45,810 bases of DNA. Source: a virus. Positions 1 through 45,810 of this stretch are shown piece after piece (positions within the stretch are counted from its first letter, which is position 1; each line of letters begins with the position of its first letter). The stretch spans positions 1 through 45,810 of IMG/VR virus record IMGVR_UViG_3300025098_000085; one strand, written 5' to 3'. The position numbers were made by a program, and so were the translations under genes. The notes under the pieces were generated by a model. The model did no database searches. It was not told the DNA's origin and worked only from the letters and a program-made list of their open reading frames with translations.

Positions 1-20
1 CTGCGTCCGTGGTGAATGTG
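1..20. repeat. 20-bp direct repeat, copy at contig start
   Basis: The sequence ctgcgtccgtggtgaatgtg opens the window. It recurs exactly at 44988-45007, and its first 16 bases recur at 45795-45810, the very end of the window. Joining the ends would give one full second copy lying just upstream of the 39-aa ORF at 45671-45790. Confidence 0.9.
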
Positions 21-36
21 TATGAATTTGGAGCAC

Positions 37-72
37 AAAAAATACCGCCGCTAAATATAATAATAGCGACGG
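37..72 (-). terminator. Intrinsic terminator after the early genes
   Basis: On the minus strand a 9-bp stem (CCGTCGCTA, paired with TAGCGGCGG) is followed by TA and six T. One pair is U-G in minus-strand RNA but C-A in plus-strand RNA, so the hairpin is fully paired only in the minus direction. It lies downstream of the ArdA-like gene and, if the contig is circular, just before the RNA polymerase module. Confidence 0.8.
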
Positions 73-107
73 ATTGTGATTAGGTTGTAATAAGAATTAC
101 AAATTAA

Positions 108-443
108 TTAAAAGTTTTGATTAAAGAAATAATATTCAGAATCAAAATACACAGCAAAGTAATCGTATTTCAACGATTGATGCCACACTAGTTCCCAATC
201 AATGGCAGTTTGTAGCCACACTGGGAGTGAATCAATCTCAGAAGAATAGCAATCACTCATGAAGTCTTCACAGAATGTTGCCTCATCACGATAACATCCA
301 CAGTATGCCTCTTCAAGTTGCTCAAGACTAGTGATTCCATAAGCTTCAAGTTCTTCTTGAAAATGCTTAACGTCAGTGACTGAGTCAGACTCAATTATTT
401 TAGAGATAGCATGATCAAGTTCAGAAAGAGTTTCAGTCAGCAT
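108..443 (-). CDS. ArdA-like antirestriction protein
   Basis: About 111 aa, very acidic. The C-terminal half follows the pattern of the C-terminal ArdA domain: Y-x-G-x-Y near EAYCGCYRDEATF, a D-C-Y turn, LPVWLQTAIDWE, then a final DYF and aromatic tail. ArdA proteins are DNA mimics that block type I restriction enzymes, which fits a gene expressed at once after entry. The start is uncertain: ATG at 443 is chosen, with an in-frame TTG at 476 as alternative. Neither has a clear ribosome binding site. It is shorter than the full ArdA (about 165 aa), so only part of the family is present. Function is inferred from the motif pattern alone. Confidence 0.62.
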   Translation of the reverse strand: MLTETLSELDHAISKIIESDSVTDVKHFQEELEAYGITSLEQLEEAYCGCYRDEATFCEDFMSDCYSSEIDSLPVWLQTAIDWELVWHQSLKYDYFAVYFDSEYYFFNQNF

Positions 444-479
444 AGCGTTGTAGATGTGTTGTTTGATGAGTGACAATAA

Positions 480-719
480 TCAGGCAGCAATCGGGAAGAC
501 TGACACACCGTCAGCCTTGCAGAACTTGTTAACCCACTTGCCGAAAGACTCGACATTGTGGAATAGAATGTCAAACATAGCATCTTCGTCAATGTTGCTG
601 TAGAGGTACTGATTGCCACTCTTGTAGGTAACCAGTGCTTGATTGTGCAGAGGAGAGATTTCAAGCTCTTTGATAGAAGAAGACTTGATGGTGTTACGAG
701 CAGCAGGAACGAAAAACAT
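480..719 (-). CDS. KTSC-domain protein, copy 2
   Basis: 79 aa starting with MFFVPAARN. Residues about 12-65 fit the KTSC domain: a serine run and hydrophobic strand, then Y-K-S-G-x-Q-Y-x-Y, then a helix ending in S-x-G-K-W-V-N. It is a diverged paralogue of the gene at 793-1035. KTSC domains are short, often phage-borne modules of unproven role. ATG 719 is chosen because it directly follows a leader with two hairpins shared with the paralogue. The reading frame is open further upstream (to 878) but that part overlaps the neighbour. It precedes the ArdA-like gene. Confidence 0.7.
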   Translation of the reverse strand: MFFVPAARNTIKSSSIKELEISPLHNQALVTYKSGNQYLYSNIDEDAMFDILFHNVESFGKWVNKFCKADGVSVFPIAA

Positions 720-720
720 G

Positions 721-782
721 TGAATGTAAAATGAGGTGGATAGTGTAGATGTGAAGTCTACATTGAAGGCACGAATGCCCTC
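721..782 (-). promoter_or_regulatory. Structured leader of KTSC copy 2
   Basis: On the minus strand: a GGCA-TTCG-TGCC hairpin (768-779), 5 nt, then a 6-bp stem with a 7-nt loop (744-749 with 757-762), then about 24 nt ending in ACATTCACATG. The same arrangement precedes the paralogue at 1035, with compensating base changes in both stems. An RNA element (cis-regulatory or stability) is inferred; conserved coding is the competing explanation. Confidence 0.55.
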
Positions 783-792
783 AAGGTAAACA

Positions 793-1035
793 TCAGCAAC
801 CGGCAGGCAATGCGTCGTAGGTTTGTGTGAACTCAACACGCTTGCTATCAACCAGGTTAGCGTTGATCCAGAAACCAAGAGAGATGTTTGGATTGAGCAT
901 CAGGTTAGCAATTGCACGACGTGACACGTTGGTGTAGTTATACACAGCACCGCTGGTGTAAAGAACAGAAGCAGTGCCGGTGAGCAAGTCAACTGCAACA
1001 CCGTCGCAGCAGGAAGAATTACGGATGATGAACAT
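793..1035 (-). CDS. KTSC-domain protein, copy 1
   Basis: 80 aa starting MFIIRNSSCC. The KTSC signature is clear: two serines, V-A-V-D, then V-L-Y-T-S-G-A-V-Y-N-Y-T-N-V and a helix with N-P-N-I-S-L-G-F-W-I-N. ATG 1035 is chosen on the paired leader; an in-frame ATG further upstream (about 1131) would overlap the neighbour and add a peptide weakly similar to the one encoded upstream of copy 2. Function unknown. The tandem duplication of protein and leader suggests the pair is kept for a shared regulatory reason. Confidence 0.72.
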   Translation of the reverse strand: MFIIRNSSCCDGVAVDLLTGTASVLYTSGAVYNYTNVSRRAIANLMLNPNISLGFWINANLVDSKRVEFTQTYDALPAGC

Positions 1036-1094
1036 GTGAATGTGTAGAGTGAATGGAGTAGCGATGAATGCTACAGTGAACGCACGAATGCGCT
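1036..1094 (-). promoter_or_regulatory. Structured leader of KTSC copy 1
   Basis: On the minus strand: CGCA-TTCG-TGCG hairpin (1081-1092), 6 nt, a 5-bp stem with a 7-nt loop (1058-1062 with 1070-1074), then 22 nt ending in ACATTCACATG. The order, loop sizes and spacings match the leader at 721-782, while the outermost pair of the first stem (G-C to C-G) and the closing pair of the second (A-T to C-G) have both switched. Confidence 0.55.
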
Positions 1095-1105
1095 CAGTGT
1101 AACAA

Positions 1106-1300
1106 TCAAAGCCAGTGAGACATGTACTCATCGAGCGTATAAATGTCGTCAGTGTCAGTCTCATAGATAAGCTCATCGCGTGACATGTGCCAGATGTCGC
1201 GTGTAAACTCGTCAACATTCTGCAAGGTGCAGTCGTCGTGAGCATAGTGAGCATGCTCTGCAATGAGAGCGTGGCGGATGTCGGAAGCTGTGTAAGTCAT
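1106..1300 (-). CDS. Small acidic early protein, leaderless
   Basis: 64 aa starting MTYTASDIRHALIAEHAHY, with an acidic C-terminal half. I do not recognise a family. The ATG lies exactly 6 nt after a CATACT -10 box, so the mRNA probably begins at the start codon. Rapidly made acidic early proteins in phages often bind host enzymes, but nothing in the sequence shows a target. Confidence 0.7.
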   Translation of the reverse strand: MTYTASDIRHALIAEHAHYAHDDCTLQNVDEFTRDIWHMSRDELIYETDTDDIYTLDEYMSHWL

Positions 1301-1306
1301 GCGTTA

Positions 1307-1335
1307 AGTATGGCAGAGAATGAGGCAGAAGTCAA
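1307..1335 (-). promoter_or_regulatory. Early sigma70-type promoter P1
   Basis: Minus strand: TTGACT (1330-1335), 17-nt spacer ending in an extended -10 TGC, CATACT (1307-1312), then 6 nt to the ATG at 1300. The CTCTTGACTT context is shared with P2 and P3. Confidence 0.8.
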
Positions 1336-1350
1336 GAGGCAGTAGACAGT

Positions 1351-1521
1351 TCACCAATTGACTTGCCAGGTGGATTCGTAAGCACCAGCAGCACGCGCAG
1401 CACGAGCAGCAGCAAGGTTAGCACGCTCAGCAGCGAGACACTCAGCAGCGATAGAAGCGAGACGCTCGTCAGAAGCGTACACACCTTGTGAGTTGAAGCG
1501 AATGGTTTGTGTTTTGTTCAT
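1351..1521 (-). CDS. Small alanine-rich early protein, leaderless
   Basis: 56 aa starting MNKTQTIRFNS. The middle is an alanine/arginine-rich helix (LAAARAARAAGAYE), and the end is STWQVNW. Family not recognised. ATG 1521 is preferred over the longer open frame because the promoter P2 lies inside that upstream stretch, leaving ATG at the transcription start. Confidence 0.7.
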   Translation of the reverse strand: MNKTQTIRFNSQGVYASDERLASIAAECLAAERANLAAARAARAAGAYESTWQVNW

Positions 1522-1527
1522 ACTGTT

Positions 1528-1556
1528 AGTATGGCATAGATTGGATGGAAAGTCAA
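1528..1556 (-). promoter_or_regulatory. Early sigma70-type promoter P2
   Basis: Minus strand: TTGACT (1551-1556), 17-nt spacer, CATACT (1528-1533) preceded by TGC, then 6 nt to the ATG at 1521. Same geometry as P1 and P3. Confidence 0.8.
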
Positions 1557-1581
1557 GAGGTGGTGGGCACCTTGTCAAGCG

Positions 1582-1752
1582 TCACATGCCATTGAGAAAG
1601 TCAGCCATTGCTTCTTCGTACTCCTCGTAGGTAGAGAAACGATCAGCAAAGCGTGTAGGAACTTGCTTCGTGCAAGGTTGCACAGCAGGAAGATCGCGTC
1701 CTTTTGACAGGATGTAAGAAGCGTATGGATTGGTTGTTTTGTTATTCATCAT
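1582..1752 (-). CDS. Small early protein, leaderless
   Basis: 56 aa (MMNKTTNPYASYILSKGR...), ending in an acidic helix EEYEEAMADFLNGM. Two adjacent ATG codons (1752 and 1749) are possible; 1752 lies 6 nt after the -10 box of P3, like the neighbouring genes. Family not recognised. The RFxDRFSTYEEYEEA segment looks like a compact helical domain. Confidence 0.65.
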   Translation of the reverse strand: MMNNKTTNPYASYILSKGRDLPAVQPCTKQVPTRFADRFSTYEEYEEAMADFLNGM

Positions 1753-1758
1753 GGTTAC

Positions 1759-1787
1759 ACCATAGCACAGAATGAAGCAAAAGTCAA
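1759..1787 (-). promoter_or_regulatory. Early sigma70-type promoter P3
   Basis: Minus strand: TTGACT (1782-1787), 17-nt spacer, TATGGT (1759-1764) preceded by TGC, then 6 nt to ATG 1752. Confidence 0.78.
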
Positions 1788-1802
1788 GAGGTTGTGGACA
1801 CC

Positions 1803-1937
1803 TTACTCACTGTCCTCATCTTCAATGCCGTCTAAGTATTCGTATACATAAGCGTGCATATTGTGGCGATGAGCATCATTTAACCCATCATACCAAAAGT
1901 CTACATAACCTTGCAAATCAATCAGCTCAGAGTTCAT
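1803..1937 (-). CDS. Small acidic early protein
   Basis: 44 aa (MNSELIDLQGYVDFWYDGL...), ending in the acidic tail GIEDEDSE. No family recognised. It overlaps the end of the upstream gene by 11 nt in another frame, implying coupled translation. The P3 promoter lies just beyond its stop codon. Confidence 0.55.
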   Translation of the reverse strand: MNSELIDLQGYVDFWYDGLNDAHRHNMHAYVYEYLDGIEDEDSE

Positions 1938-2091
1938 GAAATACCTCGATTGAGTTAGTGACAACAATGCCGTTTAGTTTGGCTGGTTTGTTACGCTTAG
2001 CGCGTTTCTGTTGATCACACCATAGCAGCGTTTTGATTGGCTTAGCGTGTAGTGTGAATGTGACATCCTTAAGTTTAACTTTGCTCATCAT
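1927..2091 (-). CDS. Small basic early protein
   Basis: 54 aa (MMSKVKLKDVTFTLHAKPIK...), with a basic centre QQKRAKRNKPAKLNG. It starts at an ATG that shares its A with the stop codon of the upstream gene (TGATG), a typical coupled arrangement. The alternating hydrophobic first 20 residues suggest a beta-strand-rich fold. No family recognised. Confidence 0.55.
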   Translation of the reverse strand: MMSKVKLKDVTFTLHAKPIKTLLWCDQQKRAKRNKPAKLNGIVVTNSIEVFHEL

Positions 2092-2420
2092 CAATTACGA
2101 GAGAAGGTGTAACCGTGCTCAAACTCTACAGTCTCATTGTTATCAGTAATGAACCACTCATAATTCTTCTGAAATACACCACAACGTGTGCCATCACACA
2201 GTGTGTTGATGATAGCATTCAAACGTGATTTAGTCGTGACTGATTGCCAACCACCATCATATACTTCAACAGTGTTGTCATCAATGGTGGCAATTAGATT
2301 CTTGTGCAGGTATACACAGCATACATCACGTGATGGTGAATACATAACCTCTGTGTTGTCTTTACGCCAGTCATTCTTGTTAATAACTGCGCTGCACATT
2401 TGACGTTCGATGAGTCGCAT
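2091..2420 (-). CDS. Early protein with GW-x-TTKSRLN motif
   Basis: 109 aa starting MRLIERQMC. The motif Y-D-G-G-W-Q-S-V-T-T-K-S-R-L-N-A-I-I and the preceding L-H-x-N-L-I-A-T-I recall a small domain of unknown function common in phage early regions. ATG 2420 is chosen since promoter P4 occupies 2445-2473 inside the longer open frame. An in-frame ATA at 2438 sits exactly at the expected transcription start, where P1-P3 have ATG. It is the first early gene after the 2.4-2.7 kb control block. Confidence 0.65.
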   Translation of the reverse strand: MRLIERQMCSAVINKNDWRKDNTEVMYSPSRDVCCVYLHKNLIATIDDNTVEVYDGGWQSVTTKSRLNAIINTLCDGTRCGVFQKNYEWFITDNNETVEFEHGYTFSRN

Positions 2421-2444
2421 AACCTCTGTGTCTTGTATGCATAT

Positions 2445-2473
2445 AGTATGGCACAGCTTAGCACTGTTGTCAA
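2445..2473 (-). promoter_or_regulatory. Early sigma70-type promoter P4
   Basis: Minus strand: consensus TTGACA (2468-2473), 17-nt spacer, TGC plus CATACT (2445-2450). The -10 and spacer end match P1-P3. It leaves about 18-20 nt of leader before ATG 2420. Confidence 0.78.
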
Positions 2474-2539
2474 GCGTTCTTTGATTAGTACTGCTTATCA
2501 TTATTGATAAGATGCTCTAATGTGCGAAGACAGATGTTT

Positions 2540-2559
2540 TGAGAACGATTCTCAATAAC
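2540..2559. repeat. Fur-box-like palindrome, copy A
   Basis: TGAGAACGATTCTCAATAAC: a 7-1-7 inverted repeat (one mismatched pair) followed by ATAA. It matches copy B at 2711 in 17 of 20 positions. Confidence 0.6.
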
Positions 2560-2575
2560 TGCAACACGTAGCATC

Positions 2576-2668
2576 CCGCTCGCGCTACGCGCTCGCTATG
2601 CCAGCGCCACGGTTGGCACAGCGCAACGCAGTATAGCACAGCGCAGAGGAAGCGAGCGCAGCGAGCGG
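2576..2668. repeat. GC-rich imperfect inverted repeat
   Basis: CCGCTCGC at 2576-2583 is complementary to GCGAGCGG at 2661-2668, and GCTCGCT at 2591-2597 to AGCGAGC at 2651-2657. Between the arms lie a small TGCCA/TGGCA hairpin (about 2599-2618) and an extended -10-like TGCTATACT on the minus strand (about 2630-2638). GC content is clearly above that of the flanks. Confidence 0.6.
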
Positions 2669-2710
2669 CAGAAAAAAAAAGTGTCCACCCGGCACCCCTT
2701 GGGGGGATAA

Positions 2711-2730
2711 TGAGAATCATTCTCAATAAG
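2711..2730. repeat. Fur-box-like palindrome, copy B
   Basis: TGAGAATCATTCTCAATAAG contains a perfect 7-1-7 palindrome (TGAGAAT-C-ATTCTCA). Extended leftward it reads GATAATGAGAATCATTCTC, 17 of 19 to the classical Fur box. A third related copy lies at 27169-27188. The end of the small ORF at 2723-2866 overlaps it. Confidence 0.65.
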
Positions 2731-2866
2731 ATAGGTCAGACAAATTTCTGTCATTTTTTAACAAGGTATACTCTACGATCTCGCCAGTTTCCGCCTGTAA
2801 CTGCAGTAAAAACGTATCTGGACCGGTTTCAACCAGTCCGACGATCAGCATATTAAGTAAAAACAT
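2723..2866 (-). CDS. Small protein downstream of thyX
   Basis: 47 aa starting MFLLNMLIVGLVETGPDTF. It is compact and strand-rich, with E-T-G-E-I-V-E-Y near the middle. ATG 2866 follows the thyX stop by only a few nt, so it is probably cotranscribed. No family recognised; could be a chance ORF but spacing and direction fit. Confidence 0.5.
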   Translation of the reverse strand: MFLLNMLIVGLVETGPDTFLLQLQAETGEIVEYTLLKNDRNLSDLSY

Positions 2867-2870
2867 GTGT

Positions 2871-3500
2871 TTAGCAGAACATAGCTGCGTATATGGTGGG
2901 AAATTCGTGTTCAATCAAGCCTTTAACCTGATCTGCGATAAGTTTATGTTCATATTGGGTACCATTAGCACAACGTAGGTCACAATAGTGCAACCAGGAG
3001 CGTAGGGTACCGTTCATATAGAGTTTAGTAGGTGTTGAGAGGGGTAGAATATCTCTTGCACATTCTTTAGCCACACCAGCTGCCAACATCTCGTTATATA
3101 GGCTTTCACTAAGCTCAAACAAGCTATTAATCTTAATCATAAAGTCTTTTACAGTATAGACTTCTAGATCATCAACACTATTCTGTCTATTCTTCTCATC
3201 CTGTCTCCGCAGTTGGGGCAGGAGAGCGTGTTTATCTACTTGAGCGTACCTTTGGGAAAACTCTTGAAAACTAAAGGATCTGTGACGTAAGATTTGAGCA
3301 GCAACACTTCGGGTTGTCTCAATCTGTACACACATGTTGACCATCTCAAAAGGTGACCAATGTTTATGTTTAATCAAGTATCTAATCAAACGTTCTGACT
3401 CTGGGTTATCCTGATTATCAGGGTTTGATACACGAGCCATATATGCTATAAGCTTTTCAGCATCTGGGGTAGTATGTACTAATGATACTGTATGATACAT
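2871..3500 (-). CDS. thyX: FAD-dependent thymidylate synthase ThyX
   Basis: 209 aa, normal ThyX length. It makes dTMP from dUMP using methylene-tetrahydrofolate and reduced FAD. The diagnostic motif is present as RHRSFSFQEFSQRY (family form RHRxxSxxExSxRY), preceded by the V-A-A-Q-I-L helix. The C-terminal region with the S-T-P-T-K-L-Y and R-S-W-L-H-Y-C-D-L-R segments matches the dUMP-binding end. With NrdA/B and MazG it supplies nucleotides for phage DNA. It is the last recognisable gene of the late operon, behind a promoter-like element and a strong hairpin. Confidence 0.95.
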   Translation of the reverse strand: MYHTVSLVHTTPDAEKLIAYMARVSNPDNQDNPESERLIRYLIKHKHWSPFEMVNMCVQIETTRSVAAQILRHRSFSFQEFSQRYAQVDKHALLPQLRRQDEKNRQNSVDDLEVYTVKDFMIKINSLFELSESLYNEMLAAGVAKECARDILPLSTPTKLYMNGTLRSWLHYCDLRCANGTQYEHKLIADQVKGLIEHEFPTIYAAMFC

Positions 3501-3568
3501 GTAAGAGGTGGTTAACGTAGTTGGTGGTAGTACTTAATTGATGAGTACGAAAACGAATCATCAGATAA

Positions 3569-3606
3569 GAAGGAAGGAGTGTCGTTAGACACGAGTTCCT
3601 TCCTTC
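3569..3606 (-). other. Strong hairpin between terL and thyX
   Basis: GAAGGAAGGA (3569-3578) pairs with TCCTTCCTTC (3597-3606). Inside, GTGTC (3579-3583) pairs with GACAC (3588-3592) around a 4-nt loop, with a 4-nt bulge on one side. No T-run follows on either strand, so an RNA processing site or 5' stabiliser for thyX mRNA is more likely than a classical terminator (inference). Confidence 0.6.
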
Positions 3607-3634
3607 GCAGAAGTCGGGTCCACCCTTCCCTTCT

Positions 3635-3651
3635 CCTGTATACGGTGGCCC
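3635..3651 (-). promoter_or_regulatory. Candidate phage RNA polymerase promoter, copy 1
   Basis: Minus strand GGGCCACCGTATACAGG, preceded by AT-rich AAGTTTAT. The identical 17-mer lies inside the RNA polymerase gene (44147-44163). The core ATGGGCCACCGTAT matches TTGGGCACCCGTAA of the reported Syn5 polymerase promoter in 10 of 14 positions without gaps. Location upstream of thyX fits a late promoter. Confidence 0.55.
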
Positions 3652-3667
3652 ATAAACTTAAATTTTT

Positions 3668-5392
3668 CTAAACCCAGTTAGGGACTGAGTTCTTACCACC
3701 ACCTCTAGCTTGTTGTCTTTGGTTGTAATTCATACCCAAAACCATGTGATTTGCAGAGGATTGAGGGTCATCAAAGAACTCTTCTAACATAGCATTCCAC
3801 TCAGTACGTTTACGTTCTTTAATTGCCTCCTGGGCTGATATACCCATAGCATCTGTAAAGTATTTAACGCCTTGAGCGAGGCAGTCAATTCTGTCGTCAT
3901 GTTTAACTGCACCTTTTTCACGACACATTCTACTCATTTGGTAGAACAGCATGTACATCAGTCTACGTTCAGGAGCTTCGTCGGGGTTAGACCGGAAGTC
4001 CCATTCAATAACGGACTTGTCGATAACGAGTCGGTGTTGATTGAGGACGGGTTCGAGGGAATCAATGATTCGATCTTCTTTTCTAACAGTTGCTCGGACT
4101 TCTTCAACATCGCATCTTTGATTAGTTTGTTGGAGGTGTTTTCGGAACAACTCGCTAACAATACCGTCGCCAAAGTTAGTTTCAATGACAAGCTTAGATA
4201 CTTCATACTTTTTACAACCTTTTAAAATGTCCAGTAATGTTTTGTCTGAGTATCCGTCTTTATAAGCACGCATTTCGTGCAAGTACAAGATACCGTTACG
4301 TTGGGAGATATAAGCTGCTGTCGTTTCATCCGATCCACGACCCGATGGGTCAACGCTGCAGATTGTTTCAGAGTAAGAACCCCACTCTCCCTGTAACTGC
4401 ATTGGACTGTAGAAATAATCTCCAGGTAGTCCGACAGTGGGGAGTTCCTTGATAACATTTTTGGGGTCTGAGCACCAGATGACGGACTCAGGAGCAGACT
4501 TAGGGTTAACAGAGGTAACGATAAGGTCTGCACATTTGAGAGGAAATTTGTCAGCATCACTAAGGGAGGTATCGAGCATGAATTGCAACATAAAGTTGCT
4601 ACGACCCATTGACGCTTCACGTTCAATCAGGTCTTCATTATCAAAACGGTCATCTGTCACGTCCCATTTATCAGCACCACTATCAATATCATCAACCAGC
4701 TGAGGTGCTAGGAGACCTTCATAGTTAGATGTTTTACGTGGATAACGTGCCGGCCATACAAAAGGTTTGTAGGACCGCTCAGCTAACCGCTTGTAGACGG
4801 TAAACGTAGTTTGAGGAGTACCTAAGTACATAATACGTGAGTCATCCTTAGGTGTAAGGATAGATTCAGCTTCTGTACACAGTTGTAGTAACTTCTCCCT
4901 CATTAACTCCGTCATTGAGTTACCAGGAACTTCAATGTCGTCCAGAATCATTAGGTCTGCGCGAGAGCCCGTCAACTGACCTGTGATTCCAACGGACTTT
5001 ACGCTTGGGGCTTGGTGGGGTGAGCACTTCACATCGAAGCTTACCCTGCTCCACCTTGCATCGTCTCCAGTCGGTCGTAAATGAGAAAGCCATGGCGTTT
5101 CAATAATAAGTTTTTGTAGAAAGATAGACATGTTATCTGCACGTTCTTTAGACGCGGAGATAATCATAATCTTTCGCTCTGAATCGTTAAAGAGAGTCCA
5201 GAGAACAAATGCGCCTGTGATCCACGACTTACCAACTCCACGGAAAGCTTGAATTTGAAGACGCTTAGGTCCATGTTGAAGATAGTCTGCGATAGCATAT
5301 TGCGCACGTGTAGGGTTAGGCAGATCTAGCTCAGACCACAAGGCTTGTAGAAAGAGCTTAAAGTCACTTTTTAATAGTTCTAATGTATTCAT
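3668..5392 (-). CDS. terL: Terminase large subunit (T7 gp19-like)
   Basis: 574 aa. It packages DNA into the procapsid: ATPase motor plus nuclease. The Walker A is F-R-G-V-G-K-S (about residue 50-56), the Walker B L-M-I-L-D-D-I-E, with the coupling T/S-A-S-K-E region between. The C-terminal nuclease shows S-V-D-P-S-G-R-G-S-D, I-E-T-N-F-G-D-G and D-D-R-I-D-C-L-A. ATG 5392 (MNTLELLKSDF) is chosen because GGAGAA lies 4 nt upstream; the frame is open for 12 more codons. It overlaps the end of the sulfotransferase-like gene. Confidence 0.95.
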   Translation of the reverse strand: MNTLELLKSDFKLFLQALWSELDLPNPTRAQYAIADYLQHGPKRLQIQAFRGVGKSWITGAFVLWTLFNDSERKIMIISASKERADNMSIFLQKLIIETPWLSHLRPTGDDARWSRVSFDVKCSPHQAPSVKSVGITGQLTGSRADLMILDDIEVPGNSMTELMREKLLQLCTEAESILTPKDDSRIMYLGTPQTTFTVYKRLAERSYKPFVWPARYPRKTSNYEGLLAPQLVDDIDSGADKWDVTDDRFDNEDLIEREASMGRSNFMLQFMLDTSLSDADKFPLKCADLIVTSVNPKSAPESVIWCSDPKNVIKELPTVGLPGDYFYSPMQLQGEWGSYSETICSVDPSGRGSDETTAAYISQRNGILYLHEMRAYKDGYSDKTLLDILKGCKKYEVSKLVIETNFGDGIVSELFRKHLQQTNQRCDVEEVRATVRKEDRIIDSLEPVLNQHRLVIDKSVIEWDFRSNPDEAPERRLMYMLFYQMSRMCREKGAVKHDDRIDCLAQGVKYFTDAMGISAQEAIKERKRTEWNAMLEEFFDDPQSSANHMVLGMNYNQRQQARGGGKNSVPNWV

Positions 5393-5870
5393 CGTTTCTC
5401 CAGGTTTCGGGTCCATCAGGTTTATCAATTAAATATTGTTTTACTGTAAAATCAGACCGATCTGTGACAAACAACGGGTCATGTACAAGAGATTCGTAGT
5501 GTATATCAAACCATCTGTTTTGAGGTAACTCATTTTTGAGTTGTTCAATGTAAGTATAGCAATGATCTACAAATGTACTGTAAAAATCAGGATGATCAGC
5601 ATAATCTTTATACCATTCAATGTTCCCCATACTTTTAATTATATCTTGTTTGTCACGATACATAAAAGCAAATTGAGCTGTAGGAAACATGAATGATAGT
5701 TCGATAACAGCCTTTAACAGAAAAGGAGCTTGAATAACACTGTTCATAGGTATGTCAGGGTTATAATCAAGCTCATCAACAAACTCTCTGCCAGTTTGCC
5801 TGGCTATAATGTGGCTAGCAAGCCGTGAGCCTGCTCTCTGTGGGCCTGTAACAAAGATTGGGTGGGTCAT
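5364..5870 (-). CDS. Sulfotransferase-like P-loop protein
   Basis: 168 aa. The N-terminus FVTGPQRAGSRLASHIIA resembles the 5'-phosphosulfate loop of PAPS sulfotransferases, MYRDKQDIIKSMG resembles the 3'-phosphate motif, and W-F-D-I-H-Y-E-S-L-V-H-D-P the late conserved strand. These enzymes move sulfate from PAPS to carbohydrates, lipids or proteins. It is shorter than most family members, so substrate binding parts may be reduced. It lies between a 430-aa gene and terL, an odd place for a metabolic gene; a virion or cell-surface modification is possible but unproven. Confidence 0.7.
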   Translation of the reverse strand: MTHPIFVTGPQRAGSRLASHIIARQTGREFVDELDYNPDIPMNSVIQAPFLLKAVIELSFMFPTAQFAFMYRDKQDIIKSMGNIEWYKDYADHPDFYSTFVDHCYTYIEQLKNELPQNRWFDIHYESLVHDPLFVTDRSDFTVKQYLIDKPDGPETWRNDEYIRTIKK

Positions 5871-5896
5871 AGGTACAATCTAGCGTGGAGGGGTGG

Positions 5897-7189
5897 TTAA
5901 GGCTTTCTGTAGCCCGTTCTAGCACGTCTACGGAGATCATACTCAGAGTAACCTTCCTCACGTAGTTGTTGTTTAGTTTCTTCAGCAGCGACACCAGTTT
6001 CTTGAAGGTTTCTACCAGTAGCACCTTCTACAATAGCGTCCAGCATTTGATAACCAGCAACACCTGCTAAAACTGGTGGTGCAAATTTAGCTGCGCCTCC
6101 AATAAAAGACATAGCAGCTTTAGGTAATACCTTAGAAGCGGCTTGAGTAACGACAGGCGCTGTTTTTTTAATACCTTGCTCAACTAAAGCACCCACGCCA
6201 GCACCTGCTGCAGTTTGTTTACCTGCTTCTATGTAATCACCTTGTAATGCAGCTTTAACTGCCTCAGGTTCGATAGCAGTAGCAGCACCTGTTACAGCAC
6301 CTAATACATTTTTTTTAATGGCATCAGCAAAGCCATCTAAACCAAAAGACAAACGAAAGCTACCTTTGTCTTTAATTACCTGGTAAGAACGTTGCATTAC
6401 ACCAGGTGCTTTTCTAATAATATCTTTACCAGTTTTTACTTCAGTTTGTGATCGTCCAAGACCAAAAATATCTTCAGGACCACCTTGTTCTGCAACATAA
6501 GAAGTAACAATTTGGCGACGTGAAGCCTCCGGACCACCTGGTTTTAAAACGTCTGCAAGGTCTGCTTTTTGCTGCTCCAATAGCGGTCTGTATGCATTAG
6601 CAAAGTCTTCAGGTGTTTTGATATTTTTAAAATCAATAGTGCGGCTAATTAGAGGATCACCAGTACCTCTAGGGTGAGCAATAGCCATCTTAGTTTTGTC
6701 TACATTAATTTCACCTAATGCTTTCAATTCGGCACCTTTACCGGTTCTACCTTGGTGTGTAGCTTCAGCAAGACTGGTTAAATTTTCTCGAACATTACCA
6801 AGAACATAGCCTTCATCCCTTAGAATTTGAAGACCCATTTCTCTGACACCTGGTTCTACATTTTGAACAAGGTCGCCAGCAGTACGTAATGAATACATGT
6901 GATGAGCAGGGTCATCAGGAAGAACTCTAAATGAGTTCATAATACGTTCTTCCAGATTCCTGCCCATATTAGCAAGTTCTTTTTGACTAAGACCCTTACG
7001 ACGGGCATCGTCAATCATGTCTGCATAAGTACCAGACGTATCGACAGCCAGAGCATTTAAAAAACGGTCTACTTTTTTTAGTGCGCTAGGAGGTTTTCCA
7101 GTAACTTGCTTTCTAACTAGAAGCTCTGCTTTGTATTCTTTTAGTGTTTCAATAGCCCAATTTTTTAAATCGTAAAGCTCTTTATCCAT
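5897..7189 (-). CDS. Unknown 430-aa protein of the packaging region
   Basis: No family recognised with certainty. Residues 1-270 are mixed, charged and helical, with a segment around TKMAIAHPRGTGDPLISRT. Residues 285-390 are rich in Ala, Gly and Val (AAGAGVGALV, AMSFIGGAAKFAPPVLAGVAGY), consistent with a membrane-interacting or glycine-zipper region. The C-terminus is basic (YDLRRRARTGYRKP). Position between the HNH gene and terL and length suggest a virion-associated or DNA-ejection protein (inference). Confidence 0.75.
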   Translation of the reverse strand: MDKELYDLKNWAIETLKEYKAELLVRKQVTGKPPSALKKVDRFLNALAVDTSGTYADMIDDARRKGLSQKELANMGRNLEERIMNSFRVLPDDPAHHMYSLRTAGDLVQNVEPGVREMGLQILRDEGYVLGNVRENLTSLAEATHQGRTGKGAELKALGEINVDKTKMAIAHPRGTGDPLISRTIDFKNIKTPEDFANAYRPLLEQQKADLADVLKPGGPEASRRQIVTSYVAEQGGPEDIFGLGRSQTEVKTGKDIIRKAPGVMQRSYQVIKDKGSFRLSFGLDGFADAIKKNVLGAVTGAATAIEPEAVKAALQGDYIEAGKQTAAGAGVGALVEQGIKKTAPVVTQAASKVLPKAAMSFIGGAAKFAPPVLAGVAGYQMLDAIVEGATGRNLQETGVAAEETKQQLREEGYSEYDLRRRARTGYRKP

Positions 7190-7519
7190 TTAAGCAATAT
7201 GCTCCAATAAAACTTTTTCACGGAGCCTATTGACTCCAAATTTGTCCCTCATCCAGTCCAGGACGGGGGCACTTCCTTTCTCCTGATTACAACGGGTACA
7301 GGCACATACGACATTCGTTGCGACATCCTGCCCACCGCGAGCCCTAGGATGAACATGATCGATAGATAACTGACTAAGGTCATAAGTTTTTCCGCAATAA
7401 ATACATGTATGGTCAAAGTGTTCCTTAATAGAGCGCCTCCACAGGCGCTTGGCTTCTGGTGAGGTCATAACTATTAAGTTGTAGAGGTAATCGTCAGGAG
7501 TTGGAAGTAACGGGGTCAT
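7190..7519 (-). CDS. HNH endonuclease
   Basis: 109 aa. It has the complete HNH fold: C-I-Y-C-G-K, then S-I-D-H-V-H-P-R-A-R-G-G, then N-V-V-C-A-C-T-R-C-N-Q-E-K-G, i.e. two CxxC zinc pairs around the catalytic His. HNH proteins next to terminases assist packaging cleavage in many phages; a free-standing homing nuclease is the alternative. It lies between small and large terminase genes and shares an ATGA overlap with its upstream neighbour. Confidence 0.88.
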   Translation of the reverse strand: MTPLLPTPDDYLYNLIVMTSPEAKRLWRRSIKEHFDHTCIYCGKTYDLSQLSIDHVHPRARGGQDVATNVVCACTRCNQEKGSAPVLDWMRDKFGVNRLREKVLLEHIA

Positions 7520-7752
7520 GCTCGGCCTTTACGTGCTCGGTTTTTAGATGCTTTTTCAAGGAATGTTTTACCATTCTTTTTGTGTGATACATCTTTACCG
7601 TCACCATTGCCATAGGTTCCCCGTTTTCTGTTTTCTTTATTTAGTGCAGCTCGTTTTTTGATCTGCATTGAACTTGAGTCGTACTTTTTTTGGTACGTTT
7701 TGTAGTTACCGTTAGCGTATTTAGCGCCGCTGTGCTTAGAGCTTCGTGCCAT
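7516..7752 (-). CDS. Small basic protein upstream of HNH gene
   Basis: 78 aa, very basic. It shows K-K-R-A-A-L-N-K-E-N-R-K-R-G-T-Y-G-N-G-D-G-K-D-V-S-H, a pattern I associate with small conserved phage proteins found beside structural or packaging genes; function unknown. ATG 7752 (MARSSKHSGAKY) overlaps the end of the TerS gene; the longer frame would run through TerS. Nucleic acid or capsid binding is plausible from charge only. Confidence 0.7.
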   Translation of the reverse strand: MARSSKHSGAKYANGNYKTYQKKYDSSSMQIKKRAALNKENRKRGTYGNGDGKDVSHKKNGKTFLEKASKNRARKGRA

Positions 7753-7984
7753 AGAGTTTACGCTGTACAATTTCAGGATCAACAGTAGGCATTACTGCTG
7801 CAAGTTTATCAAGTGGGTTACCATCAAAGGCGACACCACTGATGTCATTTGTTTTGAGCCAGTCACAAGCTGCTTTTAGGTCTTGAGTAGAAGCCTCACC
7901 CGATTTAATACGGGCAAGGAATTCTTTAGTAACCAAATTATGCAGCTCGTTAAACTGATCTTCAGTCGCTTTCTTCTTCGACAT
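7736..7984 (-). CDS. terS: Probable terminase small subunit (T7 gp18-like)
   Basis: 82 aa. The pattern F-N-E-L-H-N-L-V-T-K-E-F-L-x-R-I-K-S-G-E-A-S-T-Q-D-L-K-A-A, followed by D-W-L-K-T-N-D-I-S-G and a C-terminal P-L-D-K-L-A-A-V-M-P, is typical of small DNA maturase subunits of T7-like phages. They recognise the packaging site and recruit TerL. Location three genes from terL in the same operon supports it. Confidence 0.68.
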   Translation of the reverse strand: MSKKKATEDQFNELHNLVTKEFLARIKSGEASTQDLKAACDWLKTNDISGVAFDGNPLDKLAAVMPTVDPEIVQRKLYGTKL

Positions 7985-8144
7985 TAACTTCTTCCACTAC
8001 TTTTTTAGTACGGGTAGATTTAACTTCATAACGAGTTTCACCTGGTTCGTTATACAACCTGCTAAGTTGTTTTTCAGCTTCTGCTTTTTTAGCAAAATCA
8101 CCGAGCACAACATCAGTATAAGTATCTACAAGTTGATAGGTCAT
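7962..8144 (-). CDS. Hypothetical 60-aa protein
   Basis: Starts MTYQLVDTYTDVVLGDFAKK and ends in an acidic tail EEVNVEEESD. The central K-K-A-E-A-E-K-Q-L-S-R-L-Y-N-E-P looks like a helix-turn. The end overlaps the start of terS by 23 nt. No function can be assigned. Confidence 0.65.
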   Translation of the reverse strand: MTYQLVDTYTDVVLGDFAKKAEAEKQLSRLYNEPGETRYEVKSTRTKKVVEEVNVEEESD

Positions 8145-8146
8145 AA

Positions 8147-8401
8147 TTAAGAATTTTTAAGTGCTATTTGATCTAATTTGTTTTCAATACGTACCATGTG
8201 ATCTTCCATACGGCTAAGTAATTCAGATAACTCTGCTTTTTTTACGTAGTCAGAAGCAACAGTCAGCTCTATACCGTCAAGTCTACGGTCAAGGGCGCTA
8301 ATACGTTCATGGACGCTGTTTATTCGATTGTGTAATCTGTTATTTAAAGCAGCACCGCCTGCAACCACTGCAACGGCTATGCTGACAATTGCTTCACTCA
8401 T
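8147..8401 (-). CDS. Membrane-anchored coiled-coil protein, lysis-type
   Basis: 84 aa. Residues 4-19 (AIVSIAVAVVAGGAAL) form one membrane segment; the rest is a charged coiled coil (RINSVHERISALDRRLDG, LSRMEDHMVRIENKLDQI). This layout is seen in small phage holin- or spanin-like proteins. It lies directly after a secreted protein and before TerS, a usual place for lysis genes. The assignment to lysis is inference. Confidence 0.65.
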   Translation of the reverse strand: MSEAIVSIAVAVVAGGAALNNRLHNRINSVHERISALDRRLDGIELTVASDYVKKAELSELLSRMEDHMVRIENKLDQIALKNS

Positions 8402-9044
8402 TTTCTAGTGCTACGATAGGTACAATATCATTACATAGTACTTCAACACGTGAACCGGGTCTAAAGGTAAACCCAGCTTTCATAATTTCAGTACATTTAA
8501 GAGCACGAACAAGTTCGTAATCAAGACGCATCTTTTGTTCGTGTTTACGTGCAATAGCTTTGCAGGTTTCAATCATACCACCATCCAGTGGTACTGAAAA
8601 ATTTAACTGTACGCCATAGTTATTGCTACGTACGTACCCAGTGTAATCATGAGGAATAGTATCGTTGCCCATATAAAAGGGCGAGAATTGCATGGTGGTT
8701 CCATTACAACTATTATTGGCTGCAAAGTATTGACGAGACGGTGCCCCATTATTTTGGAATTGCACCGCCTGATTAGTCACATTACCTGTAGCTGCTGCCA
8801 CAGGATTTGATGTATTTTGAACCTTTGGTTCTTCGTTAGCAAATGCAGGACTTACTGAGAGAAGACCGACAAGGAAGTAGTAGTGGAGACCTGTTGAATG
8901 GTTTCGGTGACCAGGCTGTCTTCGATTAGACCCGCTGCCCGGTTCACAATCTCTAGTTGAAACTGCTCCCCTGCATTGGTTACTGAGTAGGTCGTTGCTG
9001 TGTCTGCGATGTCTCCGCTGGGTGTTACGTTTGTACCAGACCAT
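8394..9044 (-). CDS. Secreted cyanophage protein, start codon unclear
   Basis: The convincing part begins near 8888 with a signal-peptide-like HYYFLVGLLSVSPAFANEE, followed by NPVAAATGNVTNQAVQ, a cysteine-containing middle and a C-terminus with E-T-C-K-A-I-A-R-K-H-E-Q-K-M-R-L-D-Y-E-L and two more cysteines. Similar secreted proteins are known to me from other cyanophages. The only canonical start codon in frame is ATG 9044, which would add 50-odd basic, unlikely residues encoded across the preceding gene. A start near 8888 would need a non-standard codon (CTC). Confidence 0.6.
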   Translation of the reverse strand: MVWYKRNTQRRHRRHSNDLLSNQCRGAVSTRDCEPGSGSNRRQPGHRNHSTGLHYYFLVGLLSVSPAFANEEPKVQNTSNPVAAATGNVTNQAVQFQNNGAPSRQYFAANNSCNGTTMQFSPFYMGNDTIPHDYTGYVRSNNYGVQLNFSVPLDGGMIETCKAIARKHEQKMRLDYELVRALKCTEIMKAGFTFRPGSRVEVLCNDIVPIVALENE

Positions 9045-9199
9045 GATGAATAAGTGCCACCATAAACATTGGTCGCAATTGTACGATCAATATCAATGGT
9101 AGTAGTAGTAGTGGATTGCATCGAACCTTGAGTAAAGTTCGGTGTTACTTGTGCGGCTGCTGGGCTAGCCAACATCATCAACAAAATAAGACGTTTCAT
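8852..9199 (-). CDS. Secreted Thr-rich cyanophage protein
   Basis: 115 aa. The signal peptide MKRLILLMMLASPAAAQ is clear. The mature part is Thr/Ser rich with G-G-T-Y-S-S-W-S-G-T-N-V-T-P-S-G and ends T-T-S-L-S-V-F-S-Q, a C-terminus I recall from a family shared by cyanomyo- and cyanopodoviruses. Function unknown. The start overlaps the preceding gene by 4 nt (ATGA), and the last part overlaps the next gene in another frame. Confidence 0.8.
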   Translation of the reverse strand: MKRLILLMMLASPAAAQVTPNFTQGSMQSTTTTTIDIDRTIATNVYGGTYSSWSGTNVTPSGDIADTATTYSVTNAGEQFQLEIVNRAAGLIEDSLVTETIQQVSTTTSLSVFSQ

Positions 9200-9492
9200 T
9201 CTTCTTTCTTTTTAGGATCAGGAGGTTTAGGATTCGTTTTACTGTTAGATGTAGTCAGCCCAAAAGTCGCTAATGCGCCTGTAAAGACAGAAGCTACAAA
9301 TGTAATATCACCACCGCTTTGTCCCTTTTTAATCATAGGTAGGTCTACGTAATTAAGAGTAATAATAAAACCACTCCATACGACAACACCTAAACGGACA
9401 AAGGTACCAAGGATCTGTAATTCATCCTCAGTATTCTCCTTAACTTTATCTAAGAAACCTTTGGTTCCTTCTTTTTTGTCAACTTGCTCCAT
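9196..9492 (-). CDS. Two-helix membrane protein, holin-like
   Basis: 98 aa. Hydrophobic segments lie at about 32-47 (FVRLGVVVWSGFIITLNY) and 63-80 (ITFVASVFTGALATFGLT), with a lysine-rich, proline-containing cytoplasmic tail ending KKKEE. Size, topology and placement suit a class II holin. Homologues are widespread in cyanophages but I know of no demonstrated function, so holin is a reasoned guess. Confidence 0.7.
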   Translation of the reverse strand: MEQVDKKEGTKGFLDKVKENTEDELQILGTFVRLGVVVWSGFIITLNYVDLPMIKKGQSGGDITFVASVFTGALATFGLTTSNSKTNPKPPDPKKKEE

Positions 9493-9911
9493 GTTTGTTT
9501 GAATACTGGTTTGAGTATCATTACAATGTATTTGAACAAAGACGTGGCAGTTAGGGTGGCAGCAACACTAATAAATGCTGTTGTAGCTGCTGTAGTCATG
9601 ATCGTAGTCGTCGGCATTGGGACTTCAATGTCCGTAAATGGGACTTGTATGATCTGAGCTTCAGGTGGTAGGTCTATATTCGGTTTTGTAGTTTGTTTTT
9701 TAGAATCAGTTTTCTCCTCCTCTTGTGGAGGTTCATCCCCCACATTAATCCCCTCAATACCAGGTGGTGGTCTAAGGGTGTTAGGAGGTACTACAAGGGG
9801 CTTGTAACTAGGTAACTGAGCCCTTGGTACCTCCAGTACCGCTTGGGGCAGCTCAGGGGCTGCTGGGAGGGTTAGAGAAGGGAGAACTGGTGGTTCACTC
9901 CAGGGGTCCAC
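9450..9911 (-). CDS. Proline-rich membrane-anchored protein
   Basis: 153 aa with a GTG start (DPWSEPPVLPSLTLPAAPE). Residues 1-100 are rich in Pro and acidic/charged segments; about 108-135 is hydrophobic (TTAATTAFISVAATLTATS, LFKYIVMIL); the tail is basic. A long proline-rich part tied to a membrane helix recalls spanin- or TonB-like designs that bridge the periplasm. It overlaps the GTG with the previous 55-aa gene and its own end with the holin-like gene. Confidence 0.65.
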   Translation of the reverse strand: MDPWSEPPVLPSLTLPAAPELPQAVLEVPRAQLPSYKPLVVPPNTLRPPPGIEGINVGDEPPQEEEKTDSKKQTTKPNIDLPPEAQIIQVPFTDIEVPMPTTTIMTTAATTAFISVAATLTATSLFKYIVMILKPVFKQTWSKLTKKKEPKVS

Positions 9912-10062
9912 CGAACAAACCGCGTTCGATAAACTTCACTGCTTGATCGTCAACAGTGTTGTCAGATTGCTCAGCAAGTTTGGCAAGCATGTCTACAATA
10001 AGACGTTTGACTTTTTCAGAGTTAAGGAATGAGAAAAGAATTGGACGGATAAGGGTGATCAT
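9895..10062 (-). CDS. Small 55-aa protein, cyanophage-conserved type
   Basis: Starts MITLIRPILFSFLNSEKV and continues with a helical K-R-L-I-V-D-M-L-A-K-L-A-E-Q-S-D-N segment and Q-A-V-K-F-I-E-R-G-L-F-G. The ATG overlaps the stop of the upstream gene (ATGA), and the 3' end overlaps the next GTG start. The pattern is familiar from other cyanophage late operons; function unknown. Confidence 0.7.
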   Translation of the reverse strand: MITLIRPILFSFLNSEKVKRLIVDMLAKLAEQSDNTVDDQAVKFIERGLFGGPLE

Positions 10063-10616
10063 TCTTCAGTAGGAGTAGGTTCAGGGGTAGGTTCCGGAGT
10101 AGGCTCAGGCTCAGGAGTTGGCTCAGGCGTAGGTTCCGGTTCTGGAGTAGGCTCGGGTTCAGGTTCTGGCTCAGGCAGTGGTTCCCACCGGCTGTACTCA
10201 GATCCAGTCACGTACTCAGCAAGGGCTGCAACGTCTGCACAGGCAGCAATAGCAGCCTCCTTTTCATTGCTAAGGGTGCGGATCTCAGTACGACGGGAGA
10301 GAACCTCGGCAGGAACAGCAGCACTGTTCTCTGCCTGGCGGACTACGTACCAGTCAGTAGGAGTAATCAGGGAGTTTGCGGCTTCCTTAACCTTTGCAGT
10401 CCAGAGTTCTTTAAGTTGATCAAGATCTTTGGGGTTATCAACACCCCAATAGAACCGTTGGTCCCAGGACGCCACGGGGGCATCAGGGACTTCAACGATA
10501 CCAATGGCTTGCTTTTCCTCCAAAGAAGTCAGGCGCAGCCAATTAGACGGATATTGCATTCCGTCGTGAACAAATGCCTTGTCATATTGCAAGGTCTTAC
10601 CATCAAGTTGTAGCAT
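10059..10616 (-). CDS. Tail-fibre-assembly-like protein with PEPT tail
   Basis: 185 aa. Residues 1-75 are a compact globular part; 85-125 (TDWYVVRQAENSAAVPAEV, then RRTEIRT) resemble the tail-assembly chaperone / DUF4376-type module found next to fibre genes. Residues 147-185 are an almost pure Pro-Glu-Pro-Thr repeat. It directly follows the large adhesin. A role in fibre folding or as a minor fibre part is inferred. Confidence 0.65.
   Translation of the reverse strand: MLQLDGKTLQYDKAFVHDGMQYPSNWLRLTSLEEKQAIGIVEVPDAPVASWDQRFYWGVDNPKDLDQLKELWTAKVKEAANSLITPTDWYVVRQAENSAAVPAEVLSRRTEIRTLSNEKEAAIAACADVAALAEYVTGSEYSRWEPLPEPEPEPEPTPEPEPTPEPTPEPEPTPEPTPEPTPTEE
10062..10175 (-). repeat. PEP/TPEP-coding tandem repeat
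   Basis: Short repeats built on ggctcaggttccggagtag-like units, encoding alternating P-E-P-E and P-T-P-E. A rigid extended spacer in the protein; such repeats are prone to slippage in replication and assembly. Confidence 0.75.
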
Positions 10617-10631
10617 AGTAAATAATGTTAA

Positions 10632-13600
10632 TTAGCGTGCGCGGGCGGTTTTGAAGGGGTTAGACGCAAATGATGCCCAAATATAGGTATTACCAGAAGC
10701 GTTTGATCGAGAATGAGTAGTTCTTAGTTTAAAACCATTACTGAGAATATCTATACCAACTGTCGTATCTTCTTCAGCGCTGTTATTCCATTGCAAACGC
10801 TCATCAGCAACGTTGCTAGAGCTGCGGGCTGAGTCGTAAACTTGCCAACCACCTGCAGCGTCTATGTTTTTATACATTACCCAACGAGGTTTGAACCCGC
10901 AAAATACGAACGGACCGTCGCTATTTCCTGTGCCTTCATACGAACCGAAGGATGAAAATCCAGATACAGACGAGAAACAGTAGGCCAGATAAGTGTCGCC
11001 ATTGCTGTTATTTACAGCGTTACCGCTTCCTAAAGTAAAAACCGAGTTTGACGGATCAGTATTGTTAAACCACGCGGCATTAGTATGTGCTGCATCTGTA
11101 AGGTTCAAAAATACTGCTTTCGTTGCGCCTATAGCCCTGTTGTATGTAAGCCAATTTTCATTACCAAGCCTCTTTATGATAATGAAGTCAGGTGCAGCAT
11201 TGAGGCCATGCCCAACTGTTGCTCCAGAGGTATTGTTTCCTGTATAGGAAATAACCGAGAAGCCATTTGTTTGCGAGGCTCTGACACTAGAAGTAATGCT
11301 GCCGTCAGTGTTGCTGACCGTTGACGTTCCACCGTCCCAGCACCATGCACAAAATGTCCCGCTGCTTTGATTAACGTCAGCAGAATTACCGAGGGTAAAT
11401 CCATCGCTATCAAAACTTGTGACCATCCCCGAGCCGGTCCCTGGTGTGCCAGACGAGTTAGAAACAGCGAACTTATTTGCACCTCGTACAGTGTCAAAGA
11501 GCAAGTTGTTTCTAGTAGTGTTTCTTTGCTTAATCCAAACAAGGTCTGGACTGAAAGAAAATTCACTCCGCTCATGTGTTGAACCTGTGCCTGTGTAGAG
11601 GTCTATATCAAACGCCGTCGAACCATCGGCAATCGTTGGGTCCGGTAGATTCGTCGTGCAGAGACTAAGGAAGCCTGTTGGTGGCGTGTACGCAAATGGG
11701 CGTTGGCCGAAGTTGACATTAACTTCATAAGAACCACCACCGCCTTGAATCAACGGAGCCAAAGGCGCATAAGAAGATAAGCCAGCAGAAGTGTAAGAAA
11801 TAGTCAGAGTGTTGTTTTTATACCAATCAATCCTGTCATTATCAAAATCAATAGCACAACCAATAATGTCACCAGTTGTGTACTGTCCTTGGCTTCCTGT
11901 GGTTGAGGCGTCTAGTTTCATTAACTCGCCAGAATTTCCCTGCCCTCGCCATACAGCACGACCAGTGTTTCCGTCAAAAGCATATGAGCCACCAGCAAAA
12001 CCAACATAAGTCTCAGTGCCAACGTTTGTGACCGTTGCCTCGTAATACCACTTGCCAGAGCTTACAAATATCGTGCCCCTGACGCTTTGATTTACTGTTG
12101 TGCCAGTAACTTCTAAGTTTCCGTTTGCAAGGGTGAGCGTATTTTTGTCTAAGGGATTTAGTGTGCAGTAGTTCCCGCCATTGTTGCCGGAACCTGCCTC
12201 GTAATTCGTCGGCGTGTCGATCAGGCTGTCGATGTTTGCTGGAACACCATCAGTCAAAACAACGCCATCGACTTTAATAGCGTTAAACCTAAAAGCATTA
12301 CTGGTGCTAGACGAAGCAACTCTTCTCAATACAAGTGTATTTAAAATTCCGTCAGACGGTGCTGTAAGCGTGGTGTAACTTCCACTCCCAGGAACGCTTT
12401 GATGTGAACCACCGTCAACTGAAACCGAACCAGTAGCATTAGCCTGTTTGTCAGCAGTATAAATTTCAAGTGTACTACAACTTATGCCAGGACTAAATGT
12501 TACGGTAACATCAAAAGTTCCGCTTGTTCCGGTTGTTCCAGGATAAAAGCCAGTGCTAGTGCTGCCGTCAAACAGTGTTGTAGCTGCGCCTCCAAAAAGG
12601 TTTCCGCTAATACCATTACTGTAGACAATGGCTGAAGCCGTCAGGTTATTAACCGTCCAAGTATTGCTGTTGCCGCTGCTATCCGTTCCAAGCGCAGCGT
12701 TGCTGCTGTTGTCCGAGAAGTCGAGGTGGAAGCCATTTACTCCTGTTACCCCAGAACCGACAAGATCATTGTTGACAAAGATACCAGAGACACTGGTAAC
12801 ACTTACATTGCTTCCATTGGTTGCTCTAACCCCAGTCCAGTTGACTGAACCAGAAGCAGTATAAGTAATTATTGCTCCCTGACCTTGCGTAGAACCAATA
12901 ACATTATTGGCGTTTGTTTGAACTGTGACCCAGCTGCCGTCAATCTTAAATTCAATATCATGGTTACTTGTATTATTAAAGTACAAGCATTTAGCGCCAG
13001 CTACATCACCACTCGACAACGGGATAGCAGCGGACCATTCAAAACCCCCACCATCTTGTCGAATATAGTTTTGACTGACAGTCAACTCAGTACCACCAAA
13101 AAGAAGTGATGCTAAGGCAACACCATTACCATTTGGTCCAGTAGGTGTTATTTCAGTGACACTGTTAGGAACTGTTCCTGAATAACCACTCGTTACGTTA
13201 TGAGAACCTGTGAATTCAATCGGATTCCAGACACCAGTATCGGCGTCGTATTCACCGAAGTCAGTCGGCGCAAGTGCTTGACCGTCGATAAAGTGAACGT
13301 CGGCTAGGTAGCCGTCAAAATAAGCATTGTAGTTATTTGTGTAGTTTCCAATACTATGTCCATAGTTTTGACCATAAGGTAAAGATTCGCCTTGGTCCGG
13401 ATATGTTCCACTAAGCGTTTGTTGTATTCCATTAACGTAAATCTTTACTCGATTGGATGCAGTTGCTTGGGTCGTATCTACTGAAATAATAATGTGATAC
13501 CAAGAGCTTACATCTCTAAATGTGGCGGCTGTTTCTAATGTTTTCCAAGAACTTCCAGTACTATTAAAAGCAAACTTAAGCTGATCATTTGTAGGATTAA

Positions 13601-13862
13601 ATCGAAACTCTGTTCTTGGTACGGTGGTTGATTGTCCGGGAGAAGATGAAGCATTAAATATATTTTGATCCGTGCTTAAAACTGAACGCTTAACCCATAA
13701 AGCAATTGTAAATGTTTTGGGGTTGCCAGAACTTGAGAATGTTTTGTTTAAGTATGTACTGTCACCACTGTTAAACCGCAAGCTGCGGTCAATCTGGTAA
13801 CCAGCAGCAGCGCCGCCTTGTCCTGCGGCACCTGCTAGTTGATTATTACTAATTACACTCAT
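10632..13862 (-). CDS. Large receptor-binding adhesin (LamG and SPRY domains)
   Basis: 1076 aa. A LamG/concanavalin-type domain lies at about 25-205 (FTIALWVKRS, WYHIIISVDTT, VKIYVNGIQ, FDGYLADVHFIDGQ). A SPRY-like domain is at about 590-720 (GKWYYEATVTNVG, DIIGCAIDFDNDRIDWYKNN, APLIQGGG). The C-terminal part carries P-D-L-V-W-I-K-Q-R-N and P-D-F-I-I-I-K-R-L-G, repeated blocks found in marine phage fibres. It should bind host surface glycans. The start overlaps the preceding fibre gene (ATGA). Confidence 0.85.
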   Translation of the reverse strand: MSVISNNQLAGAAGQGGAAAGYQIDRSLRFNSGDSTYLNKTFSSSGNPKTFTIALWVKRSVLSTDQNIFNASSSPGQSTTVPRTEFRFNPTNDQLKFAFNSTGSSWKTLETAATFRDVSSWYHIIISVDTTQATASNRVKIYVNGIQQTLSGTYPDQGESLPYGQNYGHSIGNYTNNYNAYFDGYLADVHFIDGQALAPTDFGEYDADTGVWNPIEFTGSHNVTSGYSGTVPNSVTEITPTGPNGNGVALASLLFGGTELTVSQNYIRQDGGGFEWSAAIPLSSGDVAGAKCLYFNNTSNHDIEFKIDGSWVTVQTNANNVIGSTQGQGAIITYTASGSVNWTGVRATNGSNVSVTSVSGIFVNNDLVGSGVTGVNGFHLDFSDNSSNAALGTDSSGNSNTWTVNNLTASAIVYSNGISGNLFGGAATTLFDGSTSTGFYPGTTGTSGTFDVTVTFSPGISCSTLEIYTADKQANATGSVSVDGGSHQSVPGSGSYTTLTAPSDGILNTLVLRRVASSSTSNAFRFNAIKVDGVVLTDGVPANIDSLIDTPTNYEAGSGNNGGNYCTLNPLDKNTLTLANGNLEVTGTTVNQSVRGTIFVSSGKWYYEATVTNVGTETYVGFAGGSYAFDGNTGRAVWRGQGNSGELMKLDASTTGSQGQYTTGDIIGCAIDFDNDRIDWYKNNTLTISYTSAGLSSYAPLAPLIQGGGGSYEVNVNFGQRPFAYTPPTGFLSLCTTNLPDPTIADGSTAFDIDLYTGTGSTHERSEFSFSPDLVWIKQRNTTRNNLLFDTVRGANKFAVSNSSGTPGTGSGMVTSFDSDGFTLGNSADVNQSSGTFCAWCWDGGTSTVSNTDGSITSSVRASQTNGFSVISYTGNNTSGATVGHGLNAAPDFIIIKRLGNENWLTYNRAIGATKAVFLNLTDAAHTNAAWFNNTDPSNSVFTLGSGNAVNNSNGDTYLAYCFSSVSGFSSFGSYEGTGNSDGPFVFCGFKPRWVMYKNIDAAGGWQVYDSARSSSNVADERLQWNNSAEEDTTVGIDILSNGFKLRTTHSRSNASGNTYIWASFASNPFKTARAR

Positions 13863-14440
13863 GAATAAGCGAGGGTAGCGACTGCATGGATTGAACCAGT
13901 CGTACGAACGACATAATCAATACGATCAACAGCTGCTGCAGTTGTCGTTAGTGTCGGTGCAGTACCACCAGCAAAGTCCCAATAAGAACCCCACGCGGCT
14001 GTACGGCTACCAGTGCCATCTTGGACAAGGAAGATAGAACCGGATTGACCAGCAGTTAGGTTGGTAGGGTTGGCAATTGTTCGGTTGCCACCGAGTGTCA
14101 AAGTGTAGTTATTAGATGTTGCAAAATCAGGCGTTACCGTAGCGCCATCGGTCAACGTAGTGATAGTGCCACGCTGAGCAGCACTGTAAGTTTGAGCTAC
14201 GTCAGTCTTTGCAGTGTCGGCGTCATACCCTTGAATGGTTACGCCAATATCAGCGGTATTAGCCTTGGCCGATACGTCAGCTTGTGTAGAAACAAGGCTT
14301 GACCCTTCCTTAACATACAGTTTGTCTTGATCAGTTGCATAACAAATCTCACCCTCTTGAATATCAGAGACTGAGCTATTAAGATTAGAATATGTACCTC
14401 GCGCTACACGCAGAGGAGTCCGATTAGCAGGTGTTGGCAT
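13859..14440 (-). CDS. Tail fibre protein, short
   Basis: 193 aa. The N-terminus PTPANRTPLRVARGTYSNL and the E-G-E-I-C-Y-A-T-D-Q-D-K-L-Y-V-K-E-G block are typical of short fibre or collar-attached proteins. The C-terminal half is beta-rich (YTLTLGGNRTIANPTNL, TLTTTAAAVDRIDYVVR), resembling repeats found at phage fibre ends. It is encoded between the gp17-like fibre and the adhesin, so it likely forms an intermediate fibre piece. Confidence 0.75.
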   Translation of the reverse strand: MPTPANRTPLRVARGTYSNLNSSVSDIQEGEICYATDQDKLYVKEGSSLVSTQADVSAKANTADIGVTIQGYDADTAKTDVAQTYSAAQRGTITTLTDGATVTPDFATSNNYTLTLGGNRTIANPTNLTAGQSGSIFLVQDGTGSRTAAWGSYWDFAGGTAPTLTTTAAAVDRIDYVVRTTGSIHAVATLAYS

Positions 14441-16278
14441 TAGAATGATCCTCCGTCGAATGTTGTTGATGTTTGTACTAGTGAACCGCCGGTAGTAAAA
14501 TTGCCTCCATCGACAATTGCAATAACTTCAGCGTCGTCTACAGTCCATTTATTGGTTGCAGTTTTATATCTAAGGACTTGGTTGTTAGCGATAGGTTCCG
14601 TACCATTGATGATATTGGTAGAAGTAACTGCAAATGGATACGATCCAATACCAAAAGTTCCTAAGGAACTATTAACACTCAGTTCTCCATATAAGACACC
14701 ACTAATTGTGTTATCAGTAAGAGAATGAAAGGTCGTAGTATCTGTACGTTGAGTACCTGCATTATTCCAGTTTACATCTATAGAGTCACCACTAGAGAGC
14801 TGATTTATTAAATTATAAAACTGGAGGTTTGTGCTTTTCTCAAACCTAATAATAGCATTACCGCTGCTGTGGATCCCTATATATTGATTATAACCAGTAG
14901 GGTTGGTTGACGATGAAGGCCCAGCTAGAGTTGCCGTATTAGATGAAGGCTTATAAGCAAAATCAGTCTGCGTAATAATGGAAGATGCAATATCAGCAAA
15001 GCTAAGAACACCGCCACCATTTGTAGTAAGAGCTTGACCATTAGCACCAGTATCATTAGGTAGTGTCAGCGTATAGTTAGCACCGGCACTATGTGGTGGC
15101 CCTTTAATCTTGACGCCATGAGAGTTGTTTTCACAGTTGAGCGTCAGCTGTCCAGCACCATTCGTTGAATCACCCTTTACAACAGGCAGGGATTGAGTCA
15201 AATATCTGTTCTCAGGATCAGCAGCAAAATACTGCTGCCATGCCCACTTAGATGTAGACGAGTTGTACTGCAGTCGGATAGTCAGATCAGTAGATCCGAC
15301 AAAGCCTGTTGGTACACCAGATACAGCACTGTTGCTTTCAACACCAGTAGAATTAACAACCTCTACGCGATCCTCGTTAGCAGGGCTAGCAGGAAGGTTG
15401 GCGAGGGCGGCAATTGGTGTATAGAATGCGGCAGCAGACACAGCTGCAGAAGCAGCATTTGCAGTTGCACTAGCAGCATTAGCTGTCGTAACAGCTGCAG
15501 TTGCATTTGTATCTGCAGTGTTTGCGGTTGCAGTAGCTGCGTTTGCGGTTGTAACTGCTGTGTTAGCTGTTGTAGTGGCAGAGTTAGCAGTTGCAGTAGC
15601 TGTATTCGCATCAGCCTGAGCAGCTTGAGCAGCAGTAGTTGCTGCATTAGCAGCTGTTGTAGCTGTGTTAGCTGCGGTAGTTGCTGCTGCAGCATCTGTA
15701 GCTGCTGAGTTAGCAGTAGTAACTGCACTACTAGCATTTGTAGATGCAGTGTTTGCAGTAGTTACAGCGTTAGTTGCATTTGTAGATGCGGTATTAGCTG
15801 TAGCAACAGCAGCCGAAGCATTTGTGTTTGCTGTGTTTGCGGTTGCAATTGTAGAATTTGCAGTAGTAACTGCGTTATTTGCTGTTGTTGTTGCAGCGTT
15901 TGCAGTGGTAACTGCTGAATTAGCTGTAGTAACAGCAGACGCAGCAGTCGTGTTTGCAGTAATAACTTCGTTATCAGTTTCCTGAGTTGCAAAGTTATTT
16001 TGGGTGAAGTTAGCATTTAGATCTTCCGCTTTGATTGCTGATCCTGGGAAGAATGTAGCCTTAAGAGAGCTAATATTAGTATCGCGGAAGATACGAATTG
16101 TTACTCCATTAGCGGGAGCAGTAGTGAAGCTAAGGGTAGTAGCGTTGGCAAAGGTAAATGCAGTTGAAGCGGTCCCGTCAAGTGTTACCTTGACTTCTTC
16201 TTGCTCTAAATATTCAAATGTAAAGGAGTAGTTCGTAGTTGAACCATTCCCTGTAAAAGTATTGGATGTTACAGCCAT
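14440..16278 (-). CDS. Tail fibre with T7 gp17-type N-terminus
   Basis: 612 aa. Residues 1-105 match the T7 tail-fibre N-terminal domain that docks to the tail (NTFTGNGSTTNYSFTFEYL, then IRIFRDTNI, FFPGSAIKAEDLNANF). About 110-285 is a low-complexity Ala/Thr/Asn region of TTANxA units forming a long fibrous rod. The C-terminal half is beta-rich (ANYTLTLPNDTGANGQAL, VLRYKTATNKWTV). It carries the adhesin away from the capsid. Confidence 0.88.
   Translation of the reverse strand: MAVTSNTFTGNGSTTNYSFTFEYLEQEEVKVTLDGTASTAFTFANATTLSFTTAPANGVTIRIFRDTNISSLKATFFPGSAIKAEDLNANFTQNNFATQETDNEVITANTTAASAVTTANSAVTTANAATTTANNAVTTANSTIATANTANTNASAAVATANTASTNATNAVTTANTASTNASSAVTTANSAATDAAAATTAANTATTAANAATTAAQAAQADANTATATANSATTTANTAVTTANAATATANTADTNATAAVTTANAASATANAASAAVSAAAFYTPIAALANLPASPANEDRVEVVNSTGVESNSAVSGVPTGFVGSTDLTIRLQYNSSTSKWAWQQYFAADPENRYLTQSLPVVKGDSTNGAGQLTLNCENNSHGVKIKGPPHSAGANYTLTLPNDTGANGQALTTNGGGVLSFADIASSIITQTDFAYKPSSNTATLAGPSSSTNPTGYNQYIGIHSSGNAIIRFEKSTNLQFYNLINQLSSGDSIDVNWNNAGTQRTDTTTFHSLTDNTISGVLYGELSVNSSLGTFGIGSYPFAVTSTNIINGTEPIANNQVLRYKTATNKWTVDDAEVIAIVDGGNFTTGGSLVQTSTTFDGGSF
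15424..15950 (-). repeat. Ala/Thr/Asn rod repeat in tail fibre
   Basis: Tandem degenerate units of about 7-11 residues (AVTTANTAS, NAATATANTAD and the like), encoded by GCA/GCT/ACA-rich DNA. It produces long spurious ORFs on the plus strand and in another minus frame (Leu/Gln rich). Confidence 0.8.
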
Positions 16279-16295
16279 AACGCTTTGTTAAAAAA

Positions 16296-19200
16296 TTACC
16301 GAGAGAATTGTTCCATGTAGTCAAGGAAACGTTGAGCTTCGTCTTGTTTCCCGTTGCTAAGTAGATCTGTACTAACCTCTTGAATATAACGTCTACGAGT
16401 CATGTCAGAGTGAGTCGGTGAAGCAGCAATTGCTAGGTCCATTGCATACCTAAGCTCTTGATCAATTGCAGAATGAATACCTTCAAACGTGCTTAGATCA
16501 GGATTTAGACCAGCATTAACAGCTTCCATATAGCGTTGACGGAATCCTTCGACTCCACCAGGTACACGCTTCATAACACGATCAATACCTTCTGCAAACA
16601 ACTCATCACGTCCCATAATCTGAAGGATGTCAGAACGTTCTTCATTGGTTAGTTTAACTTTCCTGTAAGTGTTTAGAGTAGGACGTGCATCGTATTCAAT
16701 ATCAATCAAGAATTGTTTACGTGGACTAATCTTACCGTTAACTTTCCAAGGCATATACGTATTCCAAACCCTAGACATAAGGTTGTCAGGGACACCAACC
16801 TCACCACCATCAATATAGTCATACTTAGCAGGAAGCTGACCTTTGGTAAGTGGGTTGCGGTTACGCATCATGTCAAACAGTTCCGTCTCAACTTCCTTAA
16901 GACCTGGGTCCATCAGGCGAGAGATTTCTGCAAGTTGGCTAGAGCCTGGTACGGTAGCGCTAGTAAGGAAACTAGAACTCCATTTAGTAAGAGCGCCGGG
17001 GTTACCACTAATAATATCCATAAGCGGTTCCAGACCAGACAAAGCTGTTTTGTCAGTAATAGCAGAGCTGAGGACAAAACCTAACTTACGGAATTGCTCG
17101 CCAATCTCATTAGATGCAAGACTATCAAAGTTATCAATAATATCAACTGACAAAGACAGCCAAGTTGTAATAGGACCAAGGTTATCATAACTCACCCATT
17201 GACCGCCAGGCAGTCGAATAGAACGAGGCTTCCAATCTTGATTCCTACGTGCAGCTTGTTTCTGCTTGTCATAAAGACCATTACCAGTGATGTTATCGTT
17301 GAGCGCAGCATAGACTGCACCACTAACCATCAATGCACCCAAGGCTTTACGCCCCTTAAGGTCAGCACGGATCTCTTCGTATTTAGCACGTACAGTGTTA
17401 GGAGTTACTTCAACACCACGGGCTGCCAAAAGCTGCTCAACCTCTTGATAAGGCATGTTTTCAAACGGTTCTTTAAACGCATTCATGTCCTTAACAAACA
17501 CACCTACTGGGTTATAAGAAGCTGACAGTGCCAGTTCGTTCAGAGGTGTTTTGGTAAACAGCAAGAATGGTCGGAGAACAGGAGCACGCCTAATAACCTG
17601 AGACACAGCATCTGTAGCTACGTTGTCAAGGTTAAGTGCAATTTCACCAGCAGATTTACTAACAGCTTCGTCTGTAATCAAGCCGGTTTTATCAAACATT
17701 TTGTTGTACACCTTTTGTGACAACTCACCAGCTTTCTCTGCATCAAATGCTAGAAGACCACCTTTGGTAATGTCATCATATGCACGGCCACGGGCTTCAG
17801 CAAAGCCAACCATCGATTGTGTAAATCCATCCAAAGCTTGCATAGAACGTTGTCCAAACCGAAGCCAGGGATGATTAGCAAGGTCTTGCATGTTATTTAC
17901 CATCTCGGCAAATACCTGCGGACCATAATCACCTTGAGCAGCCTTAGCATCAGCAAATGAGTTAATAAGCTCAAGCTGTCTGGAAGGCATACCGTAGTCT
18001 TCACGCAGTGCAACTACTTCAGGATCCATACCTGACCGTTTGAACACCTGCTTCATGTAAGCAAATGAACCTTGTAGTGAATCACCAAACGCACTGTATT
18101 GATACCAGCCTCTACGTACAGTAGACATGTCGCCGTTAAGCATACCGCCCACCATGCCACGCAATGGTCGTTCAATAAGTTGAGCGCCTGCTGCCAAACC
18201 TGCTTTGATTGGTGTACCAAAAGCACTCAGTGTACCGTTGTACAGGTTTGAATAAAAACCTTTGAGAACAACAGAGGGGATCTCAGGGTTAAGGTCAATA
18301 AACGCTTTCCTCAGAATACCAGTAGATTCTTTCAGATACCGGTTCATCTTAGTGATAGTGTCTACATTACCGTCAGACAACTCATAAGCAAGCATCAAAG
18401 GGCTAAGCATTTCAGGTTGTGTGGTTGCGATTTCACGCAAGTTATCAACAGTAAACTTAGCTTCCTCTTTAATCTTAGCTAGAGCTGCTGCAGTCTCATC
18501 CTCTGCACCTTTAATAGCAGCTTGGATACGGTTTGCTTCTGCAGTAGTAATAGAATCTGCATCAGATTTAGACAGTTTATTAAACAAACCAAACATACTC
18601 TTAAACCGTTTGTCGGAATAAGCAGTCATGTTCTTCTGCACCGTTAGAAACTCAATACGATCAAGGATCTGTTCCTGTGCACGTTCAATAGCAGGTGTAC
18701 CCTCAGTAAGGCGCATACCTTGTGCCATGTCGGAGATCTGTCCAGCAAAAGAAGTACCTACGTACGCTTGTGCACGCATGTAATCCATGTTGACAAAATC
18801 ATCCATGTACTTATTCAACGCACCGACAACACCCTTATAGGCTGTTTCAGATAGCACAGAGACATTAGTAGTCTGATTAAGTCGTTGGTACTGAGCAAGG
18901 CTTGTACGTAGTTGATCTACGTTTTGTTCGTAGAACGTAGCAGCCAGACGTTCACCAGCATCTTTAATCTGTTCGCTACTAATCTCTGTACCTGTTGCAG
19001 TACGGTAACCGTATTCATCTGCTTCAGTCAAGACATCAGCAAGACCTTTTTGTACTGCCTGTTGGTTTTCAACACCCTCAAGGCTAAACTTAAGAGCACC
19101 CTCAGATATTGAGTTACCAATACGACCATACACAGTATCAATGTCACCAGCAATACGTGCAGCATCGATAGAAGCACCAACAATACCCAGGTCGTCTACA

Positions 19201-20183
19201 GAACGTGAGCCAACCTCTTGATAACCATAAAGATCATGGTAACCAAAGATAGGATTGTTAGGATCGTCAGCCTTAGTTACGTTGTAGCTACCAAGTTCAT
19301 CCAAAGAATCAGAACGTTTTGCAGCAGATGTTTCGATAACATCCTCTACATCACCTTCTGCTACGCGCATACGCTCTAGAGCAGCAGCAGCCTTCTCAGT
19401 TTTAGGGACTGGTGCACCCTGTTGCAAGCCACGTACACTACGGAATAGCTTGTTAAGACCAAGCAGCATGTCAGTACCAATACCAAGGTAGGCACCTTCT
19501 GTTACGTTCTTAGCACGCTTAGTTTCAGGGCTGTCGCTATCAAGTGTAGCAAGATCTTCAGGTACCCAGCCAAACCAGCGAGGCCATGTCTTACGAAGTG
19601 TACCAGCTAGGTTGTCGTCTTGCTGGTTGATCTCTACTGTGTAATCTACAGCAGCACCAGCTCCAGCAGTAAATGCCATGTTGCCTAAGTGCTTGGTAAG
19701 AGGATCGTTAAGGAACTTACCTAGCTTGGTAACCTTACCTACTTGACCAGCGCGAGCGGCTAGACCAGCAGCTCCAGCACCACCAAGTGCTACAGTTGGG
19801 ATAACAATAGAAGAGATCTCTCGAACACTTTGGTTAACGTCGTTTTCAAATTTAGGAGCCTTAGGAATATCTACATTAGGAATGAGATTAAGTGCATCAA
19901 CTACAAAGTCTGATACACCAGCTACAGCTGCCTGCTTAGAAGTAGGGTCTGTGTAAAAACTTTCAGGCTGACCTAGGATTTGAGGTTCTTCTGTTTGTTG
20001 CGGAGGTGCCTCTGCAGGAGCAGCCGTAGCTGCAGCCTGGGACACCTCAGGTTGTTCAACTTCTGGCTGAAGCTGCTCCAGATTAGCATCGATGGTTGCT
20101 TGCTCTTGGGCAAGTTCAGCCTTCTGCTCTGGAGTCAGCTCCGGGAGCGTACCCCCTAGAAGTTGATCTTCATAATCATTCAT
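16296..20183 (-). CDS. Internal virion protein, T7 gp16-like
   Basis: 1295 aa, the largest gene. Its position after gp14- and gp15-like genes and before the fibre identifies it as the large ejection protein that helps DNA cross the cell envelope. The N-terminal 90 residues are Glu/Gln/Pro rich; about 110-170 is hydrophobic and Gly/Ala rich (VALGGAGAAGLAARAGQ, NMAFTAGAGAAVDYTV). The remainder is mostly helical. I do not see the transglycosylase found at the N-terminus of T7 gp16; a lysozyme-like segment is in the neighbour instead. Confidence 0.82.
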   Translation of the reverse strand: MNDYEDQLLGGTLPELTPEQKAELAQEQATIDANLEQLQPEVEQPEVSQAAATAAPAEAPPQQTEEPQILGQPESFYTDPTSKQAAVAGVSDFVVDALNLIPNVDIPKAPKFENDVNQSVREISSIVIPTVALGGAGAAGLAARAGQVGKVTKLGKFLNDPLTKHLGNMAFTAGAGAAVDYTVEINQQDDNLAGTLRKTWPRWFGWVPEDLATLDSDSPETKRAKNVTEGAYLGIGTDMLLGLNKLFRSVRGLQQGAPVPKTEKAAAALERMRVAEGDVEDVIETSAAKRSDSLDELGSYNVTKADDPNNPIFGYHDLYGYQEVGSRSVDDLGIVGASIDAARIAGDIDTVYGRIGNSISEGALKFSLEGVENQQAVQKGLADVLTEADEYGYRTATGTEISSEQIKDAGERLAATFYEQNVDQLRTSLAQYQRLNQTTNVSVLSETAYKGVVGALNKYMDDFVNMDYMRAQAYVGTSFAGQISDMAQGMRLTEGTPAIERAQEQILDRIEFLTVQKNMTAYSDKRFKSMFGLFNKLSKSDADSITTAEANRIQAAIKGAEDETAAALAKIKEEAKFTVDNLREIATTQPEMLSPLMLAYELSDGNVDTITKMNRYLKESTGILRKAFIDLNPEIPSVVLKGFYSNLYNGTLSAFGTPIKAGLAAGAQLIERPLRGMVGGMLNGDMSTVRRGWYQYSAFGDSLQGSFAYMKQVFKRSGMDPEVVALREDYGMPSRQLELINSFADAKAAQGDYGPQVFAEMVNNMQDLANHPWLRFGQRSMQALDGFTQSMVGFAEARGRAYDDITKGGLLAFDAEKAGELSQKVYNKMFDKTGLITDEAVSKSAGEIALNLDNVATDAVSQVIRRAPVLRPFLLFTKTPLNELALSASYNPVGVFVKDMNAFKEPFENMPYQEVEQLLAARGVEVTPNTVRAKYEEIRADLKGRKALGALMVSGAVYAALNDNITGNGLYDKQKQAARRNQDWKPRSIRLPGGQWVSYDNLGPITTWLSLSVDIIDNFDSLASNEIGEQFRKLGFVLSSAITDKTALSGLEPLMDIISGNPGALTKWSSSFLTSATVPGSSQLAEISRLMDPGLKEVETELFDMMRNRNPLTKGQLPAKYDYIDGGEVGVPDNLMSRVWNTYMPWKVNGKISPRKQFLIDIEYDARPTLNTYRKVKLTNEERSDILQIMGRDELFAEGIDRVMKRVPGGVEGFRQRYMEAVNAGLNPDLSTFEGIHSAIDQELRYAMDLAIAASPTHSDMTRRRYIQEVSTDLLSNGKQDEAQRFLDYMEQFSR

Positions 20184-20185
20184 AA

Positions 20186-22897
20186 TTACTGATTAGTAAA
20201 CTCTTCGCGTGCAGAAATCATAGCAGGACGAAGCTTTTCTCGACTAATACTTGCTTTGTTTACACCATCATTATAATAACTACGGCCGTTTCTATACTCG
20301 ATCGAAGCGTATTCTTGTGACAGTTCATCCATAGCTAGTTCAATGTTATCACTTTTTCCTTGCAAATACGCTGCAAGGTTTTCTCTACCAGGTTTATTGA
20401 ACAAAGTACCCATAAACATCTTAAGTTGGTTTTCAGGGGTAAACTTTTCATCCAATGAAAGACCAACACGTTGAGCAGCTACTTCAGGATATAGGATTTG
20501 GTAAGAACCTGCTGCAGCAGAAGCTCGTCCATCTTTTAGTTTTTCTTTTTGAAGCTCGACAACCTCTGAAATTGACATGTCAAGCATTTCTGGGTAATTT
20601 TCACCTGGAAACATTGAGGTAGGGCTTCCTTCTCCAGAGCTAACCAAGGCTGCTAAACCTTGCACACCAGGCGGCAAGGGTTGATTCAAACGAGTAGGGG
20701 CGGTAGCAAGTGTGCCATCCATCATTCTATCAGCCCTACTCATACGGCTCAGGTGGCTACCAGAGTTACGGTAAGTGTTAATCAACCTACCAGTAATTGG
20801 TGTAATTTTATCAGCAATAGCCTGAACCTGTGTATCCATAGCAACAGGAGGTTGAGAGAGACCACTAGCAAGGAAGTTGATAGCAACCAAAGGTGATACA
20901 CCCATAATAGCTGCACGCCTTCTAAGTTGTGGCGTCACTTCACCTCTCTGCATAGGATAGTAATCTTCATAAAAATCATTCTGACCATAAGCATTTACAG
21001 CAGCATAAGCATCTTTTCTAAAGTTAGGTGTCTGGGAGCTTTCAATAAAATCCCGATCTTTTTGCAAAGCTTCCTGATAATTTACAGCACCTTGAGCCTG
21101 ACTTTGAACAGTCTTAGTATAATGACCTTTAGTGCTGATAGCACCGGTAGTAGCTTGGATACTGGAGATGATACCTAACCTACCAGAAACAGCTTCTGAA
21201 ATAGGCACACCATTCAATACATCGTTTTTAAGCTGTTGTAATTGTTCAGCCTTAAAGAGGATAGTAGTCCAATGATCTTTGTTACCTACACGACCTTTAG
21301 CAACCCTTGGGTGTTCTGTAATCGCATTACCGACAGCAGTGACACCATCCTGGTAGGTTTGATCTTGCATAAGTAAATCTTGTTTCTGAATCAACGGTGT
21401 ATACTTTTGCTTAAGTGCAAAGCTAACACCCTTTTGATCAAGATCCTGTAGAGTAAGAGTACCTTTGTTCAACTTATCGTCAAACACTTCTGTATAGGCA
21501 GTTTCAAACCGTACGCTATCCAGCTCCTTTCTAGCAAGTTGTGTAGCCTTAGATTCAAACCCAGGGAGACCACTATCTTTATCATTTTCTTCTAATCTAA
21601 TAAGGTCTTCTTTACTAATACTTCCGTCTGCAGCAATCTCATTATATATATTAATGCCATTGCCTTCATACTCATTTTGCCGAAGAGCCTGACCTTCCCG
21701 ATAAACCGCAGTTTCTGCCCGTTTTCGTGTATTAAGAGCCTGGTTAAATGTAGCGTTATCAGATAGACCAGCACGTGATGACCCGTAAGAAGTCAGTTCA
21801 CCAGTTTGTGTATAGTTAGCACCTTGATACTGGAAGTCACGCAGGCTTTCAATATCTTGAGAGCTTAAACCATCTTGTGAAAAGTCAATTGATTTATTTG
21901 TAACCCATTCAGCAAACAGTTCAAACTTCTCTGCAGAAGGTGAGTCTGTTAACCACTCTGCGACACCAGCAGATTTAGCTGTCCCCCAAGCGTGATTCAA
22001 TGCCTTAAAGTTATTTTGTTTGACAATAGACTCTTGTTCTTTGCGACCTTCTTTATCTAGATTGCTAAGGAATTGAGTCTGAGAGCGACGCATGATTGGG
22101 TAAACATACGTGTTAAGCATGTTTGCATTCATACCCCGACCGTCTTCACTTACAAAGCTTGCGGCATATTCACTCTCAAATGCCTTTAAGTTTGCCCGTC
22201 GTTCTTCAACTGTAGCATTAGGGTTTTCTTCGTCAAACCTCGCTTGCTCTTGCTGAGCAGCAGTATGGTAACTGTAGGCAGTGTTTTGAGCTACACCAAT
22301 ATTATTGATAAAAGCTTTGCTAGCACGTCTTTCGTACAATGCAAAGAGGGCATCTACATTACCACCCTCTGCAAGCTTTTGCCGCATAAACTCTGTTTGT
22401 TGGAATTCAGACTTAGTAAGATTGTCTCCCAAAGCCTGAATAGCTACAACTGTTTTGTAATCAGCTCCAGCTGCATAGGCTATTTTAGCATTTTCCTGCT
22501 GGTTACGCTTAAGATCTAGTTCTTGGTATTGACCATACAACTCAAAAGCAGACTTAGAGAAAGCACTGAGTTGCTTAAAAGTATCTGCAGTTTGTGCTGC
22601 AGCAATCTTATCGTTCCGAGTCGCGATCTCGTTATCACGACGGAGAGCATCTAGAAATGCTTTTCGGTTTTCAGTTTCAAGTTTAAAGTTCTGTTCACGT
22701 TGATTTTCTTCTACACCTTGTGCAAGCTTCTGCGCTTGTAGGTATAGATTGTTTTGTCTTTCTAGAGACGCCTGAGCCCGCTGTTTACCACGGATGGTGC
22801 GGGCTGTTTCTTCTTTAATTTTACCGGTTTCGTCAGGAGCTTGGATCTGGTAATCCCTAAAGCTCCCCTGCTGTGCAAAGCTTTTAAATTTAGACAT
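20186..22897 (-). CDS. Internal virion protein, T7 gp15-like, with lysozyme-like end
   Basis: 903 aa. Mostly charged helical sequence (Gln/Lys/Glu rich at 20-110). From about 747 the sequence changes: GLAALVSSGEGSPTS, then A-A-A-G-S-Y-Q-I-L-Y-P and L-D-E-K-F-T-P-E-N-Q-L-K-M-F resemble lambda-R-type muramidases/transglycosylases, with Glu of the S-G-E-G as candidate catalytic residue and G-x-Y-Q as the substrate motif. It would open peptidoglycan during DNA entry. Order in the operon is gp14, gp15, gp16. Confidence 0.8.
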   Translation of the reverse strand: MSKFKSFAQQGSFRDYQIQAPDETGKIKEETARTIRGKQRAQASLERQNNLYLQAQKLAQGVEENQREQNFKLETENRKAFLDALRRDNEIATRNDKIAAAQTADTFKQLSAFSKSAFELYGQYQELDLKRNQQENAKIAYAAGADYKTVVAIQALGDNLTKSEFQQTEFMRQKLAEGGNVDALFALYERRASKAFINNIGVAQNTAYSYHTAAQQEQARFDEENPNATVEERRANLKAFESEYAASFVSEDGRGMNANMLNTYVYPIMRRSQTQFLSNLDKEGRKEQESIVKQNNFKALNHAWGTAKSAGVAEWLTDSPSAEKFELFAEWVTNKSIDFSQDGLSSQDIESLRDFQYQGANYTQTGELTSYGSSRAGLSDNATFNQALNTRKRAETAVYREGQALRQNEYEGNGINIYNEIAADGSISKEDLIRLEENDKDSGLPGFESKATQLARKELDSVRFETAYTEVFDDKLNKGTLTLQDLDQKGVSFALKQKYTPLIQKQDLLMQDQTYQDGVTAVGNAITEHPRVAKGRVGNKDHWTTILFKAEQLQQLKNDVLNGVPISEAVSGRLGIISSIQATTGAISTKGHYTKTVQSQAQGAVNYQEALQKDRDFIESSQTPNFRKDAYAAVNAYGQNDFYEDYYPMQRGEVTPQLRRRAAIMGVSPLVAINFLASGLSQPPVAMDTQVQAIADKITPITGRLINTYRNSGSHLSRMSRADRMMDGTLATAPTRLNQPLPPGVQGLAALVSSGEGSPTSMFPGENYPEMLDMSISEVVELQKEKLKDGRASAAAGSYQILYPEVAAQRVGLSLDEKFTPENQLKMFMGTLFNKPGRENLAAYLQGKSDNIELAMDELSQEYASIEYRNGRSYYNDGVNKASISREKLRPAMISAREEFTNQ

Positions 22898-22900
22898 AGG

Positions 22901-23968
22901 TTAGCCGTTAGGGTTATTATAACTTTGAATACCGGCGGCAATACTCAAACCAGACTGTGCACCTTGGATAGCACCGCTAAGACCAGCCAGGAGTGGGCTA
23001 GATGTCATAGCAACATTCTTCATCGGCTTAGGAGGCTTGGCAGGTTTGAACACATCTTGATATTCAGGACGTGGCAGCGCAATCGGTTTAGGCATAGGCG
23101 GTGCAATCTCAGGCTTAAGTGCAATACTTGCTGCAGCATTGATAGCAGCTTGCAGTGATTGACCTTTAATTTTAGTACGTGCTGCCTTATCACTCATCGC
23201 AATACTGTCCCTAGTAAATTCAAAACCAACCTGATCCATGACCAGTTGTTGATTCATCTTAAAAAATTCTTGGTCAGTTGCTTCTAAATCAAACATAAGT
23301 TTATCAACAATAGCAGTTTGATTTGCTCCACTTTCTGCTAACATACCTTGTACGTTCTTAGCAGCACTACGTCCAGACATACCACGAGCTTGTGAAGCAC
23401 CTGCTGCCTTTGCTGCTGAAACCCTTTCCCGCTGCACCGTGCTGACTGCAGCTGATTTAGATGATCGTTTCTTAAGACCAACACCAGCTGCGGCGGCACC
23501 ATAATTTAAAAGCGTTTGAGTCTCGTCTAATGCTAAAGAGATCTCTTGTTCATGCTTTAATCTATCTTGATCAATATTAGCAGCTTTTGTTGCAAGTAGG
23601 TTGAAACTGTTCTGTTGTAATGCAGTAGAAACTGATTGATCATATACACGGTTAGCTTGGGCAAATTCGTAAGCACGAATACCCATGTCATAATTATAAC
23701 GCTGAACCGATTGATACTCTTGAAACTGAAGGTTAGCTTCGTTGTTTCTCTTTGTAATTTCAAGACCTTCAACAGCAAATTCATACTGCCGTCCTGCTTC
23801 TCCACCAAGTTTTTTACCTTTTCCGTATTGGAAGTTGTAAACATCCTTGTTATATTTATTTTGCCGGCTAGCGGCTTTTCTGGCTTGAGAGTTTTGTTGG
23901 GATTGACCAATTCCACTCATGACGCCGCCCAGTACTGCCCCGCCTAAGGCGATCCATCCTGCTGGCAT
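22901..23968 (-). CDS. Internal virion protein, T7 gp14-like
   Basis: 355 aa. The N-terminal Gly/Ala-rich hydrophobic stretch (IALGGAVLGGVMSGIGQ) is followed by a long helical region (QARKAASRQNKYNKDVYNF) and a Pro/Lys-rich segment near 300 (PALPRP, PAKPPKPMK). The C-terminus returns to a Gly/Ala/Ser-rich helix. Length and place right after tail tube B match the smallest ejection protein, which forms the outer-membrane pore in T7. Confidence 0.8.
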   Translation of the reverse strand: MPAGWIALGGAVLGGVMSGIGQSQQNSQARKAASRQNKYNKDVYNFQYGKGKKLGGEAGRQYEFAVEGLEITKRNNEANLQFQEYQSVQRYNYDMGIRAYEFAQANRVYDQSVSTALQQNSFNLLATKAANIDQDRLKHEQEISLALDETQTLLNYGAAAAGVGLKKRSSKSAAVSTVQRERVSAAKAAGASQARGMSGRSAAKNVQGMLAESGANQTAIVDKLMFDLEATDQEFFKMNQQLVMDQVGFEFTRDSIAMSDKAARTKIKGQSLQAAINAAASIALKPEIAPPMPKPIALPRPEYQDVFKPAKPPKPMKNVAMTSSPLLAGLSGAIQGAQSGLSIAAGIQSYNNPNG

Positions 23969-23970
23969 AA

Positions 23971-26553
23971 TTAAGCCCTCCTATAGAAACGTGGTGTATA
24001 CTGCCCTTCCCACATCATAGCATTAACTGCAACAGGAAACGGTGAATTGTTAAACATTTTTAATCTAAAATTTTCTGTACGTTGATGGATGGGAATAGTA
24101 AATACGTTTTCATTATCAAGGGGTACATCATTAGCTAGATACGTGTTAGCCTCAATTGTAGGTTGCACGCTAAACCAGTCTTGAATGAAGAACCTAATCT
24201 TTGCATTGTTAGCTGGGGCTGAGTTGAAGACAATAGTTGTGTCGTTACTAAAACTAAATCCAGTTTGGTTGACACCGTTAACAGTCACCTTAACATCAGA
24301 CCTATCTACATAATCCAGGTCACTCTTGTTAAACGTATAAGTAGTAGTGGAGCCATCACCAGTAAACTCAAGTTCAAAGGGTAGTCTGCCAGTCTGCTGT
24401 ACTTTAAAGCTCATCATACCAGACAAACCAACAGAAAATTTCATACGTGCTACAGTAAGGTTAGCAGTAAAATCTGTTACCTTGGGGTCTGGTCTGAAGT
24501 AAGTTCTAGGTAATTCAACATCTAAGTTGTATTTAAAGCCTACAATAACATCAGATGCAACGCTACTTAAATCTTTGTTAGCTACACTAAAGAAAGGACC
24601 GGTGCCATCACTGCCACGTTCTGGTGTAACAGTAAAACCTGATTCAACAAATGAACCAGAACTTGTATTACCTTTAATTACAATAACAGGTGTCAAGGTA
24701 GAGACATCATTGTAAGGCAGGTAGCACTTAGAAATTTTAGTAGTTGCATCATAAACAACACTAGAAGCAGTTGCATACAAATCTACACTAGGATTAACCT
24801 TTTGACCCTGGTTGTTCACAATAATAGCTTGCTCAGGGCTTTGACTAAGTGCAGCTTTAGACAGTACAAATTGATTACCTTGCTTGGTAACAGCGTACAT
24901 ATCATCAGAATTAGTCTCGATAAATTGTACAGTACCAGGCATTAACCAGCTTGTCCAAGCTTCCATTAAATTTTCCTTACCATCATTATAATACCGAAAG
25001 ATAAAGACCTCGTTTGATGACTGACCAGATGCTGCAATCATTGAGTTTTGTGGGCTAGAAATCATCTGATCAATATCAGGTGAAATCCACTCTTTTACAA
25101 TCCTTGATAAATCCAGGACCTGGGGGTTATCTTGCTGGCCCCTAGTGACCATACTAAATATACGAGAGTAACCAGGTGTTTTAGTAATAAAGTTGAGATT
25201 AGTACCCACATCAACAGGTTCGATGTTTCGATCCATCTCATAATTAGAAAGCGCTCGAATAGTAGCCAATGCAGGCGTAAGCACACCAGCATCAGCAAAC
25301 ATCAGAAACTGTTGGTTTTCTGAAAACAGAACCACACCCTGAGCTGTAGGTAATGCAGCGTGTAAAGCAGTAGGTTTGATGGACGAGCAGCTAATATCAA
25401 TAGGGTCTGATTCAATAGTAGTCTGTGCTGACTTAAAATAAAAGTTATAAAAGTCACCAGATTGACTCATGATTACGTTGTCCTTAGACAAGAAACCTAG
25501 TCTATTGCTATTAAAGAATCCAGCGGTAATCTTTTCATCTACAAAACTGGGATGTGAGTTAGTCTCATCATCACCAACCAAGCGGTCTTCATATGTAATT
25601 TTTTGAAAGACAAATGTATTTACAGCAGTGTTGATAAGCTCGTGAGGTAAAGTAGAGTTATTAAGACCAGGTGATACACCAGGATCCCTAGTCTCCTCCC
25701 AATAACCTTCACCCGACACACCGTCATGTGCTACAAATTTTGCCCAGTATGTATCAGCACTAGAGTTAGTGTTGACAATTTTTACAATACGGTTGTGCAC
25801 TGATTTAAAAGGCAGCTCCCCAACGCTAGCTACTTCATCCTCAACTGCTGTCAAGCCTTTGTTATCAAGACCACCTTGAGCATGGATGTCCATAGCAATA
25901 GTGCTGCTAAGCTCCAAAGAGTTAGCTAGTTTAGTGACAGTTATCTGAGCATGATCACCTGACATACCATTAATACTGGATTCTAATTGAGTTAGAATTG
26001 TATTAACGTCAGCAGAACTAGGAGTTGTATAACTAGCAGTTTGGGTCGATCCATTAATTGTAATCTCAATTGTATAGGTAGTTGAAGAAGTTACATACTG
26101 AACCTCAACACTTGCCGCACGGTGAGCATTAAAAGTAGGGGTTGCCTGTGCAGTTACAGTAACACTACTATTAATAACAATAGAAGTATCCTGTACGGTG
26201 ATAATTTTGTAGTTAGTCTTAGCACCACTCAGATATGCCTGAGAGCCAGTACCGTACGTAACAGTACAAGCAACACCACTAACTGCGTTCCAAATGCTAA
26301 TTGCATTTCCTTTGATGACACCTACGTATTCTTCGTCGTCATCACGTTTAATATAGAACCACTTACCATCATCATAAGTAGTACCAGTTCCCAGGTTAAC
26401 GATATGCTTAAAACCCGGTCGTTTAGTTAGACCATATGTTGCATCAGGAAATCCGTTGTAGCACTCACGGACCTGGCCTGGCATCATTTTGTCATCTGAT
26501 TGTTTGGATACGCCACCAAGGTAGCTATTGATCCGTTGAGTAACTGCAACCAT
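23971..26553 (-). CDS. Tail tubular protein B (T7 gp12-like)
   Basis: 860 aa. The N-terminus (INSYLGGVSKQSDDKMMPG, then R-E-C-Y-N-G-F-P-D) and the V-A-R-M-K-F and T-F-N-K-S segments match nozzle proteins of podovirus tails. The C-terminus P-F-P-V-A-V-N-A-M-M-W-E-G-Q-Y-T-P-R is typical. It forms the tail nozzle to which fibres attach. It carries near 690-770 a segment (FTGDGSTTTYTFNKSD) echoing the fibre N-terminal domain (FTGNGSTTNYSF). Confidence 0.9.
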   Translation of the reverse strand: MVAVTQRINSYLGGVSKQSDDKMMPGQVRECYNGFPDATYGLTKRPGFKHIVNLGTGTTYDDGKWFYIKRDDDEEYVGVIKGNAISIWNAVSGVACTVTYGTGSQAYLSGAKTNYKIITVQDTSIVINSSVTVTAQATPTFNAHRAASVEVQYVTSSTTYTIEITINGSTQTASYTTPSSADVNTILTQLESSINGMSGDHAQITVTKLANSLELSSTIAMDIHAQGGLDNKGLTAVEDEVASVGELPFKSVHNRIVKIVNTNSSADTYWAKFVAHDGVSGEGYWEETRDPGVSPGLNNSTLPHELINTAVNTFVFQKITYEDRLVGDDETNSHPSFVDEKITAGFFNSNRLGFLSKDNVIMSQSGDFYNFYFKSAQTTIESDPIDISCSSIKPTALHAALPTAQGVVLFSENQQFLMFADAGVLTPALATIRALSNYEMDRNIEPVDVGTNLNFITKTPGYSRIFSMVTRGQQDNPQVLDLSRIVKEWISPDIDQMISSPQNSMIAASGQSSNEVFIFRYYNDGKENLMEAWTSWLMPGTVQFIETNSDDMYAVTKQGNQFVLSKAALSQSPEQAIIVNNQGQKVNPSVDLYATASSVVYDATTKISKCYLPYNDVSTLTPVIVIKGNTSSGSFVESGFTVTPERGSDGTGPFFSVANKDLSSVASDVIVGFKYNLDVELPRTYFRPDPKVTDFTANLTVARMKFSVGLSGMMSFKVQQTGRLPFELEFTGDGSTTTYTFNKSDLDYVDRSDVKVTVNGVNQTGFSFSNDTTIVFNSAPANNAKIRFFIQDWFSVQPTIEANTYLANDVPLDNENVFTIPIHQRTENFRLKMFNNSPFPVAVNAMMWEGQYTPRFYRRA

Positions 26554-27168
26554 TTATCGATAAAGTGCGTTGTACGGTTTGTAACTTGTGTATCTATTAG
26601 TGTTACCGGAGTGACCAAAGTATGTATAGTCACTTTGATTACACTCATACTCCATTGCCATAGCTCTAGTAAAAGCTTCTTTTTGTTGTAGGATTTGGTA
26701 TTGGTTACCGTCTCCAACAATACGACTAGAAACAACAGTAGCAGCGCGGGCTGTAATGAAGTCAGCAATAGGTACAGGGAGATCAACCCAGTCAAACAAC
26801 CAGGTGATGTCGCACTCTACCTTCTCAGTAAACGTATAGGTATGATTAGCTTTGTCATAAAGTTTACCATTACGTCTGATTACATCTTTATCCATATTAG
26901 CAGCGTTGCGTGTTAGGTCAAGCTGCAACATATTATTAGGGATAAGGATTTCGTTATTATTGTCAGGAGTCATGTCGTAATGAAACTCCTTATTAAATGA
27001 CCATCCCTCAGCCTGTACTTCCCTAGAGACTTCGAGTAAAGTCTGATAGGCAATCGCAACGTCCGGGTTGGTTTGATCTAGGGTAGTAACAGGTGCTTGA
27101 CCACATGACTGCAAAATTTGATTTACTGCAGGAAGCTCCTGTGTTGCATTAGTGGTAGGAAATGTCAT
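26554..27168 (-). CDS. Tail tubular protein A (T7 gp11-like)
   Basis: 204 aa. L-P-A-V-N-Q-I-L-Q-S-C-G-Q-A-P-V near the N-terminus, the E-V-Q-A-E-G-W-S-F-N segment and the C-terminal Y-T-S-Y-K-P are hallmarks of gatekeeper proteins that join portal and nozzle. The ATG lies directly after a repeat element (27169-27188), which itself follows the capsid terminator, so translation initiates near the beginning of any transcript made there. Confidence 0.9.
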   Translation of the reverse strand: MTFPTTNATQELPAVNQILQSCGQAPVTTLDQTNPDVAIAYQTLLEVSREVQAEGWSFNKEFHYDMTPDNNNEILIPNNMLQLDLTRNAANMDKDVIRRNGKLYDKANHTYTFTEKVECDITWLFDWVDLPVPIADFITARAATVVSSRIVGDGNQYQILQQKEAFTRAMAMEYECNQSDYTYFGHSGNTNRYTSYKPYNALYR

Positions 27169-27188
27169 TGATTCTCATTCTCAATAAG
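27169..27188. repeat. Third 20-bp element, upstream of tail tube A
   Basis: TGATTCTCATTCTCAATAAG shares 17 of 20 positions, and its last 14 bases exactly, with 2711-2730. It occupies the gap between the capsid terminator and the ATG of the tail tube A gene. It is less palindromic than the other two copies. Confidence 0.6.
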
Positions 27189-27193
27189 GAATT

Positions 27194-27222
27194 AAAAAAA
27201 AGGAGCCCCCGAAGAGGCTCCC
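27194..27222 (-). terminator. Intrinsic terminator after the capsid gene
   Basis: Minus strand: GGAGCC, 8-nt loop, GGCTCC (27202-27207 with 27216-27221), then eight T. It sits just after the major capsid gene, the same place as T-phi of T7, and would set capsid mRNA above tail mRNA. Confidence 0.85.
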
Positions 27223-27231
27223 AGATAAATA

Positions 27232-28356
27232 TCAGAATGCAGAAGGTGCAGTAGCACCCACGTACAGCTCAACAGCTGCAGCAGGGTTCAGATAGTCTGC
27301 ACCACAGGCCAAGCGGCCGAGCATCACGTCGCCTTGGTAGACCACGGACACGTCGCCACTGGTGACTTGCACCTGAGGACCGATGGCTTCGACCATACCG
27401 GCTGCTTCCTTTTGGAAGATCAGACCGCAGGACTTGGAGCCAACTTCAGCAGCAGTACCGTAATCATTGTTGATACCAGTAGAAGCGCCAGAAGCGTCTT
27501 CCATGGTTTCACCAACGAAGGAACCGGTGTTACCAGGATCGACCTGACCGGTGGTACCGCCATACTTGGTACCGTAGTTGCCCAGGAACGGGATGTTCAT
27601 AGACTTGTAGATCTTGATACCAGCGATCTCAATGATACCGTTACCACCTTGCAGTGCGGTACCTTGAGCATCACGGTTCACAAGACCGTTAGATCCAACA
27701 GCTTGGATCAGTTCATAGTATTGACGGGGGTTGAGGACAGCAACACGGCCATCGCTAGAGACACCCTTTTCGTCAAGAGCAGCAGCTGCATCATAGAATG
27801 CAGCAACCAGGTTAGCGGAGTTGTAAGCGTCAGAATCGTTAGTGGTAGAACCCACACGAATCTGAGTACCACCCGGCTCAACATAGTTAGTAGCAGACAC
27901 AGGGGAAGCCTGACGTGCACCGCGTGCAACAGCACGGAATGCAAGACGGTCATACTTTTCTGCCAGAGCATAGCCGATTTTACGGCTGATCTCCGAACGC
28001 AGATCGTAGTGAGCCAGAACTTCGTCCAGTTCATACACGAATGCGGAGCTAATCAGAAGGTCATCAATAGTGATGGTCTTCTCAGCCACCGGAGGTGCGC
28101 CATTGCTATCACCCAGGATGCTGTTTCCAGGAGTATGGAACTCAGACTTGGTACGACCCGTGTAGATGAACTGCAAAGATTTGCCGTTCTTCAAGGTACG
28201 CTTCATAATCAGATCACGAGCGATCGTGTTATGCTGGAAGCCTTTGAACATCTCGCCACTAAAGAGCTTGAGGTACAGGGCGCGCTTATCACCAGATAGG
28301 TTAGCTTGACCCAGCTGAGTAAGCTGAGTCGGGTTTACAGAAGATTGAAAAGCCAT
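27232..28356 (-). CDS. Major capsid protein (T7 gp10-like)
   Basis: 374 aa. The N-terminal arm is followed by Y-L-K-L-F-S-G-E-M-F-K-G-F and G-K-S-L-Q-F-I-Y-T-G-R, then E-K-T-I-T-I-D-D-L-L and the A-E-K-Y-D-R-L helix, all typical of T7-group HK97-fold shells. The A-G-I-K-I-Y-K-S-M-N-I-P segment is the P-domain strand. High GC3 and optimal-looking codons contrast with the neighbours and fit high expression. It is preceded by a 130-bp leader and followed by a terminator. Confidence 0.95.
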   Translation of the reverse strand: MAFQSSVNPTQLTQLGQANLSGDKRALYLKLFSGEMFKGFQHNTIARDLIMKRTLKNGKSLQFIYTGRTKSEFHTPGNSILGDSNGAPPVAEKTITIDDLLISSAFVYELDEVLAHYDLRSEISRKIGYALAEKYDRLAFRAVARGARQASPVSATNYVEPGGTQIRVGSTTNDSDAYNSANLVAAFYDAAAALDEKGVSSDGRVAVLNPRQYYELIQAVGSNGLVNRDAQGTALQGGNGIIEIAGIKIYKSMNIPFLGNYGTKYGGTTGQVDPGNTGSFVGETMEDASGASTGINNDYGTAAEVGSKSCGLIFQKEAAGMVEAIGPQVQVTSGDVSVVYQGDVMLGRLACGADYLNPAAAVELYVGATAPSAF

Positions 28357-28442
28357 TGTATTAGTTAATTAATATGAAACACTACCAATCGATTGATAAA
28401 AAAAATTTTGTGGTAAAAATTCTAAGGTCTTCTACCAAACCG

Positions 28443-28475
28443 GTTCGGCAAAGGGTGTCCGCGTACGGGCCAATG
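28443..28475 (-). promoter_or_regulatory. Possible promoter element upstream of capsid gene
   Basis: Minus strand CATTGGCCCGTACGCGG followed by ACACCC. It shares ATTGG and CCCGTA with the Syn5 polymerase promoter (ATTGGGCACCCGTAA) but lacks the 3 bases between them, so it may be a diverged site or chance. A strong late promoter is expected here. Confidence 0.3.
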
Positions 28476-28487
28476 CCAAATACTGAA

Positions 28488-28506
28488 GGGGAGCATTGCA
28501 CTCCCC
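28488..28506 (-). terminator. Hairpin downstream of psbA operon
   Basis: Six-bp GC stem (28488-28493 with 28501-28506) around a 7-nt loop. On the minus strand it is followed by TTCAGTATTT, a weak T-tract, so it is either a leaky terminator or a processing hairpin before the capsid leader. Confidence 0.5.
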
Positions 28507-28523
28507 AGTCCGCTTTTACGGAA

Positions 28524-28631
28524 TCAGTCGATCTCTTTATACACTACACCACGGTAGCGGAGGGCATCAGTATGATAGCGCTCTGCACGCTTTTTCTGTG
28601 ATGCAAGGAAACGAATGAGATTGATAGACAT
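28524..28631 (-). CDS. Small protein with YRGxxY motif (DUF4278-like)
   Basis: 35 aa: starts MSINLIRFLASQKKRAERY and ends L-R-Y-R-G-V-V-Y-K-E-I-D. The YRGxxY motif is typical of short cyanobacterial DUF4278 proteins. A GGAGAA ribosome binding site lies 5-6 nt before the ATG, one of the few clear ones in this region. Found between psbA and the hairpin; possibly taken from the host together with psbA (inference). Confidence 0.6.
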   Translation of the reverse strand: MSINLIRFLASQKKRAERYHTDALRYRGVVYKEID

Positions 28632-28648
28632 AATAGTTCTCCGTAGAC

Positions 28649-28670
28649 CCTAGCCCCGTTCCATGCTAGG
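28649..28670. other. Hairpin between psbA and the YRGxxY ORF
   Basis: CCTAGC (28649-28654) pairs with GCTAGG (28665-28670) around a 10-nt loop. No T-run follows on the minus strand; perhaps an mRNA-stability element at the psbA 3' end. Confidence 0.4.
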
Positions 28671-28708
28671 CAATTATGCGTCCCACTAAAGGGATGAACG
28701 TACGAAGA

Positions 28709-29785
28709 TTAGCCGATTGCCGGAGCAGTCAGCGCCACTGGAGTAGTCTCAGCTGCTGCCAAGTCCAGTGGGAAGTTGTGGGCATTGCGCTCATGCATGA
28801 CTTCCATACCAAGACCAGCTCGGTTAAGGATGTCTGCCCACGTGTTGATCACATGACCATTGTGTACAATTGATTGGTTAAAGTTAAAACCATTCAAGTT
28901 GAAAGCCATGGTAGATACACCAAGAGCAGTAAACCAGATACCAACAACAGGCCAAGCTGCCAAAAAGAAGTGGAGACTACGGCTGTTGTTAAAAGAAGCG
29001 TACTGGAAAATAAGACGACCAAAGTATCCATGAGCTGCAACGATGTTGTAGGTCTCTTCCTCTTGCCCAAACTTGTAACCATAGTTTTGGCTTACTTCCT
29101 CAGTCGTCTCTCTAATAAGACTAGACGTAACCAAGCTTCCGTGCATAGCACTAAACAAGCTCCCACCAAACACGCCGGCAACGCCAAGCATATGGAACGG
29201 ATGCATAAGAATGTTATGTTCAGCCTGGAATACGAACATATAGTTGAAGGTTCCGCTAATACCAAGAGGCATAGCGTCTGAGAAAGATCCTTGACCAAAA
29301 GGGTATACAAGAAAAACAGCAGAAGCGGCGGCAACAGGTGCACTGTATGCCACAAAGATCCAGGGACGCATACCTAGTCTATAACTAAGTTCCCATTCTC
29401 GTCCCATGTAAGCGTAGATACCGATAAGGAAGTGGAAGACAACGAGCTGGAAAGGTCCGCCGTTGTACAGCCATTCATCAAGGGTGGCTGCTTCCCAAAT
29501 TGGGTAGAAGTGGAGGCCAATAGCGTTGCTAGAGGGCACGACGGCACCTGAGATAATATTGTTCCCATACATAAGGGAGCCGGCAACTGGTTCTCTGATT
29601 CCATCGATGTCTACAGGTGGTGCTGCTACGAATGCAGTTACAAAACAAATTGTAGCTGCGAGGAGGGTTGGAATCATAAGGATACCAAACCAACCAACGT
29701 ACAGCCGGTTGTTGGTGCTGGTTACCCAGCGGCAGAACTCCTCCCAAGTGGAGCGGCTCTGTTGTTGTGAAAGAATAGCGGTCAT
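28709..29785 (-). CDS. psbA: Photosystem II D1 protein
   Basis: 358 aa, full length. Five membrane helices and the usual landmarks are visible: N-terminal [13 protein letters not shown], the H-F-L-I-G-I helix, the [11 protein letters not shown] segment with chlorophyll- and iron-binding histidines, and C-terminal [13 protein letters not shown] with the manganese ligands, followed by a normal C-terminal extension to be cleaved. The phage copy replaces damaged host D1 so that photosynthesis continues during infection. It lies just before the capsid gene, as in related cyanopodoviruses, so it is expressed late. Confidence 0.98.
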
Positions 29786-29836
29786 TAAAAAGTGCGGTTA
29801 TGTTTTACAGTCTTATGTATTTGAGCACTTTTATTA

Positions 29837-29869
29837 GGGGCGACCAAGGCTCACATCCAGTGCCGCCCC
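29837..29869. other. GC hairpin upstream of psbA
   Basis: GGGGCG (29837-29842) and CGCCCC (29864-29869) can pair around 21 nt. It sits just after the barrel-protein stop codon and about 50 nt before the psbA start. It is followed by AT-rich DNA but no T-run on the minus strand. Confidence 0.35.
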
Positions 29870-29876
29870 GTCTTTA

Positions 29877-30215
29877 TCAGAAGTTATACTTAGCACCAAT
29901 CTTGGTGCCGTAACCGTTATCATCACCAGTGATGAATGAGACTTCACCATACAGGGACAGGGTTTCAGACACAGAGTAGGAGCCACCGGCCTTACCGGAC
30001 AGCTCAACGTCACCATCTTCACCATCCATTTGGATCAAAGCAGGACCACCCTGGACATACCAGTTAGCACCTTCGTAACCGACGTGAACGTCAGTCACAG
30101 TACCTTGGTAGTCAGAGCCAGTGTAGCCAGAGTTGGCTTCCACGTTTGCGTAGGGACCAGCGATAGCGCCTTGGGCACAGCCGAGGAGGAAACCGGCAGC
30201 AATAATAGATTTCAT
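29877..30215 (-). CDS. Phage-encoded outer-membrane beta-barrel-like protein
   Basis: 112 aa. A signal peptide (MKSIIAAGFLLGCAQGAIAG) is followed by alternating strands with aromatic girdles (YANVEANSGYTGSDYQG, TDVHVGYEGANWYVQGG, ETLSLYGEVSFI) and a final F (IGAKYNF), the usual end of outer-membrane barrels. At about 92 mature residues it could form roughly 8 short strands or part of an oligomeric pore. Located between small basic genes and psbA. A role in altering the host surface or in superinfection exclusion is only a hypothesis. Confidence 0.72.
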   Translation of the reverse strand: MKSIIAAGFLLGCAQGAIAGPYANVEANSGYTGSDYQGTVTDVHVGYEGANWYVQGGPALIQMDGEDGDVELSGKAGGSYSVSETLSLYGEVSFITGDDNGYGTKIGAKYNF

Positions 30216-30231
30216 AATTAATTAATAGGGG

Positions 30232-30384
30232 TTACTTTTTCTTTTTAGCAGTTTTAGCAGATCGTTTGAAGTTAGCAGCGGTAGGAGCACCAGGTGCCCC
30301 AGCCTTACGCATCTTTTCTCCCGATCCTTGTTTGATCCTCATCCTTTTAGCATGGATGTTTGCATAGAGACCACGTTTAGCCAT
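30232..30384 (-). CDS. Small basic protein MAKRGLYANIHAKR type
   Basis: 50 aa. Starts MAKRGLYANIHAKRMRIKQG and continues S-G-E-K-M-R-K-A-G-A-P-G-A-P-T; the tail is KKKK. The pattern K-R-G-L-Y-A-N-I-H-A-K-R is familiar from many cyanophage and other marine phage genomes. No function is known to me; the strong positive charge suggests nucleic acid or capsid interior binding. Confidence 0.75.
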   Translation of the reverse strand: MAKRGLYANIHAKRMRIKQGSGEKMRKAGAPGAPTAANFKRSAKTAKKKK

Positions 30385-30386
30385 AG

Positions 30387-30629
30387 TTAACACTTCCATT
30401 TACGTAGTGCAAGAGCCTTACGGGTGGGCCGTCCCTTGCTGTCTTTCATCGGTCCCTTGACTCCACCCATCCGGGCACAGAAGGACTTCTTTCGTTTACC
30501 ACCACCAGGTTGTGGGGCTTTCAGATTAGAGCCTGTCTCTCTGTTGTATTTAGCACGTCCAGCAGCAGTCAAGCCACCTGACCGTGATTTATGTTTACCG
30601 ATCTTCAAGCTAACTGATGCCTTGCTCAT
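30387..30629 (-). CDS. Small basic DUF6321-like protein
   Basis: 80 aa. G-L-T-A-A-G-R-A-K-Y-N-R-E-T-G-S-N-L-K-A followed by K-R-K-K-S-F-C-A-R-M-G-G-V and a final R-K-W-K-C matches a small basic family common in marine phages. Its ATG overlaps the stop of the upstream micro-ORF (ATGA). Cysteines in the S-F-C-A-R and terminal K-C could bind metal. Function unknown. Confidence 0.75.
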   Translation of the reverse strand: MSKASVSLKIGKHKSRSGGLTAAGRAKYNRETGSNLKAPQPGGGKRKKSFCARMGGVKGPMKDSKGRPTRKALALRKWKC

Positions 30630-30685
30630 TTTTTCTTAGGCGGACGACCTTTCTTTGTACCGTACGTTCCTTTACCTTGTGGCAT
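30626..30685 (-). CDS. Micro-ORF MPQGKGTYGTKKGRPPKKK
   Basis: 19 aa, highly basic. It starts on the TAATG of the hli stop and ends in the ATGA of the next gene, so it is perfectly nested in the translational chain. The G-T-Y-G-T-K-x-G-R-P-P pattern is seen in other marine phages near this place, which argues for a real peptide; AT-hook-like G-R-P-P suggests DNA binding. Confidence 0.6.
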   Translation of the reverse strand: MPQGKGTYGTKKGRPPKKK

Positions 30686-30876
30686 TACCAGACTCCGGGG
30701 ATAATTTGACCAGTGATTGCATAAGCACCGAGAGCCGCCATGATGCCAAGCATAGCAAGACGACCGTTAAGCTTCTCAGCCTTTTCATTGTGGGTTTCAG
30801 TTACATCCATAATTGTCATAGGTGGTTCAATTGCATAGAGGTTCAGACGACCCCGTTCTTCAGTAACAGTAGTCAT
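30685..30876 (-). CDS. hli: High-light-inducible protein
   Basis: 63 aa. The single chlorophyll-binding helix is A-E-K-L-N-G-R-L-A-M-L-G-I-M-A-A-L-G (family ExxNGRxAMxG), ending G-Q-I-I-P-G. Hli proteins bind chlorophyll and carotenoid and protect photosystem II; here they would protect the infected cell together with phage D1. Start overlaps the scaffold stop (TGATG), and the position after scaffold is that seen in P-SSP7-type phages. Confidence 0.96.
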   Translation of the reverse strand: MTTVTEERGRLNLYAIEPPMTIMDVTETHNEKAEKLNGRLAMLGIMAALGAYAITGQIIPGVW

Positions 30877-31619
30877 CAGAATGATACATTAGAGCGATCA
30901 AGCTTACGCATCACATCCTGACGATAAGCTGGGTCGTTATCATAGCGTGGATCAGACATGGCTTGCACAACCTCTGCCTGACTACGGAAAGTACCACCAG
31001 TTCCAGGCGATTTACCTTGAACAAGATTACCTTCCACACCGTTGGAATCACGGTAACGATAGGACAAAGCCTGCACTGCCCAATAAGCAGCAGAAGGATC
31101 ACCCTTCTCCATGATGTCATCATAGGCATCGATCTCTTCGCTAGTCAGGTTTTGACTTGCCCAACCAAGCATCTCATTATACTGCTCGTCACCACCAACA
31201 GCACTTTTTAGACTGTCAGCATACTCTTCTGTCATCTGTGTTTGGTTATTTGACTCCGCTTTGTTACGGTATTCCAAATACATCTGAGCTAGTTCATTTG
31301 GATCTGCCTTTGCAATTTGCTGCAAAGTGTCATCATCATATTGCTCTGATTGAGACTGTTCCCAAAGCTGATCTAGCAGAGATTCAGTAGATGATTCCTC
31401 TTCTGTTTCTTCTGATGGTTCTTCTGTAGGCTGATCACCAAGTTTCTTTTGAAGTTCAAGGTAAGCAGCTTCAAGTTCTTGAGCGTTTTTGTATTTACCA
31501 GCAAGACGCTGCTCTTGCTCTTGCTCCATCTGCTCACCTACTTGGAGAGAATCCTGCTCATCAGCATTAAGCTCTCCAGCGGGTGACTCATCTGGAATCA
31601 TTGACATTACTTCTGCCAT
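30876..31619 (-). CDS. Scaffolding protein (T7 gp9-like)
   Basis: 247 aa, strongly acidic and Gln/Glu rich (DEQDSLQVGEQMEQEQEQ, then EEPSEETEEESSTESLLDQL). Helical core, and a C-terminus with P-R-Y-D-N-D-P-A-Y-R-Q-D-V, a motif typical of scaffold ends that dock to the shell. Lies between portal and capsid genes. Directs shell assembly and leaves before DNA packaging. Confidence 0.88.
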   Translation of the reverse strand: MAEVMSMIPDESPAGELNADEQDSLQVGEQMEQEQEQRLAGKYKNAQELEAAYLELQKKLGDQPTEEPSEETEEESSTESLLDQLWEQSQSEQYDDDTLQQIAKADPNELAQMYLEYRNKAESNNQTQMTEEYADSLKSAVGGDEQYNEMLGWASQNLTSEEIDAYDDIMEKGDPSAAYWAVQALSYRYRDSNGVEGNLVQGKSPGTGGTFRSQAEVVQAMSDPRYDNDPAYRQDVMRKLDRSNVSF

Positions 31620-31621
31620 GT

Positions 31622-33196
31622 TTATTGTGGTGGTTGTTCTTGTTGTTGTGCTTGTTGCATTGCCTGCATCTCAGCTTGTGCTGCCTTTTGATCGACAGCA
31701 GCCATTTGAGGTGCTTGCTGTTGTGCCATCATTGCTTGTTGTTGTTCCATAGCTTGCTGTTGCTCAGCCTGGAGATCTTGTACGCTCTTCACAAGGTTGA
31801 GAACATCAATACCTTGAGAAGCAGCGAAGCGTTTGATCACCTCATCTGTATTGATAAACTTAGCAATGGACTCGGGTCCAATAGTTTGAGCTAACACAGT
31901 AAGGAACTGTGTCAAGCTGTCACGATCTTGACCACGACCAAGGGCATTGATACCAGCAACAATTGTAGGTTTAACAATGTTCTTAGGAAGACGTGGGATG
32001 TCACCAGATTTTTGAGCCATGTCTAGCTTACGATTAAGGTAAGGGACAAGAAACTCAACAGTCAGCAGGGAGAACAAACCACCCAGCTGCTGCTCTAGCT
32101 CCATCTGTGTCATGCGGACCTCTTCTGCAGTGGTGCGCTCGCTTTGTCTCACATTGAGAATAAGGAAAGCTTCACTCAGACGACGTTCGAGAACAGAAGT
32201 CATTTGGTAAGCAGTACCAAAGTCAGCGGTCTTACCCACCTGGATGACAGCAACGTCATCAGGTCTCCCCTGAATTATAGCACCGTTGCCAGCGTTGGCA
32301 AGGGTAGCAGGCTTAGTGGTAGAACTGGGGTTCACCACAAACACTACCTTAGCAGCTGCTGCGCTTCCTTCAACCAGGGCTTGTGTCAGTGCTTCAAGTG
32401 ACTTCAGGTCACCAATGAACTGACCCACCCTACCACGTCCATAGTTCTCACCGTCAACAGTATTGAACCGCAACGGAATCCATGGGTTGGTAGCTTCTGG
32501 TGATTTACCTTCAGAACCTTTTAGCTTGTAATCATGTACCTCTTGATGCCATACAAAACGATTATTCTCTCGTCTCACATGTGTGTACACATCACATTCA
32601 TCATCATGATCCCCGTAGGTATCACTGACAGTTTGGTTCTGGAGATAATCTACAGGAAGTTTATCTTCAACTAATTTTTTGTTGATACGTTCTTTAGTGA
32701 CGATTTCAATCACGTTGCCGTTGCCATCACGATCGACAACAAAGCGATTCAAAGGATAAACCTTGAGTCCCTTACGACCCATGAATACCAGAACGTTACC
32801 ACCGACAACTAGATGTAGCAGTGCCTGATGCACCGCCACTCTATCATCAGTAGATGCAATGGATTCAAGGATGATTCGTTCGACTTTTGCGAAAGACAAA
32901 TCAAGTTCTGATTTAATCTCCGGACCCATCTCTTGCCCCAACTGACTTTCGTCAAGCTGTAGTTTAAAGAAGCTGGTTTGAACGGGCAGCAGAGCTAACA
33001 TCAACTTAGATGCCAGAGTGACTACACCTTTCGCACCAACGCTTTGGTATGGGGTGAGAAGGTTCTTCATGCCAGAGGTATGTTCCTCATGACCACGAAT
33101 CAAATAAGGGAGTGTCAGTTTAGATGCCTGTTCAGCTTCGTTTAAGAACTGAGAACGGTCACTGGATAAAACGTCATAGCGAGTTTTAGCTGACAT
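31622..33196 (-). CDS. Portal / head-tail connector (T7 gp8-like)
   Basis: 524 aa, normal for T7-type connectors. Visible landmarks are Y-L-I-R-G-H-E-E-H near residue 32, P-Y-Q-S-V-G-A-K-G-V, N-V-L-V-F-M-G-R-K-G, and N-Y-G-R-G-R-V-G-Q-F-I-G-D-L-K-S-L. The last 50 residues are a Gln/Ala-rich helix (QQAMEQQQAMMAQQQAPQ), the crown region. It forms the dodecameric DNA gate. Confidence 0.93.
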   Translation of the reverse strand: MSAKTRYDVLSSDRSQFLNEAEQASKLTLPYLIRGHEEHTSGMKNLLTPYQSVGAKGVVTLASKLMLALLPVQTSFFKLQLDESQLGQEMGPEIKSELDLSFAKVERIILESIASTDDRVAVHQALLHLVVGGNVLVFMGRKGLKVYPLNRFVVDRDGNGNVIEIVTKERINKKLVEDKLPVDYLQNQTVSDTYGDHDDECDVYTHVRRENNRFVWHQEVHDYKLKGSEGKSPEATNPWIPLRFNTVDGENYGRGRVGQFIGDLKSLEALTQALVEGSAAAAKVVFVVNPSSTTKPATLANAGNGAIIQGRPDDVAVIQVGKTADFGTAYQMTSVLERRLSEAFLILNVRQSERTTAEEVRMTQMELEQQLGGLFSLLTVEFLVPYLNRKLDMAQKSGDIPRLPKNIVKPTIVAGINALGRGQDRDSLTQFLTVLAQTIGPESIAKFINTDEVIKRFAASQGIDVLNLVKSVQDLQAEQQQAMEQQQAMMAQQQAPQMAAVDQKAAQAEMQAMQQAQQQEQPPQ

Positions 33197-33200
33197 CGTT

Positions 33201-33626
33201 TTAAATGTTCATTGATTTAATTTGTAGCTCAGGCCGACTAAACCTGGTTGAAGCACCAGGTCGGATAACCATCGACTTACCAGCATTTAGTACCTGAGCA
33301 CTTTGTTGTGGAGCAGCTTGTCTAGTTTGAGCTTCTAAAGCTTGCTGCTGCATTTGTTGTATCCTCTCTTCGTTTCTAGCCTGAGCTTCAGCAAACTTTT
33401 GGTTAGCCTCTTTCATTTGGTTTTGAAAGGTGCTCTGTAAATCTTTAATTTGATTTTCAAAACTTGCAGACTGCTTTTGTTGCAGATAATCTTGGGCACG
33501 ATGACCAAAGAAAAACTTTTGATCGTAGCCGGCTTTAATAATATCTGCAATACTCATCCCGGCGGCCTCTGCTTTTTTTACAGGATTTAATCCTTGGCCC
33601 CCATATGTCGCTCTAAAGTCAGCCAT
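33201..33626 (-). CDS. Coiled-coil protein with NI tail, copy 1
   Basis: 141 aa. Residues 50-110 are a Gln/Glu-rich coiled coil (SFENQIKDLQSTFQNQMKEA), and the end reads S-T-R-F-S-R-P-E-L-Q-I-K-S-M-N-I. The next gene ends with a similar A-F-S-R-R-G-M-R-I-S-S-L-N-I, so the two share tail design. Position next to the portal suggests a head or internal virion component. Family not named. Confidence 0.7.
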   Translation of the reverse strand: MADFRATYGGQGLNPVKKAEAAGMSIADIIKAGYDQKFFFGHRAQDYLQQKQSASFENQIKDLQSTFQNQMKEANQKFAEAQARNEERIQQMQQQALEAQTRQAAPQQSAQVLNAGKSMVIRPGASTRFSRPELQIKSMNI

Positions 33627-33629
33627 AAT

Positions 33630-34334
33630 TTAGATATTGAGAGAAGAGATACGCATACCACGCCGGCTAAATGCACCGGACATACCACGTCTAGCAATTT
33701 GTGTGGCAGTTCCACTAGAGCCGTCAGCCATCTTGACACCCGCTACTTGAGGACGTTCTGACTGGTTAACCTGTGACTGAAGCATCTGCTGCTGTAAAGC
33801 AGCCATGCGGTCATTTTGTGAAGCCTGCATTTGTTGGAACATCGATTGTTGCTCCTGCATACTTTGTATAAACCCAGCCTGCATCTCTGCAATCTGATCA
33901 GCTAACAGGTCCTCGGCTGATGGACCCTCAGGGGTTGGGGTTTCTGGTACCGCTGGATCAGGATCAGTTGGCAGTGGTGTCGGTTCAAATCCAGTTGGCT
34001 TATCAGGCTCCCTATTCCCCTTGTTATTCCGATCGGGTCGGCGTCCACGGTTGTCATATTCACTTATCTGGCGTGCAAAATCAGCACGTTCTGCACCACG
34101 TTTAATCTTCAGTGGTTCGTAGGTAGGACGTTTAGCAGCGGGAGTTCGATAGCTCTGTGCTCGTCGGTCAAACTCACGTGCTGCCTGGCGATAGTCACCG
34201 ATCCTACGGTTCCTAATTTTACGTAGGCTGATGCCTTTTTTAGCTGCCTTACGGCCTTCCTTTTTACTGATCTTACCGTCGCGGCTGATCTCGGAAATAA
34301 ATTCCCTTCTTTTAGCCTTCGATTTTTTACCCAT
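33630..34334 (-). CDS. Coiled-coil protein with NI tail, copy 2
   Basis: 234 aa. Basic N-terminal third (GKKSKAKRREFISEI, KKEGRKAAKKGISLRKI), then a Pro-rich linker (PTPLPTDPDPAVPETPT-like), a Gln/Met coiled coil (QEQQSMFQQMQASQNDRM) and the tail R-I-S-S-L-N-I. ATG 34334 is chosen since it overlaps the upstream stop; the frame is open 10 codons more. Function unknown, perhaps virion. Confidence 0.7.
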   Translation of the reverse strand: MGKKSKAKRREFISEISRDGKISKKEGRKAAKKGISLRKIRNRRIGDYRQAAREFDRRAQSYRTPAAKRPTYEPLKIKRGAERADFARQISEYDNRGRRPDRNNKGNREPDKPTGFEPTPLPTDPDPAVPETPTPEGPSAEDLLADQIAEMQAGFIQSMQEQQSMFQQMQASQNDRMAALQQQMLQSQVNQSERPQVAGVKMADGSSGTATQIARRGMSGAFSRRGMRISSLNI

Positions 34335-34531
34335 TAGTTCTCCTCCATGTATTGGATGACCCACTCAACGACACTACGCTGACCAGATCGGTACATAATT
34401 TTTTCCATTGAATCTTCTGGTGTAGGATTGGTGGGTGGAAAAGATTCTTCCAGCTTAGCAAGCATGGCATTTGCTGTCATACCCCTAACATCTAGAAGAT
34501 TAAGGTCAGGCATATTGGGGGAGGTTGACAT
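34334..34531 (-). CDS. Hypothetical 65-aa protein
   Basis: Starts MSTSPNMPDLNLLDVRGMTA; contains A-M-L-A-K-L-E-E-S-F-P and ends V-E-W-V-I-Q-Y-M-E-E-N. Overlaps the end of nrdB by 26 nt in another frame, so the longer open frame upstream is a shadow of nrdB. No family recognised. Confidence 0.65.
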   Translation of the reverse strand: MSTSPNMPDLNLLDVRGMTANAMLAKLEESFPPTNPTPEDSMEKIMYRSGQRSVVEWVIQYMEEN

Positions 34532-35222
34532 TACTATGCTCAAAAAAGGCTGGCATTCTAGCAGATTTAGTTGCGGACAACTCTGGGGCTTTGCCCTCAT
34601 ACATCAGCCGGTCGCTAGAATCCAGCCAAAATTTTTTGTCCAAATATTTATCGGTAGTATTAATACCTAGTGGTTGCATTACCCAATTGATAGTTGCCTT
34701 CCTGAGTTTATCAAGAGAAGGACTGATGTTATACCCCAGCTCAGTATGAACCAGACTATTGGTAGCCACATGAATTTGTTCATCTCTGGAAATATCAGCG
34801 CTGACGGTTCTCATCCCAGCGTCACCATTAAAGCGGAAGAATGGTAAAAGAACGAAGAAAATCGCACGCTCGGCAACCATCGCTTTGGTGATCGTATGAT
34901 CTGGATGTGCCTCCCAAGCGGTCTTAAGCCGAAGGGCTTCCTTTTCAGCTTGCGGATCAACACCGTAAGCATTGGCGATGTAACCAAGTGCGATGTCATG
35001 GTTTTCTTCATCTTTAACGTTGGATTCCAGTATTTCACGGGCCAACGTTGGTACTTCACTATTGAGGGCATTGGTGATAAAATCTCCCACAGGCAGTTCC
35101 ATATGTCGCAATGCAAGAGCACGGAAGATTGCTTCCTCCGCGCCCTCTTTGCATGTACCAGCAGTTGTCTGTACTGGTGTCCATTTGCGCTTCCGCGCCA
35201 TCATCTTTTCGTAAGGGTTCAT
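34506..35222 (-). CDS. nrdB: Ribonucleotide reductase class I small subunit, Tyr-less
   Basis: 238 aa, shorter than cellular NrdB (about 320-375). Ferritin-like metal ligands are present: E-E-A-I-F helix, D-E-E-N-H (ExxH), A-E-R-A-I-F-F, and D-E-Q-I-H (ExxH). At the position of the radical tyrosine (four after the first ligand His; Y122 in E. coli) there is Leu (H-D-I-A-L). It would make the radical for NrdA with a metal cofactor that needs no Tyr. The ATG overlaps the nrdA stop (ATGA). Related cyanophage genes were long called hypothetical. Confidence 0.85.
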   Translation of the reverse strand: MNPYEKMMARKRKWTPVQTTAGTCKEGAEEAIFRALALRHMELPVGDFITNALNSEVPTLAREILESNVKDEENHDIALGYIANAYGVDPQAEKEALRLKTAWEAHPDHTITKAMVAERAIFFVLLPFFRFNGDAGMRTVSADISRDEQIHVATNSLVHTELGYNISPSLDKLRKATINWVMQPLGINTTDKYLDKKFWLDSSDRLMYEGKAPELSATKSARMPAFFEHSNVNLPQYA

Positions 35223-36595
35223 TCTGCACAATCACATTGAGGTTCTGGTGTGTCCTCAAGCAGGCTGTTCAGATAATCATCGACTTCACTCTCTTCGAGA
35301 GCAGCATACGCGCTTGACTTATCTTGAACGTCGCCCATAACTTGGAGACTATAATAAAGAGAAGTCTGGGGCGATTCAAGCCACTCCTGGATGAACGCTT
35401 CATCATACGTGACCACATCGGACCACGAATTGAAGCTGTAACCATGTAGAAGTCCAGTCTTGTTAAGTAGAGTCATGATGCCATCGGCAACACGTTTGTA
35501 GGCTTCCCAGCCCACCTTAGAGGCGATCTCTACGTCACCGTAGTTGTATGTTTGTACTCCGAAAGTACCTGAGTCGCGATCAACTGTCTGCGAGATAGGC
35601 GGAGCGATTTCTGGAGTGCAAGTATAGCCATCCAGATCTGTGCTTCGATAACTGCAGGAGGCAGTTGGCGCAATAGCAAAGGCTCGAACCATTTTAGCGT
35701 TGCGAGCAATGCTGGCTGCAGACTCAATGCCAGCGTTAATTTGGGTGACAAGTTCATAGGCTGCAGACCGTACTGATTCTCCTTTGTTGAATTGTTCCAA
35801 CGCACGTCCAAACTGGTCATACGTTACTCCGTATCGACGAAGTAGGTTAGCGAGTCCGAGGATACCGAGCCCCACTTGTCGGTCAGTTTCGCTAGGGAGA
35901 TACTCTCCGCTGCTGCCGACACCTGTCTTACCATGGAGTTCGCACAATTGGGACATACCTTCAGTAAAAGCGTTAGGGATGTCGTCGAACTCACAGGCAC
36001 CGAGATTGACATGTTGGAGTAAACAGGTACCTCGTGAGGGCAGGTAAACTTCAAGGCAGACATTACCTCGGATTCGATTTCCTTCATTGTCGTATTTTAC
36101 TTTGTTGAGCCAAATGTCACCTGATTTAATACCGAAGAGAATGTCCTCCTTAAACGTACACCTCTCCCACCACTCATCGGTGATGTTGATGCAACGTTTA
36201 ACCCACGGTAGCTCGGATCTAGGAGTAGAAATAAATTCACGAGCATCAGGGTGGCTAAGGTCCAAATGACATACCACCGCGCCGTTCTTGTAGATACCCC
36301 CACGACGAAGGATTTCATTTAGTGTTGAGTAGATTTTAGCAAAGGAGACCGGTCCAGATGCAACCAATCCTTTTCCATTTTCTTCACCTCGGGGTCGCAA
36401 TCGCGACAGGTGTACCGCGCAGCCTGCTCCGAAACGTAGAGCATGTGATACAAATCGCCAGCTTGCTTCAATTCCATCGGGTCCCTCCATTGAGTCTTCG
36501 ACAGTGAATACGGTGCACGAAACCGGTAGGCGGGACGTTGGGTCATCGATCCAAGATTGGACACGTCCCGTGCGAGAAATATAAGATGCGGTCAT
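35219..36595 (-). CDS. nrdA: Ribonucleotide reductase class I large subunit
   Basis: 458 aa, without N-terminal ATP cone, so allosteric activity control is reduced. Key residues are all visible: Cys27 (P-V-S-C-T) and Cys201 (N-L-G-A-C) as the redox pair, Asn178-x-Cys180-x-Glu182 as the active-site triad, P-T-A-S-C-S for phosphate binding, Tyr-Tyr in S-L-Y-Y-S-L-Q for radical transfer, and a C-terminal C-D-C-A-E tail to accept electrons. Converts ribonucleotides to deoxyribonucleotides. The N-x-C-x-E form with a radical-transfer Tyr pair and adjacent nrdB shows class I rather than class II. Confidence 0.93.
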   Translation of the reverse strand: MTASYISRTGRVQSWIDDPTSRLPVSCTVFTVEDSMEGPDGIEASWRFVSHALRFGAGCAVHLSRLRPRGEENGKGLVASGPVSFAKIYSTLNEILRRGGIYKNGAVVCHLDLSHPDAREFISTPRSELPWVKRCINITDEWWERCTFKEDILFGIKSGDIWLNKVKYDNEGNRIRGNVCLEVYLPSRGTCLLQHVNLGACEFDDIPNAFTEGMSQLCELHGKTGVGSSGEYLPSETDRQVGLGILGLANLLRRYGVTYDQFGRALEQFNKGESVRSAAYELVTQINAGIESAASIARNAKMVRAFAIAPTASCSYRSTDLDGYTCTPEIAPPISQTVDRDSGTFGVQTYNYGDVEIASKVGWEAYKRVADGIMTLLNKTGLLHGYSFNSWSDVVTYDEAFIQEWLESPQTSLYYSLQVMGDVQDKSSAYAALEESEVDDYLNSLLEDTPEPQCDCAE

Positions 36596-36975
36596 GGGTT
36601 GATAAGGTCGTTCAATACAGGTGGTTGGTAGTTTGGTCCTTTGAGAACCTTGCCGTCAGCACGGCGAATAGGTGTACCGTCTAATCCTAGCTTAGACAGG
36701 TTGCTTCTGTGGACGCGATCCAGCGCTTCCTCCAGATCCCACTCCATATTCTCAGCATATTGAAAGCAAACATACACAAGGTCTGCAAGTTCTTTCAGTT
36801 CGTTTTCGTAAGGTTCGTTGTGAAAAGCACTACGGAATTCATTGTACTCTTCATCGATCAAACCCAGTTGCATAGTCCGGTTGTCCGGCGTATTCTGGAT
36901 CCCATACGCTGAACGGAATTGAATTGCTTGATCGCTCAGACTGTTCGACCTGCAGTGTTGTGTGTTTGAGTTCAT
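36592..36975 (-). CDS. mazG: MazG-like nucleotide pyrophosphohydrolase
   Basis: 127 aa from ATG 36975. The all-alpha NTP-PPase core is seen as G-L-I-D-E-E-Y-N-E-F (ExxxE) and L-K-E-L-A-D-L-V-Y-V (ExxD), then D-G-T-P-I-R-R-A-D-G-K-V-L-K-G-P-N-Y. Such phage MazG proteins hydrolyse dNTP/NTPs or adjust the host alarmone; the target is not shown here. The 3' end overlaps nrdA (ATGA), and the start overlaps the DUF3310-like gene in another frame. The longer frame to 37068 is a shadow of that gene. Confidence 0.85.
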   Translation of the reverse strand: MNSNTQHCRSNSLSDQAIQFRSAYGIQNTPDNRTMQLGLIDEEYNEFRSAFHNEPYENELKELADLVYVCFQYAENMEWDLEEALDRVHRSNLSKLGLDGTPIRRADGKVLKGPNYQPPVLNDLINP

Positions 36976-37153
36976 TTTCAAGGTAGTGGATAGCCTTTTT
37001 AAGATCTTTCTCTTTCGATTCAGAAGACTTGTAACCGGCTCTGCAAATATATTTAATAGCACAGCCAAGATGATAGTTTAAATCCCAGTCTCGGATTGCA
37101 TCCCAGCATTCGATTGATCCTCGGGTGTAGTAGTCGGGTGAAAAGTGGGCCAT
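36851..37153 (-). CDS. DUF3310-like protein
   Basis: 100 aa. H-F-S-P-D-Y-Y-T-R-G-S-I-E-C-W-D-A-I then N-Y-H-L-G-C-A-I-K-Y-I-C-R-A-G-Y-K and D-L-K-K-A-I-H-Y-L-E-N-E-L match the small DUF3310 domain found near phage nucleotide-metabolism genes (family form: the YLxRxGxK segment). It may act as a nucleotide or kinase-related binding module; no activity proven. Its last 42 codons overlap mazG. Confidence 0.85.
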   Translation of the reverse strand: MAHFSPDYYTRGSIECWDAIRDWDLNYHLGCAIKYICRAGYKSSESKEKDLKKAIHYLENELKHTTLQVEQSERSSNSIPFSVWDPEYAGQPDYATGFDR

Positions 37154-37350
37154 TTTTTAACTAGGTTACTGACGGTATTGGATAGGACAAAGTTTTGTTT
37201 TTGCAATGCAAGGAAGACAGTAATGATGTCCTCCTTTGTTGCATCAGGAAGTAGATCGTTTAGCCTTCTCATCTTTAGATCCTGCTCCATCGTCAATTCG
37301 ATAATCGGCGGCGGGGGTCCAAAGAATTGGCTGTTGCTTGTGGAAGTCAT
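37078..37350 (-). CDS. Hypothetical 90-aa protein overlapping exonuclease
   Basis: From ATG 37350 (MTSTSNSQFFGPPPPIIEL) or from ATG 37290 (MEQDLKMRRLN). The core L-L-P-D-A-T-K-E-D-I-I-T-V-F-L-A-L-Q-K-Q is a regular helix pair, like other small cyanophage proteins in this position. It overlaps the end of the exonuclease gene by more than 100 nt if the first start is right, and 76 nt of the DUF3310 gene. Function unknown. Confidence 0.6.
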   Translation of the reverse strand: MTSTSNSQFFGPPPPIIELTMEQDLKMRRLNDLLPDATKEDIITVFLALQKQNFVLSNTVSNLVKKWPTFHPTTTPEDQSNAGMQSETGI

Positions 37351-38029
37351 AGTCAGATGCTGTGAGGATCTTTGCAAGTCTTGCATTTTCGAGGGCAACA
37401 TCTTCCGAAAGATCTTTGTCAGCAAACGCTTGGGTGACAGTCTTCCAAGAATACCCCTTCTCTTCAAAGAGGGTGATTGCACGTTTAACACCAATACCGG
37501 GACAACCGGCGTAACCATCTGTCTGATCTCCTGCTAATGTTTGTATAAGGTGCCACTTCTCTCCCTCTGCCTTTTCCACATTCATCATTTCTGACATGTC
37601 AAAGAGGCGACCAGGGATTTGGCGCATGTCCTTATCGGGTGAGCAGATGCAGCACTTGCCACTGTTCTGTGTAGCATAAATACCCAAGGCATCGTCAGCC
37701 TCAAGCGTTGGCATGATTACAACTTTGTACTCAGTCTTGAGTCGGTTGATCACACGTTTGTAACCGCAAGGTTTCTTACGATTGCGATGCCCTTTGTATG
37801 CGGGCTGGATAGATTTACGAAAGTTTACACTATCGCTAAAGAACAGAATTAGTTCAGGTACATCCCAAAGAAAATTGTTAATGATCTTGAGAAGCTCACG
37901 CTTGACAGCAGCATAGGCTTCGCTGAATTTACTTGTGACTAGAATTACATCATCACCCCAATCAATTTCTGTTTCGGTAGCAGCACAGCATTTGTAGACC
38001 ACGTAATCGGCGTCTACAAGTAACTTCAC
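37244..38029 (-). CDS. 5'-3' exonuclease (T7 gp6-like)
   Basis: 261 aa with a GTG start overlapping the upstream stop (GTGA). FEN/PIN signature: L-L-V-D-A-D-Y near the N-terminus, Y-K-G-H-R-N-R-K, L-E-A-D-D-A-L-G-I, S-P-D-K-D-M-R-Q-I-P, and A-G-D-Q-T-D-G-Y-A-G-C-P-G-I-G, giving the acidic metal sites and helix-hairpin-helix. Degrades host DNA and removes RNA primers. Lies just after the polymerase as in T7. Confidence 0.93.
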   Translation of the reverse strand: MKLLVDADYVVYKCCAATETEIDWGDDVILVTSKFSEAYAAVKRELLKIINNFLWDVPELILFFSDSVNFRKSIQPAYKGHRNRKKPCGYKRVINRLKTEYKVVIMPTLEADDALGIYATQNSGKCCICSPDKDMRQIPGRLFDMSEMMNVEKAEGEKWHLIQTLAGDQTDGYAGCPGIGVKRAITLFEEKGYSWKTVTQAFADKDLSEDVALENARLAKILTASDYDFHKQQPILWTPAADYRIDDGAGSKDEKAKRSTS

Positions 38030-38145
38030 CTACCTTGTCCTCGGTATGCTTTCTTACCACGCTTGGGTACAGAGTTACGTCCTTGTCCTTGGCGGGTTTT
38101 CTTTGCGACTGATTTAATCTCAGCCTTGTTCTTTTTGCTGTACAT
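38026..38145 (-). CDS. Small basic 39-aa protein
   Basis: MYSKKNKAEIKSVAKKTRQG followed by Q-G-R-N-S-V-P-K-R-G-K-K-A-Y-R-G-Q-G-R. It starts on the polymerase stop (TAATG) and ends in the exonuclease start (GTGA). The tail K-R-G-K-K-A-Y-R-G-Q-G occurs in small proteins of many cyanophages. Probably a nucleic-acid-binding helper of replication (inference). Confidence 0.72.
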   Translation of the reverse strand: MYSKKNKAEIKSVAKKTRQGQGRNSVPKRGKKAYRGQGR

Positions 38146-39416
38146 TAATGGGTTTCACTCCAGTTGTTTCCGTGTGTTGCTTCCGCGTCGATTCGGATGC
38201 GCATGTTGTAGTACTCCCCAGCCGCTGTAGCGCTATATACCAGGGATGTAGATAGGTCTCCGACGTGCTCAGGGGCACACTCGAATTGTAGCTCGTCATG
38301 AATAAATCCTAATTGAGCAGCACATATCTGTGCCTCTCTCATTGTATCTTGGTTGATTACCATCCAACGCTTCGCAACCACACCGGCTCCTGACTGGAGG
38401 CAGTAGTTCAAAGCTTTGTGAGGCGAGTCAACGTTAACTTTTCGTCCATCGATAGACTTGATGAACCCTCTTTCTGCAGCTTGTTTAATAGCTTTGAGTA
38501 GGCCATCCAATCCATCAACCGCGTCCACATACGCGGCACGAATCTCTTTACCTTTCTTTTTTGCAGCGCTGGTTGATAGCTGTTGGTCATAAGAGTGTCC
38601 GATTTTTTCGTCACCTGCACCGTATAGAAAAGCGTAGGTCACGGTTTTCACTTGTCGCCTTGAGATTCCAATCTTGTCAGCATTGATCTGATGGATGTCA
38701 TCCTCAAGTAATAGTTTTGCGTATCTTCCTCCGTCATACCGTGCAAGATAATGAGCGAGCATCCGAAGCTCAATCCCGCTAAGATCAGCGCCGACCATAC
38801 GTAAACCCGGACTTGGTATAAAGAGTCTTCTAAATCTTTCATCTGATGGGACTTGCCCGAGGTTGGGATTACGGTGAGCACAGCGAAAAGTATTAGTCGC
38901 TACACTACAATGGTGGTGAATTCTTTTAGCACTCGTACTCAACTTCAGCCAGGCGTTCGCGCCTTCGCTGATCATTCCAAGCATCTTCGTTATCGTCAAA
39001 ATCCGGAGGAACATCGTCGCTACTTCCGAATTCATCTCCTTCAGGATCACCTCGTCGATAACAGGTTTCCCAGTAGTTGTCTTCTGGCTTGGAGTCCAGC
39101 CATAGAATTGTTGCAAGATCCATGATATATGATCCCGTGATGATGTGTTGAGTTCTTTCAGTCGAGTAAAGGGTGCACCCTTGACATATCCTTGCGTGCG
39201 GTTATCTCGTTTAGGAGTGAATTCCGATCCTCGGACGAAAGGGTGCCGGTTTCGTAGTAGCTCTTCAGTTTCTCGTAGTTCTCTGGTGAGAGAAGATGCA
39301 AGTTGCCATGCAGCGTTCTCATCAAAAGACCATCCATGAATCTCCTGCTCCGTAAGGATTTGTTGTACTTCGTGTTCTAACGCGACCCATTCAGGTAGGG
39401 TTGGAAGTGTTTCCAT
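38145..39416 (-). CDS. DNA polymerase, polymerase domain (T7 gp5-like)
   Basis: 423 aa from ATG 39416 (METLPTLPEW). Family A motifs: motif A V-G-A-D-L-S-G-I-E-L-R-M-L, motif B R-R-Q-V-K-T-V-T-Y-A-F-L-Y-G-A-G-D-E-K-I-G, motif C G-F-I-H-D-E-L-Q-F-E. The O-helix position equivalent to T7 Tyr526 is Tyr, commonly linked to lytic phages. The 3'-5' exonuclease domain is in a separate upstream ORF, overlapping by 40 nt in another frame. Either two proteins that associate, a frameshift, or a sequence error. Confidence 0.9.
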   Translation of the reverse strand: METLPTLPEWVALEHEVQQILTEQEIHGWSFDENAAWQLASSLTRELRETEELLRNRHPFVRGSEFTPKRDNRTQGYVKGAPFTRLKELNTSSRDHISWILQQFYGWTPSQKTTTGKPVIDEVILKEMNSEVATMFLRILTITKMLGMISEGANAWLKLSTSAKRIHHHCSVATNTFRCAHRNPNLGQVPSDERFRRLFIPSPGLRMVGADLSGIELRMLAHYLARYDGGRYAKLLLEDDIHQINADKIGISRRQVKTVTYAFLYGAGDEKIGHSYDQQLSTSAAKKKGKEIRAAYVDAVDGLDGLLKAIKQAAERGFIKSIDGRKVNVDSPHKALNYCLQSGAGVVAKRWMVINQDTMREAQICAAQLGFIHDELQFECAPEHVGDLSTSLVYSATAAGEYYNMRIRIDAEATHGNNWSETH

Positions 39417-39907
39417 AGTTTGGTGGTAACGTGAACGTCTTGTATGCAATAGTCTTCCATTTCCTGGGACCAATCTGTCCAATTAGAAGTGGAACCGTAG
39501 TCACCTTTACGTTCATCTAATCTGTAGCCGTAAGATTCAAGTGAGTGTTTACCGTACAACTTAAGAGGCATACCATCCCAGGTACGATTCTTATCCAAGT
39601 TGATCATGTCGGGGTGGTAGAGTCTGCTAAGGAGTAGAGTATCGACCATATAAGCAGGCTTACCAAACCAAGGGTAAAGTTTGCGAATAACAGGTATGTC
39701 GTAGCCAATAATGTTGTGACCAATAATCCTGTCCGCGTCCTGGAGTCTTTGCAAGCCTCTTGATATTGGCTCACTGGACCCTGTGTCATTGTACGCAATC
39801 GTCTGATCTGTCGAGAGATCGTGGATAGCAAGGCAGTGGATGGTACTAACATCATGCAGTAGACCGTTTGTTTCTATGTCAAAGATTAGACTCACTTCCC
39901 ATTCCAT
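39377..39907 (-). CDS. DNA polymerase, 3'-5' exonuclease domain
   Basis: 176 aa, corresponding to residues about 1-190 of T7 gp5. Proofreading motifs: S-L-I-F-D-I-E-T-N-G (DxE), I-I-G-H-N-I-I-G-Y-D-I-P-V, M-V-D-T-L-L-L-S-R-L, and E-D-Y-C-I-Q-D-V-H-V-T. The ORF stops after K-H-F-Q-P-Y-L-N-G-S-R, precisely where the polymerase part continues in the -1 frame. Active-site residues are intact, so the domain is not decayed. Confidence 0.9.
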   Translation of the reverse strand: MEWEVSLIFDIETNGLLHDVSTIHCLAIHDLSTDQTIAYNDTGSSEPISRGLQRLQDADRIIGHNIIGYDIPVIRKLYPWFGKPAYMVDTLLLSRLYHPDMINLDKNRTWDGMPLKLYGKHSLESYGYRLDERKGDYGSTSNWTDWSQEMEDYCIQDVHVTTKLWKHFQPYLNGSR

Positions 39908-39996
39908 CTGAACGTTTTATCTTTAAATTGTGCACGTTCGATAGCTTGAGTAGTAGGTGGGTTAGGTCGTTTAAGTTCAGAAGTCTGTTGCTGCAT
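39892..39996 (-). CDS. Possible 34-aa linker gene
   Basis: MQQQTSELKRPNPPTTQAIE followed by R-A-Q-F-K-D-K-T-F-R-W-N-G-K. Starts in the end of the primase-helicase gene and ends inside the exonuclease-domain start, filling a 69-nt gap. The coding case rests on fit between neighbours only. Confidence 0.45.
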   Translation of the reverse strand: MQQQTSELKRPNPPTTQAIERAQFKDKTFRWNGK

Positions 39997-41593
39997 TGAA
40001 CTCTGGTTCTGGTTGAGTTTCATAGAATTTACAGGTAGGGAGATCATAACTTAGCTGACAGGCTACTCCAGTTTCGCCCGAATAACGATTTTTAAGGATT
40101 CTAACAGTCGTAGAACCTCCAGCTTTGTCGGATTGTTGATCTCTTTCCAATCCAATACACGCGTCGCTGAGTTGAGCGATTGCAGCAGATCCGCGCAGTT
40201 GTCCGAGCGTGACTCGTGCTCCTTCTTCATGATTTTGATCCGATGATGTACGTTTGAGATGTGATACCAAGAACAATGCTATGCCTGTACGCTCCACGAG
40301 CGATCGAAGCTTAGTCATTGTAGTATCAATCATTCGCCGTTCGTCTCCGTCAAGCCCAGAAAGGAGGATGGAGAGGTGATCCAAGAAAATGATTCTACAG
40401 TCGAGACCTGATGCCAGGTACTCAATCCGATTATAGATAACATCAGGATCGTAGGAGCCGAAACCGTCAAACAAATAAAGGTTCCAATTAGCCATCGTAG
40501 CGTCGAACGCCTGAACAAGATCTTCGTGAGTATGTTCACCCAAGTGTAATGATTTACCGACATGGGAACTCATCAACCCTAGGGCTGTACGACGGTTGGA
40601 TTCTTCCAACGCCAGATAACCGACCCGCTCCCCCTTGTCAAGAAGGTTAGTTGCAAGTTCACGACAGAAGCTGGATTTTCCGATACCAGATCCTGCAGTG
40701 ATTGTAACAAGCTCTCCATATCTGATCCCGTGAAGCTTTGTTTGTAGTCCTTGAAATGGGTAGTCATGATCTGCAGCTGGTGATGGTGTGGTTACAAGAT
40801 CTAAAAGAGTTTTGCCATCGACAATGCCATCAGGACGGAACGGTTTGGCGTCCCAGATAGCTCGGCATACAGCGTCTGAGTCATTAGCTTGGAGTGCGTC
40901 TGAGGCATCCTTGTAGTCGCCCTGGAGGTGGGCAATCTTGACTTTACCAGGTGGTAGTACACTAGCACACTCTTCAGCGGCTTGGCGACCTGGTTCGTCA
41001 TTGTCGTAAAAGATAACAATCTCATCGTAGCCTTGCAGCAATGGGAGTTGTTTCTGTACAGCCTTCTTTGCACCAGCTGCACCAGATGGTACGGAAACCA
41101 TCGGCCAACCTGGCATACATTCTGACCCACTAGCTGCATCCATCTCGCCTTCAAAAATGACGATACGTTTACCAGTAGTAGGGTAGAGATGCTGCCCGAA
41201 GAATGTACCAGGCACCTCACCCTCATACGAGAATGATTTGCCCTTTGTCTTTACCTTGGCACCTTTGACGATGCCTGATTCGTCATGATAGTAAAAGCGG
41301 AGCTTATCACCATCACGGTATATTTTGTACTTCTCACATACTTTCTGTGAGAGGTTACGCTTCTGCAGCCTTTGGGCTGAGCCTGTTATGTTCACACGTT
41401 TGGTTTCGTGAATGTGTAAAGAAGGTTCACCATCACCGTGCGTATAGTGATGGCAAACGAAGCAGTATGTGTGACCGTCATCATAGACACTCTTGGCATC
41501 TGACGATCCACACTCCTCACATGGCTCATGAAATAAGAATTCAGATGAGCCAGTCGAGGGGGATGTTTTGGAATGATGTCCAAGGGATGTCAT
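39977..41593 (-). CDS. DNA primase-helicase (T7 gp4-like)
   Basis: About 538 aa from ATG 41593. Zinc ribbon C-E-E-C near residue 25 and C-F-V-C-H-H-Y; TOPRIM acids in I-F-E-G-E-M-D-A-A-S-G and F-Y-D-N-D-E-P-G; helicase Walker A A-G-S-G-I-G-K-S-S-F, Walker B I-I-F-L-D-H-L-S, and K-N-R-Y-S-G-E-T-G near the end. Lays primers and unwinds the fork. The longer frame to 41677 runs through the endonuclease gene. The C-terminus is acidic and ends in Phe (N-A-A-T-D-F), which in T7 contacts polymerase. Confidence 0.95.
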   Translation of the reverse strand: MTSLGHHSKTSPSTGSSEFLFHEPCEECGSSDAKSVYDDGHTYCFVCHHYTHGDGEPSLHIHETKRVNITGSAQRLQKRNLSQKVCEKYKIYRDGDKLRFYYHDESGIVKGAKVKTKGKSFSYEGEVPGTFFGQHLYPTTGKRIVIFEGEMDAASGSECMPGWPMVSVPSGAAGAKKAVQKQLPLLQGYDEIVIFYDNDEPGRQAAEECASVLPPGKVKIAHLQGDYKDASDALQANDSDAVCRAIWDAKPFRPDGIVDGKTLLDLVTTPSPAADHDYPFQGLQTKLHGIRYGELVTITAGSGIGKSSFCRELATNLLDKGERVGYLALEESNRRTALGLMSSHVGKSLHLGEHTHEDLVQAFDATMANWNLYLFDGFGSYDPDVIYNRIEYLASGLDCRIIFLDHLSILLSGLDGDERRMIDTTMTKLRSLVERTGIALFLVSHLKRTSSDQNHEEGARVTLGQLRGSAAIAQLSDACIGLERDQQSDKAGGSTTVRILKNRYSGETGVACQLSYDLPTCKFYETQPEPEFNAATDF

Positions 41594-41894
41594 GCTTATC
41601 GCACCACTTAGCGTATGTAGTTTTAGATTTCTTACTGATCTTATTGTATGGAGCCTGAAAGACCATACGCAAGTCAAGGTGTGGATTTAACTCCTTTACC
41701 GCCTTAATTTTACGTCGGTCAGCAGGTTCCCAATAACCCTTACATTCCAGCACGACACCATTGGGTAACACGAAGTCAGGTGTGTAGACATGCTGGATAA
41801 TGTAACGGACTCTAGTTGTTTCGTACTCGTACTTGACACCAAGATCGACAAGCAGATCAGCTACCTTTTCTTCGAGCTTGGATCGAAAAGCCAT
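41541..41894 (-). CDS. Endonuclease I, Holliday-junction resolvase (T7 gp3-like)
   Basis: 117 aa. F-R-S-K-L-E-E-K-V-A, Y-T-P-D-F-V-L-P-N-G-V, V-L-E-C-K-G-Y-W-E, then D-R-R-K-I and A-K-W-C-D-K-H-D-I-P-W follow the T7 endonuclease I plan; the acidic catalytic set E, D and E-x-K is intact. Cuts branched DNA before packaging and breaks down host DNA. Confidence 0.93.
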   Translation of the reverse strand: MAFRSKLEEKVADLLVDLGVKYEYETTRVRYIIQHVYTPDFVLPNGVVLECKGYWEPADRRKIKAVKELNPHLDLRMVFQAPYNKISKKSKTTYAKWCDKHDIPWTSFQNIPLDWLI

Positions 41895-42076
41895 CAGTCG
41901 TCAATCCCTTTCTCAATGATCTCCTCTACAATCTCGCTGATAGCACGACGCATCTCATACTTGAAATCGTTGCGGTCAGCTTTGTAGCGGGTAGCAGTGA
42001 GTTCAGGGAGGTTAACGGTTAGTGTACCTTTGTACAGCCCAGTGGCTGCATCTTTTTCAGTAATAAATTCAATCAT
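41894..42076 (-). CDS. Hypothetical 60-aa protein between SSB and endonuclease
   Basis: MIEFITEKDAATGLYKGTLT then acidic helical end (E-M-R-R-A-I-S-E-I-V-E-E-I-I-E-K-G). Starts and stops overlap both neighbours by a base or so, i.e. strongly coupled. A small protein sits in this place in other cyanopodoviruses too; function unknown. Confidence 0.7.
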   Translation of the reverse strand: MIEFITEKDAATGLYKGTLTVNLPELTATRYKADRNDFKYEMRRAISEIVEEIIEKGIDD

Positions 42077-42639
42077 CAGAAGTCGTCGTCAGAACCAGGA
42101 AGAACAGTAACAGCAGGATCGTTAGCTTTGAAGCCTTCAGTCTTGCCAAACAAGGCAGCTACATCTTCAGCAGCCATATCGCCAGTGTCTACACCAGCTC
42201 CTGAATTGAGAGACACCAGTTGTACACCAACCAGTTTAAGACTTGTTCCATAAGTGACGCCATCCTTGAGGATGTACGGCTTCTGATAGAACGCCAGCTT
42301 AACTGTGCTACCAGAATACATGGGCGTATTCTCGTCTGTGACAGGTGTGCCTTCGGTATCGACGACAGGCGGTCGGTTCTCTTCATTCCAGCTGAACTTG
42401 ACTTTGTACTGATTGTCTGCAACCTCTTCCCAGGGTTCAGGCTTTAGCACAGAACGCTTAGGATTCTTGAGTTTACCTTGTGCCCACTGCAGTGATTCCT
42501 CACGGTCAGTTTCAAGGGCGTCAACCATGCTGCCATCAACAAGGGCAGACAGGGAATAACCGAACTTACTCGGTTTCAGTACAGCTTGATAACCTTCGAG
42601 GATCACAGGCTGTTCAGTTTTGTGGATAGTACGTGGCAT
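42076..42639 (-). CDS. Single-stranded DNA-binding protein (T7 gp2.5-like)
   Basis: 187 aa. Beta-rich core with Y-K-V-K-F-S-W-N and Y-S-G-S-T-V-K-L-A-F-Y and Y-G-T-S-L-K-L-V-G-V-Q-L, as in phage OB-fold SSBs. The C-terminus is acidic and ends in Phe (P-G-S-D-D-D-F), the docking tail for polymerase and primase-helicase. The start lies on the RNAP stop (TAATG). Confidence 0.87.
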   Translation of the reverse strand: MPRTIHKTEQPVILEGYQAVLKPSKFGYSLSALVDGSMVDALETDREESLQWAQGKLKNPKRSVLKPEPWEEVADNQYKVKFSWNEENRPPVVDTEGTPVTDENTPMYSGSTVKLAFYQKPYILKDGVTYGTSLKLVGVQLVSLNSGAGVDTGDMAAEDVAALFGKTEGFKANDPAVTVLPGSDDDF

Positions 42640-44978
42640 TAACAGAAAAAATAAGTGGATTCAATCACGGATTCCGGTTCAAGGTCTCCAATGATCGGTG
42701 GTTCAGTCTCCGCTTCTATTTGGTCAGCGAAGTCTTGCAAGTAATCATGCTCTGCGAAGAGGTGCATATATGTCTCTCGTACAATTGCACTGAGAGAAGA
42801 CATGTCAGTAGCACGACACAATACAGAGTCATGAATGAGAGCGATCGGTGCGTCGAAACGAAGCGCAGAAAAGTGGAGCAGTGATGCATCGAGTGAGTGA
42901 ATTAGATTCGGCGCAGTTGCATTCTTATGGTGTTGCTTATCAACCTTGTCAGATTCATCAACAGCAACCTTCAATCTACAACGTCCATGAAGCTGTAGCT
43001 TGATCTCCTGTGTTTTTCTTTTCATGAGCTTCTGGGTAACAACAAAACCAGATGGTGTGACCCACGATAGTTCTGTCTTACCCCTATCAATTGCCTTAGC
43101 AACCTCAGACTCAATCCAAGACATGACAGCCATGGGACCAGGTACGACCTCATCCATAGCATTTCTAACAGCAACAACTGTCTTTGTCAAGTCGTCTTTG
43201 TCAATCTCAACACCCTTCTCTTTTAGTGCGTCCCTGATGTACCCACGGTTACTAAACGGTTTAGCATTGTAAGGTACCGTCATCACAACCCTTTTGACAG
43301 TTTTTCTGTCCATGTAGGGTTGGATAGATTTAGGGCAGTAAGGTGTAGCAGTTTGAGCTACTACCTTGTAAGCATCTTGTGGACGATCAGATGGAAGAAC
43401 GTTGACTAACTGAGCAGTGTTACGATCTCTGGCTAAACCTGCCAGTATCTGTAGACCACTACAAGTAGCATCTGTAGCTATCATGCTGTGTGTAAAGTGA
43501 CGATCACATTTTAACACACAATGATAATACTCATCACACGCTGCAAGGAACTGCCAGGGCTCGTCAGCAGTTTCCCATTTGTGAATGTGTGAGACGGGAT
43601 CAGAAGCGACACAAGATATAAAATGTGTGTTGTTCTTTACCCATTCCAAACGTTCAGCCATGGGAGCTTTATCAAGACCATATGTTGTGGCTACTTGAAA
43701 TGCTAACCAATCCTCTGCTTCTGGTGTCATGTAAGACCCCTCAGCAAATACTAACAAACTTTTTCCAAAGTCTGTATCTTGTGGTGTGAGGAATGCAGGA
43801 ATCGGATATGCTCTTCCACGGTAATCAAACGACCACGGAATGTAGAACTTATCTCGTTCCTTGAACCTAGCAACAGCTTCCATCGTCATGCGTGTTCTAC
43901 ATGACTTCCTAAATTCTTGTGCTTGTAAGTTGTGAACCTCAGCACAAGCTCTTCTGTATGCTTGACGAGACTCTTTGTTCTCTTCAATATCTACAGGCTT
44001 GGGTGGTAGTTCATGATGAACGATAGGGAGAAACTTACCAACAGCTCGTTCCAATCTATCTAGCTCTTCCGCTACCCCTACAATAAAGGGGTTTAATCGG
44101 TAAGCAACCTTCTGAATCTTGTTCAGAAAACTCAAAGGTTTATCCCCCTGTATACGGTGGCCCGTACCCCGTCGAACCATGTCATGACCACGCATCACCT
44201 CGTTAAGGATGTAACCCCCGTGCCTATCATTTTCCCAATCATTTGGTTCAATAAGCATAGGCCATGCAAGTGGGCTGAATAGCTCAGCATCTCTCATCAC
44301 TGCGTCCTTGATTTCTAAGAACGCTGGAGTTGGGATAACATACTGAGCACTTTTGCGTCCCTCTCGTCTCTCATCCTTGTCAAACCAGCCACTGCTTTGC
44401 ATGATACAGTCGAGCAACCAGCCACCAAGTTTGATACGATTCGCACGCCCCCATGCATCCCACTGTTTTACATTGTAACGGTTCATAAGGGTGCGAACAA
44501 CAACTAACTTCTGTTGTGTTCCAATAGAACGATGCCAATAGTTATCTTTTAATGTTTTGAGAAGACCAGGTGCATGTTTTTCATAGTGACGCATTTGACA
44601 CTCTTGTTCAACAGCAACGCCGATGGAATCGCATACGTTTGTAGCTAAACTGCTTTTTTCTTTGTATGAGAACACCTTGTCAAATGTAACCTTGACGGCG
44701 ATAGCTGCAGCAGCAAGTGGTTCAACATCACTTAGGTATTGCTGTATTTCTCTGAATGCTATACCAGCGTTACCTTTTCTCAAACGTGATGTAGTTGCTT
44801 CAATACGTGCCACCACAAGAGGCAGCAAGGTATCAATAGAAGCAGCTCCATACACACTAGCAGACGCATACTCTTTGCCTTCTAAGTCGCGTGTGTTCTT
44901 GTGTAGTTTCTTTAATCCTTGAGCAATCGCATCACGCTCAAGTTGTATCTGTTCATCAATCTGGGCTGGTGTAGGCAA
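42639..44978 (-). CDS. Single-subunit RNA polymerase (T7 gp1-like)
   Basis: 779 aa, about 100 shorter than T7 RNAP. D-Y-R-G-R at 385-389; motif A S-M-I-A-T-D-A-T-C-S-G with Asp503; motif B R-K-T-V-K-R-V-V-M-T-V-P-Y-N with Lys562 and Tyr570; motif C A-L-I-H-D-S-V with Asp717. Transcribes the middle and late genes. The start is TTG, supported by AGAGGAG 4 nt upstream. A 17-bp promoter-like element lies inside the gene at residues about 272-278. Confidence 0.96.
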   Translation of the reverse strand: MPTPAQIDEQIQLERDAIAQGLKKLHKNTRDLEGKEYASASVYGAASIDTLLPLVVARIEATTSRLRKGNAGIAFREIQQYLSDVEPLAAAAIAVKVTFDKVFSYKEKSSLATNVCDSIGVAVEQECQMRHYEKHAPGLLKTLKDNYWHRSIGTQQKLVVVRTLMNRYNVKQWDAWGRANRIKLGGWLLDCIMQSSGWFDKDERREGRKSAQYVIPTPAFLEIKDAVMRDAELFSPLAWPMLIEPNDWENDRHGGYILNEVMRGHDMVRRGTGHRIQGDKPLSFLNKIQKVAYRLNPFIVGVAEELDRLERAVGKFLPIVHHELPPKPVDIEENKESRQAYRRACAEVHNLQAQEFRKSCRTRMTMEAVARFKERDKFYIPWSFDYRGRAYPIPAFLTPQDTDFGKSLLVFAEGSYMTPEAEDWLAFQVATTYGLDKAPMAERLEWVKNNTHFISCVASDPVSHIHKWETADEPWQFLAACDEYYHCVLKCDRHFTHSMIATDATCSGLQILAGLARDRNTAQLVNVLPSDRPQDAYKVVAQTATPYCPKSIQPYMDRKTVKRVVMTVPYNAKPFSNRGYIRDALKEKGVEIDKDDLTKTVVAVRNAMDEVVPGPMAVMSWIESEVAKAIDRGKTELSWVTPSGFVVTQKLMKRKTQEIKLQLHGRCRLKVAVDESDKVDKQHHKNATAPNLIHSLDASLLHFSALRFDAPIALIHDSVLCRATDMSSLSAIVRETYMHLFAEHDYLQDFADQIEAETEPPIIGDLEPESVIESTYFFC
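44147..44163 (-). promoter_or_regulatory. Candidate phage promoter copy 2, inside RNAP gene
   Basis: Identical 17 bases (GGGCCACCGTATACAGG on the minus strand) to those at 3635-3651. It lies within the coding region for T-G-H-R-I-Q; may be a promoter for downstream replication genes, or constrained by the protein. Confidence 0.45.
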
Positions 44979-45087
44979 TAGGCTCCTCTGCGTCCGTGGT
45001 GAATGTGGAATCGAGATCGTAGCACTGAGTCAGCTCAGGGTAGATCTCACTAAGTTCTTCAAATTGTTTAATCGAGATAATGCTCAT
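44956..45087 (-). CDS. Hypothetical 43-aa acidic protein overlapping RNAP start
   Basis: MSIISIKQFEELSEIYPELT then Q-C-Y-D-L-D-S-T-F-T-T-D-A-E-E-P. It fills the gap between the 102-aa gene and RNAP and overlaps both. The F-T-T-D-A part is coded by the 20-bp repeat, and E-E by the RNAP ribosome binding site, so translation of this ORF could couple to RNAP. Confidence 0.55.
   Translation of the reverse strand: MSIISIKQFEELSEIYPELTQCYDLDSTFTTDAEEPIAYTSPD
44988..45007. repeat. 20-bp direct repeat, internal copy
   Basis: Exact copy of window bases 1-20, ending at the ribosome binding site of the RNAP gene. Confidence 0.9.
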
Positions 45088-45376
45088 CAGTAACAGGTGT
45101 AACGTGGCGGATTTGATCTTCAGTGACAACAGTAAATTCTACACCCTCAGCCATAAGTAATCGGATGCGTTCTTCTGCTGCGTGTTGTTTTTGGTAGACA
45201 AACTCTTTGACTTTGCCTTTGTTGGTGTTAGCGCGGATGATACAACAAACAGAGCTTGGGATCTCCCAGCCGCGCAGCTTCCAGTCTTCAAATTCCTCCC
45301 ATGTGGGAGTTGCTAGGAAGTCTTCAGGCATCTCATTCCATGCCTCCCAATTGTTTGGGTAATACTTACCACTCAT
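45068..45376 (-). CDS. Hypothetical 102-aa protein upstream of RNAP
   Basis: MSGKYYPNNWEAWNEMPEDF, then a Trp-rich W-E-E-F-E-D-W-K-L-R-G-W-E, A-N-T-N-K-G-K-V-K-E-F-V-Y-Q-K and A-E-E-R-I-R-L-L-M-A-E-G. ATG 45376 has GAGG 6-7 nt upstream; a GTG one codon earlier is the alternative. A Trp-rich protein of this sort is found upstream of RNAP in related cyanopodoviruses as I recall; its role is unknown. Confidence 0.72.
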   Translation of the reverse strand: MSGKYYPNNWEAWNEMPEDFLATPTWEEFEDWKLRGWEIPSSVCCIIRANTNKGKVKEFVYQKQHAAEERIRLLMAEGVEFTVVTEDQIRHVTPVTDEHYLD

Positions 45377-45473
45377 CACATAACCTCACATCTAGGACAT
45401 TTTGACTGCCACCGGACAACTCAGCAGCAGCCCATGCAGCGTGCTCTGAATCGGGTGCTAAAAGATAGCGCAC
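45366..45473 (-). CDS. Possible 35-aa protein (GTG start)
   Basis: Reads V-R-Y-L-L-A-P-D-S-E-H-A-A-W-A-A-A-E-L-S then G-G-S-Q-N-V-L-D-V-R-L-C-D-E-W. It fills the gap between two genes and ends 11 nt inside the next one. No other start in frame. Plausible but without further support. Confidence 0.45.
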   Translation of the reverse strand: MRYLLAPDSEHAAWAAAELSGGSQNVLDVRLCDEW

Positions 45474-45480
45474 CTGACTG

Positions 45481-45684
45481 TCAGTCGTTGTTTTGTACTC
45501 GTACTCTTTTAGTTGTGGTTTTTGTAGCACGGCTTGTAGTTGGGTTGGTGGTGTACGTTTCGCGGGATGCTAATTCTTTATAGATGTCATCCCATCTGTG
45601 CCCTTTGTTGCCATAATGATGTAGCCAACACAGCACAGCATTTTTGATGAAGTAGTCATCATCCAGTGATTTACTTTTTGCCAT
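45481..45684 (-). CDS. Hypothetical 67-aa protein
   Basis: MAKSKSLDDDYFIKNAVLCW, H-H-Y-G-N-K-G-H-R-W-D-D-I-Y-K-E-L, then a Thr-rich linker and a basic end. ATG 45684 lies inside the end of the upstream ORF. The longer frame reading to 45762 is a shadow of that ORF. Unknown function; compact helical domain followed by a disordered tail. Confidence 0.65.
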   Translation of the reverse strand: MAKSKSLDDDYFIKNAVLCWLHHYGNKGHRWDDIYKELASRETYTTNPTTSRATKTTTKRVRVQNND

Positions 45685-45790
45685 AGTATTTAGAAGTGAT
45701 ACGGTTAGCGCGTTGCCAGATGATAGCAGACGCGAACAATCCCACCATACCGACAACGGCAAGGATGATGTTTGTTTCAGTCCAAAGCAT
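45671..45790 (-). CDS. Small 39-aa membrane protein
   Basis: MLWTETNIILAVVGMVGLFA then S-A-I-I-W-Q-R-A-N-R and a basic tail Y-Y-G-K-K. One membrane helix at about 8-25 with positive C-terminal end (inside). It begins 4 nt after the terminal 16-bp repeat and ends inside the next gene. An early membrane peptide could act on host membrane or in exclusion; this is a guess. Confidence 0.6.
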   Translation of the reverse strand: MLWTETNIILAVVGMVGLFASAIIWQRANRITSKYYGKK

Positions 45791-45794
45791 GTAG

Positions 45795-45810
45795 CTGCGT
45801 CCGTGGTGAA
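45795..45810. repeat. Terminal 16-bp repeat at contig end
   Basis: Identical to window bases 1-16. It supports joining the ends into a circle, or marks an assembly break at a repeat. Confidence 0.9.

Follow-up and report, generated by a model that had tools for sequence, protein, structure and literature searches.

The RNase III sites of phage T7 (R0.3, R0.5, R1, R1.1, R1.3; for R1.1 see PMC6121014) resemble the RNA element described here in several ways. Both are found in the early region of a T7-like phage, at gene junctions behind stop codons, and both are imperfect two-stem hairpins with an internal loop; the two-helical-turn criterion is met by our element. When we folded the T7 0.4/0.5 junction, two stems with an internal loop followed the stop codon UGA, which takes part in the lower stem by pairing to UCA. 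In contrast, the element and the T7 sites have no common sequence, the internal loop of the element is smaller, and its 3' strand has a conserved second downstream partner (forming hairpin 2, below) that was not seen at the T7 junctions. Cleavage of the element has not been demonstrated.

Riboswitches and attenuators are also similar, in that one strand has two alternative partners and both pairings are conserved. However, the element has no visible ligand-binding core, terminator or ribosome-site sequestration, and it precedes unrelated gene families. The put RNAs of phage HK022 are short two-hairpin RNAs of early phage transcripts, found once per operon near the promoter; the put hairpins coexist, whereas the folds of our element compete and occur at successive gene junctions.

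The literature searched contained no description of an element of this kind. Rfam 15 returned only chance-level matches, away from the elements, in positions 1–3000 of the window (the whole stretch of DNA analysed, a 45,810-base virus record from a T7-like cyanophage), and no match up to E 1 in 11 related loci; a first-pass annotation of the same DNA had likewise described an RNA unfamiliar to its reader. A scan for terminator-like sequences found no intrinsic terminator at either element in the window; hairpin 2 is followed by mixed C/A/U. We concluded that the element, which has no Rfam 15 match for the sequences tested, may work like the T7 RNase III sites but with an extra strand that was not seen there. 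According to the papers searched, it is not known how early messages are divided in T7-like cyanophages, or how they survive when host RNase E activity is raised during infection. The element, which many marine phages carry, is a concrete, sequence-defined candidate for which both the cut position and the resulting 5' and 3' ends can be predicted.

Two copies of the element in the window

The closest annotated records to the window are MedDCM-OCT-S04-C24 (78.7% identity, 96% of 1 kb) and S-RIP1. The minus strand carries the window genes in the order terminase, thyX (thymidylate synthase), small early ORFs, two KTSC-like genes and an antirestriction-like ORF, after which the phage RNA polymerase gene spans the record ends (names by inspection). 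The order from KTSC to polymerase is unbroken in relatives, for example L014. The features of the early region are as follows.

480–719, minus strand: KTSC-like gene 1 (79 aa), from ORF and homologues; Pfam KTSC weak, E 0.05; PHROG 7365, E 1e-16
793–1035, minus strand: KTSC-like gene 2 (80 aa), from ORF and homologues; Pfam KTSC weak, E 0.04; PHROG 7365, E 2e-24
733–798, minus strand: whole element, copy 1, before KTSC-like gene 1; covariance model R1, 79.6 bits, E 5.6e-17, in training set
752–795, minus strand: copy 1, extended hairpin; RNAfold, RNAalifold and pair counts
795–793, minus strand: copy 1, UGA (stop codon of KTSC-like gene 2)
791–786, minus strand: copy 1, P1 5' strand GUUUAC
784–763, minus strand: copy 1, P2, with UUCG loop at 775–772
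761–756, minus strand: copy 1, P1 3' strand GUAGAC
754–752, minus strand: copy 1, UCA
745–761, minus strand: copy 1, alternative hairpin 2 (GUAGA 761–757, 7-nt loop, UCUAC 749–745); pair counts and tree-aware test
1046–1111, minus strand: whole element, copy 2, before KTSC-like gene 2; covariance model R1, 80.8 bits, E 2.9e-17, in training set
1065–1108, minus strand: copy 2, extended hairpin; RNAfold, RNAalifold and pair counts
1108–1106, minus strand: copy 2, UGA (stop codon of ORF 1300–1106)
1104–1098, minus strand: copy 2, P1 5' strand UGUUACA
1096–1077, minus strand: copy 2, P2, with UUCG loop at 1088–1085
1075–1069, minus strand: copy 2, P1 3' strand UGUAGCA
1067–1065, minus strand: copy 2, UCA
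1058–1074, minus strand: copy 2, alternative hairpin 2 (GUAGC 1074–1070, 7-nt loop, GCUAC 1062–1058); pair counts and tree-aware test
1307–1335, minus strand: sigma-70-like promoter TTGACT-17-CATACT, ahead of ORF 1300–1106; consensus scan
1556–1528, 1787–1759 and 2473–2445, minus strand: similar sigma-70-like promoters; consensus scan

KTSC-like gene 1 lies downstream of copy 1 and has a leader without a Shine-Dalgarno sequence. KTSC-like gene 2 lies downstream of copy 2, and its stop codon is the base of copy 1. Judged from sequence matches, the KTSC name is only weakly supported for the two proteins (Pfam E about 0.05, below the cut-off); both belong to PHROG 7365, whose function is unknown. 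The number of promoter-like sequences in the region barely exceeded that in shuffles, and the four strong minus-strand ones precede early ORFs (consensus scan). The ORF behind KTSC-like gene 1 (window 476–108, minus strand) had a weak match to ArdA antirestriction proteins (E 2e-4, below the cut-off).

The first-pass annotation had placed a duplicated leader at 721–1094, with a UUCG-loop stem, a second hairpin with a 7-nt loop, and a common end, ACATTCACATG, before both KTSC genes. These parts are present on the minus strand, and ACATTCACATG ends both window leaders. The first stem is GGCA-UUCG-UGCC in the leader of gene 1 and CGCA-UUCG-UGCG in that of gene 2; the second hairpin is GUAGA-CUUCACA-UCUAC and GUAGC-AUUCAUC-GCUAC, respectively. 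The compensating changes that it had described between the two copies are thus real, and they recur across 46 homologous leaders. Its span, however, omits the 5' strand of the actual structure, and the elements extend from 798 to 733 and from 1111 to 1046. Likewise, both of its hairpins are there, but the drawing missed the competing and more stable P1/P2 fold, which excludes hairpin 2; in copy 1, hairpin 2 and P1 have GUAGA in common.

Compared with dinucleotide shuffles, the sense RNA of the two window leaders folded strongly (z −5.5 and −5.4), and antisense folding was weak (z −1.9 and −1.4). A raw folding-energy scan of the window ranked copy 2 fifth on its strand and did not list copy 1; therefore, stability alone would miss half of the copies. 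The R1 model identified exactly two window copies (81 and 80 bits). The next best score, 14.5 bits at window 5592–5547, was rejected as a chance match without P2.

Covariation of the two alternative folds

Homologous leaders were gathered from IMG/VR and annotated phages via KTSC protein searches and a DNA pattern. RNAfold predicted one extended hairpin for nearly all of 49 cores, with the consensus plan UGA-N-(6-7 nt)-internal mismatch-P2-internal mismatch-(6-7 nt)-N-UCA. The extended hairpin is ~45 nt long and begins with the upstream stop codon. It consists of an outer UGA/UCA pairing, a 1x1 mismatch, P1 (6–7 bp), a small internal loop and the enclosed UUCG hairpin P2 (6–9 bp), for a total of 17–20 bp with small internal loops; the P2 loop is often of the UNCG type. 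RNAalifold selected the same extended hairpin from a sequence-only MAFFT alignment of 46 leaders.

The first-pass suggestion of a structured RNA element was strongly supported by these 46 leaders. Pairing was found in 95.7% of P1/P2 cells (74.7% in shuffles), 11 of the 17 pairs had changed on both sides, and the covariation score was 0.533, compared with 0.142 ± 0.013 for shuffles; sliding the partners by 1–3 columns reduced the score to 0.12 or less. For hairpin 2, the cells were 92.2% paired and the score was 0.318 (0.074 ± 0.017 in shuffles). Because hairpin 2 uses the GUAG strand of P1, it is an alternative to P1 and does not coexist with it. This shared strand covaries with its upstream partner and with its downstream partner.

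Covariation was also assessed with a tree-aware test, in which columns were simulated on a FastTree tree with the observed substitution numbers; the null is R-scape-like, and R-scape itself was not used. Among all column pairs of the 46 leaders, eight were significant at E < 0.05. These comprised five pairs of P2 (22-33, 23-32, 24-31, 19-36, 17-38), pair 10-45 of P1 (E 0.02), pair 44-52 of hairpin 2 (E 0.001), and pair 16-38, which repeats the signal of 17-38 and splits the two leader types. When the set was widened to 145 distinct sequences, extracted with the covariance model, significance was confined to the two variable P1 pairs (E 0.003 and 0.011). Each of P1, P2 and hairpin 2 is thus supported beyond relatedness, though P1 and hairpin 2 are mutually exclusive. 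A U-G pair of P1 was retained in 43 of 45 distinct rows of the 46-leader set and one P2 pair was G-U in 34 of 45, again pointing to RNA of the gene sense.

After another pattern scan and a query with the KTSC protein of S-RIP2, the collection stood at 177 distinct copies, nearly all of them from T7-like cyanophages. Hairpin 2 could form all five of its pairs in 174 of the 177, compared with 32 of 177 with shuffled tails, and its loop was 6–8 nt in 168 copies. This count let the downstream position float, and the second pattern scan required GUAGC and GCUAC, so that part of the set was selected for hairpin 2; the fixed-column test is the unbiased one, and the first 46 leaders were partly found by the KTSC protein alone. 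The element is conserved in shape rather than in sequence, and copies in which GAGGG, GATGG, GCAGA or GCAGG replaces GUAGN kept both pairings. The hairpin-2 loop and the UNCG-type loops were partially conserved; apart from some of the loop positions and the helices themselves, there was no conserved core. We regard it as practically certain that this is a conserved RNA element with two alternative folds and that both pairings are under selection. The two competing folds are kept by covariation independently of the genes that they precede.

In 172 of 174 copies folded with the helices enforced, the extended hairpin was more stable than P2 plus hairpin 2, and the mean difference was 4.9 kcal/mol. 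When the RNA was made to begin at GUAG, 172 of 174 copies folded with a hairpin directly at the 5' end. The R1 model ends a median of 12 nt ahead of the ATG, a Shine-Dalgarno-like 4-mer was present at only 3 of 164 start codons, and by inspection neither fold pairs the start-codon region.

The same three-strand layout with other sequence was seen directly after stop codons in S-CBP3, P-SSP10 and NATL1A-7 (L158 at 2145, L160 at 2683, L163 at 1394), with the strands UCUCUC/GAGGGA/CCCUC and UCUUUC/GAAGGA/CCUUC. The sequence-free search for three strands had a high background (about 20 per strand in the window) and was used only where position supported it.

Distribution and genomic position

The R1 model was built from the 46 leaders, and phage records in which the element is present have one to three copies by this model. 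The copies come from chosen scans; the counts are therefore lower bounds and not a census. Genes of T7-like cyanophages, mostly thyX, terL and RNA polymerase, accompanied the element at 107 of 111 loci. A pattern search of 84,980 bacterial genomes gave 12 matches, scattered over phyla, none of which fitted the model (best 13.5 bits), and a bacterial origin was rejected on these scores.

The first-pass annotation had tied the element to KTSC genes, and it does precede such genes in both window copies. Among the 168 copies with a downstream ORF, however, 67 are followed by KTSC genes and 101 by members of other families, including DUF7222, antirestriction-like, DUF3574/SAM-lyase-like, Kyano_Gp96 and DUF7227 proteins and more; KTSC-specific regulation as a general role was rejected on this count. 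In S-RIP2, the KTSC gene is without the element and its two downstream neighbours have it. An ORF ends at the element in 148 of 177 copies, and in 104 of these its stop codon coincides with the outer strand; in some copies the stop codon is elsewhere, or the outer pair is UGU/ACA. The element sits between genes of the early, host-transcribed region, at successive junctions. It belongs to early-gene junctions and is not specific to KTSC.

Other sequences occupy the corresponding position in some relatives. Before the K2-type KTSC gene of L028, L053, L081, L106, L140, L141 and L023, a sigma-70-like promoter (TTGACT-17-TACACT type) replaces the element. A short tRNA-like piece precedes the KTSC gene in S-RIP2, S-SBP1, S45-C4, P-SSP7, P-SSP10 and 9515-10a (L003 ~1720–1790, minus strand; L155 ~585–660; L156; L157 ~598–655; L160/L161 ~1390–1465). 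It has a T arm with a TTCRAGT loop, an acceptor-like stem and one small arm, followed in most cases by a separate hairpin. True tRNA genes were rejected in these leaders, as ARAGORN found none and Rfam made no tRNA call. The tRNA-like piece may replace the element as a processing site.

Possible functions of the element

Our preferred reading is that the element is an intercistronic processing site of the early region, like the RNase III sites of T7, a proposal we judge about as apt to be right as wrong; cleavage is inferred, without 5'-end or enzyme data. The element probably marks the points at which one long early transcript is divided into several, each with protected ends. Two conserved, exclusive folds are most simply read as an order in time. 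The more stable P1/P2 would form first, and the extended hairpin, at about 17–20 bp, would be a cleavage site for host RNase III, as at the T7 R sites. Cutting in or close to the internal loop, immediately ahead of GUAG, would remove the P1 5' strand, and the upstream message would then end in the P2 hairpin. The downstream message would start with the freed GUAG strand, which could now form hairpin 2 and so shield that message from 5'-end-dependent decay and keep the leader, which has no Shine-Dalgarno sequence, single-stranded. Cyanobacteria encode RNase III (PMC10989914). Host RNase E rises upon P-SSP7 infection (PMC9692554), which is why a protected 5' end would matter. By inspection, the promoter that replaces the element in L028, L106, L140 and L141, together with the promoter-like sites at the early ORFs of the window, looks as if each gene gets its own end either way; each early gene would gain its own mRNA end through a promoter or through the element.

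Processing is supported by the presence of the element at junctions of many unrelated early gene families, by covariation with shared columns, and by the 5'-end hairpin noted above. Against it, there are no cleavage or 5'-end data, and for an RNase III substrate the stems are short and interrupted by mismatches; we know of no substrate rules for marine cyanobacterial RNase III. By inspection, the T7 sites are without the hairpin-2 strand, and plain processing alone needs no stop codon within the stem. The stop codon, which falls precisely within the outer strand of 104 of 148 ORF-following copies, speaks for the main rival, a switch coupled to translation. A ribosome terminating on the upstream gene would cover the P1 5' strand that directly follows the stop codon, so that GUAG pairs downstream in hairpin 2; without the ribosome P1/P2 would form, and the fold would set the processing, decay or translation of the next gene. 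The conservation of both exclusive folds fits this switch, as does the weaker U-G of P1 where hairpin 2 has C-G (158 of 177 copies). However, the unpaired start-codon region in both folds means that a direct effect on translation is not evident, several kcal/mol favour P1/P2, and some copies have the stop codon elsewhere or the UGU/ACA outer pair. We consider the switch unlikely, but it is not excluded and could act together with processing. A joint form, also doubtful at present, would be a new class of cis-acting phage RNA: via the stop codon in P1, the ribosome that completes the upstream gene would choose between a cleavable long hairpin and a protective short one. If so, the cutting of early messages would be linked to translation, gene by gene.

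Other rivals are less likely. A binding site for a phage protein (e.g., KTSC itself) or a host protein, which would pick one fold and repress or stabilise the message, could explain the partial conservation of the hairpin-2 and UNCG-type loops and the KTSC genes behind both window copies; it is made improbable by the other families that follow 101 of 168 copies and by the arrangement in S-RIP2. Exclusive hairpins in host-transcribed early operons also recall RNAs that modify the host RNA polymerase (HK022 put-like) or attenuate between early genes by terminator and antiterminator. That possibility is slighter still, given the negative terminator-like scan at both elements, the short hairpin-2 stem without a U tract, and copies at successive junctions instead of once behind a promoter. 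The first-pass annotation had offered a conserved N-terminal extension of the KTSC proteins as its alternative, and a short overlapping leader ORF can be considered with it: IRAFxVxF is readable in both window copies, and MFTLRAFVPSM-stop in another frame of copy 1. Across the 67 copies before KTSC genes, however, GUAG stands in random phase to the KTSC start codon (21/23/23), the KTSC frame is interrupted by a stop codon in 38, and the stems are kept. The TGATG start of the short frame is TGATAG, TGATAC or others in relatives, and unrelated genes are preceded by the same element. On these grounds we excluded both forms of a coding leader, with hardly any doubt remaining.

Other hairpins of the region

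Three further structures were observed. The gap between terminase and thyX (window 3569–3606, minus strand) contains a strong hairpin, GAAGGAAGGA...GUGUC-GUUA-GACAC...UCCUUCCUUC, which is a candidate for the late transcription end. Between thyX and the early ORFs (window 2581–2642, minus strand) lies the 62-nt stretch that folds most stably on the minus strand, at −33 kcal/mol. Lastly, a long, near-identical hairpin, GAAGGTCTTGATCTCGACTCTCCC...GGGGAGGAGAGTCTCGATCTTCAA, was found near the left end of S-SBP1 (L155 ~345–405) and upstream of KTSC in S-RIP2 (L003 ~1945–2010, minus strand).
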